DNA of 42,940 nucleotides, from positions 1 through 42,940 of the forward strand of contig NZ_ADFP01000024.1 of assembly GCF_000177335.1 (NCBI RefSeq), read 5' to 3'. The notes beneath the pieces are model-generated. The model ran no database searches and was not told where the DNA came from. It saw only the letters and a list, made by a program, of their open reading frames with translations. Shown piece by piece: positions 1 through 42,940 of this stretch; the first letter of the stretch is position 1; the number at the start of each line of letters is the position of its first letter. The translations under genes were made by a program, and so were the position numbers. Source of the stretch: Pyramidobacter piscolens W5455. GTDB lineage: Bacteria; Synergistota; Synergistia; Synergistales; Dethiosulfovibrionaceae.

Positions 1-1
1 C

Positions 2-421
2 AGCCGCGCCGCCGTGTATCTTGAGCAGCTGCGCCGGCTTGACGATGATTTCCGCAAATTGATCGAGGGCTCGAAGCGCCGCGAGATCATCGTCGGCGAC
101 CGCTTCCCCTTCCTGTATTTCTGCCGCGAGTTCGGCCTGAAATATTATGCGGCGTTCCCCGGCTGCGCCAACCAGACGGAGCCAAATCCCGAGACGGTCG
201 CTTTCCTGATCGACAAGGTGAAGCAGGACGGGATCCCCGTCGTGTTTCACATCGAGCTGTCGAACGGCCAGATGGCCCGCGCCATCGCCGACGCCACGGG
301 CGCCCAGGTGCGGCTGCTGAACGCGGTGCACAACGTCAGCGCCGAGGATTTCGAAAAGGGGATCACTTACCTCGACCTGATGCGCCACAATCTGAACGTC
401 CTCAAAGAGGCGCTGAACTAG
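2..421 (+). CDS. Zinc-type metal ABC transporter substrate-binding protein (3' part)
   Basis: This is the C-terminal 139 residues of a solute-binding protein of the ZnuA type; the reading frame is open to the left edge, so the start lies outside the window. It would capture a divalent metal, probably zinc, outside the membrane. The visible stretch includes the family segment GDRFPFLYFCREFGLKYYAA followed by FPGC, then FHIELSN with the conserved Glu, and HNVSAEDF near the end. ATPase and permease genes follow at once (1-bp gap), which fixes the role as the binding protein of an ABC importer. Zinc versus manganese cannot be settled from this fragment. Confidence 0.85.
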   Translation, partial: SRAAVYLEQLRRLDDDFRKLIEGSKRREIIVGDRFPFLYFCREFGLKYYAAFPGCANQTEPNPETVAFLIDKVKQDGIPVVFHIELSNGQMARAIADATGAQVRLLNAVHNVSAEDFEKGITYLDLMRHNLNVLKEALN

Positions 422-422
422 C

Positions 423-1178
423 ATGAGCCTCCTCGCGTGCCGCAATGCGAGCTTTGCCTACGACGGCAGGAAGGTCCTGGAGGACGTCAGCTTTGAGGTC
501 TCCGCCGGCGGCTACCTTTGCATCGTCGGCGAAAACGGCGCCGGCAAAAGCACGCTGATGCAGGGACTGCTGGGCCTCGTCAAGCCGGTCGGCGGTTCTG
601 TGGAAGTGGGCGCAGAGGCGCGCATGGGAGGCATCGGATATCTTCCCCAACAGACGGCGGTGCAGAAAGACTTTCCCGCCAGCGTCGAGGAAGTGGTGTT
701 GTCGGGCCAGCTGCGGCGCTGCGGCCTGCGTCCCTTTTTCGGCAAGGGCGACCGTCGGGAAGCCGAGGCGAAGCTGCGGCTGGTGCGGATGCAGGATTTC
801 AGAAAGAAATGTTTCCGCGATCTTTCCGGCGGGCAGCAGCGCCGGGTGCTGCTGGCCCGGGCCCTGTGCGCCACGCGTTCGCTCCTGCTGCTGGACGAAC
901 CGGCGGCAGGGCTGGATCCCCGCATGCAGGACGAAATGTACCAGATCCTGAACGAGCTGAACCGCGAGCAGGGCATGACGATCGTCATGATCACTCACGA
1001 CGTGCAGAGCGCCCTGCGCTGCGCCCGACAGATCCTTCATCTCAACGGCCGCCAGCTGTTTTTCGGCTCCGTTGAGAAATACTCGCAAAGCGCGGCCGGC
1101 CGCCGTTTTATCGACGGCGGCCCGTTCCGCGTCTTGAGCGGTGCGGCTGCGAAAGAGGGCGGGGCGAAGTTATGCTGA
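423..1178 (+). CDS. Zinc/manganese-type ABC transporter ATP-binding protein
   Basis: 251-residue ABC ATPase that powers uptake of the metal held by the upstream binding protein. Walker A is GENGAGKST at residues 36-44, the Q-loop lies near residue 76 (YLPQQ), the ABC signature LSGGQ is at 134-138, Walker B LLLLDEP at 154-160, and an H-loop ITHD lies near 192. Length and motif spacing match ZnuC/MntB-type subunits. The ATG starts 1 bp after the stop of the binding-protein gene, and its end overlaps the permease start by 7 bp, so the three are translationally coupled. No regulator gene (Zur, MntR) is visible here. Confidence 0.92.
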   Translation: MSLLACRNASFAYDGRKVLEDVSFEVSAGGYLCIVGENGAGKSTLMQGLLGLVKPVGGSVEVGAEARMGGIGYLPQQTAVQKDFPASVEEVVLSGQLRRCGLRPFFGKGDRREAEAKLRLVRMQDFRKKCFRDLSGGQQRRVLLARALCATRSLLLLDEPAAGLDPRMQDEMYQILNELNREQGMTIVMITHDVQSALRCARQILHLNGRQLFFGSVEKYSQSAAGRRFIDGGPFRVLSGAAAKEGGAKLC

Positions 1179-2002
1179 GCGAACTTTTGCAGATGTTGTC
1201 CTATCCTTTCGTGATCAACGCGCTGATCGTCGGCTGCCTGGTCTCGCTCTGCGCTTCGCTGCTGGGGACCAGCCTGGTTCTGAAGCGTTATTCGATGATC
1301 GGCGACGGGCTGGCTCACGTGGCCTTCGCGGCTCTGGCTCTGGCGAAAGCGCTTGACCTCGCGCCGCTGAGCCTGGCGATCCCGGCCTGTATCGTGGCGG
1401 CCTTTCTGTTGCTGCAGATCAAGAGCAGCTCGCGCATCCGCGGCGATTCGGCGACGGCCGTGCTGTGCAGCGGCGCGCTGGCGGTCGGGGTGGCGGCGGT
1501 CTCGCTTTCGACGGGAATGAACGTGGACGTGTGCAATTACATGTTCGGCAGCATTCTCGCCATGAGCCGTTCCGACGTGATCCTCTCGGCGGCGCTGAGC
1601 TGCGCGGTGCTGTTGCTCTACGTTTTGTTCTACAACCGCATCTTCGCCGTCACCTTCGACGAGACGTTCGCGCAGGCGGCGGGGATCCATACGGGGCGCT
1701 ACAACATGATCATCGCCCTGCTCACGTCCGTAACGGTCGTTTTGGGAATGCGCATGATGGGAACGCTGCTGATCTCCAGCCTGATCGTTTTCCCGTCGTT
1801 GACGGCGATGCGGATCTGCCGCCGTTTCAGGAGCACGGTGCTGCTGTCGGCGGCGATCTCGGTCGGCTGTTTTTTCACGGGCATGTTCCTTTCCTATCTG
1901 TATTCGATTCCCACCGGATCGTGCATCGTGATCGTCAATATGGCGCTTTTCGCCGCCGCCGTCGCCGGCTCGCACTTTCACGGGTTCCGGCGGCCGCAGT
2001 GA
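1172..2002 (+). CDS. Zinc/manganese-type ABC transporter permease
   Basis: 276-residue integral membrane protein of the ABC-3 permease family (ZnuB/MntC-like), with about eight hydrophobic segments spread over the whole length. The family segment around GTSLVLKRYSMIGDGLAHVA (residues 33-52) and the later GMRMMGTLLISSLIVFP stretch are clear. It forms the membrane channel for the upstream ATPase. Its ATG overlaps the ATPase stop within an ATGCTGA sequence. The next gene, a small secreted protein, starts 22 bp after its stop, and a strong terminator follows that gene, so all four probably share one transcript. Confidence 0.92.
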   Translation: MLSELLQMLSYPFVINALIVGCLVSLCASLLGTSLVLKRYSMIGDGLAHVAFAALALAKALDLAPLSLAIPACIVAAFLLLQIKSSSRIRGDSATAVLCSGALAVGVAAVSLSTGMNVDVCNYMFGSILAMSRSDVILSAALSCAVLLLYVLFYNRIFAVTFDETFAQAAGIHTGRYNMIIALLTSVTVVLGMRMMGTLLISSLIVFPSLTAMRICRRFRSTVLLSAAISVGCFFTGMFLSYLYSIPTGSCIVIVNMALFAAAVAGSHFHGFRRPQ

Positions 2003-2024
2003 CGCAGGCGGGCTGAAAAGGACG

Positions 2025-2636
2025 ATGAAAGAAATGATGAAATTCAGAGGAAAAAGCGCGTTTGGGGCGTTTCTGCTGGCGCTGCTCGCGCCGGCTCTTT
2101 TCGCCGCCGTGCCTCTGCCGGAAGAGGAGGCGGAGAAGCTGGAGGACTATCTGGCGGAGATCGACGCCCAGGCGGGGATGCTGATCCTCGAGGGGCCGGA
2201 CATCTCGCTTTACAACTATCCTCACGACATCGAGAAGGACCGCGCCGCCTTCGATCCGCGTAAAATCGACATCATCGTCGGCAACCGCCTCTACATGACC
2301 CAGATCAACGACTGGTTCCTGAACTTCGATAAATACGCGGGCAAGTCGGTGGAGATCGAGGGCTTTTACATGGACTTCGACGGCTTCACCTATGTGGGGC
2401 GCAAAGGGCCGATCTGCCCGTTCTGCACGGGCGGATACGTGAACTTCGAGTTCAAGTACGACCGCGACTTGTCGGCGCTCCAGTCCGAAAAGTCATGGGT
2501 CAAGGTGCGCGGCATCCTGCGCGAGGGCAGCGTGCCCTCCGTCTTTGAGAAGGGCACGATGGAGCCTTTTTACTACATCGAGGCCATCACGGTCGAAAAG
2601 ATGCCCAAAGTCGGCAAAGCGACCGTGCGCGACTGA
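2025..2636 (+). CDS. Secreted DUF1980/TIGR03943-like OB-fold protein next to zinc ABC genes
   Basis: 203-residue protein with an N-terminal signal-like segment (hydrophobic residues about 13-27, AFLLALLAPALFAA). The body resembles the C-terminal domain of the DUF1980/TIGR03943 (YcgQ) family: YAGKSVEIEGFYMDFDGFTY, then ICPFC where that family has a Cys-rich motif, then WVKVRGILREG. Family members are usually fused to or paired with a DUF318 permease; here only the soluble domain is seen. It lies 22 bp downstream of the metal permease and before the operon terminator, which suggests a role in metal handling outside the membrane. Function is inferred from context only. ATG 2025 has AAGGA upstream; ATG 2034 is an alternative. 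Confidence 0.7.
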   Translation: MKEMMKFRGKSAFGAFLLALLAPALFAAVPLPEEEAEKLEDYLAEIDAQAGMLILEGPDISLYNYPHDIEKDRAAFDPRKIDIIVGNRLYMTQINDWFLNFDKYAGKSVEIEGFYMDFDGFTYVGRKGPICPFCTGGYVNFEFKYDRDLSALQSEKSWVKVRGILREGSVPSVFEKGTMEPFYYIEAITVEKMPKVGKATVRD

Positions 2637-2652
2637 GCGTTGCTGCAAAAGA

Positions 2653-2701
2653 ACGGGAGCCTGAACTCTGCTCAAAGAGCAAGGGACAGGCTCCCGTTTT
2701 T
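2653..2701 (+). terminator. Intrinsic terminator of the zinc ABC operon
   Basis: An 11-bp perfect stem (ACGGGAGCCTG with CAGGCTCCCGT) enclosing a second small hairpin (TGCTC/GAGCA), followed by five T. It lies 17 bp after the DUF1980-like gene and faces the convergent DUF6282 gene. Confidence 0.9.
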
Positions 2702-2727
2702 CGTGGCGCGTCGCACGCGTTTTCGGC

Positions 2728-3573
2728 TCAGCGTTCAAAGCCGAGCAGGCGAGCCGGCGTGTCGCGGAACATCATGCTCAGTTCGGCGTCGCTGAAGCCC
2801 TGCGCCGCGAGCAGGTCCGCGTATTGTGAAAGTCCCTCGTCGGAGTAGGGCGATTGCGGTTGGCCGAAATCTGTGGAAAGGATCACCCGCTCCACGCCGA
2901 CGGCCCGGATCTGCGCGGCGATCGTCTCGATGGGCGTGCGTTTGTAATAGGTCGTGAAGTAACAATGTTCGACGATCGCGCCCAGCGCCGCGGCCTCGCG
3001 CTGCTGGTCCGTCGTGTAAACGTCGGCAGGATTGTCGGCGTGCGTCAGGATCACCTGACAGCCCGTCTTTGCGCCGGCGCGTGCCAGCGCCAGTCCTTCC
3101 GCGGCGCTGACATGCCCCGTGCCGACCAGCATCCCGCAGCGCTTCGCCGTTTCCAGCACCGCGAGCGCTTCGGGAATCAAATTTCCCCGAGCGTCAAGGA
3201 TGTAAATACACTTGCTCGAATCCACGTCGGGCGTTCCGTTTTGTTTTCGGAATTCCTGGTAGCTGCGCGAATCCATCGTCGGGAACCAGACGATTCGACC
3301 GCCCATCTTGCCGCTGACGGCGACCGCTTCGGGATTGAGTCCTCCGACCGAGCTGTTCAGCGTCACGCCGCCAGCGAAATGCAGTTCTTCGAATTGCTCG
3401 TTCAGCAGCGCCGCGCGGGCCGCCGTGTCGGCATAGTGGCATTTGATCAAAGCCCCCGCCAGCCCGGCGTCGCGAAAGCGCCGCGCCAGTTCGAGATCGC
3501 TGCATTTGCGCGCCGTCACGTCGGGCGAAGTGTGGACGTGCATCTCGTAAGCGCCGCGAAGACAGTCTCTCAT
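2728..3573 (-). CDS. DUF6282 metal-dependent hydrolase (amidohydrolase-like)
   Basis: 281-residue TIM-barrel hydrolase of the DUF6282 family. Metal-site elements are visible in amidohydrolase order: EMHVHTSPD (HxH) near the N terminus, GTGHVSAAEG with a central His, ILTHADNP with the next His, and ILSTDFGQP with the late Asp. The substrate is unknown. I chose the ATG at 3573 because GGAGG lies 8 bp upstream; a longer reading frame to 3696 would run through a terminator hairpin and into the upstream SLC13 gene. It is the last gene of the carboxylate cluster and may open or deacylate a cyclic or amide intermediate, which is inference. Confidence 0.8.
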   Translation of the reverse strand: MRDCLRGAYEMHVHTSPDVTARKCSDLELARRFRDAGLAGALIKCHYADTAARAALLNEQFEELHFAGGVTLNSSVGGLNPEAVAVSGKMGGRIVWFPTMDSRSYQEFRKQNGTPDVDSSKCIYILDARGNLIPEALAVLETAKRCGMLVGTGHVSAAEGLALARAGAKTGCQVILTHADNPADVYTTDQQREAAALGAIVEHCYFTTYYKRTPIETIAAQIRAVGVERVILSTDFGQPQSPYSDEGLSQYADLLAAQGFSDAELSMMFRDTPARLLGFER

Positions 3574-3597
3574 GTGTTGTGCCTCCAGTTCGTCGCG

Positions 3598-3647
3598 AAA
3601 AAGCGCGCCCTCACAGCCCGCAGCGGGCGTACCGAGGGCGCGCTTTT
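3598..3647 (-). terminator. Terminator/attenuator between SLC13 carrier and DUF6282 gene
   Basis: Stem AAGCGCGCCCTC/GAGGGCGCGCTT with an inner GCCCGC/GCGGGC hairpin and a T-run on the minus strand; T residues also flank the plus side, so it may work both ways. It sits inside the operon and probably lowers expression of the distal DUF6282 gene. Confidence 0.8.
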
Positions 3648-3661
3648 CGGAAATCCAGTTT

Positions 3662-4915
3662 TTAATAGGGTAGATAGAAAGGGATGACGGCGACAATGAC
3701 CAGATAGGTTACCAGCAGCATCGGCAGTCCTGCTTTGACGTAATCCACGAACCGGTACTGCGTCCAGCCGACGGTCATCATGTTCTGCGGGGCGGCGAAA
3801 GGCGTGGCGTAGGACGCGGCGCCGGCCAGCGTGATGATCATGCAGATGGGATAAGGACTGACGTTGATCGCTTTGGCGATGGAAACGCCGATGGGCATGA
3901 ACAGCATGATCGTGGGAATATTGGACATCACCTGAGTGAGAATTGCGGCGGCGATGAAGATCACCGTCGTGATCATGAACGTGCTGGGATGTTCGCCGAG
4001 AATCTGCAAGATCAGTTCAGCCATGGCGGCACCGGCGCCGCTTTTCTGCACGCCTGTGGAAATGGCGGTCAACGAACCGACCAGCAGCATGCAGTTCCAG
4101 TCGATGGCGGCGATGGCTTCCCGAACGGTCATACACTTGGTGCCCATGATAACCAGCGAGCCGATCACCGCCGCCACGTGCATGGGCATCTTCTTGGGAC
4201 TCAGCGCGATGACTACCAACACGGCAGCCATGGTGATGCAGGCGATGGCGGCCTTGTTTTTGTCGAAGGGTTTCTTCTCGACCTTGGCGAACTCGGGGAC
4301 ATATCCCGTGTCGGGCAGGAACTTCATGCCCACGAAAGTGAAGTACAGCGTGCCGAGAACGCAAATGCCGAGACCAAAGGGCGTGATGCCGAAGAATCCA
4401 AACGGCGTCAGACCGAGGTCGGCCATGGCGTTGGCCGCGGAAGCGTTGGAACCGACGCCGACCAGCGTCACGAAGCCGCCGAATTGAGCGCCGAAAAGCA
4501 GCGCCATCAGCGTGCGTGAAGAGCCGCAGCCGGCGGAGAAACACATGGCCGTGACCAGCGGGGCCATGGCCGTCATCACGCCGATGTTGCTGCACACCGA
4601 ACTGAGGGCGCAGGAGACGATCAGCGTGGCGAGGACGATGTTGCGCTCGCTCTTTCCCGTGATCTTCACCATCTTTTCGCCGATGATGTCGGTCAGACCG
4701 GTGTGGAACAGCGACGATCCGACGATCATCATGCCGGCCAGCAGCACGATGGTGTTGCTGTTGTAGCCCTTGAAGATATCGCCGACGGGAATAATGCCCG
4801 CGTAGGCGTAAGCGATCGAAGCGCCGATGGCGGTGACGAGGATGGGCACCGGCTCCCAGATGAACAGAACGATCGTGGCGGCGAGAATGATCAGCGCGAT
4901 TGCCATTTGGCTCAT
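3662..4915 (-). CDS. SLC13/DASS family carboxylate transporter
   Basis: 417-residue membrane carrier with about 11-12 hydrophobic segments and an internal two-fold layout. The two SLC13 hallmark SN-type motifs are present: GVGSNASAANA in the first half and VMSNIPTIMLF in the second. Such proteins import di- or tricarboxylates with sodium or protons. ATG 4915 has AGGAGA 8 bp upstream. It lies 32 bp downstream of the RraA-like gene. The same cluster also encodes a complete TctABC system, so the locus offers two unrelated uptake routes for organic acids. The exact substrate cannot be read from sequence. Confidence 0.88.
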   Translation of the reverse strand: MSQMAIALIILAATIVLFIWEPVPILVTAIGASIAYAYAGIIPVGDIFKGYNSNTIVLLAGMMIVGSSLFHTGLTDIIGEKMVKITGKSERNIVLATLIVSCALSSVCSNIGVMTAMAPLVTAMCFSAGCGSSRTLMALLFGAQFGGFVTLVGVGSNASAANAMADLGLTPFGFFGITPFGLGICVLGTLYFTFVGMKFLPDTGYVPEFAKVEKKPFDKNKAAIACITMAAVLVVIALSPKKMPMHVAAVIGSLVIMGTKCMTVREAIAAIDWNCMLLVGSLTAISTGVQKSGAGAAMAELILQILGEHPSTFMITTVIFIAAAILTQVMSNIPTIMLFMPIGVSIAKAINVSPYPICMIITLAGAASYATPFAAPQNMMTVGWTQYRFVDYVKAGLPMLLVTYLVIVAVIPFYLPY

Positions 4916-4947
4916 GATGGAGTCTCCTGTGGCGTTATTCGGCGAGC

Positions 4948-5646
4948 TTACGCGGGATACGCGTCGTCAATGATCTCGCAGCCTTTTTCTTCCAGCTTCT
5001 CGTCGACCCAGTCGCGCGTGGCGTGCCCTTCCTGCGCCGCTTTGAGCTTGCTCTGATCCTGTTCCATGAACTTTCGCGCTGCTTCCAGCACCCTTTCGGC
5101 ATCCCGACGGGGAATGACGATCACGCCGTCGGGGTCGCCGACGATGATGTCGCCGGGGTTGACCATGATGCCGCCGCAGGCGATGGGAACGTTGATCTCG
5201 CCGGGGCCCTCCTTGAAGGGGCCGCCGGGCGTGGTGCCCGTTGCGTAGAACGGCACGCCGCCGTCATAAAGGCTGTCGATGTCGCGCATCGGCCCGTCGA
5301 AGACGAAACCGGCCACGCCGCGCGATTTGGCGTAAGCGGCCATAACCTCGCCCATCAGGGACTGGCTGCGGTCACCCTCGTTGGAAACGACGACCACGTC
5401 GCCGGGCTCGATCATGTTCAGCGCCTTGTGAAGCATCAGATTGTCGCCGGGACGGGCTTTGACGGTGAGCGCCACGCCGACCATGTTGCCGTCGCCGGGT
5501 TTTGTCATCAGATGAATGTCGGAGTGGATGGCGCAGAGGCGGTTCATCGTATCGGCGATGTTGGAGGCGGGAATGTGACGGAACGCCTCGACGAGCTCTT
5601 GGGGCGGCAGGTTCCTTTTGGTGTACACGCGAAATCCTACGGACAT
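4948..5646 (-). CDS. RraA-family protein, HMG/oxaloacetate-type aldolase-decarboxylase
   Basis: 232-residue member of the RraA/MenG-like fold. Enzymatic members are class II 4-hydroxy-4-methyl-2-oxoglutarate aldolases and oxaloacetate decarboxylases; others (RraA proper) inhibit RNase E. The key catalytic stretch GEVMAAYAKSRGVAGFVFDG followed by PMRDID carries the G...RD motif that binds pyruvate and the divalent metal. GDPDGVIVIPR is also typical. I start at ATG 5646 because AAGGAAG lies 8 bp upstream; the in-frame ATG at 5673 has none. Its position between two organic-acid transporters favours the aldolase role. Confidence 0.82.
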   Translation of the reverse strand: MSVGFRVYTKRNLPPQELVEAFRHIPASNIADTMNRLCAIHSDIHLMTKPGDGNMVGVALTVKARPGDNLMLHKALNMIEPGDVVVVSNEGDRSQSLMGEVMAAYAKSRGVAGFVFDGPMRDIDSLYDGGVPFYATGTTPGGPFKEGPGEINVPIACGGIMVNPGDIIVGDPDGVIVIPRRDAERVLEAARKFMEQDQSKLKAAQEGHATRDWVDEKLEEKGCEIIDDAYPA

Positions 5647-5715
5647 GTGAAAAACTTCCTTTCTATTAAGCAAGAAACAGATTTTAATCGAGAAAACGCT
5701 GCCGAAAAAATATCT

Positions 5716-7236
5716 CTACAGTTCTTCTTCCTCGGTACGGCTCTCTTCTTCGGCCAGGGCGGAGGCACTGCGGGTTTTGCGCCAGCGGAAGATAAAGGGC
5801 GTCACGAAGGAAACGGCGGCGAGGATCAAAAAAACGCAGGAAATCGGCTTGCTGAAGAAGAACGACCATTTGCCGTCGCCGATCAGCATAGCCTGCTCAA
5901 AGTTAGCTTCAATCATCGGCCCGAGGATGAACCCCAGCACGACGGGGGCCGTGGGCGTCTTGATCGTTTTCAGGAAATACCCCAGCAGGCCGAATGCCAG
6001 AACGACCCAGATGTCGAACGGCTCGTTGCGCAGCGCGTACGCTCCCACCGTGCCGAGAATGAGGATGCCGCCGGAGAGCACCGTGGGCGAAATCTTCAGG
6101 ATCTTGGGGAAAATTCTTACGCCGCTGAGGCCGATGGCGAGGAAGAAAAAGTGGGCGATGCCGAGGCTGAGGAACAAGCTGTAAATCAGCGGCGCCTGTT
6201 CCTGGAACAGGAACGGTCCGGGCTTCAGCCCCTGGATCGTCAGAGCGCCCAGGAAGACGGCCGACACCGCGTTGCCGGGAATACCCAGCGTCAGCAGCGG
6301 CACCAACGAGCCGCCGACGACGGCGTTGTTCGAAGTTTCCGTGGCGATGACGCCGTCCATGCAGCCCGTGCCGAACGCCTCTTTGTGCTTGGAAAAGCGC
6401 ATCGCTTCGTTGTAGGAAAGGAACGTGGCAATGGTCGTTCCGGCGCCGGGGAGGATGCCGATGAACGTGCCGATCACCGACGAACGCAGCAGATTCGCCC
6501 AGCGTCTGGCAAACTCGCGCAGCGGCGGTACCTTGCCCGTCAGGGCGTTCATACGCGACTCCTTGACCTTTTTGACTACCATGTCGATCGCTTGCGGGAA
6601 CGAGAAAAGGCCGATCAGGCAGGGCACGATCTCGATGCCGCCGTACAGGCCGGGAACGCCGTCGGCGAAACGCGGATAGCCCGTCAACGGATCAGTGCCG
6701 AAGGTGCCGAGGAACATGCCCAGCAGCCCGGCAAAGAGACCGCGCGACATGGACTTGCCCGAGATGCTGGAGATGATCGTGATGCCGAAAACCATCACCG
6801 CGAAGTACTCGGCCGGGCCGAAAGACAGCGCCACCTTGGCCAGCGCCGGCGCGCAGAAACTCAGCACCGCGACGCTGAACAGCCCGCCGATGAACGAACT
6901 GATCACCGCGATGCCGAGAGCCTCCACGGCACGCCCCTTTTGCGCCATCGGATAGCCGTCCAGCGTTGTCGCCGCGCCGGCGGGCGTGCCCGGCGTGTTG
7001 ATGAGGATGGCCGTGATGGCGCCGCCATAGACGGAGCCGCAGTAAATGCCGCAGAGCATGGCGAATCCCGAGGCGGGCGCCATGCCGTAAGTGAGAGGCA
7101 CCGCCAGCGCCACGCCCATTGTCGAGGTCAGGCCGGGCAGCGCGCCGATCACGATGCCGACCGCCGTGCCGATAAAGTTCGAGAGCAGCACGCTGGGGAC
7201 CAGGGCGAGTTTCAAAGCTTCGAGCCAATCTAACAT
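5716..7236 (-). CDS. tctA: Tripartite tricarboxylate transporter large permease TctA
   Basis: 506-residue polytopic membrane protein of the TctA family, normal length. The N-terminal signature is clear (GIVIGALPGLTSTMGVALAV, residues about 27-46) followed by LLINTPGTPA-type sequence (ILINTPGTPAGAATTLDGYP in part). The large subunit couples ion flow to uptake of a carboxylate delivered by the periplasmic TctC. It begins 15 bp after the tctB stop, with AAGGAAGGAG before the ATG. Substrates of such systems include citrate, tartrate, glutarate and aromatic acids; none can be chosen here. Confidence 0.93.
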   Translation of the reverse strand: MLDWLEALKLALVPSVLLSNFIGTAVGIVIGALPGLTSTMGVALAVPLTYGMAPASGFAMLCGIYCGSVYGGAITAILINTPGTPAGAATTLDGYPMAQKGRAVEALGIAVISSFIGGLFSVAVLSFCAPALAKVALSFGPAEYFAVMVFGITIISSISGKSMSRGLFAGLLGMFLGTFGTDPLTGYPRFADGVPGLYGGIEIVPCLIGLFSFPQAIDMVVKKVKESRMNALTGKVPPLREFARRWANLLRSSVIGTFIGILPGAGTTIATFLSYNEAMRFSKHKEAFGTGCMDGVIATETSNNAVVGGSLVPLLTLGIPGNAVSAVFLGALTIQGLKPGPFLFQEQAPLIYSLFLSLGIAHFFFLAIGLSGVRIFPKILKISPTVLSGGILILGTVGAYALRNEPFDIWVVLAFGLLGYFLKTIKTPTAPVVLGFILGPMIEANFEQAMLIGDGKWSFFFSKPISCVFLILAAVSFVTPFIFRWRKTRSASALAEEESRTEEEEL

Positions 7237-7251
7237 GTGCGTCGCTCCTTC

Positions 7252-7686
7252 CTAATCGGGCAGAACGTTTGCCAGCAGTCCGGCCGGCAGCAGGACCCCG
7301 AGAACGTTATGGAACACGTAGTACAGCAACCCGGCAAAGACCGCCGCGATGAGGATGTGGCCGATCTTCAGCCTGCGCTCGATCACCGCCATCCAGATGC
7401 TGTAGAAAAGAAATGTCGCCACGATGAAACCGAGAGCGTGAAATGACAACAGATAGCAGAAGAACGAGCCGATGGAAAAGTACTTGTTGAAACGGATCTC
7501 GTCGGCGGAAGTCTGCGACGTGTTGCGGAGCTGCCAGGCGTAATACAGCGAGGTCAAGGCGCACAGCCCCATCAGGACCAGCAGCGCCTGCGGATAAGCG
7601 CGCACCTCGGCGGGCTCGTACAGAGAGCGCCACAGGAAGAACACGACGAAAACGACCTCGAGGGAAAGAGTTTTGACAAGAAACAC
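7252..7686 (-). CDS. tctB: Tripartite tricarboxylate transporter small permease TctB
   Basis: 144-residue protein with four hydrophobic segments, the size and layout of the TctB small membrane subunit. The start is GTG at 7686, supported by GGAGG 8 bp upstream. A terminator-like hairpin separates it from tctC upstream, and tctA follows after 15 bp. TctB sequences are poorly conserved, so identification rests on size, topology and the TctC-TctB-TctA order. Confidence 0.88.
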   Translation of the reverse strand: MFLVKTLSLEVVFVVFFLWRSLYEPAEVRAYPQALLVLMGLCALTSLYYAWQLRNTSQTSADEIRFNKYFSIGSFFCYLLSFHALGFIVATFLFYSIWMAVIERRLKIGHILIAAVFAGLLYYVFHNVLGVLLPAGLLANVLPD

Positions 7687-7708
7687 GGGATTTTCCTCCT
7701 TCGTTGTG

Positions 7709-7745
7709 AAAAAAGAGGGCCCTGCGGAAACGAGGAGCCCTCTTT
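7709..7745 (-). terminator. Partial terminator between tctC and tctB
   Basis: Stem AGAGGGC/GCCCTCT with a 16-nt loop followed on the minus strand by six T. Inside an operon this would leave the binding protein more highly expressed than the membrane subunits, a common arrangement. Confidence 0.75.
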
Positions 7746-7761
7746 GGCATCGGTCGGAGAA

Positions 7762-8730
7762 CTACTTGTTCGTCTTCACGCCGGTCTCGGCGATCACTTC
7801 GGCGATGTCGGCCTTCTGCTGCTCGACCAGCGCCGTGAAGTCGGCGCGGTTCATCCACATGTTGGCGGGCAGGCCGGCCTTGCCGTAGGCTTCGACGAAC
7901 TCGGGATCGGCAAACGCCTTCAGGAAAGCCGCTTCGATCGCGGCCACCACTTCTTCGGGCGTTCCCTTGGGAACGACAAGACCGCGCCAGGGGCCGTCCG
8001 CCACGTCGATGCCCTTTTCGGCGGCGATGGGCAGTTCGGGATACTCTTCGAGACGCTTGGGAGCCAGCGTCAGCAGATAGGCGACCTGGCCGCTGCGCAC
8101 CTGCTCGGAAAGCTCGGAAGGCGAGACGATCGTCAGGTCGACGTGACCGCCAAGCATGGCCGTAATGGCCTGGGAACTGCCGTTCGTGGGCACGCAGACC
8201 CATTTCAGTCCGCTCTTCTTGAGCACGCGGAGCACGGCGAGGTGGTCGCTGGCCATGGCGCCGGAGACGCTGATCTTGACGCCGCCGGGGTTGGCCTGCG
8301 AGGAGGCGACAAGCTCTTCCCATGTTTTGAAGCGCTCGCTCAGGCAGGCGATCGTTTCCGGTTCGTACACCATGTTGACGATGGGCGTAAAGGAATCGAT
8401 CGTGAAATTGGTCTTCTTGGTCAGAGGCGCGATGACGACGCTGGGCCCTACCTCGCTGAGCGTATAACCGTCGGGTCGGGATTTGGCGACTTCGGCGTAA
8501 CCGGTGACGCCGCCTCCTCCGGGGCGATTCTCGACCGCCAGGGGCTGGCCGAGGTATTTTTCGGCGACCTTCGCCGCCAGACGGGTAGTCATGTCGGCGG
8601 CGCCACCGGCGGCAAAGGGAACGATGATCTTGACGGGCTTGCCGGGATAGTCGGCGGCGAAACCGCACGCGGGAACCAGGAACGCTGCTGTTGCGACAAG
8701 CAGAGCAAAAATGCGACGATTCATTTTCAT
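7762..8730 (-). CDS. tctC: Tripartite tricarboxylate transporter substrate-binding protein TctC
   Basis: 322-residue periplasmic binding protein of the Bug/TctC family. A signal peptide covers about residues 1-26 (MKMNRRIFALLVATAAFLVP, then ACGFAA); the Cys could be a lipid site, though the lipobox is imperfect. Family landmarks follow: YPGKPVKIIVPFAAGGAADM and VENRPGGGG, both involved in ligand binding, and a late WRGLVVPKGTP. ATG 8730 has AAGGAAGG 8 bp upstream. It is followed by a partial terminator and tctBA. Bug proteins bind carboxylates through water-bridged contacts, so substrate prediction from sequence is unreliable. Confidence 0.93.
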   Translation of the reverse strand: MKMNRRIFALLVATAAFLVPACGFAADYPGKPVKIIVPFAAGGAADMTTRLAAKVAEKYLGQPLAVENRPGGGGVTGYAEVAKSRPDGYTLSEVGPSVVIAPLTKKTNFTIDSFTPIVNMVYEPETIACLSERFKTWEELVASSQANPGGVKISVSGAMASDHLAVLRVLKKSGLKWVCVPTNGSSQAITAMLGGHVDLTIVSPSELSEQVRSGQVAYLLTLAPKRLEEYPELPIAAEKGIDVADGPWRGLVVPKGTPEEVVAAIEAAFLKAFADPEFVEAYGKAGLPANMWMNRADFTALVEQQKADIAEVIAETGVKTNK

Positions 8731-8805
8731 TGCGGGATCCTTCCTTTCAGTCTCAGATTTTCAGGCGGATCGGAATCATATCCCGTGTCCGCCCCAAGCC
8801 GGAAT

Positions 8806-9705
8806 TTATTTGTAGTCCTTTTTCTCCCAAATGGAATAGATCGCTTCCATGGTTTGTGGCGCTACGCCGTTCAGCTCCTTGTTCATGCCAAGCGCCGCCG
8901 AACGGGCCAGGCGCTCCTTGACGCCGGCGGCGACCAACGGTTCGACGCCGACTTCTTTCATCAGTTCCATCGACTCGCCCACCTCGAAGGAACGACGTTC
9001 CGAGTGGATCAGGTCGGCGCCGGCCATCCGTCGGGCAATGTCCTTGAACGACTCTTTGTCCATCGTGCCGGCGACGGAGTCCATAATGCGCTCCTCGACG
9101 CCGCACTTGCGGGCGAACAGGAACGTTTCGACAACCAGAGCTTCGAAGCCTTTCATGAAAACGCTGCGCACCAGCTTGATGCGCGAAGCTTCGCCGGCTT
9201 TCGAGCCGGCGCCGACCAATGCGATCTTCATGCCGTAGGGCGTCATCGCCTCTTTCCAGCGTTCTGCGCCGTCGCCGGAGGCGAGCATCGGCACCTTGTG
9301 AGCGGAGACGACCAGCGAACCGAGCATGGCCGAGTCCACGTACTGCGCTTTTTTCTCGGCGAACAGAGCCGCTTCCTTTTCTTTGACGTGGGGCAGCGCC
9401 GTGGTCACGTCGACGAACAGCTGGCCTTCCTTCGCGAACGGTAGCAGCCCCTCTGCCGTGGAAGCGGTAAAGCGCGCCGGCACGCAGATGACGACGATAT
9501 CGCAATTTTTCACGATCTCTTCGGCCGACGCCGCCACCGCGACGCCGGCGTCGGCGCAGCGCGCGATCACCGTGTCCTTGTACGCGCCGCCCATACCGAG
9601 CGCCACGTCAAAGGCGCGAATGTCCTCGACGCCTTCGCTCTTCAGCCCTTTGCCCATGTGATAGGCCGCTTCGCCGAAACCGATGTAGCCAATTGTGACG
9701 CTCAT
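8806..9705 (-). CDS. 6-phosphogluconate dehydrogenase-like NAD(P) oxidoreductase with DUF1932 domain
   Basis: 299-residue enzyme. The N-terminal Rossmann domain starts with the nucleotide loop GYIGFGEAAYHMGKGL (residues 5-20). The C-terminal helical domain fits DUF1932 (PF09130): AGSKAGEASRIKLVRSVFMK carries the conserved Lys of beta-hydroxyacid dehydrogenases. It should oxidise a beta-hydroxy acid or reduce the matching keto acid with NAD(P). It is the first gene of the carboxylate cluster, directly behind the best promoter of the region, so it probably handles the imported acid or its first product. Substrate unknown. Confidence 0.82.
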   Translation of the reverse strand: MSVTIGYIGFGEAAYHMGKGLKSEGVEDIRAFDVALGMGGAYKDTVIARCADAGVAVAASAEEIVKNCDIVVICVPARFTASTAEGLLPFAKEGQLFVDVTTALPHVKEKEAALFAEKKAQYVDSAMLGSLVVSAHKVPMLASGDGAERWKEAMTPYGMKIALVGAGSKAGEASRIKLVRSVFMKGFEALVVETFLFARKCGVEERIMDSVAGTMDKESFKDIARRMAGADLIHSERRSFEVGESMELMKEVGVEPLVAAGVKERLARSAALGMNKELNGVAPQTMEAIYSIWEKKDYK

Positions 9706-9758
9706 CGCATCGCCCTTCTTTCCTGTATTTGAAAAAAAGATATTTAATAACTGAAATT

Positions 9759-9787
9759 ATACTATCAGCAGATTATAGCTTTGTCAA
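9759..9787 (-). promoter_or_regulatory. Sigma70-type promoter of the carboxylate cluster
   Basis: On the minus strand TTGACA (9787-9782), then 17 bp, then TAGTAT (9764-9759); a perfect TATAAT overlaps at 9761-9756 with a 20-bp spacing. It lies about 55 bp upstream of the DUF1932 dehydrogenase start in an AT-rich stretch. Confidence 0.65.
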
Positions 9788-9814
9788 TCAAAAGGATGTT
9801 CTTTCGATGATTAA

Positions 9815-9825
9815 TATACAGTATA
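9815..9825. promoter_or_regulatory. Candidate operator TATAC-A-GTATA
   Basis: An 11-bp perfect palindrome (TATACAGTATA) centred about 33 bp upstream of the -35 of the carboxylate cluster promoter. GTATAC-type half sites are used by many FCD-class GntR regulators of organic-acid genes (known for the family). No such regulator gene is in the window. The rest of 9706-9880 shows no gene. Confidence 0.35.
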
Positions 9826-9879
9826 CATTCGAGGCTGCCGTTACTCGCACAGTCTGGCGGAACAAGTTGGAAGAGCATC

Positions 9880-9939
9880 AAAAAAGAGAAGCGGGACGGC
9901 GCGCCGGAGAGAATCTCAGCGTGCCGTCCCGCTTCTTTC
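9880..9939 (-). terminator. Terminator of the ApbE-DUF4491 operon
   Basis: A 14-bp perfect stem (AGAAGCGGGACGGC/GCCGTCCCGCTTCT) with a T-run on the minus strand, 20 bp beyond the DUF4491 stop. Confidence 0.88.
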
Positions 9940-9957
9940 GTGCGAGAGTCATGTTTT

Positions 9958-10251
9958 TCATTCGTATTTCCGTCGCGGATTTTTTGGGAACCAGCCCTTT
10001 TTGACGCGTTTCGCCTGAGCTTTCAGCTCGACGACGCTCCACAGGTTGGTGGCGCCGAGGAAGGCGAGGATAGGCGAAACGACGCCGCGCAGGCAGGCGG
10101 AAGCGGACAGGCAGATCAGCGCAGCGGCGGCGAATAATGGCCAGACGCGCGTGCCGAACCAGTATTCCGCCTTGATCACGAGCGGATGATAGACGGCGAT
10201 GATCAGCAACGAAGCGGCGGCGAGAACGACGCCCTCATAGTTCAGATTCAC
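9958..10251 (-). CDS. DUF4491 small membrane protein (copy 1)
   Basis: 97-residue protein with three hydrophobic segments and a conserved basic tail (KKGWFPKNPRRKYE), fitting DUF4491; function unknown. The start is GTG at 10251, which overlaps the upstream DUF4405 stop as GTGA, so the two are translationally coupled. A longer frame through this locus is an artefact of high GC. A paralogue lies at 15755-16048 and shares the pattern EYWF..RVWPLF and NLW...E.K.QA.RV..G..P.NPRR.Y. It is the last gene before a strong terminator. Confidence 0.8.
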   Translation of the reverse strand: MNLNYEGVVLAAASLLIIAVYHPLVIKAEYWFGTRVWPLFAAAALICLSASACLRGVVSPILAFLGATNLWSVVELKAQAKRVKKGWFPKNPRRKYE

Positions 10252-10943
10252 CGCGCGGCGTCCTTTTGCGACGTCGGAAACGCCCGCAGCCCCTTGCCCG
10301 CGTAATAGGAAAGGAAGATGAACAGCGCCATGATGGAAAAATAATTGAACAGCACCGCAAAATCGCTCTGCGTCTCGTCGAAGAAGGCGAACTGGTTGCG
10401 CAGCGTCAGAAATCCCCATGCGTCCACGCGTCCGAAGGCGCGCGCCCCGCAGACGGCCAGCGCCGCCGCGCCGAAACGCATCAGCCAAGCGGCCGCGCCG
10501 CGGTGAGCTCTGATCCCGAAGACGGCGCGCGTCATGCCCATGACCATGCTCCAGTGCAGGCCGATGTGGACGCTCATGAGCACCATGCCCCAGTAGGACG
10601 CGGCCAGATGCAACGAGCGGGCGACGCTGACACCGCGGGTGATGTCGAGGAAGGCGAAAACCGTACCCGAGATCATCACGCCCGTGATCATGATCACCGC
10701 GGCATCGAGCAGCACCAGCAGGATCGCGAAGTCTTGCAGTGCGCGCAGAGGCGTGTAACGTCCGCTGAAAAAACGCGCGAACCAGTGCCGGTTGAGGACG
10801 GCGTGAACGATGAAGAGCACGCCGGTAAGGGTGCCGAGGACCTCGTGGGCAACGTCGCCGACGACCTGATAGGCCATCAGCGCGACCATCAGCGCCGTCA
10901 TGGCGAAATCCACGGCAAGGCGCGTAAGCGCGTTGGCGTTCAT
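10248..10943 (-). CDS. DUF4405 cytochrome b-like membrane protein
   Basis: 231-residue protein with about six hydrophobic segments. Histidines sit inside membrane segments as expected for a b-type haem protein: VAHEVLGTLTGVLFIVHAVL near residues 31-50, and LHLAASYWGMVLMSVHIGLH near 112-131. DUF4405 proteins are membrane electron carriers that occur near ApbE and FMN-binding proteins. ATG 10943 is preceded by AAGGAGGAG. It lies 40 bp after the Gx gene and is coupled to DUF4491 downstream. Haem binding is inferred, not shown. Confidence 0.75.
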   Translation of the reverse strand: MNANALTRLAVDFAMTALMVALMAYQVVGDVAHEVLGTLTGVLFIVHAVLNRHWFARFFSGRYTPLRALQDFAILLVLLDAAVIMITGVMISGTVFAFLDITRGVSVARSLHLAASYWGMVLMSVHIGLHWSMVMGMTRAVFGIRAHRGAAAWLMRFGAAALAVCGARAFGRVDAWGFLTLRNQFAFFDETQSDFAVLFNYFSIMALFIFLSYYAGKGLRAFPTSQKDAAR

Positions 10944-10982
10944 GAAATTTTCTCCTCCTTGAATAAACCAGAAGATCTGCGG

Positions 10983-11513
10983 TCAAAGATTCTGCGCCGG
11001 CAGATCGTCGCGGTCGCGCGTACGGTAATAGCGCAGCCGCGCAGAGGTCTGCTGGGCGATTTGTCCCGTCAGCGAGCCGCAGACGATGCCGCTGACCAGC
11101 AGGAACGGCAGGTAGGAAAGCAGCCCCGCGGTTTGCGTCACGGCGATGGCGGCCGCCAGCTGCCCGACGTTGTGCAGCGCGCCGCCGGCGGCGCTGCACA
11201 GCCACAGGCGGCGTTCCGGGATGACGCGGCGCAGAGGCAGCGTTCCCGCCAGGCACAGCAGCCCGCCCGAGAGGCTGAAGATCAGAGCCCCGGCGTTGCC
11301 GCTCAGCAGCGCGCCGAGCAGGATGCGGGCCAGCAGCACCAGCAGCGTCTCGCGGGCGGTACAGTGGTAGAGCGCCCAGACGGTGACGACGTTGGCCAGC
11401 CCCAGCTTGGCGCCGGGCACGGGAATGGGCGCGGGCAGGGCCATTTCGGCGGCGAAGAGAATCAGCGACAGCGCCGTGAGCAGCGCCAGACGGGCGAAAT
11501 TTTTCGTGTTCAA
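10983..11513 (-). CDS. Gx transporter family membrane protein
   Basis: 176-residue polytopic protein of the Gx transporter family (COG4769, often labelled heptaprenyl diphosphate synthase component I). The N-terminal stretch ALPAPIPVPGAKLGLANVVT and the later SGGLLCLAGTLPLRR are typical. The start is TTG at 11513 with AGGAGG 5 bp upstream. The family commonly sits beside NusG-II and ApbE or FMN-binding genes, as here. Its substrate is not established; the old prenyl-synthase name is misleading. Confidence 0.8.
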   Translation of the reverse strand: MNTKNFARLALLTALSLILFAAEMALPAPIPVPGAKLGLANVVTVWALYHCTARETLLVLLARILLGALLSGNAGALIFSLSGGLLCLAGTLPLRRVIPERRLWLCSAAGGALHNVGQLAAAIAVTQTAGLLSYLPFLLVSGIVCGSLTGQIAQQTSARLRYYRTRDRDDLPAQNL

Positions 11514-11522
11514 CTTTTCCTC

Positions 11523-11882
11523 CTATTGCGACAGGCTGTCGAGCTCGCCCTCGCTGCGCGGTGCGTAGCGCACCGTCAGACCGTGCGGCAGGCAGATCAA
11601 CGGCAGCGACGCCGAGCGCAGCCAGCCCATTCTCACGCAGTCCTGGCCGGGACAGTCGGCGCACAGCACCTTGACGCGCCCCTTTTCGACGAGCAGACGG
11701 TTGTAGCCGCCGCCGGGAGCGCGGATGTCGATGGTGCGCGAACCCTTTTCGCGGCTCAAATCGAGGCGGGCGATCACTCTGCCGCGCTGCACGACCTCGA
11801 CGATCCGGCCGGGCGGCGCGAACCACCGCCACAGGCACCAGCCGGTCAGGAGCAGCAGGACGGCGGGGATGAGTTTTTTCAT
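11523..11882 (-). CDS. NusG domain II-containing exported protein
   Basis: 119-residue protein with one N-terminal membrane anchor (residues about 4-20, LIPAVLLLLTGWCLWRW). The rest is a small beta domain of the NusG-II type with two Cys pairs: VLCADCPGQDC near residues 72-82, and a single C in LPLICLPHGL. The Cys-rich CADCPGQDCV pattern with CLPHGL is conserved in proteins of this kind next to Gx and ApbE genes. The ATG overlaps the apbE stop (ATGA). Not a transcription factor despite its name; a role in redox or metal binding outside the membrane is inference. Confidence 0.82.
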   Translation of the reverse strand: MKKLIPAVLLLLTGWCLWRWFAPPGRIVEVVQRGRVIARLDLSREKGSRTIDIRAPGGGYNRLLVEKGRVKVLCADCPGQDCVRMGWLRSASLPLICLPHGLTVRYAPRSEGELDSLSQ

Positions 11883-12907
11883 CGCCGCACCACCGTCACC
11901 TTCGCGTCCGTGTAAGCGGGATCGACGGCGAAGCGAGCGTTCAGATCCTCGCTGATCCACAGTTCGCCGTCTTCGGTGAGCAGCACGAAGCCGGGACCGC
12001 CGCGTTCTTTCCAAAACGCGGCGGTTTTTTCCGCGCCCATGACGAAGAACGCGGTGGACATCGCGTCGCAGATTTTCCCTTCGGAACCGACGGCGGTGGC
12101 GGAGATCACGCCGCTGCGCGCCGGAGCGCCTGTGCGCGGATCGAGGATGTGCCAGTAGATCCGGCCGTCGGGGCCGGTGAAGAAACGCTCGTAGCCGCCG
12201 GAGGTGACGACGGCTTCCGCTTCGGCGCGCAGCACGCCGATCAGGCCGCCGTCGGGGGACTTGACGCCGATGCGCCATCTTTGCCCGTCGGGACGAAGCC
12301 CCAACGTCTGCACGTTGCCGCCCAGGTTGACCAGCGCCGATTCGACGCCCGCCGCGGCCATAACGGCGAGCGCCTCGTCGCCGGCGAATCCCTTGCCGAC
12401 GGCGCCGAGGTCGAGCATGCTGCCCTCGTCGAGGCGCAGCATGCGCCCGTCGAGGTGGACATGTTCCGCGCCTGCGAAACGAAGCAGTTTTGCCAGCTCG
12501 CCGTCCGAAGGCACGCGGCGTTCTTCTGTCGTGAAGCCCCAGGCGCGCAGTACAGGATAGAGCGTGGGGTCGAACGCTCCGCCCGTCAGGGTGTTCATGC
12601 GCAGCGCGAAGGCCGTCAGCGTTGTCGTGTCCTCGCCGACCGGCACCGGCGCGCCGCCGGCGGCGTTGAGGCGGCCGACGTCGCTGCACGGGTCGGTGAC
12701 GGACAGCTCGCTTTCGATCTGTTTGACGCGCGCGCGGGCCAGCGACAGCGCCCTCTTGCCGCGGGGCCCGTACGCCGTCAGCGTGATGGGCGTGTCCATG
12801 GCGTAGAAGCTCACGCTGTGCTTCCGAGTTTTTGCGAATTGGTTCCAGCCGATCCATCCCCCCAGCGCCAACAGGGCGACGGCTGCAAAACTGAGAATTC
12901 TTTTCAT
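11879..12907 (-). CDS. apbE: ApbE, FAD:protein FMN transferase
   Basis: 342-residue flavin transferase with an N-terminal membrane segment or signal (residues about 4-20). It attaches FMN covalently to Thr/Ser of target proteins outside the membrane. Landmarks are MDTPITLTAYG near residue 38, GSMLDLGAVGKGFAGDEAL with the FAD-binding region, LVNLGGNVQ, HILDPRTGAPA and DAMSTAFFVMG with the metal-binding Asp. Length is normal. It heads an operon with NusG-II, Gx, DUF4405 and DUF4491, but no FMN-binding domain acceptor is encoded in the window. Confidence 0.93.
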   Translation of the reverse strand: MKRILSFAAVALLALGGWIGWNQFAKTRKHSVSFYAMDTPITLTAYGPRGKRALSLARARVKQIESELSVTDPCSDVGRLNAAGGAPVPVGEDTTTLTAFALRMNTLTGGAFDPTLYPVLRAWGFTTEERRVPSDGELAKLLRFAGAEHVHLDGRMLRLDEGSMLDLGAVGKGFAGDEALAVMAAAGVESALVNLGGNVQTLGLRPDGQRWRIGVKSPDGGLIGVLRAEAEAVVTSGGYERFFTGPDGRIYWHILDPRTGAPARSGVISATAVGSEGKICDAMSTAFFVMGAEKTAAFWKERGGPGFVLLTEDGELWISEDLNARFAVDPAYTDAKVTVVRR

Positions 12908-13010
12908 GACGTTTCCGCCTTTTTGCGCCAGTCCTCGCCCGTAGAAAGTCGGAACTGACGATTTTCTTCCGTGAATATGGTAGCACGCCGGTCGTTTTAC
13001 GAAAAGAGTC

Positions 13011-13038
13011 TTGCATTATCTCGAGCAGCGTCTATAAT
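13011..13038 (+). promoter_or_regulatory. Promoter of the THF riboswitch-folT transcript
   Basis: TTGCAT (13011-13016), 16 bp, TATAAT (13033-13038). Transcription would start about 13045, just before the aptamer. Confidence 0.7.
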
Positions 13039-13049
13039 AAAGGCATCTC

Positions 13050-13155
13050 AAAGCAGAGTAAAAACCGATGCGTCAAGTGCCGGCTGAACGGGGAGTTGAC
13101 AGCTGGACGAAGAGCCTCCGGGCTTGCGGTGTCGGGTTTTGCATCCCGCTGCTGC
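13050..13155 (+). promoter_or_regulatory. Tetrahydrofolate (THF) riboswitch aptamer
   Basis: The sequence carries the conserved blocks of the folT-type THF riboswitch (RF01831) in order: GCGTCAAGTG (from about 13070), GAACGGGGAGTTG (13086-13098), GACGAAGAG (13106-13114), GCGGTG (13126-13131) and TTGCATCCCGC. A closing stem AGCAG (13052-13056) pairs with CTGCT (13149-13153), and CCGA pairs with TCGG. Binding of reduced folate should lower expression of the folate transporter gene downstream. Confidence 0.88.
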
Positions 13156-13170
13156 ATATCGGGCGAATCC

Positions 13171-13217
13171 CGCCTCCTTATGTAGTAAGAGGAAATTACT
13201 GCGAAGGAGGCGTTTTT
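13171..13217 (+). terminator. Riboswitch expression platform: terminator that also masks the SD
   Basis: CGCCTCCTT (13171-13179) pairs with AAGGAGGCG (13204-13212) and is followed by five T. The 3' arm is itself the Shine-Dalgarno sequence of folT, so one hairpin can stop transcription and hide the ribosome site. Confidence 0.8.
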
Positions 13218-13219
13218 GT

Positions 13220-13816
13220 ATGGTGACATCAGGCAATCCACGTTCGTTGGGCGCAGGCGAAAACCGCTGGCTCGGTTCGCTGCGCGAGTTCCGCTCCATC
13301 CGCGTGGTGGCGTTCTGCGGCGTCATGTGCGCGCTGGCCGTTATCCTCCGCGCCGTGGCTACCATTTCCCTTGGGCCGTATCTGAGGATCGGCCTGTCGG
13401 GCTTCCCGAACCAAGTGGTCGACTATCTCTTCGGCCCCGCCGCGGGGGCTTTGTTCTCCGGCGCGCTGGAAGTGATCAAGTTCATGATCAAACCCGAGGG
13501 CGTTTACTTTCCGGGTTTCACGCTCAGCGCCGTGCTGGCCGGCGTGATTTACGGCACAATACTGTACCGCCGCCCGCTCACGGTGACGCGCGTGTTCGTC
13601 GCCCATCTGCTCGTCAAGCTGATCGTCAACCTCGGCTGCAACACGCTGTGGCTCGTGATCCTCTACAAGAAAGCCGTGTGGGCCATTTTCCCCGCGCGCG
13701 CTATGACCAACCTGATCTGCCTGCCCGGCGACGTGCTGGTCACCTATCTGCTGCTGAAAACCGTCGAGCGCACGATCCTGCCGCTTTTCGGCGGCCGCTT
13801 CTCGGAGCGCAAATAA
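13220..13816 (+). CDS. folT: Folate ECF transporter S component FolT
   Basis: 198-residue membrane protein with about six hydrophobic segments, the S (substrate-binding) component of an energy-coupling factor transporter for folate. The segment LRIGLSGFPNQVVDYLFGPA with AGALFSGALEVIKFM is typical for FolT. ATG 13220 has AAGGAGG 9 bp upstream; a longer frame would run back through the riboswitch. The THF riboswitch directly upstream confirms the ligand. The shared EcfA/EcfA'/EcfT module must be encoded elsewhere. The cytoplasmic N terminus of about 30 residues is somewhat extended. Confidence 0.92.
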   Translation: MVTSGNPRSLGAGENRWLGSLREFRSIRVVAFCGVMCALAVILRAVATISLGPYLRIGLSGFPNQVVDYLFGPAAGALFSGALEVIKFMIKPEGVYFPGFTLSAVLAGVIYGTILYRRPLTVTRVFVAHLLVKLIVNLGCNTLWLVILYKKAVWAIFPARAMTNLICLPGDVLVTYLLLKTVERTILPLFGGRFSERK

Positions 13817-13817
13817 G

Positions 13818-13852
13818 AAATCAGGCCGACCCTGCGGGGCCGGCCTGGTTTC
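13818..13852 (+). terminator. Terminator of folT
   Basis: Stem CAGGCCG/CGGCCTG extended by A-T pairs, followed by GTTTCTT, directly after the folT stop. Confidence 0.8.
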
Positions 13853-13866
13853 TTGGGGGAGCTTTA

Positions 13867-13955
13867 TCATATTGATTCTTGGTAGAGAGTATTAGCATAG
13901 TCTGCTGGGCGCCGCGAGGGAGATTCATAAACGGCTGTTTTAATTCAAAATATGA
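13867..13955 (+). repeat. Dispersed inverted-repeat element, copy A
   Basis: About 89 bp. The left 35 nt match the left end of copy B (21895) at 31 of 35 positions and fold into a hairpin. The right end (GGCTGTTTTAATTCAAAATA then TGA) matches the right end of copy B. The 24-nt core 13908-13931 matches the reverse complement of the copy B core at 19 of 24 positions, so the core is inverted. Ends begin TCATATT and finish with an inverted AATATGA, like a small non-autonomous element. The stretch 13956-14101 shows no gene. Confidence 0.65.
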
Positions 13956-14101
13956 ATTTGAGGTAGAGCAATCTGATGTTTGGCCTCGCTTCCCGGTTTA
14001 CGCTTAGAGAGAGAATCGTTTTTGTTTTGCGTGGAGATAATATTGATGTAAAATATAATTAATTAAAGTATTTTATTCTGAATGCAATTAAAAGGAAATG
14101 G

Positions 14102-14130
14102 TTGGCCTTTTTATGTTCAGTTTGTATAAT
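14102..14130 (+). promoter_or_regulatory. Promoter of the NSS symporter gene
   Basis: TTGGCC (14102-14107), 17 bp, TATAAT (14125-14130), about 60 bp upstream of the start codon. Confidence 0.6.
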
Positions 14131-14190
14131 ATGGTAGGATTTGTCCGTTAAAAAGGGCATCCGTAATTTCTTAAAAGGGAGATGAGAAAA

Positions 14191-15654
14191 ATGTCACGTG
14201 AGAAGGATGTTGCAAGAGGGCAGTGGAAGTCCAAGTTCGGCTTCTTGATGGCGGCGATCGGTTCTGCCGTTGGCTTGGGCAACCTCTGGGGGTTCCCCTA
14301 TAAGATGGGAAAAAGCGGCGGCGGAGCGTTCCTGGTCGTGTACCTGGCAGTGGTTCTGTTGGTCGGCGTCGTCATTATGCTTGGAGAGCTGGCCCTGGGA
14401 CGAAAGACCGGTAAGGGCGCCGTGGAGGCCTATCAGGCTGTCTCGAAGAAGTTCGCCTGGGTGGGGTATCTGGGCGTGGCTTCGCCGTTTATCATTCTCG
14501 CTTTTTACAACGTCTTGGGCGGCATGGTCGTGAAGTATATGGTCGCTTTCGTCGAATCGATGTTCTCGGGGGGCGCGAATTTCGCGAACATCAAGAGCGG
14601 CGCTTACTTTGGAGAGTTCATCTGCAACGGCTCCGACATGCTCCTCTATCTGGCGATCTTCGAGCTTCTCAACGTCGTGATCGTCATGAGCGGTGTCGAA
14701 AGCGGCATCGAGCGCTTCAACAAGTACGCCATCCCCGCCCTTGCCATCATCCTCGCCGGGCTGGCCGTCTACGTCTACACTTTCCCAGGCGCGGAGAAGG
14801 GCCTGGATTTCATGTTCAAGCCCAACTTCGCGGTATTTTCCGATCCTGAGATCGGCTTTTTCAAGGTCTTGAAAACGGCGGCAGGGCAGATGTTCTTCTC
14901 GCTGTCGCTTGGCATGGGAGTCATGATCACCTATGGTTCATACCTGTCGAAGGAGCAGGATCTCTCCCGGGAGATGTATATCATCCCGCTGGCCGACACC
15001 ATCGTGGCGGTTCTGGCCGGTATGGTTGTCATGCCTGCGTGCTTCGCCTTCGGCCTCGCCCCTGCCGGCGGTCCCTCGCTGCTCTTCGTGTCTCTGCACG
15101 AGGTCTTCGTGACCGGAATGGGAGGCTTCAGCGGTTCCTTTGTGGGATTCCTCTTCTATTTCCTGGTGTTCCTGGCCGCCATCTCCTCCTCGATGTCCTT
15201 GCTTGAAGTCTGCGTGGCCTGCTTGCTTGACCGTCAGATCCGCAAGGGGAAGGCTCCCGCTCGTGCCGCGACGACCATTGTCCTCGCGGTGGTGCTTTTC
15301 CTCGTGAGCCTTCCCGTCGCGCTGGACGGGCTTGGCAGCAATGTAGCCGGCGGCGCGGCGATGAACAGCCCCGGCGTGATGATGGGGCTCACGAAGGTTC
15401 CAGTGGCCTTCGACTGCTGGCTTGACTTCTACGATATGCTCTCCGAAGGCGTGATGATGCCTCTCGGCTCTCTGCTCATGAGCGTCATGTTCGGCTGGGT
15501 TGTGGGCACGAAGGTCATTGCCGACGAAGTGGCCCTCACGCCTGGCAAGAAACTCCGCTTTGAGTGGTTGGTAGATCTCTGCTTCAAGGTCATCGTGCCC
15601 GTCATTCTCGTCATGGTGCTTCTGGCTCAGCTGCAGGACTTCGGGCTCATCTAG
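14191..15654 (+). CDS. Sodium-dependent transporter, NSS/SNF family
   Basis: 487-residue carrier of the neurotransmitter:sodium symporter family, usually moving amino acids or tryptamine-like compounds with sodium. The first membrane segment carries the ion and substrate signature FLMAAIGSAVGLGNLWGFPY with the unwound GLGNLW helix break. About 11-12 hydrophobic segments follow. I prefer ATG 14191, which lies 9 bp after AAGGGAG; the ATG at 14182 would touch that site. It has its own promoter and terminator, and is flanked by ends of a dispersed repeat, which suggests it may have moved as a unit. Substrate unknown; amino acid likely. Confidence 0.92.
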   Translation: MSREKDVARGQWKSKFGFLMAAIGSAVGLGNLWGFPYKMGKSGGGAFLVVYLAVVLLVGVVIMLGELALGRKTGKGAVEAYQAVSKKFAWVGYLGVASPFIILAFYNVLGGMVVKYMVAFVESMFSGGANFANIKSGAYFGEFICNGSDMLLYLAIFELLNVVIVMSGVESGIERFNKYAIPALAIILAGLAVYVYTFPGAEKGLDFMFKPNFAVFSDPEIGFFKVLKTAAGQMFFSLSLGMGVMITYGSYLSKEQDLSREMYIIPLADTIVAVLAGMVVMPACFAFGLAPAGGPSLLFVSLHEVFVTGMGGFSGSFVGFLFYFLVFLAAISSSMSLLEVCVACLLDRQIRKGKAPARAATTIVLAVVLFLVSLPVALDGLGSNVAGGAAMNSPGVMMGLTKVPVAFDCWLDFYDMLSEGVMMPLGSLLMSVMFGWVVGTKVIADEVALTPGKKLRFEWLVDLCFKVIVPVILVMVLLAQLQDFGLI

Positions 15655-15686
15655 AAACTCTTCCGAAAAACATCGGAGCCACACTG

Positions 15687-15725
15687 GGCCGGCATCGCGC
15701 GTGGAGTGCGCGATGCCGGCCTTTT
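15687..15725 (+). terminator. Terminator of the NSS symporter gene
   Basis: A 14-bp perfect stem (GGCCGGCATCGCGC with its complement), 7-nt loop, then TTTT. Confidence 0.92.
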
Positions 15726-15734
15726 CAATGATGC

Positions 15735-15758
15735 TTTTGAATTGAAAATCAGTATCAG
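15735..15758 (+). repeat. Dispersed inverted-repeat element, end fragment (copy C)
   Basis: TTTTGAATTGAAAATCAGTA then TCAG resembles the right end of copies A and B. Read in reverse complement it matches about 17 of 23 positions of the left end of copy B. No second end was found about 90 bp upstream. It overlaps the 3' end of the DUF4491 gene. Short, so moderate confidence. Confidence 0.4.
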
Positions 15759-16048
15759 TCATAGCGGCGGCGAGGATTGCGCGGATATTTGCCGTCGCGG
15801 ACGCGTCGCGCCTGTTCCTTGATCTCGGCGATGGCCCAGAGGTTGACGGCCCCCGTAAAAGCAGCCAGATAACAGCCCGTGCCGCTGAGAAACAGCGAAG
15901 CTCCGATCAGCGCCGCGCCGGCGAGTAGAAACAGCGGCCAGACGCGCTCGGAAAACCAGTATTCGCCCCAAATCACCACGGGATAATAGACTCCCATGAT
16001 GAACAGCGAAGCGATGCCCAACACCGGGCCGGCCAAGTTCAGTTCCAT
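15755..16048 (-). CDS. DUF4491 small membrane protein (copy 2)
   Basis: 97-residue paralogue of the protein at 9958-10251, exactly the same length, with the same three hydrophobic segments and basic tail (RRVRDGKYPRNPRRRYD). Function unknown. ATG 16048 has GGAGG 8 bp upstream. It stands alone, divergent from the aldolase/dehydratase-like gene and convergent with the NSS symporter gene. Here it lacks the DUF4405 partner that copy 1 has. Confidence 0.82.
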   Translation of the reverse strand: MELNLAGPVLGIASLFIMGVYYPVVIWGEYWFSERVWPLFLLAGAALIGASLFLSGTGCYLAAFTGAVNLWAIAEIKEQARRVRDGKYPRNPRRRYD

Positions 16049-16076
16049 GCCGCGTACCTCCGTGGATTTTCGGCGC

Positions 16077-16105
16077 TTGAAAAACGCCGGAATTTTTTGT
16101 AGATT
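16077..16105 (+). promoter_or_regulatory. Possible promoter of the D-amino-acid lyase gene
   Basis: TTGAAA (16077-16082), 17 bp, TAGATT (16100-16105), in the 103-bp gap between two divergent genes. Confidence 0.4.
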
Positions 16106-16151
16106 ATGTGCGGAAACGTCATTATTGTATCACCCCAAGGAGGAGAAAAAC

Positions 16152-17261
16152 GTGAAAATCGCCGCACTCGATACGCCGTCGCTGCTGATCGATCGCGAGA
16201 TCATGCGGGACAACATGCGGTTCATGCTCGATTACGCCGCCCGCCACGGCGCGAAGCTGCGCCCGCACACGAAAACGCACAAGATGCCCGCCGTGGCGCG
16301 CCTGCAGGTGGAAATGGGCGCGCGCGGCATCGCCGTGGCCAAAGTCGGCGAAGCCGAAGCCATGGCCGCCGACGGGCTGGACGACATCTTCATCGCCAAC
16401 GAAATCGTCGGCGTGCAGAAATGGGAGCGCATCCGCGCCCTGGCGCAGCGCGGCGTGACGGTCAGCTTCGGCGTCGACAGCCCCGAAACGCTGCCCGGCA
16501 TCCAAAAAGTTTTTTCCGGCGCCGACCGCCCCGCCGAAGTGATGATCGAGATCGAAGTGGGCGAGGGACGCTCGGGCGTCGTCGAGGAAAACGATTTCGC
16601 CGCTTTGCTGGCGGCGATCCGCCGCTGTCCTGCGGTACGGTTCAAGGGGATCTTTTCGCACGACGGCAACAGCTATAGCGCCAAAGACCGCGAGGATCTG
16701 ATCCGCATCGCCGTCGGCGCGCAGGAACGCACGCTGCGCTTCGCCCGCCTCGCCGCGGCGGCCGGCATGCCCTGCGAGACCGTCAGTTACGGGGCCACGC
16801 CGACTTTCATGAACGAAGTGCCGATCCTCGGCGGCATCACCGAACTGCGCCCCGGCACGTTCATCTTCATGGATGCCTCGCAGGGGCACGCCATCGGCAC
16901 GCTGGCGCGCTGCGCCGCCACCGTGCTGGCGACCGTGATCAGCCGCCCCACGGCGGAGCGCGTCATTCTCGACGTCGGCGCCAAGGGACTGACCATGCAG
17001 CGCCGCAGCGAAGGCGTCTGCGCCACGCCGGGACACGGCACGCTGCTCGAGCATCCCGGCGTGCACATCGACAAAGTCTTCGACGAGCACGCCATCGTCA
17101 ACGACGCGGCGTTCCGCGAAAAGGTGCGCGTCGGCGACCGCGTGCGCGTCATCCCCGTGCACATTTGTCCTGTGTGCAATCTGTATGAATATGCCTACCT
17201 GGTCAGCGGCGACGAGGTGATCGATCGTCTGCCCGTGAGCGCGCGCGGCAAACTGCAATAG
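16152..17261 (+). CDS. D-threonine aldolase / D-serine dehydratase-like PLP enzyme
   Basis: 369-residue fold-type III PLP enzyme (alanine racemase N-domain plus C-terminal D-Ser dehydratase-like domain). The PLP site is LRPHTKTHK (residues 36-44); Lys41 is the likely Schiff-base residue. The C-terminal metal site shows HIC (His337, Cys339) in PVHICPVCNLYEYA, as in zinc-dependent yeast-type D-serine dehydratase. The start is GTG at 16152 with AAGGAGGAG 6 bp upstream; longer frames lack a ribosome site. It should cleave or deaminate a D-beta-hydroxy amino acid. Which one cannot be told from sequence. Confidence 0.85.
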   Translation: MKIAALDTPSLLIDREIMRDNMRFMLDYAARHGAKLRPHTKTHKMPAVARLQVEMGARGIAVAKVGEAEAMAADGLDDIFIANEIVGVQKWERIRALAQRGVTVSFGVDSPETLPGIQKVFSGADRPAEVMIEIEVGEGRSGVVEENDFAALLAAIRRCPAVRFKGIFSHDGNSYSAKDREDLIRIAVGAQERTLRFARLAAAAGMPCETVSYGATPTFMNEVPILGGITELRPGTFIFMDASQGHAIGTLARCAATVLATVISRPTAERVILDVGAKGLTMQRRSEGVCATPGHGTLLEHPGVHIDKVFDEHAIVNDAAFREKVRVGDRVRVIPVHICPVCNLYEYAYLVSGDEVIDRLPVSARGKLQ

Positions 17262-17371
17262 AAGCGGAGCGGCGGAGCCGTTCTTCGGCAGAAGTCTTTT
17301 TGGAAACGGCAAAAATGAAGAGGCGCTGATGCGCGTCAGAGGCTGGATCGAAGACTGTTTCTTGAGGATAA

Positions 17372-17387
17372 TGTTCCACGTGGAACA
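17372..17387. promoter_or_regulatory. parS-like centromere site 1
   Basis: Perfect 16-bp palindrome TGTTCCACGTGGAACA, matching the ParB/Spo0J binding consensus of many bacteria. It lies between the aldolase/dehydratase-like gene and a terminator, outside all genes. Confidence 0.8.
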
Positions 17388-17390
17388 ATG

Positions 17391-17442
17391 AAAACGTTCG
17401 CCGGTCGATGAGTCGAATCTCATCGATCGGCGAACGCTTTTT
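17391..17442. terminator. Bidirectional terminator between convergent genes
   Basis: An 18-bp stem with one or two imperfect pairs (17395-17412 with 17419-17436), 6-nt loop, T-runs on both sides. It serves the minus-strand RibD_C gene and probably also the plus-strand gene ending at 17261. Confidence 0.88.
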
Positions 17443-17463
17443 CGTCTTTTGGAAAGTCTCCGT

Positions 17464-18156
17464 TTATTTGCTCCAGCGGATCAGCAGGCCGTCGCAGGGG
17501 AGTTTCCGCACGTCCTTGAGGCGGTAGTACTGCGGGAAGCCCGTCAGGTCGTCCGTGCCGGCTATCGTCAGGGCGCCGCGCGTGCCGTCCACGGCGGGAG
17601 CGACGACGATGCTGATCTCGTCGGCGAGGCCGCGGCGGATGAACTCGCCGTTGATCTGTGAGCCGCCGCCGATGACGAACGTTTCGACGCCGCAGAGCGA
17701 CTTGATCTTTTGCAAAAACAGTTCGAGGTCGAGATCGTCTCTGCCGGCGACGATGTAGGGGATCTGCAGATCGTTCAGGTAGGCGAGGAACTCTGGCGCG
17801 CACTTCTCGGTGACCGCTTCGACGATGGGCATCCGCCGACCGGCGCAGTCCATGACGTTGTTTTTCCACCGAAGCTTGCCCCAGCGGTCGAAGGCGACGC
17901 AGATGATCGTCCCCTCGGGATAACGGCGGGCCGTATCCTCGTACGTCGCCGGCACTCCCTTGTATTTGGAGAGGTCGGTTTCGAGATCGCTCTGGCAGGT
18001 CGCGCGTCCCAGCCCGTAAGCCTGGCCGTAGCTGAGCAGCAGACGGTCGTATTCGTCGCCGACCTTGTCGTAGTCGGCGCTCGGCTCGAACTCGACGTCG
18101 ATCTTGCCGTCGATGGTCGTCATCATGTGGCAGATCACTTTTGCCCGGTCTTTCAT
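17464..18156 (-). CDS. RibD C-terminal domain / dihydrofolate reductase-like protein
   Basis: 230-residue NADPH-dependent reductase of the RibD_C superfamily without a deaminase domain. The start HMMTTIDGKIDVEF matches the usual SLDGRI-type segment, and FVIGGGSQINGEFIRRGLAD is the nucleotide-binding GGG.....L segment. The substrate is unknown; stand-alone members are not proven riboflavin enzymes. ATG 18156 has AAGGAGC 8 bp upstream. A 12-bp palindrome next to its -10 box suggests repressor control. Confidence 0.8.
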   Translation of the reverse strand: MKDRAKVICHMMTTIDGKIDVEFEPSADYDKVGDEYDRLLLSYGQAYGLGRATCQSDLETDLSKYKGVPATYEDTARRYPEGTIICVAFDRWGKLRWKNNVMDCAGRRMPIVEAVTEKCAPEFLAYLNDLQIPYIVAGRDDLDLELFLQKIKSLCGVETFVIGGGSQINGEFIRRGLADEISIVVAPAVDGTRGALTIAGTDDLTGFPQYYRLKDVRKLPCDGLLIRWSK

Positions 18157-18190
18157 CAGTAACAGCTCCTTTGCCGAAAATGTTCAAATC

Positions 18191-18208
18191 CGAACCGGTT
18201 CGATTATA
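18191..18208 (-). promoter_or_regulatory. -10 box with palindromic operator before the RibD_C gene
   Basis: On the minus strand TATAAT (18208-18203) is followed at once by the perfect 12-bp palindrome CGAACCGGTTCG (18202-18191), placed where transcription would start. No good -35 is visible. Such a layout fits a repressor site, possibly TetR-like. Confidence 0.5.
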
Positions 18209-18237
18209 ACCGATATTTCGCCGCCGACGGATGTTTT

Positions 18238-18384
18238 TTATCGCCCGGATCGTTTTTCGTCCCGCTGTCGGCAACCGCCGCAACCGCGGCAGCCGCCGCA
18301 ATCGCCGGAACGCCGCCGGGCCCGCAGGGCGAGGAAGACGGCCGCGCCGATGACAGCGAGCGTCAGCCAGCTGGCGGCGTTCAT
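18238..18384 (-). CDS. FeoB-associated Cys-rich membrane protein
   Basis: 48-residue protein with one hydrophobic segment (residues about 4-20, ASWLTLAVIGAAVFLAL) and a Cys-rich basic tail, GDCGGCRGCGGCRQ. This is the usual form of the FeoB-associated Cys-rich protein, an accessory of ferrous iron uptake in anaerobes. Its ATG shares one base with the feoB stop (TGATG), so it is translationally coupled. A longer frame starting inside feoB is less likely. Confidence 0.85.
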   Translation of the reverse strand: MNAASWLTLAVIGAAVFLALRARRRSGDCGGCRGCGGCRQRDEKRSGR

Positions 18385-20741
18385 CACGCCCACCCCAGCA
18401 GCGCGCCGGCCAGCCTGACGACGTAAGCGCACAGCCAGGCCACGACGCACTGGCCGACGACGATGCCGGCCGCCCAGCGTCCGCCCAGCTCACGCCTGAT
18501 CGCGGCGACGGCGGCCACGCAGGGCGTGTAAAGCAGACAAAACGCCAGCAGCGCCGCGGTCGAGAGCGGCGAGAGCAGCGCCAGCAGATTCTCTGTGCTG
18601 CCGAGCATGACCGTCAGCGTGGCGACGACGCTCTCCTTGGCGATGAATCCCGTCACCAGCGCCGCGGACACGCGCCAGTCGCCGAAGCCCAGCGGCGCGA
18701 ACAGCGGCGAAACGAAGCCGGAGACGACGGCGAGCATGCTGTCTTTCGAATCGGCGACGGCGTTCAGGTGGAAATCAAACGTCTGCAGGAACCAGATCGC
18801 GATCGTGGCCATGAAAATGATCGTGAAGGCGCGCTGCAAAAAGTCTTTCGCTTTGTCCCACATCAGCCGCAGCACGTTCTTCAGCCCGGGCAGGCGGTAG
18901 TTGGGCAATTCCAGCACGAACGGCACCGCTTCGCCTTTGAAGACCGTGCGCTTGCTCAGCAGAGCGGCGAGGATGGCGATTCCGATGCCGAGCGCGTACA
19001 GTCCGGTCGTGATCAGGCCGCTGTACCGCGGGAAGAACGCCGTCGTAAAAAATCCGTAGATCGGCAGCTTGGCCGAGCAGCTCATGAACGGCGTCAGCAT
19101 GATCGTCATGCGCCGGTCGCGCTCCGACGGCAGCGTGCGGCTGGCCATGACGGCCGGCACCGTGCAGCCGAAGCCGATCAGCATGGGCACGATGCTGCGC
19201 CCCGAGAGGCCGATGCGGCGCAGCAGGTGGTCCATCACGAACGCCACGCGCGCCATGTAACCGCTGTCTTCCAGCATGGACAAAAAGAAGAACAGCACGA
19301 CGATGAGCGGCACGAAACTGACGACGCTGCCCACGCCGCCGAAGACGCCGTCGACCACCAGAGAACGTACGGCCGGATTGACGTCCATCGACGCCAGCAG
19401 CGCGGAGACCTGTTCGGTCAGCAGGCCGATGCCCTGTTCGAGAAGGCCCTGCAGCCAGGCGCCGACGACGTTGAACGTCAGCCAGAACACCGCCGCCATG
19501 ATGGCGGCGAAGGCGGGGATGGCCGTGCAGCGCCCGGTGAGGATGCGGTCGATGCGGCGGCTGCGTTCGCGCTCGCGGCTCTCCTGCGGCTTGATCACCG
19601 TGCGCCGGCAGAGCTTCTGGATAAAATCGAAGCGCATGCCGGCCATGGCGGCGGCGCGGTCGAGACCGCGCTCCCGTTCCATCTGCACGATGATGTGCTC
19701 GAGCATCTCTTTTTCGTTCTCCGTCAGACGCAGCGCTTCCAGCACAAGCCGGTCGCCTTCGACCACCTTGCTGGCGGCGAAGCGCACGGGGATCCCCGCC
19801 GCCGCGGCGTGATCCTCGATCAGGTGCATGATGCCGTGAATGCAGCGATGCACGGCGCCGCCGTCTTCGTCGCGGCCGCAAAAATCCTGGCAGCCGGGGC
19901 GCTCGCGATACTTCGCCACGTGGATCGCGTGACTGAGCAGCTCGCCGATGCCCTCGCCTTTGGACGCCGAGATCGGCACCACGGGGATGCCCAGTTCCGC
20001 CTCGAGCTCGTTGATGCGGATCGAGCCGCCGTTGCCGCGCACCTCGTCCATCATGTTCAGCGCCAGCACCATGGGTACGTCCAGTTCCAGCAGCTGCATG
20101 GTCAGATACAGGCTGCGCTCGATGCTGGTGGCGTCGGCGATATTGATGATGCCGGCGGGGTGTTCGTCAAGGATAAATCGGCGCGAGACGATCTCTTCGC
20201 TGGAATAAGGCGAGAGCGAGTAAATTCCCGGCAGATCCGTGACCCGCGTGCCGGGATGGCCTTTGATGACGCCGTCCTTGCGGTCGACGGTGACGCCGGG
20301 AAAGTTCCCCACGTGCTGGTTGGCTCCCGTGAGCCGGTTGAACAGCGTCGTCTTGCCGCTGTTCTGGTTGCCTGCCAGAGCGAACGTCAGCGTGGCGCCG
20401 TCGGGCAGAGGCTGTTCGCCGGTTGTGACGTGGTAGCGCCCGCCCTCGCCAAGCCCCGGGTGTTCCGGTTCCTTTCGGCTGGGCGCGAGCGCTTCGTCGC
20501 CGTTCCGTTCCGCTTCGGTCAGCCCGCGGATCTGGATCCGCGCCGCGTCGGCGAGGCGGAGCGTGAGCTCGTAACCGTGGATCGTCAATTCCATCGGGTC
20601 GCCCATGGGCGCAAACTGGACGATATTTACCCGCGCGCCGGGAATGACGCCCATGTCGAGAAAATGCTGGCGCAGCGCCCCCGCGCCGCCCACGGAAACG
20701 ACGACCGCCGACTGCCCGGCGGTCAGTTCGTCTAAAGTCAT
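18384..20741 (-). CDS. feoB: Fused FeoA-FeoB ferrous iron transporter
   Basis: 785-residue fusion. Residues 1-75 are a FeoA SH3-like domain; a linker follows; residues about 118-290 are the FeoB G domain with G1 GNQNSGKT (124-131), G3 DLPG (169-172) and G4 NMMD (229-232); the rest is the membrane channel with two gate regions (GFGCTVPAVMASRTLPSERD). G1 has Gln where most FeoB proteins have Pro. The start at 20741 is chosen because GGGGGGAA precedes it and the FeoA domain begins there; upstream codons lie in the leader. A small Cys-rich partner follows. Imports Fe(II). Confidence 0.93.
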   Translation of the reverse strand: MTLDELTAGQSAVVVSVGGAGALRQHFLDMGVIPGARVNIVQFAPMGDPMELTIHGYELTLRLADAARIQIRGLTEAERNGDEALAPSRKEPEHPGLGEGGRYHVTTGEQPLPDGATLTFALAGNQNSGKTTLFNRLTGANQHVGNFPGVTVDRKDGVIKGHPGTRVTDLPGIYSLSPYSSEEIVSRRFILDEHPAGIINIADATSIERSLYLTMQLLELDVPMVLALNMMDEVRGNGGSIRINELEAELGIPVVPISASKGEGIGELLSHAIHVAKYRERPGCQDFCGRDEDGGAVHRCIHGIMHLIEDHAAAAGIPVRFAASKVVEGDRLVLEALRLTENEKEMLEHIIVQMERERGLDRAAAMAGMRFDFIQKLCRRTVIKPQESRERERSRRIDRILTGRCTAIPAFAAIMAAVFWLTFNVVGAWLQGLLEQGIGLLTEQVSALLASMDVNPAVRSLVVDGVFGGVGSVVSFVPLIVVLFFFLSMLEDSGYMARVAFVMDHLLRRIGLSGRSIVPMLIGFGCTVPAVMASRTLPSERDRRMTIMLTPFMSCSAKLPIYGFFTTAFFPRYSGLITTGLYALGIGIAILAALLSKRTVFKGEAVPFVLELPNYRLPGLKNVLRLMWDKAKDFLQRAFTIIFMATIAIWFLQTFDFHLNAVADSKDSMLAVVSGFVSPLFAPLGFGDWRVSAALVTGFIAKESVVATLTVMLGSTENLLALLSPLSTAALLAFCLLYTPCVAAVAAIRRELGGRWAAGIVVGQCVVAWLCAYVVRLAGALLGWA

Positions 20742-20767
20742 AAATGATTCCCCCCTGGTCCTCAAGA

Positions 20768-20814
20768 GAAAAATCCCCCGTGGCGTGGAAACCGAGAAAG
20801 GGGATTTGGCTCGG
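20768..20814 (-). promoter_or_regulatory. Attenuator-like leader of feoAB
   Basis: On the minus strand AATCCCC (20806-20800) pairs with GGGGATT (20778-20772), followed by a T-run: a terminator in the leader. CCGAG (20814-20810) can pair with CTCGG (20796-20792) and would cross the terminator stem, so the two hairpins exclude each other or form a pseudoknot. The regulator or ligand is unknown. Confidence 0.55.
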
Positions 20815-20819
20815 AGTTC

Positions 20820-20847
20820 ATTATATGATATCGGGAACGATTTACAA
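20820..20847 (-). promoter_or_regulatory. Promoter of feoAB
   Basis: TTGTAA (20847-20842), 16 bp, TATAAT (20825-20820) on the minus strand, giving a leader of about 70 nt. I see no clear classical Fur box. Confidence 0.65.
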
Positions 20848-20984
20848 GAGCGATCGAAACGGGCTCGTCGCTTTGCGAGCGATCGGAGAGGATCGTTCCA
20901 TCGAATAAAGATCAATTTTGATCAGTCTCTTTGCGCTCGTTTTTGTGACGTTTTTGCGGCGCTCTGCCGGGCTTCGGAGGGGAG

Positions 20985-20990
20985 TATAAT
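20985..20990 (+). promoter_or_regulatory. -10 box before the VanX-type gene
   Basis: Perfect TATAAT about 52 bp upstream of the ATG; no convincing -35 element is visible, so it may need an activator. Confidence 0.4.
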
Positions 20991-21041
20991 GAGATCCGGC
21001 GCCGCGAGGCGGCGCTGATCACGGAAAAGGAGGCGATCACG

Positions 21042-21836
21042 ATGAACGTGAAAAGACGCGCCGCCGCGTTATTGTGCGCCGCGCTGCTGGCGCTCGCTCC
21101 ATGGCGGGGCCCCGCGGCCGAGGCGCCTTCGCTGGACGCTTCCGGCTTTGTCGCGCTGGCCGAAGTCGTTCCCGACGTGATTTTGGAGCTCCGCTATTAT
21201 TCGACCTGTAACTTCGTGGGGCGCCGCATCGACGGCTACGAGCAGCCCTGCGCGCTGCTCACCCGCGAGGCCGCCGCGGCGCTGAAGGAGGTCAGCGCCG
21301 ATCTGGTCCGCTTGGGGTACCGCCTGAAGATTTACGACGCCTATCGTCCCCGCCGCGCCGTGGAGCATTTCGTGCGCTGGGCGCGGGAGCCCGGAGACGA
21401 CTCGATGAAGCCGTGGTTCTATCCCGCGCTGGACAAAAGCCGGCTGTTCAAAAAAGGCTACATCAGTTCCCGCTCCGCCCACTGCCGCGGCAGCACGGTC
21501 GACGCGACTTTGTTCGACATGAAGTCCGGGCGCGACGCCGACATGGGCGGCCCGTTCGACTATTTCGGCGAGATCTCGCGCTTCGACGGCACGCCGGCGC
21601 TGACGAAACAGCAGCGCGCCAACCGCCGCCTGCTGCGCGACGCCATGACGAAACGCGGCTTCCGCGCCATCGACGGCGAATGGTGGCACTTCACGCTGAA
21701 AGACGAGCCTTATCCGGAAACCGCCTTCGACTTCCCCGTCAGCGCCGAGAGCCTGCGCGGCGGATCAGCGTCGGACGCGTCGGCGGAGGAGCGCGATGAA
21801 AACGTGAAGGAGCCGGAAGAAATCCCCGAAAAATGA
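21042..21836 (+). CDS. VanX-type D-Ala-D-Ala dipeptidase (peptidase M15D), exported
   Basis: 264-residue zinc dipeptidase with a signal peptide (residues about 1-27). The M15D zinc site is complete: SAHCRGSTVD (His147, Asp154) and GEWWHFTL (catalytic Glu213, zinc His216); YDAYRPRRA carries the substrate Arg. The C-terminal 30 residues are acidic and low-complexity. It should hydrolyse D-Ala-D-Ala or similar dipeptides outside the cytoplasm. No vanA, vanH or VanRS genes lie nearby, so a housekeeping role in peptidoglycan peptide breakdown is more likely than vancomycin resistance. Divergent from feoAB. Confidence 0.88.
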   Translation: MNVKRRAAALLCAALLALAPWRGPAAEAPSLDASGFVALAEVVPDVILELRYYSTCNFVGRRIDGYEQPCALLTREAAAALKEVSADLVRLGYRLKIYDAYRPRRAVEHFVRWAREPGDDSMKPWFYPALDKSRLFKKGYISSRSAHCRGSTVDATLFDMKSGRDADMGGPFDYFGEISRFDGTPALTKQQRANRRLLRDAMTKRGFRAIDGEWWHFTLKDEPYPETAFDFPVSAESLRGGSASDASAEERDENVKEPEEIPEK

Positions 21837-21840
21837 AAAC

Positions 21841-21890
21841 GAGCCGCCGTGCGGGAATTTTAAGATCCCCGCGCGGCGGCTTGCCGTTTC
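21841..21890 (+). terminator. Hairpin after the VanX-type gene
   Basis: GCCGCC..GCGGG pairs with CCCCGC..GGCGGC; the T-run after it is poor, so termination strength is uncertain. Confidence 0.5.
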
Positions 21891-21894
21891 ATTG

Positions 21895-21989
21895 TCATAC
21901 TGATTCTTGATAGAAAGTATCAGCATAGTTTTTGTGAATCTCGTCCGCAGCGCCTCTGTATTCGGCATTTTAATTGAGAAATAGTATGA
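21895..21989 (+). repeat. Dispersed inverted-repeat element, copy B
   Basis: About 95 bp between the convergent VanX-type and IMP dehydrogenase genes. The left end TCATACTGATTCTTGATAGA and the inverted right end (TCATACTATTTCTCAATTAA) agree at about 17 of 22 positions, i.e. terminal inverted repeats. The left 35 nt form a hairpin (ATACTGATTCTT against AAAGTATCAGCAT). Shares both ends with copy A at 13867, with the core 21931-21954 inverted. Confidence 0.65.
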
Positions 21990-22018
21990 GTCGTTTGCGC
22001 GGGCGTTTTCCGTTGAAG

Positions 22019-23524
22019 CTATTTTTCCGTGGCGGTCTTCTCCTTGCGGATCACGTCGTGCGCGCCGCCTTCGACGATGCTGGTGGCGCTGACGAGGGTG
22101 AGCTTGGCTTTTTTCTGGAGCTCGGCGATGGTGACGGCGCCGCAGTTGCACATCGTGGACTTGATTTTCAGGCAGGTGCGCTCCACATTCTCCTTGAGCG
22201 GGCCGGCGTAGGGCACGTAGCTGTCGACGCCTTCCTCGAAGGAGAGCTTGCCGGCGCCGCCGAGGTCGTAGCGCTGCCAGTTGCGGGCGCGGTTGGAACC
22301 TTCGCCCCAGTATTCCTTGACGAACGTGCCGCCGACGAGCAGTTTTTCCGAGGGGCTTTCGTCGAAGCGGGCGAAGTAGCGGCCGAGCATGACGAAGTCG
22401 GCGCCCATGGCGAGGGCGAGCGTGATGTGGTGGTCGTAGACGATGCCGCCGTCGGAGCAGACGGGGATGTAGACGCCGGTCTTGCGGTAATATTCGTCGC
22501 GGGCCTGGCAGACTTCGATGACGGATGTGGCCTGGCCGCGGCCGATGCCCTTGGTCTCGCGGGTGATGCAGATGGAGCCGCCGCCGATGCCGACTTTGAC
22601 GAAATCCGCGCCGCACTCGGCGAGGAAGTTGAAGCCCTCGCGGTCGACGACGTTGCCGGCGCCGACCTTGACGGTGTCGCCGTACTCTTTGCGGATCCAC
22701 TCGAGCGTCAGTTTCTGCCACTCGGTGAAACCTTCCGACGAATCGATGCAGAGCACGTCGGCGCCGGCTTTGACGAGCGCTGGCACGCGGTCCTTGTAGT
22801 CGCGGGAGTTGATGCCCGCACCGACGACGTAGCGCTTGTGGTCGTCGAGCAGTTCGTTGGGGTTCTCCTTGTGCTCGGAGTAGTCCTTGCGGAACACGAA
22901 GGCGGTGAGGCGGCCGTCTTTGGCGACGATGGGCAGCGAGTTGAGTTTTTTGTCCCAGATGATGTCGTTGGCCTCGCTCAGCGAGGTGCCGTCGGGCGCG
23001 GTGATGAGTCGGGCGAGAGGGGTCATGAATCCGGACACTTTGTCGGCGGGGTCCATGCGGCTGACGCGGTAGTCGCGGCTGGAAACGATGCCCACGAGTT
23101 TGCCGTTGGCGGTGCCGTCGTCGGTGACGGCGACGGTGGAATGTCCGGTCTTCTCTTTCAGGGCGAGGATGTCGGCCAGCGTGGCGTCGGGGCGGACGTT
23201 GGAGTCGCTGGGGACGAAGCCGGCCTTGTGGCTCTTGACTTTGGCGACCATGGCGGCTTCGCTCTCGATGGACTGCGAGCCGTAGATGAAGGACACGCCG
23301 CCGGCTTTGGCGAGGGCGATGCCCATGGTGTCGTTGGAGACGGACTGCATGATGGCGGAGACCATGGGGATGGAGAGCTCGATGGCGGGAGATTCGCCCT
23401 TTTTGAACTTGACCAGCGGGGTGTGCAGCGAGACGTTTTCCGGCCGGCATTCGCTGGACGAGTAGCCGGGGATCAGAAGATATTCGTTGAAAGTATGCGC
23501 CGGTTCGTTGATGTAGGTTGCCAT
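22019..23524 (-). CDS. guaB: IMP dehydrogenase
   Basis: 501-residue enzyme that oxidises IMP to XMP, the committed step of GTP synthesis. The TIM barrel is interrupted by two CBS domains (about residues 105-220). The catalytic loop is [20 protein letters not shown] with Cys319; a [10 protein letters not shown] segment and [10 protein letters not shown] follow the family. The start at 23524 has AGGAGG 6 bp upstream; in-frame codons further up lack a site. It stands alone with its own promoter and is flanked by repeat copy B and a parS-like site. Gene name by function; the subfamily form resembles long IMPDHs of anaerobes. Confidence 0.92.
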
Positions 23525-23591
23525 TCTAAACCTCCTGAAAGATGGGAATTCGCTCGCCGGGTGTTCCCGTACCGAGTGGAAATTATGCCGC

Positions 23592-23620
23592 AGTATAAAC
23601 GCATCGGTATTTTTTTGCAA
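23592..23620 (-). promoter_or_regulatory. Promoter of the IMP dehydrogenase gene
   Basis: TTGCAA (23620-23615), 17 bp, TATACT (23597-23592) on the minus strand; leader about 60 nt. Apart from this, the parS-like site and a terminator, the gap 23525-23951 shows no gene. Confidence 0.65.
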
Positions 23621-23835
23621 CCGCCGTTTTCGCAAAACGGCGCGCCGTTACGGCGAGAACCGACCGGGCGCGCCCGAATCCGCAAGAATTCCGCGGCGCG
23701 GGCGAAAGGATTGTGCTTATTTTTTACATTCTACCAGAAATATGCGAGTTGGGCGCGTCCCGGCGGCATTTTTTGAAAGCCTCCGGAGCGGAGGGCAAAA
23801 TCCCTCGCGGAGGCGCCAAGACGTGAAGAACATAT

Positions 23836-23851
23836 TGTTCCACGTGGAACA
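23836..23851. promoter_or_regulatory. parS-like centromere site 2
   Basis: Perfect TGTTCCACGTGGAACA palindrome, 11 bp from a terminator, in the gap between the sirtuin and IMP dehydrogenase genes. Confidence 0.8.
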
Positions 23852-23861
23852 TTCCATACGG

Positions 23862-23897
23862 AAAAAGCCTGACGATCGAGCGACCGTCAGGCTTTTT
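23862..23897 (-). terminator. Terminator of the macrodomain-sirtuin operon
   Basis: AAAAAGCCTGACG pairs with CGTCAGGCTTTTT, giving T-runs on both strands; it lies about 55 bp after the sirtuin stop. Confidence 0.88.
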
Positions 23898-23951
23898 CGC
23901 ATGTCTTCGCGTTGTTTTTTCGCGTCTCGGCGGCGGCTTTTGCCCTGCCCT

Positions 23952-24899
23952 TCAGGCTCCGCGCAGCGCTTCGAGCGTGGCGTCGATGTCGCCGACGACG
24001 GCGATGGAACGGGCGCGGATCTCCTCGGGGACGCTCTGCGGCTGCGCGTTGACGAGCGCGTAAACGGCGTCGGGGTTCCGGAACGCGCGGATCTGGAACG
24101 GGTATTTGATGATTCCCGGCGTGTTGGAGCCGACGCCGAGCTCGAGGTAAAGCGCTTTCCCCGTTTCGTGTTTTTTCAGGAATTCCTCGCAGCGCCGCGC
24201 CGCCGCGTGCCAGCCTTCGTCTTCGACGAACGCGTCGTCGGAGCGCAGGTTCATGGTCATCGGCTTGCCGCATTTCGGGCAAAGAGGGATCAGCTTCGAG
24301 GGCACGCGCATCTTCGGCTTCCCCGCCGCGGGCGGTTCGAGGCGGCCGTCGGCGTCGATGGCGAACCCCTGCGCCAGTACCATCCTCCGCACCGTTTCCC
24401 GGTTGTCGTAGGTAAGCCGGTGGCACGGCGTGGAGCACTGCCAGAGGCCGTAATCGCCCTGCGTGTAAAACAGGCGCTCCTTGTCGAAGCGCGCTTTCTG
24501 GAAGCAATGATCGACGTTCGTGGTGACGACGAAATAATCCTTGCCGCGCACCAGCTCGCGCAGGCGGCGGTACGTCCTTTTGGGAGCGTCCATGTAGCGG
24601 TTGACGTAGATGGAGCGGCTCCAGAACGCCCACTGCTCCTCGAACGTCTCGTAGCGGTAGAAGCCGCCCGAATACATGTCGGAAAAGCCGTAACGCGCCG
24701 CGAAGTCGCCGAAGTATTTGCGGAACCGTTCGCCCGCGTAGTCGAAGCCCGCCGCCGCGGAAAGCCCCGCGCCCGCGCCGATCACCACCGTCGGGCAATC
24801 GCGCAGGGCCGCGCGCAGCTTTTGGATTTCCTCATGGGGAACTCTAACGGGCGCCAAGGAGACGGGAATATATTTTTCGATCCAGTTCTTTGAAGACAT
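23952..24899 (-). CDS. Class M sirtuin (SirTM-like, probable protein ADP-ribosyltransferase)
   Basis: 315-residue SIR2-fold protein. The NAD site GAGAGLSAAAGF is at residues 41-52 and TTNVD at 126-130. Where deacetylase sirtuins have the catalytic His (HG), this one has Gln147 in FYTQGDYGLWQC, the mark of class M sirtuins that ADP-ribosylate proteins (known for streptococcal and staphylococcal SirTM). CPKCGKPMTMNLR provides part of the zinc site. ATG 24899 has GGAGG 9 bp upstream and the gene overlaps the macrodomain gene by 56 bp. The usual partners GcvH-L and LplA2 are absent from the window, so its target is unknown. Confidence 0.87.
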   Translation of the reverse strand: MSSKNWIEKYIPVSLAPVRVPHEEIQKLRAALRDCPTVVIGAGAGLSAAAGFDYAGERFRKYFGDFAARYGFSDMYSGGFYRYETFEEQWAFWSRSIYVNRYMDAPKRTYRRLRELVRGKDYFVVTTNVDHCFQKARFDKERLFYTQGDYGLWQCSTPCHRLTYDNRETVRRMVLAQGFAIDADGRLEPPAAGKPKMRVPSKLIPLCPKCGKPMTMNLRSDDAFVEDEGWHAAARRCEEFLKKHETGKALYLELGVGSNTPGIIKYPFQIRAFRNPDAVYALVNAQPQSVPEEIRARSIAVVGDIDATLEALRGA

Positions 24900-25623
24900 C
24901 GAAGACGACCTCCATTCCTTCGTGCTCGGCAAGAAAATCCCTGACCGCGGCGACGGCGATGGCCGCCGCTTCCTCGTTGGGGAAACGGAACTCGCCGGTG
25001 GAGACGCAGCAGAACGCGACCGAGCGTAGTTTTCTTTTCGCCGCCAGATGCAGGCAGGAGTGGTAGCACGACGCCAGCAGCCGGCGGTCCTCGTCCGTGA
25101 CCGAACGGCCGACGATCGGGCCGACGGTGTGGATGACATATCGGCAGGGCAGATTGTACGCGCCGGTGATCTGCGCGCGCCCCGGCGGCTCGCCGCCGCC
25201 GCGGCGCCTCATGAGCGCCGCGCATTCCTGGCGGAGCTGCACGCCCGCCGCCGAATGAACGGCGTTGTCGATGCAGCCGTGGCACGGCACGAAACATCCC
25301 AGCAGTGAGCCGTTGGCGGCGTTGACGATGGCGTCGGCGGCCAGCCGCGTGATGTCGCCCTGCCACAGATAGATCCCCGGCTCGGCGGGGGAGAGCGACT
25401 CGACCGTGACCACGCCTTTGAGCCGCGTTTCCTCGCGCAGATATTCGTCCTGGATCCGCAAAAACTCCGCGGCGGCGGGGGCCGGCGGGCGCACGTTCAT
25501 CAGCGCGCGCAGCAGGCGCTTCCGCTCCGCCGCCGCGGCGGGGATCTTCATGTCGGCATATCCCGACGGGTTTTCGGCGAGCAGTTTCTCGACGAGCCAT
25601 GCACAGCGTTCCGACTGATTCAT
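24844..25623 (-). CDS. Zinc-containing macrodomain protein, ADP-ribose hydrolase
   Basis: 259-residue protein: a helical N-terminal part (about 1-75) and a macrodomain (about 80-259). The zinc-macrodomain motif GCFVPCHGCIDN (residues 109-120) is present after VNAANGSLL, so this is the type encoded with SirTM, which removes the ADP-ribose that SirTM adds. IHTVGPIVG closes the ADP-ribose site. ATG 25623 has AAGGAAGG 7 bp upstream; the frame extends to 25656 without a better start. The sirtuin gene overlaps its 3' end, indicating coupled translation and matched amounts of writer and eraser. Confidence 0.88.
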   Translation of the reverse strand: MNQSERCAWLVEKLLAENPSGYADMKIPAAAAERKRLLRALMNVRPPAPAAAEFLRIQDEYLREETRLKGVVTVESLSPAEPGIYLWQGDITRLAADAIVNAANGSLLGCFVPCHGCIDNAVHSAAGVQLRQECAALMRRRGGGEPPGRAQITGAYNLPCRYVIHTVGPIVGRSVTDEDRRLLASCYHSCLHLAAKRKLRSVAFCCVSTGEFRFPNEEAAAIAVAAVRDFLAEHEGMEVVFDVFKELDRKIYSRLLGAR

Positions 25624-25891
25624 GACGACGCCTTCCTTTCGGTTTGTGCGAATCATGTGTCCATTGTAGCGCCGCCGCGTCCTTTTGTCCGAAAACGGCG
25701 CTTGAAAAAGTGTCAGGGAATTGACTTTTGCTGATGAAGCGCCGACGCGCCGCCGGAAAGACCGCGGTCGTCCGTTCCCGACGGCGCCATTCTAACCGAA
25801 GGGCGCTTCCGGAGGGAAGAAGGCACAATACGGTGCCTTGGTTACCTGCGGGTAACCAAGGCTCCCGCGCCGGGCGGCGCGTTTTTGTTTA

Positions 25892-25920
25892 TTGCGCTCT
25901 TGTATTTGAAAAGATATAAT
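25892..25920 (+). promoter_or_regulatory. Promoter of the epimerase operon
   Basis: TTGCGC (25892-25897), 17 bp, TATAAT (25915-25920). The gap 25624-25891 upstream shows no gene; a hairpin with GGTGCCTTGGTTACC/GGTAACCAAGG-type pairing lies near 25831-25862. Confidence 0.6.
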
Positions 25921-25947
25921 CATTGAAGCTATGGTAAGCGAACGAAA

Positions 25948-26037
25948 CCCCGCGGCGCGGATCGGTCCGCCTCCGCGGGGCGGCAAGAGCGGAGCCGCCT
26001 GCGCGTCCCCGGCGCGGGGGAGCGGGCGGCGTTTTTT
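25948..26037 (+). promoter_or_regulatory. Attenuator-like structured leader before the epimerase gene
   Basis: CCCCGCGG (25948-25955) pairs with CCGCGGGG (25973-25980). GCCGCC (25994-25999) can pair with GGCGGC (26025-26030) followed by six T, a terminator, or with an upstream GGCGGC (25979-25984), an antiterminator that uses the same bases. The SD follows directly. It matches no riboswitch class I recognise. Confidence 0.55.
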
Positions 26038-26057
26038 CTTTCGGCGAGGTGAAAGAC

Positions 26058-27149
26058 ATGAAGATCGTTTCCATCGAAACAGGGATTCTCAACACGCCTC
26101 TGCTCACGCCGTTCAAGACGGCCGTGCGCCGGGTCGACGCCATGACCGACGTGCTGGTGCGGATCACCGACGGCGACGGACGCATGGGCTGGGGATCGGC
26201 GCCGCCCACGGGCAAGGTGACGGGCGACACGGCCGGCGCGATCCTCGGCGCGGTCGACGAGCATCTGCGCCCGGCGCTGCTCGGGCGCGACGGCGAGGAT
26301 CTGAACGGCAATCTCGACGTCGTGGAGGCGGCGCTCGTCGGCAACTCCAGCGCCAAGGCGGCGCTCGACATCGCGCTGCACGACCTGTGGGCGAAAACGC
26401 TCGGGCAGCCGGTGTGGAAACTGCTGGGCGGTTCGGGCGCCGACGTGGAAACGGACGTGACCATCAGCGTCAACCCGCCGGAGGAAATGGCCCGCGACGC
26501 GCTCGGCGCCGTGAAGCGCGGCTTCAAATGCCTGAAGACGAAAGTCGGCGTGGGGGCGGAAATCGATTTTGCGCGCCTCAAGGCGATCCGCGAGGCCGTC
26601 GGTCCCGAGCCGAGGATCCGCATCGACGCCAATCAGGGCTGGGAGCCCGCCGAAGCGGTGCGCGTGCTGAACCGCATGGCCGACGCCGGCTTCGGCATCG
26701 AGCTGGTGGAACAGCCGGTCAAGGCCCGCGACCTCAAGGGCATGGCCTACGTCACGGCCAACTCGCCGATCCCCGTCGTGGCCGACGAAGCCTGCTGGTC
26801 GCCCGAGCAGGCGCTGAACATCCTGAACCTCGGCGCGGCCAACAGCGTCAACGTCAAGCTGATGAAATGCGGCGGCCTGCGCCAGGCGCGGCGCATCACC
26901 GCCGTGGCCGAGTCGCTGGGCGCGCGCGTGATGATCGGCTGTATGCTCGAGGGCAAGGTCTCCTGCGCGGCGGCCGTCCACCTGACCTCGGCCAGCTCGT
27001 GCATCGACGCCGTCGATCTGGACGGCCCGGCGCTGTGTTCCGTCGATCCGGTAAGCGGAGGCCCGCAGTTCGACGGCCCCGTGATCCGACTGGGCAGCGG
27101 CGCCGGATTCGGCGTCGCCGACGTGCCCGGCGTGAAGTGGAACGGATGA
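26058..27149 (+). CDS. Dipeptide (L-Ala-D/L-Glu type) epimerase, enolase superfamily
   Basis: 363-residue enzyme of the muconate-lactonising subgroup. Catalytic features are complete: KxK in CLKTKVG (Lys160, Lys162), metal ligands Asp190 (RIDANQGW), Glu218 (LVEQP) and Asp243 (VADEACW), second-side Lys267 (NVKLMKCGG) and the DLD motif (Asp320, Asp322) that binds the dipeptide amino group in this family. It probably epimerises L-Ala-D-Glu from peptidoglycan, though other dipeptides are possible. ATG 26058 has GAGGTG 6 bp upstream; a GTG at 26049 is an alternative. Preceded by an attenuator-like leader. Confidence 0.87.
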   Translation: MKIVSIETGILNTPLLTPFKTAVRRVDAMTDVLVRITDGDGRMGWGSAPPTGKVTGDTAGAILGAVDEHLRPALLGRDGEDLNGNLDVVEAALVGNSSAKAALDIALHDLWAKTLGQPVWKLLGGSGADVETDVTISVNPPEEMARDALGAVKRGFKCLKTKVGVGAEIDFARLKAIREAVGPEPRIRIDANQGWEPAEAVRVLNRMADAGFGIELVEQPVKARDLKGMAYVTANSPIPVVADEACWSPEQALNILNLGAANSVNVKLMKCGGLRQARRITAVAESLGARVMIGCMLEGKVSCAAAVHLTSASSCIDAVDLDGPALCSVDPVSGGPQFDGPVIRLGSGAGFGVADVPGVKWNG

Positions 27150-27181
27150 CCGCATGGGGAAAAATCGGAAAAGGAGGACCG

Positions 27182-27856
27182 ATGGAAAAGAATTACTACG
27201 CCGAGAACCTCAATTCTCAGAAACTGTATCAGGTATATGAGACCTCTCTTCCGCGGATAAAGCGGTATCTTGAAGCGGAGATCGAGTTTGTCCGGGCGCG
27301 GCTGTCCGGGCGCGAGCGCGTTCTGGAGCTCGGCGCCGGATATGGGCGAATTGTAAAAGAGCTGGCTCCTTTCTGCGCCTCTATCGTCGGTATGGATATT
27401 TCGGAAGAAAACGTGGCTTTGGGAAGGCGGTACTTGAAAGATTTTCCCCATGCGGGCATGGTGGTGATGGACGTACACGACATGAGATTCGACCGTCAGT
27501 TTGACGTTGTGCTCTGCCTGCAGAACGGTCTTTCCGCGATGAGAGCCGACGATAGAGTTATTAAGGATATCATAGGTTTGCTGGCTCCCGGAGGCGCGGC
27601 CTATTTCAGCAGTTACAGCGCGAAATTCTGGGATTGCCGCCTGAAATGGTTCGAGGCGCAGGCTTCCAAAGGGCTGCTGGGAGCGATCGACCCCGAAAGG
27701 ACGAAAGACGGCGTTATCGTTTGCACGGACGGATTCAAAGCGACGACGCACACGCCCGATGATTTTGAGAGGATCGGGGCGGCTTCAGGCTATCCCTATC
27801 AGGTGACCGAAGTTGATGATTCCAGCGTTTTTCTGATAATTCATAAGACGTCATAA
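27182..27856 (+). CDS. Class I SAM-dependent methyltransferase
   Basis: 224-residue methyltransferase with motif I VLELGAGYGRIVKEL (about residues 46-60), the acidic residue after strand beta-2 in GMDISEENV, and motif IV region FDVVLCLQNGLSAM. The substrate is unknown. ATG 27182 has AAAAGGAGGA just upstream, 32 bp after the epimerase stop, so it probably shares that transcript. Base composition looks less GC-rich than its neighbours, hinting at separate origin. Ends before the promoter region of the DUF819 gene. Confidence 0.85.
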   Translation: MEKNYYAENLNSQKLYQVYETSLPRIKRYLEAEIEFVRARLSGRERVLELGAGYGRIVKELAPFCASIVGMDISEENVALGRRYLKDFPHAGMVVMDVHDMRFDRQFDVVLCLQNGLSAMRADDRVIKDIIGLLAPGGAAYFSSYSAKFWDCRLKWFEAQASKGLLGAIDPERTKDGVIVCTDGFKATTHTPDDFERIGAASGYPYQVTEVDDSSVFLIIHKTS

Positions 27857-27930
27857 AACCGCTGCGGCAGATGTGAGCGCCGTCGTTTCGCCGTCGTGTA
27901 TGATCATGGAATTTTAAAGGAGGAAGAAAA

Positions 27931-29109
27931 ATGTTGATAACCAGCGGATTCACCTATGTGGCGTTCCTCGTGTTCTTCGCCGGGCTGCTCGTGTGGTGCC
28001 AGAAAGCGACCAACTGGAAGATCTTCGACTTCGTGCCGCCGATCGTCATGGTCTACCTCTTCAACATGCTCTTCTGCACGGTCGGCCTGTGGGACATGAA
28101 GGCCACCGCGCCGGCTTACTCGGCGGTGAAGAACAACCTGCTTTACGGCATGATCTTCGTGATGCTGCTGCGTTGCGACATCCGCAAGATGGTCAAGATC
28201 GGGCCGCGCATGCTGGCGATCTTTTTCTGCTGCGCCTTCACGATCATGGCGGGATTCGTCGTGGCCTATGTGATGTTCAAGGGCAGGATTGGCGCCGAAT
28301 CATGGCGCGCCATGGGCGCTCTGTGCGCCTCGTGGATCGGCGGCTCGGCCAACATGGCGGCGCTGCAGGGCGCGCTGAACGTGCCGGAGGGCGATTACGC
28401 CTGCGCGCTGATCGTCGATACGATCTATTACTCGGTCTGGATCGCGCTGCTGCTGATGGCGGTGCCGCTCGAGAAGGCGTGGAACCGTTTCTGCAACGCG
28501 CGCACGGTGACGTTCGAAGAAGCGGAAGACGCCCAAAAGGCCGCCGAGGAAGGTACGGCGAAGATGAGCGGCGCCACGCTCACGATCCTGCTCGGCCTGT
28601 CGCTGATGGTTTCGGCGCTGTCGCAGGTGGCGGGCCGGTACGTAGCCGGGCTGATGCCCTCCGTGCTCAAGGACGTGTTCAACGGTTCCACCTGCACGAT
28701 GCTGATCGTCACGGCGCTCGGGCTGATCGCGGCGCTATCGCCGGTCGGGCGCATCGCCGGCGCCGACGCGCTGTCGACGATGTACCTTTACGCCGTCATC
28801 TCGCTGCTGGCCTCGCGCGCCGGGTTGAACGAGCTGCTCGACGCGCCGATGTGGCTGATGGCGGGGCTGTTCGTGTTCATCGTTCACATCGTGGCCATGG
28901 TGATTTTCTCGAAGTTGTTCCACTTCGACCTGTGCATGGTCTCCACGGCGTCGCTGGCCAACATCGGCGGCGCGGCCTCGGCTCCGATCGTGGCGGCGGC
29001 CTACAATCCCGGCTACACTGCCATCGGCGTGGTCATGGGCGTGATTGGCGCCGCGGCGGGCAACATCCTCGGCTTTGCGGCCGCGTATCTGATGAGGATG
29101 TTCGCGTAA
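27931..29109 (+). CDS. DUF819 family membrane protein, putative carrier
   Basis: 392-residue membrane protein with about ten hydrophobic segments, fitting DUF819 (YjcL-like). The segment ALCASWIGGSANMAALQGAL near residue 130 and the later TASLANIGGAASAPIVAAAY are the two internal repeats of small-residue signatures typical for the family. It is predicted to transport an anionic compound; the substrate is unknown. ATG 27931 follows AAAGGAGGAAGAAAA. It has its own terminator and may be transcribed from the 74-bp gap upstream, where I see no strong promoter. Confidence 0.85.
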   Translation: MLITSGFTYVAFLVFFAGLLVWCQKATNWKIFDFVPPIVMVYLFNMLFCTVGLWDMKATAPAYSAVKNNLLYGMIFVMLLRCDIRKMVKIGPRMLAIFFCCAFTIMAGFVVAYVMFKGRIGAESWRAMGALCASWIGGSANMAALQGALNVPEGDYACALIVDTIYYSVWIALLLMAVPLEKAWNRFCNARTVTFEEAEDAQKAAEEGTAKMSGATLTILLGLSLMVSALSQVAGRYVAGLMPSVLKDVFNGSTCTMLIVTALGLIAALSPVGRIAGADALSTMYLYAVISLLASRAGLNELLDAPMWLMAGLFVFIVHIVAMVIFSKLFHFDLCMVSTASLANIGGAASAPIVAAAYNPGYTAIGVVMGVIGAAAGNILGFAAAYLMRMFA

Positions 29110-29127
29110 CAGCAACGAAAAACGGCG

Positions 29128-29157
29128 CAGCCCCGCCCCCGCGGCGGGGCTGTTTTT
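29128..29157 (+). terminator. Terminator of the DUF819 gene
   Basis: CAGCCCCGC pairs with GCGGGGCTG, followed by five T. Confidence 0.9.
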
Positions 29158-29176
29158 GACGGAACGGAGGAGCTGA

Positions 29177-30568
29177 ATGGAACTGAACGGGAATTTTCGC
29201 GCGCTTCACGCCGGACTGCCTGAGGACGTCCGGCGCATGAAGGAACACGGGGATTTCGAAGGCGCTCTGGCGACGATCGAACGGCGGCTGGCTTGCGGGA
29301 ACACGCCGGCGGCGCTGCGGTACGCCCTGACGGCGCAGGCGGAGATGATCCGCCGCCTGCCGGGAAACTTCCCCTACGGCCGCGGCGAGGCGCTGGATCT
29401 GGTGCGGGCACATATCGCCGATTTCAGCGCGGACGAGTTCGACGAAATGGTCCGCGGCGGGCGCGTCGAATGGATCTATGTGAACGGCGAACCGCGTTAT
29501 TTCGGGCGTTTTTTCGAGACGCTCTGCAAGGTGGACGCGCGTTTTGCCGCGCGGGCGGGCGTCGCCCCCGCCGGAACCGAGCCGCCGGACGAAAACGGCG
29601 AGTCGCGGCTTGACCGCGCCGCGCGTTTGATGCGCGAAAAGGGAAGCATGGCGGTGCGTTTCCGCTGCCGCGCTTCGCTGCGCATCAAAGACGAACTGTT
29701 CCGCCCTGGCATGAAGGTCGGCGCGGCGCTGCCGCTGCCCTGCGCCTGCCCATCTCAGAGCGGCGTTGCGATCGATCTGGTCTCGCCGCGGGCGTCGCTG
29801 CTCGCGCCGGAGGACGCGCCGCAGCGCGTGGTCGTCTGGAACGAGACGATGGAGTGGAATCACGATTTTTCCGTGGAGTTCTCGTTCACGCGCCGGCAAA
29901 ACTTTGCCGATCTGTCGCGGGCGCCGCGGCGGCCCTGCGGCGAAGCGCCGCGGTTGGACGATACGGCCGAACTGCCGCCGCACGTGCTCTTCTCTCCTTT
30001 CATGAAGAGCCTGGCGCGCGAGATCGCCGGCAGCGCCGAGACGGCGCTGGAAAAAGCGCGGCGCTTTTACGACTTCATCACGCTGAACGTGAAGTACCGC
30101 TTCATGCCCGATTATTTTTGCCTCGAGGACATCGCCGCCAACTGCGCGCGCAGTCTGACGGGCGACTGCGGCGTGCAGGCGCTGCTGCTGATCGCCCTGT
30201 GCCGGGTGTCGGGCATACCGGCGCGTTGGGAAAGCGGCTGGGTGACGCGGCCGAACTTCTGCAGCGGACACGACTGGATGATGTTCTACGCGCCCCCGTT
30301 CGGCTGGCTTTACGCCGATCCGTCCTTCGGCGGCGGCGCGGTGCGCGACGGGAACGAGGCGCGTCGGCGATTTTATTTCGGCCATCTCGACCCGTGGCGC
30401 ATGGCGGCCAACACGGTCTTTCAGGCGGATTTCCCCGTGCCGTGGGAGGGCTGGCGCTGCGATCCGTACGACAACCAGTCGGGCGAAATGATCTGCGACG
30501 GGCGCGGCCTGCGCTGGTATGAGTTCACGAGCGCGAAAGAGGTCGTTTCCTGCGAAGAAGTGGAATGA
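29177..30568 (+). CDS. Transglutaminase-like cysteine hydrolase, cytoplasmic
   Basis: 463-residue protein without a signal peptide. The C-terminal half holds a transglutaminase-like core: Cys331 in TGDCGVQALLL, His365 in CSGHDWMMFY and Asp381 in YADPSFGG form the usual Cys-His-Asp triad. The N-terminal 290 residues include an alpha-helical stretch and a beta-rich part resembling the N domain of such proteins. Bacterial relatives are mostly peptidases or of unknown function. ATG 29177 follows GGAACGGAGGAG. It is alone between two terminators. A role in peptide breakdown fits its neighbours but is inference. Confidence 0.82.
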   Translation: MELNGNFRALHAGLPEDVRRMKEHGDFEGALATIERRLACGNTPAALRYALTAQAEMIRRLPGNFPYGRGEALDLVRAHIADFSADEFDEMVRGGRVEWIYVNGEPRYFGRFFETLCKVDARFAARAGVAPAGTEPPDENGESRLDRAARLMREKGSMAVRFRCRASLRIKDELFRPGMKVGAALPLPCACPSQSGVAIDLVSPRASLLAPEDAPQRVVVWNETMEWNHDFSVEFSFTRRQNFADLSRAPRRPCGEAPRLDDTAELPPHVLFSPFMKSLAREIAGSAETALEKARRFYDFITLNVKYRFMPDYFCLEDIAANCARSLTGDCGVQALLLIALCRVSGIPARWESGWVTRPNFCSGHDWMMFYAPPFGWLYADPSFGGGAVRDGNEARRRFYFGHLDPWRMAANTVFQADFPVPWEGWRCDPYDNQSGEMICDGRGLRWYEFTSAKEVVSCEEVE

Positions 30569-30581
30569 AGCTGTTTTTTTC

Positions 30582-30619
30582 GGCGGCGAAGCGTCGCTCC
30601 GAACGCCGCCTTTCTTTTT
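30582..30619 (+). terminator. Terminator after the transglutaminase-like gene
   Basis: GGCGGCG pairs with CGCCGCC, followed by TTTCTTTTT. parS-like site 3 starts 10 bp later. Confidence 0.82.
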
Positions 30620-30628
30620 CGCGTGGAA

Positions 30629-30644
30629 TGTTCCGTGTGGAACA
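30629..30644. promoter_or_regulatory. parS-like centromere site 3 (degenerate)
   Basis: TGTTCCGTGTGGAACA, differing from the other three sites at two central positions while both GGAACA arms are intact; symmetry extends outward to AATGTTCC/GGAACATT. The rest of 30645-30760 shows no gene. Confidence 0.6.
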
Positions 30645-30762
30645 TTTTTTGTGAATGAAGCCGTAGTAACTGTTTGTTTTATATAAGTCAAAAACAATTT
30701 ATCCGTTTCGTCTGCGGAGAACGAAAACGTTTCCTTGGAAAACGCCGTCGATAAAAAGGGCC

Positions 30763-30792
30763 TTGAGGTTTTTTAGCGAAAACTGTTATAAA
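30763..30792 (+). promoter_or_regulatory. Possible promoter of the NlpC/P60 gene
   Basis: TTGAGG (30763-30768), 18 bp, TATAAA (30787-30792), directly before a long hairpin. Confidence 0.4.
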
Positions 30793-30833
30793 ATAAATCG
30801 CGCGGACGGCGTATGCGTCCGCGCGATTTATTT
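30791..30833. repeat. Perfect 18-bp inverted repeat before the NlpC/P60 gene
   Basis: The arms 30791-30808 and 30816-30833 pair over 18 bp without mismatch around a 7-nt loop. If the promoter above is used, this would be the very 5' end of the mRNA. It could be a terminator for read-through, an mRNA-protecting hairpin or an operator. The T-run after it is offset by ACGTGA. Confidence 0.7.
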
Positions 30834-30865
30834 ACGTGATTTTTTTCAAGAAAAGGAGTCTGATC

Positions 30866-32269
30866 ATGATGAGATTCGAAATGCTGTGCCTTGCCGCGCT
30901 GCTTCTGATCCTGCCGGTCGTGCCGGCGGCGGCGCAGCCGGCGCTGAACCTGACCGGCGAACGCGTCGCCGATCTGGACGAGCTTTCGCAGATCCCTTCG
31001 TCGTATCTGCGCGGCGCTCTGAACGTGCGCTGGCTTGACGGAAAGAGGCAGAACGAACTGGCCGCGGCCGCCATGGCGAAATTTTTTGCCCCATGGCGCG
31101 GCGGCGCCGTGGACGATCCGCTCGTACCCGGTTGGGGCTTCGACGTGCTCGAAAAGCCGCGCTGGGGTGAAAATCTGCGGCCGCTGACGGAAGAGAAAAA
31201 AAACGCCCTGCGCGAGCAGGCGGACATGGAGCGCTTCCCCTCCATGGACCGTCGCGCCGTCGCCGTCGTCAACACCAGCGCCCGCGCACTGCCCACGGGA
31301 CGTCCCGCTTTTGCCGATCCGGCCGCCGCCGGCGAAGGTTTCCCGTTCGATTACATGCAGTGCGGCGCCGTTTGGGCCGGCACGCCGCTGCGTATTATGC
31401 ATGCCGACCGTACCGGCGCCTGGTACCTGTGCGAGTCTGGTTTGTTTTCCGGCTGGATCAGAGCTGCCGACGTGGCGCTGGCGGGGCGCGCTTTCATGGA
31501 ACGCTACGACACGGGGCGCTACGGCGTGATCGTGGCCGACGGCACGCCGCTGCGGGACGCCAAAGGGCGCACGCTGGCGGTCGTCCACACCGGGGCGGTC
31601 TTTCCCGTGGCGGCGGAACGCGACGGCGCTCTGGTGCTGAACGTGCCCGTGCGCACTTCCGCGGGAACGGCGAAAATCGTTCGCGCCGTCGCCGCCGGCG
31701 GAGCGGCGAAACGCTGGCCGTTGCCGATGGACGCCGCCGGCGTCGGCGCGCTCGCCGACCGCTTCATGAGCGTGGACTACGGTTGGGGCGGCCTGTTCGA
31801 AGACCGCGACTGTTCGGCCACCATGCACGACCTGTTCCTGCCCTTCGGCATCGGCTTGCCGCACCACAGCTCGTTTCAGGCGAAAAGCGGAGTTTTCGTT
31901 GACTTAAGCGGCCTGAGCAACGGGGAAAAACTGGACGTGATCCGCTCGCGCGGCGTCCCTTTCCGCACGCTGGTCGGCATGAAAGGGCACGTGGCCCTGT
32001 TCATCGGGCTGTCGCGCAAGGGCGAGCCGGTGATCCTCCACAACCTGTGGGGCGTCAGACTGGCATCGGAAAAAGACCCCGGCCTGAGCGGGCGCATCGT
32101 GGTGGGGCGCGTCGTCGTCACCACGCTTCGTCCCGGCGCGGAGCGCCGCAGCTCGGTCGATCCCGGCGGGCTGCTCGGCCGCGTCGTCACGCTGACGTTT
32201 CTGCCCGGCTTCGAGCCGGCGGAGAAAGGCTTGGGGGACGATCGTCAGGATGTCGGATTCTATCGATAA
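30866..32269 (+). CDS. NlpC/P60 endopeptidase with N_NLPC_P60 and SH3 domains, exported
   Basis: 467-residue peptidoglycan hydrolase with a signal peptide (about residues 1-23, ending in VVPAAAQ). Domain order appears to be N_NLPC_P60 (about 30-120), two SH3-like domains (about 130-210 and 215-275) and NlpC/P60 (about 285-440). The catalytic residues are Cys316 (DRDCSATMHD), His375 (KGHVALFIG) and His392 (LHNLWG), the Cys-His-His type of YkfC-like gamma-D-glutamyl-L-diamino acid endopeptidases. ATG 30866 has AAAAGGAG 7 bp upstream. Its product, L-Ala-D-Glu, is the substrate expected for the epimerase encoded 4 kb upstream. Confidence 0.9.
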   Translation: MMRFEMLCLAALLLILPVVPAAAQPALNLTGERVADLDELSQIPSSYLRGALNVRWLDGKRQNELAAAAMAKFFAPWRGGAVDDPLVPGWGFDVLEKPRWGENLRPLTEEKKNALREQADMERFPSMDRRAVAVVNTSARALPTGRPAFADPAAAGEGFPFDYMQCGAVWAGTPLRIMHADRTGAWYLCESGLFSGWIRAADVALAGRAFMERYDTGRYGVIVADGTPLRDAKGRTLAVVHTGAVFPVAAERDGALVLNVPVRTSAGTAKIVRAVAAGGAAKRWPLPMDAAGVGALADRFMSVDYGWGGLFEDRDCSATMHDLFLPFGIGLPHHSSFQAKSGVFVDLSGLSNGEKLDVIRSRGVPFRTLVGMKGHVALFIGLSRKGEPVILHNLWGVRLASEKDPGLSGRIVVGRVVVTTLRPGAERRSSVDPGGLLGRVVTLTFLPGFEPAEKGLGDDRQDVGFYR

Positions 32270-32318
32270 AAAAGCAAATACGGCGATACCTTCTTGATAC
32301 CGTTCCACATTTCTGATC

Positions 32319-32366
32319 TTCAAAAAAGAAAAACGGCGGCTTTGATCGTTATTTCAAAACCGCCGT
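32319..32366 (-). terminator. Terminator of the acetyltransferase gene
   Basis: ACGGCGG (32333-32339) pairs with CCGCCGT (32360-32366), with a T-rich run on the minus strand. The rest of 32270-32420 shows no gene. Confidence 0.75.
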
Positions 32367-32420
32367 GAGGCTGCTGTATTTTGTTCAGACGCATAAACTT
32401 GCCGCCGCAACGACGGCTCT

Positions 32421-32867
32421 TTATAGATCCCTTTTCAAGTAAACCATATCGATCAGCTGTTGACCATTTTCATATATAGGGTGGTCATAATTCTCTACAA
32501 AGAAATCTTTGGCGATGTGTGATTTTACAAATCCGCATCTTTCGTAGAAATGAAGCATCATGGGAATGTCTCCTGTTCCTACATATAGCTCGCTGCCACA
32601 CTTCTTGTAGTGGTCAACGATAAAGGCAATGAGCTTTTGCCCATATCCTTTCCGTTGGTGTTCGGGAACGGTAACGATATTTTTAAGCTCGTATCTACCT
32701 GCTTGCTCTTGTGTAACGACACAGATCGCTCTCACGTCGTCATCACATAAAGCGAACATGTCGCCGCGATACAAATATTTCTCTATCATGTGTACCTGTT
32801 CATCCGCAATCAGCAGAAGTTCCATATACTTTGTTTTATCGCTATCATCGATCTTTACGATCTTCAC
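32421..32867 (-). CDS. GNAT family N-acetyltransferase
   Basis: 148-residue acetyltransferase. The acetyl-CoA loop is VPEHQRKGYGQKLIAF (motif A, Q/RxxGxG) and FYERCGFVKSH is motif B. The substrate is unknown. The start is GTG at 32867, with only a weak AGGG upstream; an ATG at residue 15 is the alternative but would cut the first strand. Its base composition is clearly AT-richer than all neighbours and codon choice differs, so recent acquisition is likely. It has its own terminator and no clear operon partner. Confidence 0.85.
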   Translation of the reverse strand: MKIVKIDDSDKTKYMELLLIADEQVHMIEKYLYRGDMFALCDDDVRAICVVTQEQAGRYELKNIVTVPEHQRKGYGQKLIAFIVDHYKKCGSELYVGTGDIPMMLHFYERCGFVKSHIAKDFFVENYDHPIYENGQQLIDMVYLKRDL

Positions 32868-32987
32868 TTGCCGTTTTCCCTTCCCGCTTCCCTATTATAG
32901 TTGTAAATCCATTATACCATTTGCGCTTTCATGAGAAATCCTCATCTGGCAAACGTCTTTTATCGCCCGCATCTGAGCGCGCTTTGT

Positions 32988-33467
32988 TTACAGTCCCAGC
33001 GCGTCGAGCCACTTTTTCAGGCTGGCGGCGGAGGGATGGCCATTGAGCAGCCTGCCTTCGCGGATGTCGGCGCCGGGGGCGCTGATCTTCAGGTCCTTGG
33101 CGGTATTGCCGAAGCCGCTGCCGCCGGATGTGGCGAACAGTACAACCGTCTTGCCGGCGAAATCGTAGGCCTCGAAGAAGGAGTGCACGATCGAAGGCGC
33201 CGTGTACCACCAAATCGGAAAACCGAGAAAGACCACGTCGTAAGCGGCGATCTTTGCGTCGGTATCGGCCATGGGGACGCGGAACGTCTTGTCTTGCATC
33301 TCTACGGAACTGCGCGATTTTTTGTTCGTCCAGTCGAGGTCGTCATCGGTGTAAGGGACGGCCGGGCGGATCTCGTAGAGGTCGGCCCCGGCGGCTTCGG
33401 CCAAGTTCTGGGCGGCGGCACGCGTGACGCCGCTGGCGGAAAAATAAGCGACCAGTTTTTTGCTCAT
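32988..33467 (-). CDS. Flavodoxin
   Basis: 159-residue flavodoxin. The FMN phosphate loop near the N terminus reads SASGVTRAAAQNLA, and PIWWYTAPSIVHSFFEAYDF and FATSGGSGFGNT are the flavin-binding loops of the short NAD(P)H-independent type common in anaerobes. It should carry one or two electrons in the cytoplasm. ATG 33467 follows GAGGGGGTT. The region upstream has AT-rich sequence that could hold a promoter. A small protein gene and a divergent LysR gene follow within 750 bp, which may form a redox-responsive unit (inference). Confidence 0.9.
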   Translation of the reverse strand: MSKKLVAYFSASGVTRAAAQNLAEAAGADLYEIRPAVPYTDDDLDWTNKKSRSSVEMQDKTFRVPMADTDAKIAAYDVVFLGFPIWWYTAPSIVHSFFEAYDFAGKTVVLFATSGGSGFGNTAKDLKISAPGADIREGRLLNGHPSAASLKKWLDALGL

Positions 33468-33499
33468 GAAAGAACCCCCTCATTTCGTTAAAGAAAATT

Positions 33500-33837
33500 A
33501 TCAAACAAATATCAATTCAGCGTTTTCATTCGCGGAGGCCCACGCCCCATCATCCCCGAGAGCCTGCGCCGGCTCGGCGGGGGCGGCGGCCAGCGCCCGA
33601 GCGCCCTAGAAGCTTCTGCCTAAAACGAAAGCCTCGGCCGCAGCCCGACTGCCTTCGAGCTCGCCGGACCGATCGGCGCCGGTCCCGCGTACCACGCCCT
33701 TGAGGCGGCATTTCTCGAAACGTTCGACCCAGCCGCCGGGGCCTTTTTGGGCGCCGTCCATGGCGTGCGGCACGCGATTTCGCGGAATTTTCGGCGCGCC
33801 TTCGGCGCCCTGAAAAGGGCGAAGAACCTGTGCCCTT
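33500..33837. other. Gene-poor GC-rich stretch between flavodoxin and small-protein genes
   Basis: No convincing gene. A plus-strand frame 33624-33884 without a start codon has gene-like codon use (for example GAGPAYHALEAAFLETFD), perhaps a decayed gene, but it overlaps the small minus-strand gene and I cannot name a family. Confidence 0.3.
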
Positions 33838-34083
33838 TCAACGAAAGCCGGCGGAACGCCTTTTGTGTTTCATCTCGAAGATGAAAAAATCCAAGGTGTC
33901 CAGCTTCCTCTGGCTTTCGTGGATTGACTGCAGCAATCGCTTTCGGTGCGCGGCAAGGAACTTCAGACATTCGTCCTCGCCGGCGCAGGCTGTGAACTGC
34001 CGGATCACGGCGGGCGTACAGCCCGCGTCCTCCAAATGGCGGATCACGGTCTGTTCCTGGGACAGATCGTCGTACAGCGCCAT
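33838..34083 (-). CDS. Small conserved-looking hypothetical protein
   Basis: 81-residue charged, mostly helical protein with Cys at about residues 22, 34 and 40 (DAGCTP, FTACAGEDECLKFL) and a C-terminal SIHESQRKLDTLDFFIFEMK helix. I do not recognise a named family. The tail resembles the C-terminal helix of small regulatory proteins related to MerR-type effector stalks, but no HTH is present. ATG 34083 is preferred over the GTG at 34086. It is divergent from the LysR gene and is therefore a likely target of it. Confidence 0.65.
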   Translation of the reverse strand: MALYDDLSQEQTVIRHLEDAGCTPAVIRQFTACAGEDECLKFLAAHRKRLLQSIHESQRKLDTLDFFIFEMKHKRRSAGFR

Positions 34084-34200
34084 CACCTCTTTCTCTTTGA
34101 TGAAGTTATTATAATGGTTTCACTTTACAATATCCAATACTCATGTTAAATTCATGATGATGCTTGGCAGGCATATGCTGAAGAAGGGAGGCGTGAATTT

Positions 34201-35088
34201 ATGGAGTTGCGGGTTTTGCGTTATTTTCTGGCCGTGGCCCGTGAAGAGAGCATCACCCGCGCGGCGGACTATTTGCACCTGACTCAGCCGACGCTGTCGC
34301 GCCAGCTTATGGACCTGGAGAAAGAGCTGGGCAAAAAGCTGTTCGTGCGCGGCTCGCGCCGCGTCAGCCTGACCGAGGAAGGAATGCTGCTGCGCAAGCG
34401 CGCCGGTGAGATGATCGAACTGGAAGAAAAAACGCTTGCCGAACTGCAGCAGGATAGCGAGGCCGTCAGCGGCGACGTGTTCATCGGCGCCGGCGAGACC
34501 GACGCCATGCGCATGGTCGGGCGGGCGGCGTGTCAGCTGCGCCGCGAAGGCGCGCGCGTCTGTTGTCACCTGTACAGCGGCAACTCCATCGACGTCTCCG
34601 AGCGGTTGGATCGCGGCCTGTTGGACTTCGGCATTTTGCTCGGCGCCATCGACACGAGAAAATATGATTCGCTGCTGTTGCCGGCGAAGGACATCTGGGG
34701 GGTGCTGATGCCCGCCGCCCATCCGCTGGCGAAAAAGAAATCCATTCGCGCCGAGGAGCTTTGGGACGAGCCGCTGATTCTTTCGCGTCAGGGCATGATC
34801 GAGTCCGACATCTCGCGCTGGCTGAAAAAGGAAACCGGTCAGCTTCACGTGGCCGCGACCTACAACCTGGTCTTCAACGCCTCGTTGATGGTCAAAGAAG
34901 GGGTGGGATTGGCGCTGACCTTTGACCGTCTTGTCGGCACCGGCAGCGACAGCGGACTCGCCTTCCGGCCGCTCTCGCCGAAAGTGGAGTCGGGGATGCA
35001 GGTTGTGTGGAAAAAATACCAGGTTCATTCACGCGCCGCGGAGCGATTTCTCGAAGCGCTGCGCGCCCAATGCGAAGCGGCAGAATAA
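34201..35088 (+). CDS. LysR family transcriptional regulator
   Basis: 295-residue regulator. The winged HTH covers residues 1-60 (MELRVLRYFLAVAREESITR, then AADYLHLTQPTLSRQL), followed by a linker helix and a LysR substrate-binding domain (about 90-290). The effector is unknown. ATG 34201 has GGGAGG 9 bp upstream. It is divergent from the small hypothetical gene and flavodoxin; the 117-bp gap between them holds a minus-strand TATAAT near 34107 and is the likely operator region. A small membrane protein gene follows after 26 bp. Confidence 0.92.
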   Translation: MELRVLRYFLAVAREESITRAADYLHLTQPTLSRQLMDLEKELGKKLFVRGSRRVSLTEEGMLLRKRAGEMIELEEKTLAELQQDSEAVSGDVFIGAGETDAMRMVGRAACQLRREGARVCCHLYSGNSIDVSERLDRGLLDFGILLGAIDTRKYDSLLLPAKDIWGVLMPAAHPLAKKKSIRAEELWDEPLILSRQGMIESDISRWLKKETGQLHVAATYNLVFNASLMVKEGVGLALTFDRLVGTGSDSGLAFRPLSPKVESGMQVVWKKYQVHSRAAERFLEALRAQCEAAE

Positions 35089-35114
35089 CCGCCGTGGATG
35101 GAGGAAAATCGGTC

Positions 35115-35246
35115 ATGCGCGATCTTCTGAAGGAGAAAGAAACTTTGGAAAATCCAGTGACGCTGAAAGAGATCTGTCGCTTCGGATTGAAAACCTTGGC
35201 GGTCATCATGCTGTTTCTCCTGTTGGTTCGGCTCTTTCCGAAGTGA
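35115..35246 (+). CDS. Small single-pass membrane protein
   Basis: 43-residue reading frame with a charged N-terminal half and one C-terminal hydrophobic segment (LKTLAVIMLFLLLVRLFPK). ATG 35115 has GGAGG 10 bp upstream and lies 26 bp after the LysR stop, so it is probably co-transcribed. No family recognised. Short length keeps confidence moderate; the clean ribosome site and clear membrane segment argue that it is real. Confidence 0.5.
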   Translation: MRDLLKEKETLENPVTLKEICRFGLKTLAVIMLFLLLVRLFPK

Positions 35247-35285
35247 GAGTCAATGCGCTGGAATCGATCAGAACCGCAGAGCCTA

Positions 35286-35314
35286 TTGACACTATAAGAA
35301 CGATCCCATATAAT
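35286..35314 (+). promoter_or_regulatory. Perfect consensus sigma70 promoter
   Basis: TTGACA (35286-35291), 17 bp, TATAAT (35309-35314): an exact match. The next gene starts 200 bp later. The transcribed gap 35320-35516 holds only a 17-codon frame (ATG 35319) and GC-rich sequence; a small RNA or a regulatory leader is possible. Confidence 0.75.
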
Positions 35315-35516
35315 AACCATGAAAATAAATATGTGCTCAAATAATTTTGCTGTCAAGGCAGGGATCGTGTAATTCGCTCGGAGCAGAGGCGACGCGGCGC
35401 GCGGGGGTGCTCGGTCTTGAGGGGCATGGGGAACTTGGGAGTGTTCGTGTAATGCGGTGGAAAAGATTTCTGTGTAAATAATTTTTTGCCATTTTTAACA
35501 GGGGGGAGATTCCGCG

Positions 35517-35804
35517 ATGAATGATTTCAAAAAGAAACTGGAGAAGAAGCTTCGCGATCCCGAGTACAAAGCGAAGTGGGACGCTTATGATCCCGAGTAC
35601 CAGGTCATCAAGACTCTGATCGAAGCGCGCCGCAAGAAGAACGTCACGCAGAAGCAGCTCGCCGAGATGACGGGCATCACGCAGCCCGACATCAGCCGCC
35701 TCGAGAACGGGCGCGGCAACCCGTCGCTGCGGACGCTCAACAACCTTGCCAAGGGATTGGGCATGGCGCTCAAGGTGGAATTTGTCGACGTCAAAAAGAA
35801 GTAG
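35517..35804 (+). CDS. XRE family HTH protein, HigA-type antitoxin-like
   Basis: 95-residue DNA-binding protein. The N-terminal 30 residues are highly charged, and the Cro/C1 HTH covers about 32-88 (RRKKNVTQKQLAEMTGITQP with DISRLENGRGNPSLRTLNN). The length and the KLRDPEYKAKWDAYDPEYQV start are typical of HigA-like antitoxins that normally follow a RelE/HigB toxin gene. No toxin frame is found upstream or downstream, so it may be an orphan regulator. ATG 35517 follows GGGGGGAG. Confidence 0.85.
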   Translation: MNDFKKKLEKKLRDPEYKAKWDAYDPEYQVIKTLIEARRKKNVTQKQLAEMTGITQPDISRLENGRGNPSLRTLNNLAKGLGMALKVEFVDVKKK

Positions 35805-35829
35805 TTTTTGCCCGTTCCGTGATTTTACG

Positions 35830-35882
35830 AAAAAAAATCCGTCGGACGCTTCCGGGAAACGGAACGTCCGACGGATTTTTTT
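35830..35882. terminator. Bidirectional terminator between the XRE and tryptophan ABC genes
   Basis: A 12-bp GC-rich core (ATCCGTCGGACG/CGTCCGACGGAT) extended by A-T pairs, with an inner TTCCG/CGGAA hairpin and long T-runs on both strands. Confidence 0.93.
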
Positions 35883-35890
35883 GTCCGTTT

Positions 35891-36685
35891 TCAGCTGAGC
35901 AGCATGCGATCGTTGTCCAGGTTTTTCCGCACCGCCTCTTTGAAACGATCCAGCAGCGCCGGCACGGTCATATGGGCGCGCTCCTCGCCCCGCAGGTCGA
36001 AGAGGATGCGCCCGTTGTCCATCATGATCGTGCGCGAGCCGAGCGCCAGCGCCGAACTGATGTTGTGCGTGATCATCATGCAGGTCAGCCTGTTTTCGGC
36101 GACGATGCTTTTTGTCAGCGCCAGCACCTTTTCCGCCGTGGCCGGGTCGAGCGCCGCCGTGTGTTCGTCGAGCATCAGCAGCTTGGGCGTCACCAGCGTC
36201 GCCATCAACAGCGTCAGCGCCTGGCGCTGGCCGCCCGAAAGCGTGCCGACGCGCGCGTTCATGCGGTTTTCCAGGCCCAGTTCGAGCGTGGCGACGCGGT
36301 CGCGCAGATATTTTTTCTCGCGCGCCGACAGGCCGAAGGGGGAGACGTGCTCGTCGTTGCGGATGAAAGCGAGCGAGAGGTTTTCCTCGACCGACATCGA
36401 CGGCGCCGTGCCCTGCATGGGATCCTGAAACAGGCGGCCGATGAAGTGAGCGCGCCGGTAGTCCTTCATGAAGGTGATGTCCCGCCCGTCGAGCTCGATG
36501 CGGCCGCTGTCCACGTAAAAGGCGCCGCTGACGGCGTTGATGATCGTCGATTTGCCGGCGCCGTTGGAGCCGATGACGGTCACGAACTCGCCGCGGTCGA
36601 GGTGCAGCGAGAAGTTCTCCAGCACCTTTTTCTCGCCGGCCGTGCCGGGGTCGAATGTCTTGCTGATTCTGTCGAGCGTCAGCAT
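35891..36685 (-). CDS. TrpZ-like ABC transporter ATP-binding protein
   Basis: 264-residue ATPase of the COG1101 group. Walker A is GSNGAGKST (39-47), signature LSGGQ (149-153), Walker B LLMLDEH (169-175, with His in place of the usual Pro), H-loop ITHN near 205. It powers the permease encoded directly upstream; the start ATG shares one base with the permease stop (TGATG). Start 36685 is the only one that fits this coupling. It is the last gene of the T-box controlled operon and ends at a strong terminator. Confidence 0.9.
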   Translation of the reverse strand: MLTLDRISKTFDPGTAGEKKVLENFSLHLDRGEFVTVIGSNGAGKSTIINAVSGAFYVDSGRIELDGRDITFMKDYRRAHFIGRLFQDPMQGTAPSMSVEENLSLAFIRNDEHVSPFGLSAREKKYLRDRVATLELGLENRMNARVGTLSGGQRQALTLLMATLVTPKLLMLDEHTAALDPATAEKVLALTKSIVAENRLTCMMITHNISSALALGSRTIMMDNGRILFDLRGEERAHMTVPALLDRFKEAVRKNLDNDRMLLS

Positions 36686-37593
36686 CAGCGGCCCGCTTTC
36701 TTCCGCAGCGCGAACCTGACGCGCGACGCGAGCACCGGCCAGGAGATGGCTGCCGCCACGATCAGCGCCGAGAGCAGTTTGAGGTCGTTGGCCGACACCG
36801 ACGAGGAGATGGCGCCGGCGATGATGATCCAGTACGCCGCGCCGCCCAGCAGCGCCGCGGAAACGCCGCGGCGCACCGACGGCCAGCGCGTGGCGCCGGT
36901 AAGCACTTCGCCGATGATCAGCGAAGCGAGGCCGATGACCACCATGCCCGTGCCCATGGTGATGTCGCAGAACTGCTGGTACTGGGCGATCAGCGCGCCG
37001 GACAGGGCCGGCATGGCGTTGGCCAGACACAGGCCGACGGTGATCGTATACTGCGGATTGATGGACGAGGCGCTGACCATGCGCGGATTGTCGCCGGTGG
37101 CGCGGATCGAGAGCCCCAGCCGCGTGCGCAGGAAAAACGCGAGCATGAATCCCACGGCCACGGCCGCGCCCGCGGCGACCAATAATCGTGTCCACGGCTG
37201 CGCGACGCGCGGCAGCGCGGATTTCAGCAGAGAAAATACGGTGTCCAGACGCAGCAGCGTCAGGTTGGCGCGTCCGCCCATGACGCGCAGATTGATCGAG
37301 TAGAGCGCCGTCATCGTGACGATGCCGGCGAGGATCGACTGAATCCTCAACTTCGTCTGCAAAAAGGCCGTCGCAAGGCCGGCCCCCGCGCCGGCCAGAG
37401 CGGCGCAGAACAGCGCCAAGAACGGATGCCCCGCCGCCGTCAGCGCCGCCGAAACGGCCGCCCCCAGCGTGTAGCTGCCGTCGACGGTCATGTCGGGAAT
37501 GTTGAGCGTGCGGAAGGAAAGGTACAGTCCCAGCGCCACGAGGCTGTAGATCAGTCCCTGCTCGACCGCGCCGCGGATCAAAAGAAGGCTCAT
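36685..37593 (-). CDS. TrpY-like ABC transporter permease
   Basis: 302-residue membrane protein of the COG4120 group, with about eight to nine hydrophobic segments. N-terminal GLIYSLVALGLYLSFRTLNI followed by PDMTVDGSY and the central FLRTRLGLSIRATGDNPRM loop that contacts the ATPase are characteristic. It forms the channel of a TrpXYZ-type importer. It starts 22 bp after the binding-protein gene. The tryptophan assignment comes from the T-box leader of the operon and the family's known link to Trp T-boxes. Confidence 0.88.
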   Translation of the reverse strand: MSLLLIRGAVEQGLIYSLVALGLYLSFRTLNIPDMTVDGSYTLGAAVSAALTAAGHPFLALFCAALAGAGAGLATAFLQTKLRIQSILAGIVTMTALYSINLRVMGGRANLTLLRLDTVFSLLKSALPRVAQPWTRLLVAAGAAVAVGFMLAFFLRTRLGLSIRATGDNPRMVSASSINPQYTITVGLCLANAMPALSGALIAQYQQFCDITMGTGMVVIGLASLIIGEVLTGATRWPSVRRGVSAALLGGAAYWIIIAGAISSSVSANDLKLLSALIVAAAISWPVLASRVRFALRKKAGR

Positions 37594-37615
37594 AAGAAAC
37601 AGCGGCTCCGCCGGG

Positions 37616-38551
37616 TTACTTGACGTATTTGGAAACGTCGACGCCGAGCGCGGCGGCCGTCTCGCCGTTGACCACGACCGAGGCCTCGCGCAGCACTTCC
37701 ACGGGCGTATCGGCGATCTTCGCGCCGTTCAGCACGCGGATGATCATCTGTCCCGTCTGGCGTCCCAAGTTCGTGTAGTTGATGCCGCTCGTGGCCAGCC
37801 CGCCGTCGTGCACGAGCGAATCGACGGCGGTATAGACGGGCACCTTGTGCTCTATGGCTACCTGCGACAGCAGCGGCATGGCTAACGCGGTGGTGTTGTC
37901 GTCGGGCACGTAAATGGCGTCGACCTTGCCCATCAATGAGTTGACGGCGGGGACAACCTCGGCGGCGGTGGAGACGACGGCTTCGCGGAAGGCGATGCCG
38001 CGTTTGGACATTTCCGCCTCGGCCTTGCGCACCGTGTTGGTGGAGTTGGCTTCGGCGGTGTTGTAGATGATGCCGTAATTTTTCAGGCCGGGCGTGAGCT
38101 CTTCGGCCAGGTCGAGCACGTTGCTGGGATGGATGGCGTCGCTGACGCCGGTGACGTTGCCGTCAGGCCGGGCGAGGTCTTTCACCAGCCCGGCGGCGAC
38201 GGGGTCGGAGACGGCGGCGAAGACGACGGGGATCGTTTCCGCGGCCGCGGCGGCGCCCTGCGCGGCGGGCGTGGCGATGGGAACGATGACGCTCACCCCG
38301 CGGGCGACGAACTTTTGGCAGATGGCGCTGATCAGCGAAGGCGAATTCTGCCCGTTCTGGTAGTCGATCTCCGCCACGTCGGGACCGTAGCCGGACGCTT
38401 TGAGCTCGGCGAGGATGGCAAGGCGCACTTCGTCGAGCGAAGGATGCTCGACCAGTTGGACGATGCCGACGCTGAATTTCGGCGCGGCCAGGGACGACGA
38501 GGCGCACAGGGCCGACAGGATGCAGGCCGTGAAGAACTTTTTCATTGTCAT
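37616..38551 (-). CDS. TrpX-like ABC transporter substrate-binding protein
   Basis: 311-residue exported binding protein of COG2984 (PF04392). A signal peptide covers about residues 1-24 (KKFFTACILSALCASSSLAA). The fold is marked by VGIVQLVEHPSLDEVRLAIL, NTAEANS and GINYTNLGRQTGQMIIRVL. Start 38551 is chosen because AGAGAGG lies 8 bp upstream; ATG 38545 is an alternative. The gene follows a T-box leader with a UGG specifier, so tryptophan or a close analogue is the expected ligand. Confidence 0.9.
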   Translation of the reverse strand: MTMKKFFTACILSALCASSSLAAPKFSVGIVQLVEHPSLDEVRLAILAELKASGYGPDVAEIDYQNGQNSPSLISAICQKFVARGVSVIVPIATPAAQGAAAAAETIPVVFAAVSDPVAAGLVKDLARPDGNVTGVSDAIHPSNVLDLAEELTPGLKNYGIIYNTAEANSTNTVRKAEAEMSKRGIAFREAVVSTAAEVVPAVNSLMGKVDAIYVPDDNTTALAMPLLSQVAIEHKVPVYTAVDSLVHDGGLATSGINYTNLGRQTGQMIIRVLNGAKIADTPVEVLREASVVVNGETAAALGVDVSKYVK

Positions 38552-38647
38552 GACAAAAACCTCTCTTTCGAAAATAATTTTTCCGGGAACGACAAAATCC
38601 ACAACAGCCGATGCGTGGTGCCGGGGCAGCGCGTTTTTCCTCCTTTC

Positions 38648-38940
38648 AAAAAACGAGACCTGCCCCTGAACGGATACGTTCAAGGACAGGTCTCGAAAAA
38701 GGCCTGCGGTGCCACCTTGATTGCCTTTCGCGAAAAAGGCCGCTCGCGGGATGCCAACACATCCCCGCTCTGTTACGGGAGCTCCCGTCGGGCCCTACTG
38801 AGCGAGCTTTCGCGCTGTTGGGGTCCGCCCTCGGCGGTCCATTTGTCCGAGCCGCATTTCTGCCAGGATCTCAGCTGCCCCGGCTCTCTGTGAGCGCGCG
38901 CTGCGGTTTTATCTCCGCGTCTTCGGTTTGGCGTCGTGAA
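38648..38940 (-). promoter_or_regulatory. T-box riboswitch, tryptophan (UGG) specifier
   Basis: On the minus strand, stem I has the AG-bulge region AGAGAGCCGGGG...CTGAGATCCTGGC and a specifier loop closed by GCGG/CCGC and CCGCA/TGCGG; the codon TGG (38841-38839) sits in GGACAAATGGACC. The T-box motif AAGGTGGCACCGC lies at 38718-38706. The terminator CGAGACCTG/CAGGTCTCG (38695-38687 with 38662-38654) ends in six T at 38653-38648. Uncharged tRNA-Trp should promote read-through into the transporter genes. Confidence 0.9.
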
Positions 38941-38951
38941 GTTGTTGGGAT

Positions 38952-38980
38952 TATTTAAGCACGAAATCCGAAAAAAGCAA
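38952..38980 (-). promoter_or_regulatory. Promoter of the T-box transcript
   Basis: TTGCTT (38980-38975), 17 bp, TAAATA (38957-38952) on the minus strand. Confidence 0.5.
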
Positions 38981-39004
38981 GTGTTTTTTTGCGGCCGAAC
39001 GCGA

Positions 39005-39039
39005 ACGGGCGAGCCCGTATTTATGGGCTGATGTATAAT
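39005..39039 (+). promoter_or_regulatory. Promoter/operator region of the Rrf2 gene
   Basis: TATAAT at 39034-39039, preceded by the inverted repeat ACGGGC-GA-GCCCGT (39005-39018) that covers the -35 position. Autorepression by the Rrf2 protein is plausible. Confidence 0.45.
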
Positions 39040-39088
39040 GGCACCGACATTGAACGGCGTTTTGCCGTGAACGAGGGAGAAATATCGC

Positions 39089-39517
39089 ATGCTTGTTTCG
39101 ACGAAGGGACGTTACGCTCTGCGCGTGCTGATCGATCTGGCCGAGCATCAGAGCGGAGATTATGTGCCGCTGCGGGCGATCGCCGAGCGCCAGCAGATCT
39201 CGGAAAAGTACCTGGAAGCCATCCTCAAGTCGCTGGTGCGCGACAAAGTTCTCGCCGGCATGCGCGGCAAAGGCGGCGGCTACAAGCTGGCCGTTGCGCC
39301 GGAAGCGCTGACGGTGGGGCGTATTCTGCGGCTGACCGAACCTTCGCTGGCGACGGTGAGCTGTCTGGCGGGGCGCGGCGAAAAGTGCGGCCGCCGCGGA
39401 GAATGCCGCACGCTGCCCATGTGGCGGGAACTGGATTCGATGATCCTCGCCTATCTTGACGGGCGCAAGCTGGCGGATCTGATCAAAAAAGACGGTTCCG
39501 GCACCGACGGTATTTGA
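39089..39517 (+). CDS. Rrf2 family regulator, IscR-like with three Cys
   Basis: 142-residue winged-helix regulator. The HTH lies at about 1-60 (STKGRYALRVLIDLAEHQSG, EKYLEAILKSLVRDKVLAGM), the wing is RGKGGGYKLA, and Cys92, Cys100 and Cys106 match the iron-sulfur ligands of IscR (92/98/104 in E. coli). It should sense an Fe-S cluster. No isc or suf genes follow; it is monocistronic with a terminator. Possible targets in the window include the divergent tryptophan transporter, but this is speculation. ATG 39089 follows GAGGGAG. Confidence 0.9.
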   Translation: MLVSTKGRYALRVLIDLAEHQSGDYVPLRAIAERQQISEKYLEAILKSLVRDKVLAGMRGKGGGYKLAVAPEALTVGRILRLTEPSLATVSCLAGRGEKCGRRGECRTLPMWRELDSMILAYLDGRKLADLIKKDGSGTDGI

Positions 39518-39534
39518 AAGAGAGAAATTTTCAG

Positions 39535-39574
39535 GCTTCCCGCGGTCGGAGCATTTCGGCGCGGGGAGCTTTTT
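39535..39574 (+). terminator. Terminator of the Rrf2 gene
   Basis: GCTTCCCGCG pairs with CGCGGGGAGC (one G-T pair), followed by five T. It overlaps a TTGACC (39573-39578) that, with TACAAT at 39598-39603, may be the larB promoter (19-bp spacing). Confidence 0.8.
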
Positions 39575-39660
39575 GACCTTAAACGAACTTCATGAGGTAC
39601 AATATACCAATCTACGCCGTATTTCTTTGTTCAGGCGGCGGCGAATCGGGGAGTGACGGG

Positions 39661-40416
39661 ATGAAAACTTCAATCAAAAAACTGCTCGAAGACGTGCGCG
39701 ACGGCGCGGTGCCGGTGGAACAGGCGCTGCTGGCCCTGAAAGAAGCGCCGTTCGAGGACATCGGCTTCGCCAAGGTGGACCTGCACCGCCCGGTGCGGCA
39801 GGGCGCGGCGGAAGTGATCTACGGCGCAGGCAAAACGCCGCCGCAGATCGTTGCCATTCTCGGCATCATGGCCCGTCACGGCCAGAAGAACGTGATCATC
39901 ACGCGCCTGTCGCCGGAAGCGGCGCGAGAAGTGAACGCCGCTTTCCCGATCGAATATCGCGCCGAGGCGCGCCTTGGGATCGCCGGCGGCTTTCCGGAAC
40001 CGGACGGCATCGGCCGCATCGTCGTCGCCACCGGCGGCACGAGCGACATTCCCGTCGCCGAGGAGGCGGCGCTGACGGCGCAAATGCTGGGCAACGACGT
40101 GCTGCGTCTGTACGACGTGGGCGTGGCCGGACTGCACCGCACGCTGTCGCATCTCGACGACCTGATGAGCGCCAGCGTCATCGTCGCCGTGGCCGGTATG
40201 GAAGGCGCTTTGGCCAGCGTCGTCGGCGGGCTGGCCGACTGTCCCGTCGTCGCCGTGCCGACGAGCGTGGGGTACGGCGCGTCATTCGGCGGCATTTCCG
40301 CGCTGCTTTCCATGCTCAATTCCTGTGCCAGCGGCGTCACGGTCGTGAACATCGACAACGGTTTCGGCGCGGGCTATTTTGCCAGTATGGTCAATCATAT
40401 GGAGGTCAAAAAATGA
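39661..40416 (+). CDS. larB: LarB, pyridinium-3,5-biscarboxylic acid mononucleotide synthase
   Basis: 251-residue enzyme that carboxylates and hydrolyses nicotinic acid adenine dinucleotide, first step of nickel-pincer nucleotide synthesis. The C-terminal AIR-carboxylase-like half shows VVATGGTSDIPVAEEAALTA, VGVAGLHRTL, AVAGMEGALASVVGGLADCP and VPTSVGYGASFGGISALLSM. ATG 39661 has GGGGAG 7 bp upstream; the frame to 39592 lacks a site. It overlaps larC by ATGA. No lactate racemase gene (larA) lies in the window, so the racemase or other Ni-pincer enzyme is encoded elsewhere. Confidence 0.92.
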   Translation: MKTSIKKLLEDVRDGAVPVEQALLALKEAPFEDIGFAKVDLHRPVRQGAAEVIYGAGKTPPQIVAILGIMARHGQKNVIITRLSPEAAREVNAAFPIEYRAEARLGIAGGFPEPDGIGRIVVATGGTSDIPVAEEAALTAQMLGNDVLRLYDVGVAGLHRTLSHLDDLMSASVIVAVAGMEGALASVVGGLADCPVVAVPTSVGYGASFGGISALLSMLNSCASGVTVVNIDNGFGAGYFASMVNHMEVKK

Positions 40417-41279
40417 AAACGATCTATTTCGACTGCGCCATGGGCGCGGCCGGCGATATGCTGACGGCGGCGCTGCTGGAGCTGGCGCCCGACCGGGAGG
40501 CGGCGCTCGCGAAGCTGAACGCGCTCGGCGTGCCCGGCGTGCGTTTTGCCGCGGCGAAGACCGTCAAGTGCGGCATTACCGGCACGCAGATGACCGTCAC
40601 GGTGGATGGCGAGGAAGAGGATGCCGGCGGGCACGCCCACCATCATGAACACGGCGGCTGCGGGCATCGTCACGATCATGTCCGCGAGGATATGGGCGCT
40701 CACGGTCACGAGCATGACAAACATGGACGCTGCCATGACCTCCATCACGATCACGGGCACCGCCATGTCCACCGCGGCATGGCCGACATCGAGGCCGTCG
40801 TCGGGGGGCTGAACGCTTCCGAGAGCGTGCGCTCGCAAGTCCTCAAAGTGTACGGGCTCATCGCCGCCGCCGAAAGCGCCGTTCACGGCGTGCCGGTAAC
40901 GGAGATCCACTTCCACGAGGTGGGCGCTCTCGACGCCGTCGCCGACATCGCCGCCGTCTGCACGCTGATGGAGGATCTGGCGCCGCGGCGCGTGCTCGCT
41001 TCGCCCGTCAACGTCGGCGGCGGACATGTGCGCTGCGCCCACGGCGTCATGCCCGTGCCTGCGCCGGCGACCGCTCTGCTCCTGCGCGGCGTGCCCATGT
41101 ACGGCGGACGCGTGAGCGCTGAGCTGTGCACTCCCACCGGCGCGGCGCTGCTCAAGCACTTCGTCGCCGATTTCTGTCCCATGCCCGTGATGACCGTTTC
41201 GTCCATCGGCTACGGCATGGGCAAAAAGGATTTCGAAGCCGCCAACTGCGTGCGCGCCTTCCTCGGCGAAAGCGAGTAG
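40413..41279 (+). CDS. larC: LarC N-terminal part (nickel insertion protein), C-terminal domain absent
   Basis: 288-residue LarC1. The start TIYFDCAMGAAGDMLTAALL, a His-rich nickel-binding insert (about residues 73-121, over 20 His), HFHEVGALDAVADIAAV and ELCTPTGAALLKHF are typical. Full LarC has about 400-430 residues; the C-terminal CTP-using LarC2 domain is missing, and larE begins 21 bp after the stop, leaving no room for a frameshifted LarC2 as in Lactobacillus. LarC2 may be a separate gene elsewhere. Translationally coupled to larB. Confidence 0.88.
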   Translation: MKTIYFDCAMGAAGDMLTAALLELAPDREAALAKLNALGVPGVRFAAAKTVKCGITGTQMTVTVDGEEEDAGGHAHHHEHGGCGHRHDHVREDMGAHGHEHDKHGRCHDLHHDHGHRHVHRGMADIEAVVGGLNASESVRSQVLKVYGLIAAAESAVHGVPVTEIHFHEVGALDAVADIAAVCTLMEDLAPRRVLASPVNVGGGHVRCAHGVMPVPAPATALLLRGVPMYGGRVSAELCTPTGAALLKHFVADFCPMPVMTVSSIGYGMGKKDFEAANCVRAFLGESE

Positions 41280-41300
41280 GCGCCCGAAAGGAACTGCTTC

Positions 41301-42110
41301 ATGGACCCGCTTCACGAAAAATACGAACGGCTCAAAGATCTTCTGCGCGGACTCGGCGGCGTCGCCGTGGCCTTTTCCGGCGGCGTCGATTCGACGTTTC
41401 TTTTGAAGGCCGCCCGCGAAGCGCTGGGCGACCGAGTCCTTGCGATCACCGCGCAATCCTGCTTCTTTCCCCGGCGCGAGCTCGACGAGGCCGACGAATT
41501 CTGCGAGCGCGAGCGCATCCGCCACGAGATCTGCGTCTGCGACGAACTGAGCGTTCCCGGTATTCGCGAAAACCCGCGCAACCGCTGTTATTTATGCAAG
41601 CGCGCCCTCTTCGAGAAGATGATCGCGCTGGCCGCCTCGCGCGGTTTCCGCCGCGTCGCCGAGGGCAGCAACATGGACGATATGGGCGACTACCGCCCCG
41701 GCCTGCAGGCCGTCGCCGAGCTGGGCGTGAAAAGCCCGCTGCGCGACGCCGGTCTGCGCAAGGACGAGATCCGTGCGCTGTCAAAAGAGCTGGGGCTGCC
41801 GACGTGGAACAAGCCGTCCTTCGCCTGTCTCGCTTCGCGCTTCGTCTACGGCGAACCCCTCAGCGAAGAAAAACTGAACATGGTCGAGCGGGCCGAGCAG
41901 CTGCTCCTCGACATGGGACTGACGCAGATGCGCGTGCGCGTCCATGGCGACATCGCCCGCATCGAAGCGCTGCCCGAACAGTTCGCTCTGATCATACAAA
42001 ATCGCGAACGTCTCGCCGCCGAGTTCAAAAAGATCGGTTTCAGCTACACCGCGCTCGATCTGCAGGGCTACCGTACCGGCAGCATGAACGAAACGCTGGC
42101 CATAAAATAG
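41301..42110 (+). CDS. larE: LarE, ATP-dependent sacrificial sulfur transferase
   Basis: 269-residue PP-loop enzyme. SGGVDS (residues 26-31) is the ATP pyrophosphatase loop. Cys176 in PSFACLASRF is at the same position as the sulfur-donating Cys176 of Lactobacillus plantarum LarE, which loses its sulfur during nickel-pincer synthesis. NRCYLCKRALFEKM is also conserved. It replaces the carboxylate oxygens of the LarB product with sulfur. ATG 41301 follows AAAGGAACTG. Last gene of the larBCE operon, followed by a strong terminator. Confidence 0.92.
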   Translation: MDPLHEKYERLKDLLRGLGGVAVAFSGGVDSTFLLKAAREALGDRVLAITAQSCFFPRRELDEADEFCERERIRHEICVCDELSVPGIRENPRNRCYLCKRALFEKMIALAASRGFRRVAEGSNMDDMGDYRPGLQAVAELGVKSPLRDAGLRKDEIRALSKELGLPTWNKPSFACLASRFVYGEPLSEEKLNMVERAEQLLLDMGLTQMRVRVHGDIARIEALPEQFALIIQNRERLAAEFKKIGFSYTALDLQGYRTGSMNETLAIK

Positions 42111-42115
42111 TTTGC

Positions 42116-42165
42116 GAAAAAAAATCTCCGTTCCCGAACGATCGCTTCGGAAACGGAGATTTTTC
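42116..42165. terminator. Bidirectional terminator of larBCE
   Basis: AAAAATCTCCGTT pairs with AACGGAGATTTTT around an inner CGAACGATCGCTTCG hairpin; T-runs on both strands. Confidence 0.9.
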
Positions 42166-42178
42166 GATTTTCATGGAG

Positions 42179-42194
42179 TGTTCCACGTGGAACA
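42179..42194. promoter_or_regulatory. parS-like centromere site 4
   Basis: Perfect TGTTCCACGTGGAACA palindrome between the larE terminator and the 3' end of the convergent DUF5662 gene. Confidence 0.8.
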
Positions 42195-42235
42195 TGGCCG
42201 TTGGCGACGTATGGCCGGCGGTTTCCCGTTTGAAT

Positions 42236-42817
42236 TCATTCGGTCCGCCTTTTTCCGCGGCGGGGCGCGTTTCTCTCGTGCAGAATATGCGTATGTACCC
42301 ATTCGAACGCGCGCGATTCGCCCTCGTCCTTGAGCACGCGCAACGCTTCTTCGAGCAGCGCCGCCGTGTTGGGATGGATGAGGTAATGGCTCTTGAATTT
42401 TTCGTAATATTCCCACGGCGCGGCGTCGGTGTACTTTTCGCCGAGATAGATCATGCTGGCGGCGACGCGGTCGCAGAACATCTCCGCCACGTATTTCCGC
42501 GGCATCTCCATGCCGCACATCGGCGGGGCCGCGCCGTCTGCGCCGTCGCCGACGGCGTAGTCGATCCAGTATTCGAAATGATGTTTGTTGCGTCCCTTGT
42601 GATGCAGCCACGCCGCGCTGTAGCCCTTGTCGAGGCGCTCGGCGTTGTTGGGGCTGCACGTGCCCTGGTAATACTTGGCCCCCACGAAAAACTCGACGGG
42701 CGCGTACTTCGACAGATCGTGCAGCAGGCCCTGCCAGTACAGTCCGAGACGGAAACAGAATTTCATCACCAGCAGCTTGTGCCGCGTGATCGTTTTGAAG
42801 TGAAGAAACGGATGCAT
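42236..42817 (-). CDS. DUF5662 family protein
   Basis: 193-residue protein rich in His and aromatic residues, fitting DUF5662. N-terminal HKLLVMKFCFRLGLYWQGLL leads into HDLSKYAPVEFF, an HD-type metal site, followed by WLHHKGRNKHHFEYWID and a late FKSHYLIHPNT. It may be a metal-dependent hydrolase, but no activity is established. The C-terminal tail is basic and variable. ATG 42817 is the natural start. An AT-rich region with TATAAT-like sequence (about 42890) lies upstream. Right of it, 42818-42940 shows no gene. Confidence 0.75.
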   Translation of the reverse strand: MHPFLHFKTITRHKLLVMKFCFRLGLYWQGLLHDLSKYAPVEFFVGAKYYQGTCSPNNAERLDKGYSAAWLHHKGRNKHHFEYWIDYAVGDGADGAAPPMCGMEMPRKYVAEMFCDRVAASMIYLGEKYTDAAPWEYYEKFKSHYLIHPNTAALLEEALRVLKDEGESRAFEWVHTHILHERNAPRRGKRRTE

Positions 42818-42940
42818 CGCCGTTCATCCTCTCTGTCGGTTTTGATGATTTTCGCTGAATCCGTCAGCGAACCGCGGCGGATTTTTTTATTATACCCGAA
42901 GGAGCTTTTGCGGAGGCGATGATCCATTTCTTCATCAGGT

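Follow-up and report, generated by a model that had tools for sequence, protein, structure and literature searches.

The window analysed here, a stretch of 42,940 nucleotides from Pyramidobacter piscolens W5455, carries seven genes on its minus strand, from position 9705 to 2728, which all run in the same direction and encode a DUF1932 dehydrogenase, TctC, TctB, TctA, an RraA-type aldolase, an SLC13/CitMHS carrier and a DUF6282 protein (Table 1). The intergenic gaps measure 15 to 88 nt. By Pfam, TctA, TctB and TctC are all present and make up a complete tripartite tricarboxylate transporter, beside which SLC13 is a second carrier; the composition given in the preliminary description is upheld, all seven products exceeding their Pfam cut-offs. 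The cluster is no chance assembly. The start of the RraA gene was corrected to 5646. For DUF6282, a start at 3696 was replaced by the ATG at 3573, which is most likely the true one because it is preceded by GGAGG and because ORFs in three other Pyramidobacter genomes start at the matching place.

Table 1. Genes and candidate regulatory features of the cluster (positions in the window).
Feature	Position	Strand	Pfam bits (cut-off)	Basis or conservation
DUF1932/6PGDH-like dehydrogenase, 299 aa	8806..9705	-	35.3 (25)	Pfam; conserved residues
TctC substrate-binding protein, 322 aa	7762..8730	-	166.6 (27)	Pfam
TctB small permease, 144 aa	7252..7686	-	55.6 (29.1)	Pfam
TctA large permease, 506 aa	5716..7236	-	508.1 (28.9)	Pfam
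RraA-type class II pyruvate aldolase (by residues), 232 aa, NCBIfam PRK06201 subfamily	4948..5646	-	154.5 (24.5)	
SLC13/CitMHS carrier, 417 aa	3662..4915	-	236.8 (31.9)	Pfam
DUF6282 amidohydrolase-fold protein, 281 aa	2728..3573	-	198.8 (26.8)	Pfam; residues; TIM-barrel metal hydrolase fold
Candidate promoter TTGACA-17-TAGTAT with TG	9787-9759	-		Conserved in Pyramidobacter
Candidate operator TGTATACTGTATATT	9813..9827	-		TGTATAC kept in 5/5 Pyramidobacter
Terminator-like hairpin tctC/tctB	7687..7761	-		Also in 3 other Pyramidobacter genomes examined
Terminator-like hairpin SLC13/DUF6282	3590..3665	-		Position kept in 6/6 Pyramidobacter genomes
Terminator-like hairpin downstream of DUF6282	2630..2730	-		

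The genes had been described as following one promoter. A single match of this type in the region does not exceed chance (one found against 1.8 expected), but the candidate is kept, with TTGACA, the 17-nt spacer and a TAGTAT/TATGAT hexamer present in 5/5 aligned Pyramidobacter genomes (the window's own among them; G001 lies outside the alignment). The candidate operator occurs in the window's genome in one exact copy and in five copies with one mismatch, one of which precedes another tctC. The hairpin after TctC (-27.8 kcal/mol, z -2.6) is equalled by 2 of 200 shuffles, and the one between SLC13 and DUF6282 (-39.5 kcal/mol, z -4.1), which differs in sequence in two of the six Pyramidobacter genomes while keeping its place, by none of 200. 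A single even transcript is disfavoured because of these two terminator-like hairpins.

The SLC13 carrier passes the Pfam cut-offs of both CitMHS and Na_sulph_symp, while the score for the DASS/SLC13 sodium-coupled symporter family (TIGR00785; 127.5 bits) stays under the cut-off of 198.6. Comparison of TctC and SLC13 with their nearest solved relatives fixed no ligand. In the DUF1932 protein (PF09130), residues K177, R180, S181, K185, H234, R237, R238 and E241 are identical in 13/13 aligned sequences.

Residues R121, D122, N69 and H73 of the RraA protein align with R123, D124, N71 and H75 of the Pseudomonas putida HMG/CHA aldolase, and K145, R191 and E195 with K147, R195 and E199; E199 and H75 presumably have roles in that enzyme too. 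According to PMC5065237, R123 is essential for the enolate and D124 is a metal ligand, while phosphate may be contacted by N71, K147 and R195. The best PDB match of the RraA protein (E 1.9e-33) agrees with it at R123, D124 and E199, whereas D102 is replaced by Glu and T145 by Pro. The protein exceeds only the cut-off of the unnamed NCBIfam subfamily PRK06201 and falls under those of the CHA-aldolase equivalogs (PRK09262, 148.7 versus 179; TIGR02798, 128.1 versus 304.5). An RraA-fold enzyme 20% identical to HMG/CHA aldolase is reported to have 2-keto-3-deoxy-hexarate dehydratase/decarboxylase activity (PMC8563752), so the reaction cannot be read from this fold; an HMG-aldolase step has been proposed in DDVA breakdown (PMC12673573).

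DUF6282 (PF19799) is matched over the full profile (1-196 of 196). H12, H14, H154, H178 and D235 occur in 29, 30, 29, 29 and 30 of 30 diverse members, and the predicted structure (pLDDT 94) matches binuclear hydrolases, many phosphotriesterase-like lactonases among them, with which it shares the TIM barrel, HxH, two His and Asp of the amidohydrolase superfamily at 10-18% identity among the matches listed. In contrast to these binuclear hydrolases, DUF6282 has a Lys44-x-His46 motif after strand 2 (each residue in 27/30) and no conserved lysine at strand 4. Dipeptidases and TatD match the model equally, and the fold therefore cannot separate a lactonase from an amidase. LigI is absent among the PDB matches of the window protein (E up to 1); against Roseomonas LigI, only 64 C-terminal residues align in one pair (27%, E 0.003), and a Thermus DUF6282 protein behaves likewise (E 0.010). 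On these alignments, DUF6282 does not belong to the LigI sequence family.

Full-text literature searches found no paper with "DUF6282", which says nothing about other names, and nothing related, by title, for "DUF1932". They found no paper linking RraA with the tripartite tricarboxylate transporter, none joining RraA, aldolase, hydroxyacid dehydrogenase, transporter and operon, and, for Pyramidobacter with carboxylate, only papers off topic by title or start of abstract.

Gene counts around DUF6282 are homology calls on six-frame ORFs, since gene calling missed RraA in the G+C-rich loci L008, L009, L012 and L026. The 13 DUF6282 loci found with a linked SLC13 gene all belong to a single clade; 12 of them are placed in the tree, where they count as one gain. 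DUF1932 is present in eight and a D-2-hydroxyacid dehydrogenase in three (either in 11/13, both in none), and RraA in eight. The co-conservation expected from the preliminary description is thus good for SLC13-DUF6282 with a dehydrogenase, but incomplete for RraA and less for TctCBA. The operon lacks RraA in 2/6 Pyramidobacter genomes and in G032, and G002 has RraA copies (34-37%) only elsewhere in the genome. On two 5-kb contigs (L006, L007), only LysR, SLC13 and DUF6282 are visible. The SLC13 gene of L009 is in pieces. In the sister clade, the three remaining members carry the gene set in part: L035 has PIG-L, L090 PIG-L and RraA, and L011 RraA and a 2-hydroxyacid dehydrogenase.

The seven genes could also be two modules on one transcript, TctCBA-DUF1932-RraA and SLC13-DUF6282, acting on unrelated compounds. 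The former occurs alone in L137, and RraA, a 2-hydroxyacid dehydrogenase and Tct stand together in the organism's own genome (L148) and in Alloyangia; SLC13-DUF6282 does without TctA in L006-L009, and a terminator-like hairpin sets DUF6282 apart. We nevertheless regard this as quite unlikely, as RraA and a dehydrogenase accompany SLC13-DUF6282 where TctA is missing (L008, L009) and stand beside DUF6282 where both carriers are missing (Thermus, actinobacteria). Modules of D-2-hydroxyacid dehydrogenase and RraA with TctCBA or SLC13 (Alloyangia, Pantoea, contig C23 of the own genome) resemble the window in combining dehydrogenase, RraA and carrier near a LysR gene, but that dehydrogenase replaces DUF1932, and DUF6282 is absent from those stretches.

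One pathway common to all DUF6282 loci was considered and dropped, as neighbours differ outside a 17-row clade and its neighbour L026: there, DUF6282 stands beside HpcH-type or HMGL-like proteins, MatC, TRAP, Tct or other carriers, or nothing searched for, and RraA appears only as a weak hit (L094) and in L171, which is not on the tree. When changes of RraA were counted on the tree, L094 was treated as lacking RraA and L026 as having it, and L012b was excluded. As to chance neighbourhood, 391 clostridial genomes hold RraA matches at 1e-25 in 26 places, yet among 13 DUF6282 places over the cut-off (three on contigs under 7 kb), a strong RraA lies within 10 kb in two and a weak one (56 bits) in one more. 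In Planctomycetes, DUF6282 occurs in 5/294 genomes, with RraA at none of the four places examined (the fifth is the genome of L011). Around plasmid hits of DUF6282, 14 of 47 records were examined.

On a Thermus plasmid and in 6/6 related actinobacterial loci (including Pseudolysinimonas), DUF6282 and DUF1932 are accompanied by a CHA-type aldolase and by a GalB- or LigJ-type 4-oxalomesaconate hydratase. This link to the protocatechuate 4,5-cleavage genes had previously gone unseen. The aldolases of the five stretches scanned (L034, L012, L163, L166, L167; L164 and L165 lie outside the scan) all exceed the PRK09262 cut-off, and LigI has no match at 1e-3 within the seven stretches. The ring-cleavage enzymes are of the catechol 2,3-dioxygenase type (over the cut-off in Thermus, below it in L163), not LigAB. 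Gene absence alone is no proof of replacement, because the tautomerase, too, is absent from six of the seven; the seventh, L167, carries it together with DUF6282, which is therefore no stand-in for the tautomerase step. Since aldolase, hydratase and DUF1932 are present and LigI was not found there, DUF6282 probably fills the LigI slot, i.e., that of the 2-pyrone-4,6-dicarboxylate (PDC) hydrolase, in the Thermus and actinobacterial loci. Judging by the clusters, DUF1932 perhaps fills the LigC slot (CHMS hemiacetal to PDC); on a Roseomonas plasmid, LigI itself adjoins DUF1932, LigAB-like proteins and LigK. An actinobacterial survey found DUF6282 in 18/394 genomes (21 rows: two are L012 itself, 14 were examined, and five, G653:C19, G836, G671 in two pieces and G693, were left out). 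The five close orthologues (57-64% identity) each stand with DUF1932, GntR and a CHA-type aldolase; among the remaining nine, one (L171) has RraA and DUF1932.

In the lower pathway of protocatechuate 4,5-cleavage (LigC, LigI, LigU, LigJ or GalB, LigK), an amidohydrolase-superfamily hydrolase, a dehydrogenase and an RraA-fold aldolase are clustered as in the window, where DUF6282 and DUF1932 stand in the places of LigI and LigC. The operon could accordingly serve to scavenge PDC or 4-oxalomesaconate from aerobic neighbours as a lower pathway without ring cleavage: its three enzyme families occur in such clusters of other bacteria, and L090, from Clostridia, has DUF6282, a GalB-type PIG-L protein, RraA and a TRAP carrier. 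We hold this to be very improbable. Unlike that pathway, the operon has no ring-cleavage gene, and its RraA lies under the CHA-aldolase cut-offs; the 98.8% complete genome gave no match to a GalB-type (PIG-L) hydratase (the control query matches in 7/14 genomes) and none to a LigJ-type one (one LigJ query, run without a positive control). The sole full-length Amidohydro_2 protein outside the window, at C84, was rejected as LigJ (E 0.067). Moreover, import of the lactone as such would leave the dehydrogenase without a task.

An oxaloacetate-type route, in which DUF1932 would oxidise a malate-like 2-hydroxy acid, RraA β-decarboxylate the product to pyruvate or a homologue, and DUF6282 release that hydroxy acid by hydrolysing an ester or amide, deserves more weight, although we think it unlikely. 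Class II pyruvate aldolases of the RraA/HMG-CHA kind also decarboxylate oxaloacetate (PMC5065237). Of the 26 clostridial RraA places, 18 were examined; 2-hydroxyacid dehydrogenases occur among these loci, and seven of them have LeuC-type hydro-lyases. In L128, which has no DUF6282, an amidohydrolase of another family, matching 2ogj, stands with SLC13, a 2-hydroxyacid dehydrogenase and RraA; in L025 and L010 it lies close to DUF6282. The protein 2ogj is cog3964, whose relatives hydrolyse acylated (R)-2-hydroxy acids. Against this route, the related-clade aldolases that pass the PRK09262 cut-off stand beside the 4-oxalomesaconate hydratase, which argues for an aldol reaction; the window RraA itself, being under that cut-off, qualifies the argument.

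Our preferred reading, which we rate about evenly between right and wrong, is that the operon imports a hydroxylated di- or tricarboxylate together with its lactone or ester and degrades it to pyruvate. Genes, families, residues and co-conservation are observed; from them we infer, as follows, the individual reactions, which of the dehydrogenase and hydrolase acts first, how the carriers share the uptake, and the substrate. TctCBA and SLC13 would provide separate ways in, one most likely serving the open acid and the other the lactone or conjugate; DUF6282, as a metal-dependent hydrolase, would open the lactone or ester; DUF1932 would oxidise a hydroxyl group, either on that product or on a hemiacetal precursor, to yield a 4-hydroxy-2-oxo acid; and RraA would cleave the latter to pyruvate and a second oxo acid (or decarboxylate an oxaloacetate-like acid). 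In favour of this reading, 10 of the 18 clostridial RraA loci carry a 2-oxoacid-forming enzyme within 6 kb of RraA, and DUF1932 and the D-2-hydroxyacid dehydrogenase never share an SLC13-linked locus. The pyruvate end point proposed earlier keeps partial support from the aldolase residues and from the genes that surround DUF6282 and DUF1932 in other bacteria, and a branched or hydroxylated carboxylate still fits, but it may be a tricarboxylate, lactone or ester rather than the dicarboxylate first suggested. The low CHA-aldolase scores of RraA, the Pro at T145 and the absence of RraA in some relatives speak against the uptake-to-pyruvate model, as do eight of the 18 clostridial loci, in which the dehydrogenase and aminotransferase families searched for are missing (five of these eight have a LeuC-type protein). 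It is also an unproved stretch that DUF1932 should use a hemiacetal as substrate in one clade but a 2-hydroxy acid in another.

The wider proposal is a tentative one, which we think somewhat more likely to fail than to hold: DUF6282 would be an unrecognised lactonase family replacing LigI, and DUF1932 would replace LigC, in some actinobacteria and Thermus, while gut anaerobes would re-use the pair with RraA and two carriers, without ring cleavage, to convert a lactonised hydroxy-carboxylate to pyruvate. The trio of DUF6282, DUF1932 and RraA, found also among known aromatic-acid breakdown genes in unrelated bacteria, suggests jobs for the first two, and these domains of unknown function gain concrete candidate activities, namely PDC hydrolysis and the turnover of CHMS or 4-hydroxy-2-oxo acids. 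If true, a well-known aromatic pathway would have alternative enzymes, so far unrecognised, at two of its steps, and gut anaerobes could be searched for a carboxylate route to pyruvate by means of its gene set.

Seven genes lie in a row on the minus strand between 9705 and 2728 and code in turn for a DUF1932 dehydrogenase, TctC, TctB, TctA, an RraA-type protein, an SLC13/CitMHS carrier and DUF6282. All seven products exceed their own Pfam cut-off in profile searches, and the seven-gene cluster of the preliminary description is thus real. The source is a 2.56 Mb draft genome; Pyramidobacter sp. C12-8 is its closest named relative, with a DUF6282 protein that is 94% identical.

Features of the operon in the window (gene positions are likely starts)
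Feature	Position	Strand	Remark
TGTATACTGTATATT-like element	9813-9827	-	ahead of operon
Promoter-like site	9787-9759	-	retained in 5/5 aligned Pyramidobacter genomes
DUF1932 gene	9705	-	
tctC	8730	-	
Terminator-like hairpin	7687-7765		internal to operon
tctB	7686	-	
tctA	7236	-	
RraA-type gene	5646	-	
SLC13 gene	4915	-	
Terminator-like hairpin	3590-3665		internal, between SLC13 and DUF6282
DUF6282 gene	3573	-	

A TGTATAC element upstream of the promoter-like site is likewise retained in 5/5 aligned Pyramidobacter genomes. Copies of the TGTATACTGTATATT-like element with one mismatch occur at L155 (3556, minus strand) and L156 (273, minus strand), and the reversed-pattern control gave 0 matches; one copy precedes another tctC with a divergent LysR gene, and another lies ~250 nt before an ORF that, judged by eye, resembles pyruvate:ferredoxin oxidoreductase. 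Hairpins with a T-run are located 3′ of tctC, the SLC13 gene and DUF6282. Because the hairpin between the latter two genes is constant in position in six out of six Pyramidobacter genomes despite a different sequence in two, the expression of DUF6282 is probably weaker or dependent on read-through. In other members of its clade (L008, L010, L025, L029), the two genes are spaced by 10 to 20 nt or overlap.

The closest solved relative of the window RraA is the HMG/CHA aldolase of P. putida (E 1.9e-33), an RraA-fold class II pyruvate aldolase. In the alignment, Arg123 and Asp124, given in excerpts of PMC5065237 as essential for the enolate and as a metal ligand, respectively, are preserved along with Glu199, Asn71, His75, Lys147 and Arg195, while Asp102 is replaced by Glu and Thr145 by Pro. 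Among NCBIfam models, the protein scores above threshold for PRK06201, an unnamed subfamily (264.6 bits vs 231), and stays under both CHA-aldolase cut-offs. Clostridial loci with RraA of this kind include a 2-hydroxyacid dehydrogenase or aminotransferase at ≤6 kb in 10/18, LeuC-type hydro-lyases in 7/18 and carriers of the searched types in 8/18; further loci in the own genome read RraA-2HADH-Tct (L148; 2HADH, D-2-hydroxyacid dehydrogenase) and aminotransferase-RraA-SDF carrier (L026). The shared logic is that some enzyme produces a 2-oxo acid, which RraA would cleave. The single 2.56 Mb genome holds five RraA-type genes at E 1e-5 (G000:C24, C17, C23, C128, C86). One clostridial locus (L137) is a multi-step carboxylate cluster, Ldh2-TctCBA-DUF1932-RraA plus two LeuC-type hydro-lyase genes.

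The window DUF6282 protein matches Amidohydro_2 weakly (28.2 bits vs a cut-off of 26.4). Its HxH, His154, His178 and Asp235 set is preserved in 29 or 30 of 30 diverse members, Asn73, Asn80, Glu159 and Glu202 each in 29; for Lys44 and His46 the number is 27. The structure model (pLDDT 94) matches phosphotriesterase-like lactonases, TatD and dipeptidases; as modelled, the fold shows a metal hydrolase, and these matches do not fix the substrate. Lys177 and an Arg/Lys-rich residue set, common to the DUF1932 proteins of 13 loci, would suit a substrate bearing several carboxylates.

The neighbourhood survey proposed in the preliminary description, of DUF6282 with RraA and DUF1932, found the cluster largely co-conserved. 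RraA is at ≤10 kb from DUF6282 in 14/45 loci (the weak 56-bit match of L094 included) and DUF1932 in 10; an SLC13 carrier occurs in 13 and 2HADH in five. These counts are not independent, since seven of the loci belong to a single genus and several are short contigs. In a tree of the 45 sequences, all SLC13-linked members group into a single clade (12 rows, 100/99); L033, which is almost the same as L032, was omitted. Its sister clade has five members, from Thermus, Pseudolysinimonas, Alicyclobacillus, a clostridium and a planctomycete (99/97; both clades together, 96/81). Linkage to SLC13 changes once on the tree and linkage to RraA five times. The 13 SLC13-linked loci include RraA in eight, DUF1932 in eight and 2HADH in three; none has both dehydrogenases, and two, on contigs of ~5 kb, have neither. 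RraA is absent from the operon in two rumen Pyramidobacter genomes and in genome G032; copies elsewhere are 59% identical and 17 kb off (G032) or only 34-37% identical (G002).

A second DUF6282 of the own genome (L026 1306-9724, contig C17) occurs with a dihydroxy-acid-dehydratase-like protein and a GntP-like permease, adjoining the aminotransferase-RraA-SDF carrier operon. Elsewhere, DUF6282 lies close to HpcH-type aldolase/citrate lyase proteins (L040, L042, L043, L046) or beside HMGL-like proteins (L092, L097), as if several unrelated C-C lyases received its product.

A Thermus oshimai plasmid encodes, after DUF6282, a PIG-L protein, an aldolase that passes the PRK09262 cut-off and a DUF1932 dehydrogenase; a catechol 2,3-dioxygenase-type extradiol dioxygenase and an annotated 4-hydroxybenzoate 3-monooxygenase lie nearby. 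The closest solved relative of the PIG-L protein is 4-oxalomesaconate hydratase (E 1.8e-55; next match, 4.5e-7). Pseudolysinimonas has the same four genes, its aldolase also over the PRK09262 cut-off. A survey of 394 actinobacterial genomes yielded five closest further DUF6282 proteins (57-64% identical to that of Pseudolysinimonas; outside the tree), all with a CHA-type aldolase, DUF1932 and GntR at the locus. Their hydratase is GalB-type in three and LigJ-type in two, that is, it varies while DUF6282 and DUF1932 remain. The three aldolases scanned (L163, L166, L167) all pass PRK09262, and only that of L167 passes TIGR02798; L167 also encodes LigJ (E 2.9e-156 to a solved hydratase) and a 4-oxalomesaconate tautomerase above cut-off (460.7 vs 440), the sole tautomerase match in the seven Thermus, Pseudolysinimonas and further actinobacterial stretches. 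LigI gave no match at 1e-3 in these seven. LigI itself is present on a Roseomonas plasmid (E 3.7e-76 to the solved enzyme), in the company of LigAB-like proteins, LigK and DUF1932.

LigC is the CHMS dehydrogenase. In an excerpt of PMC12314914, LigI is the hydrolase of 2-pyrone-4,6-dicarboxylate, LigU/GalD the tautomerase, LigJ/GalB the hydratase and LigK/GalC the aldolase. From the cluster company in Thermus, actinobacteria and Roseomonas, we consider it fairly probable that DUF6282 holds the LigI slot in the Thermus/actinobacterial clade; that DUF1932 holds the LigC slot is perhaps an even call. DUF6282 is not LigI by family: sequence comparison places it in a different one, though the slot is probably the same.

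The window operon has three enzyme families in common with these lower 4,5-cleavage clusters but is without their hydratase, and its RraA subfamily differs from the CHA-type aldolases of the Thermus/actinobacterial clusters. It includes no ring-cleavage gene, and no PIG-L or LigJ-like protein was found in the own genome, the LigJ search having been run without a positive control. Since RraA loci elsewhere pair a maker of 2-oxo acids with RraA, we propose that DUF6282 would open the lactone or ester form of some hydroxylated di- or tricarboxylate, DUF1932 would oxidise the opened product and RraA would cleave it to yield pyruvate; the two carriers may serve two forms of the substrate. Our guess is a 2,4-dihydroxy acid gamma-lactone, which would suit every step without a hydratase: opening would free the 4-hydroxyl and oxidation would give the 2-oxo group, before the aldolase cuts. 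The cluster is a carboxylate catabolic operon and an informative one; its interest is that DUF6282 and DUF1932 become directly testable.
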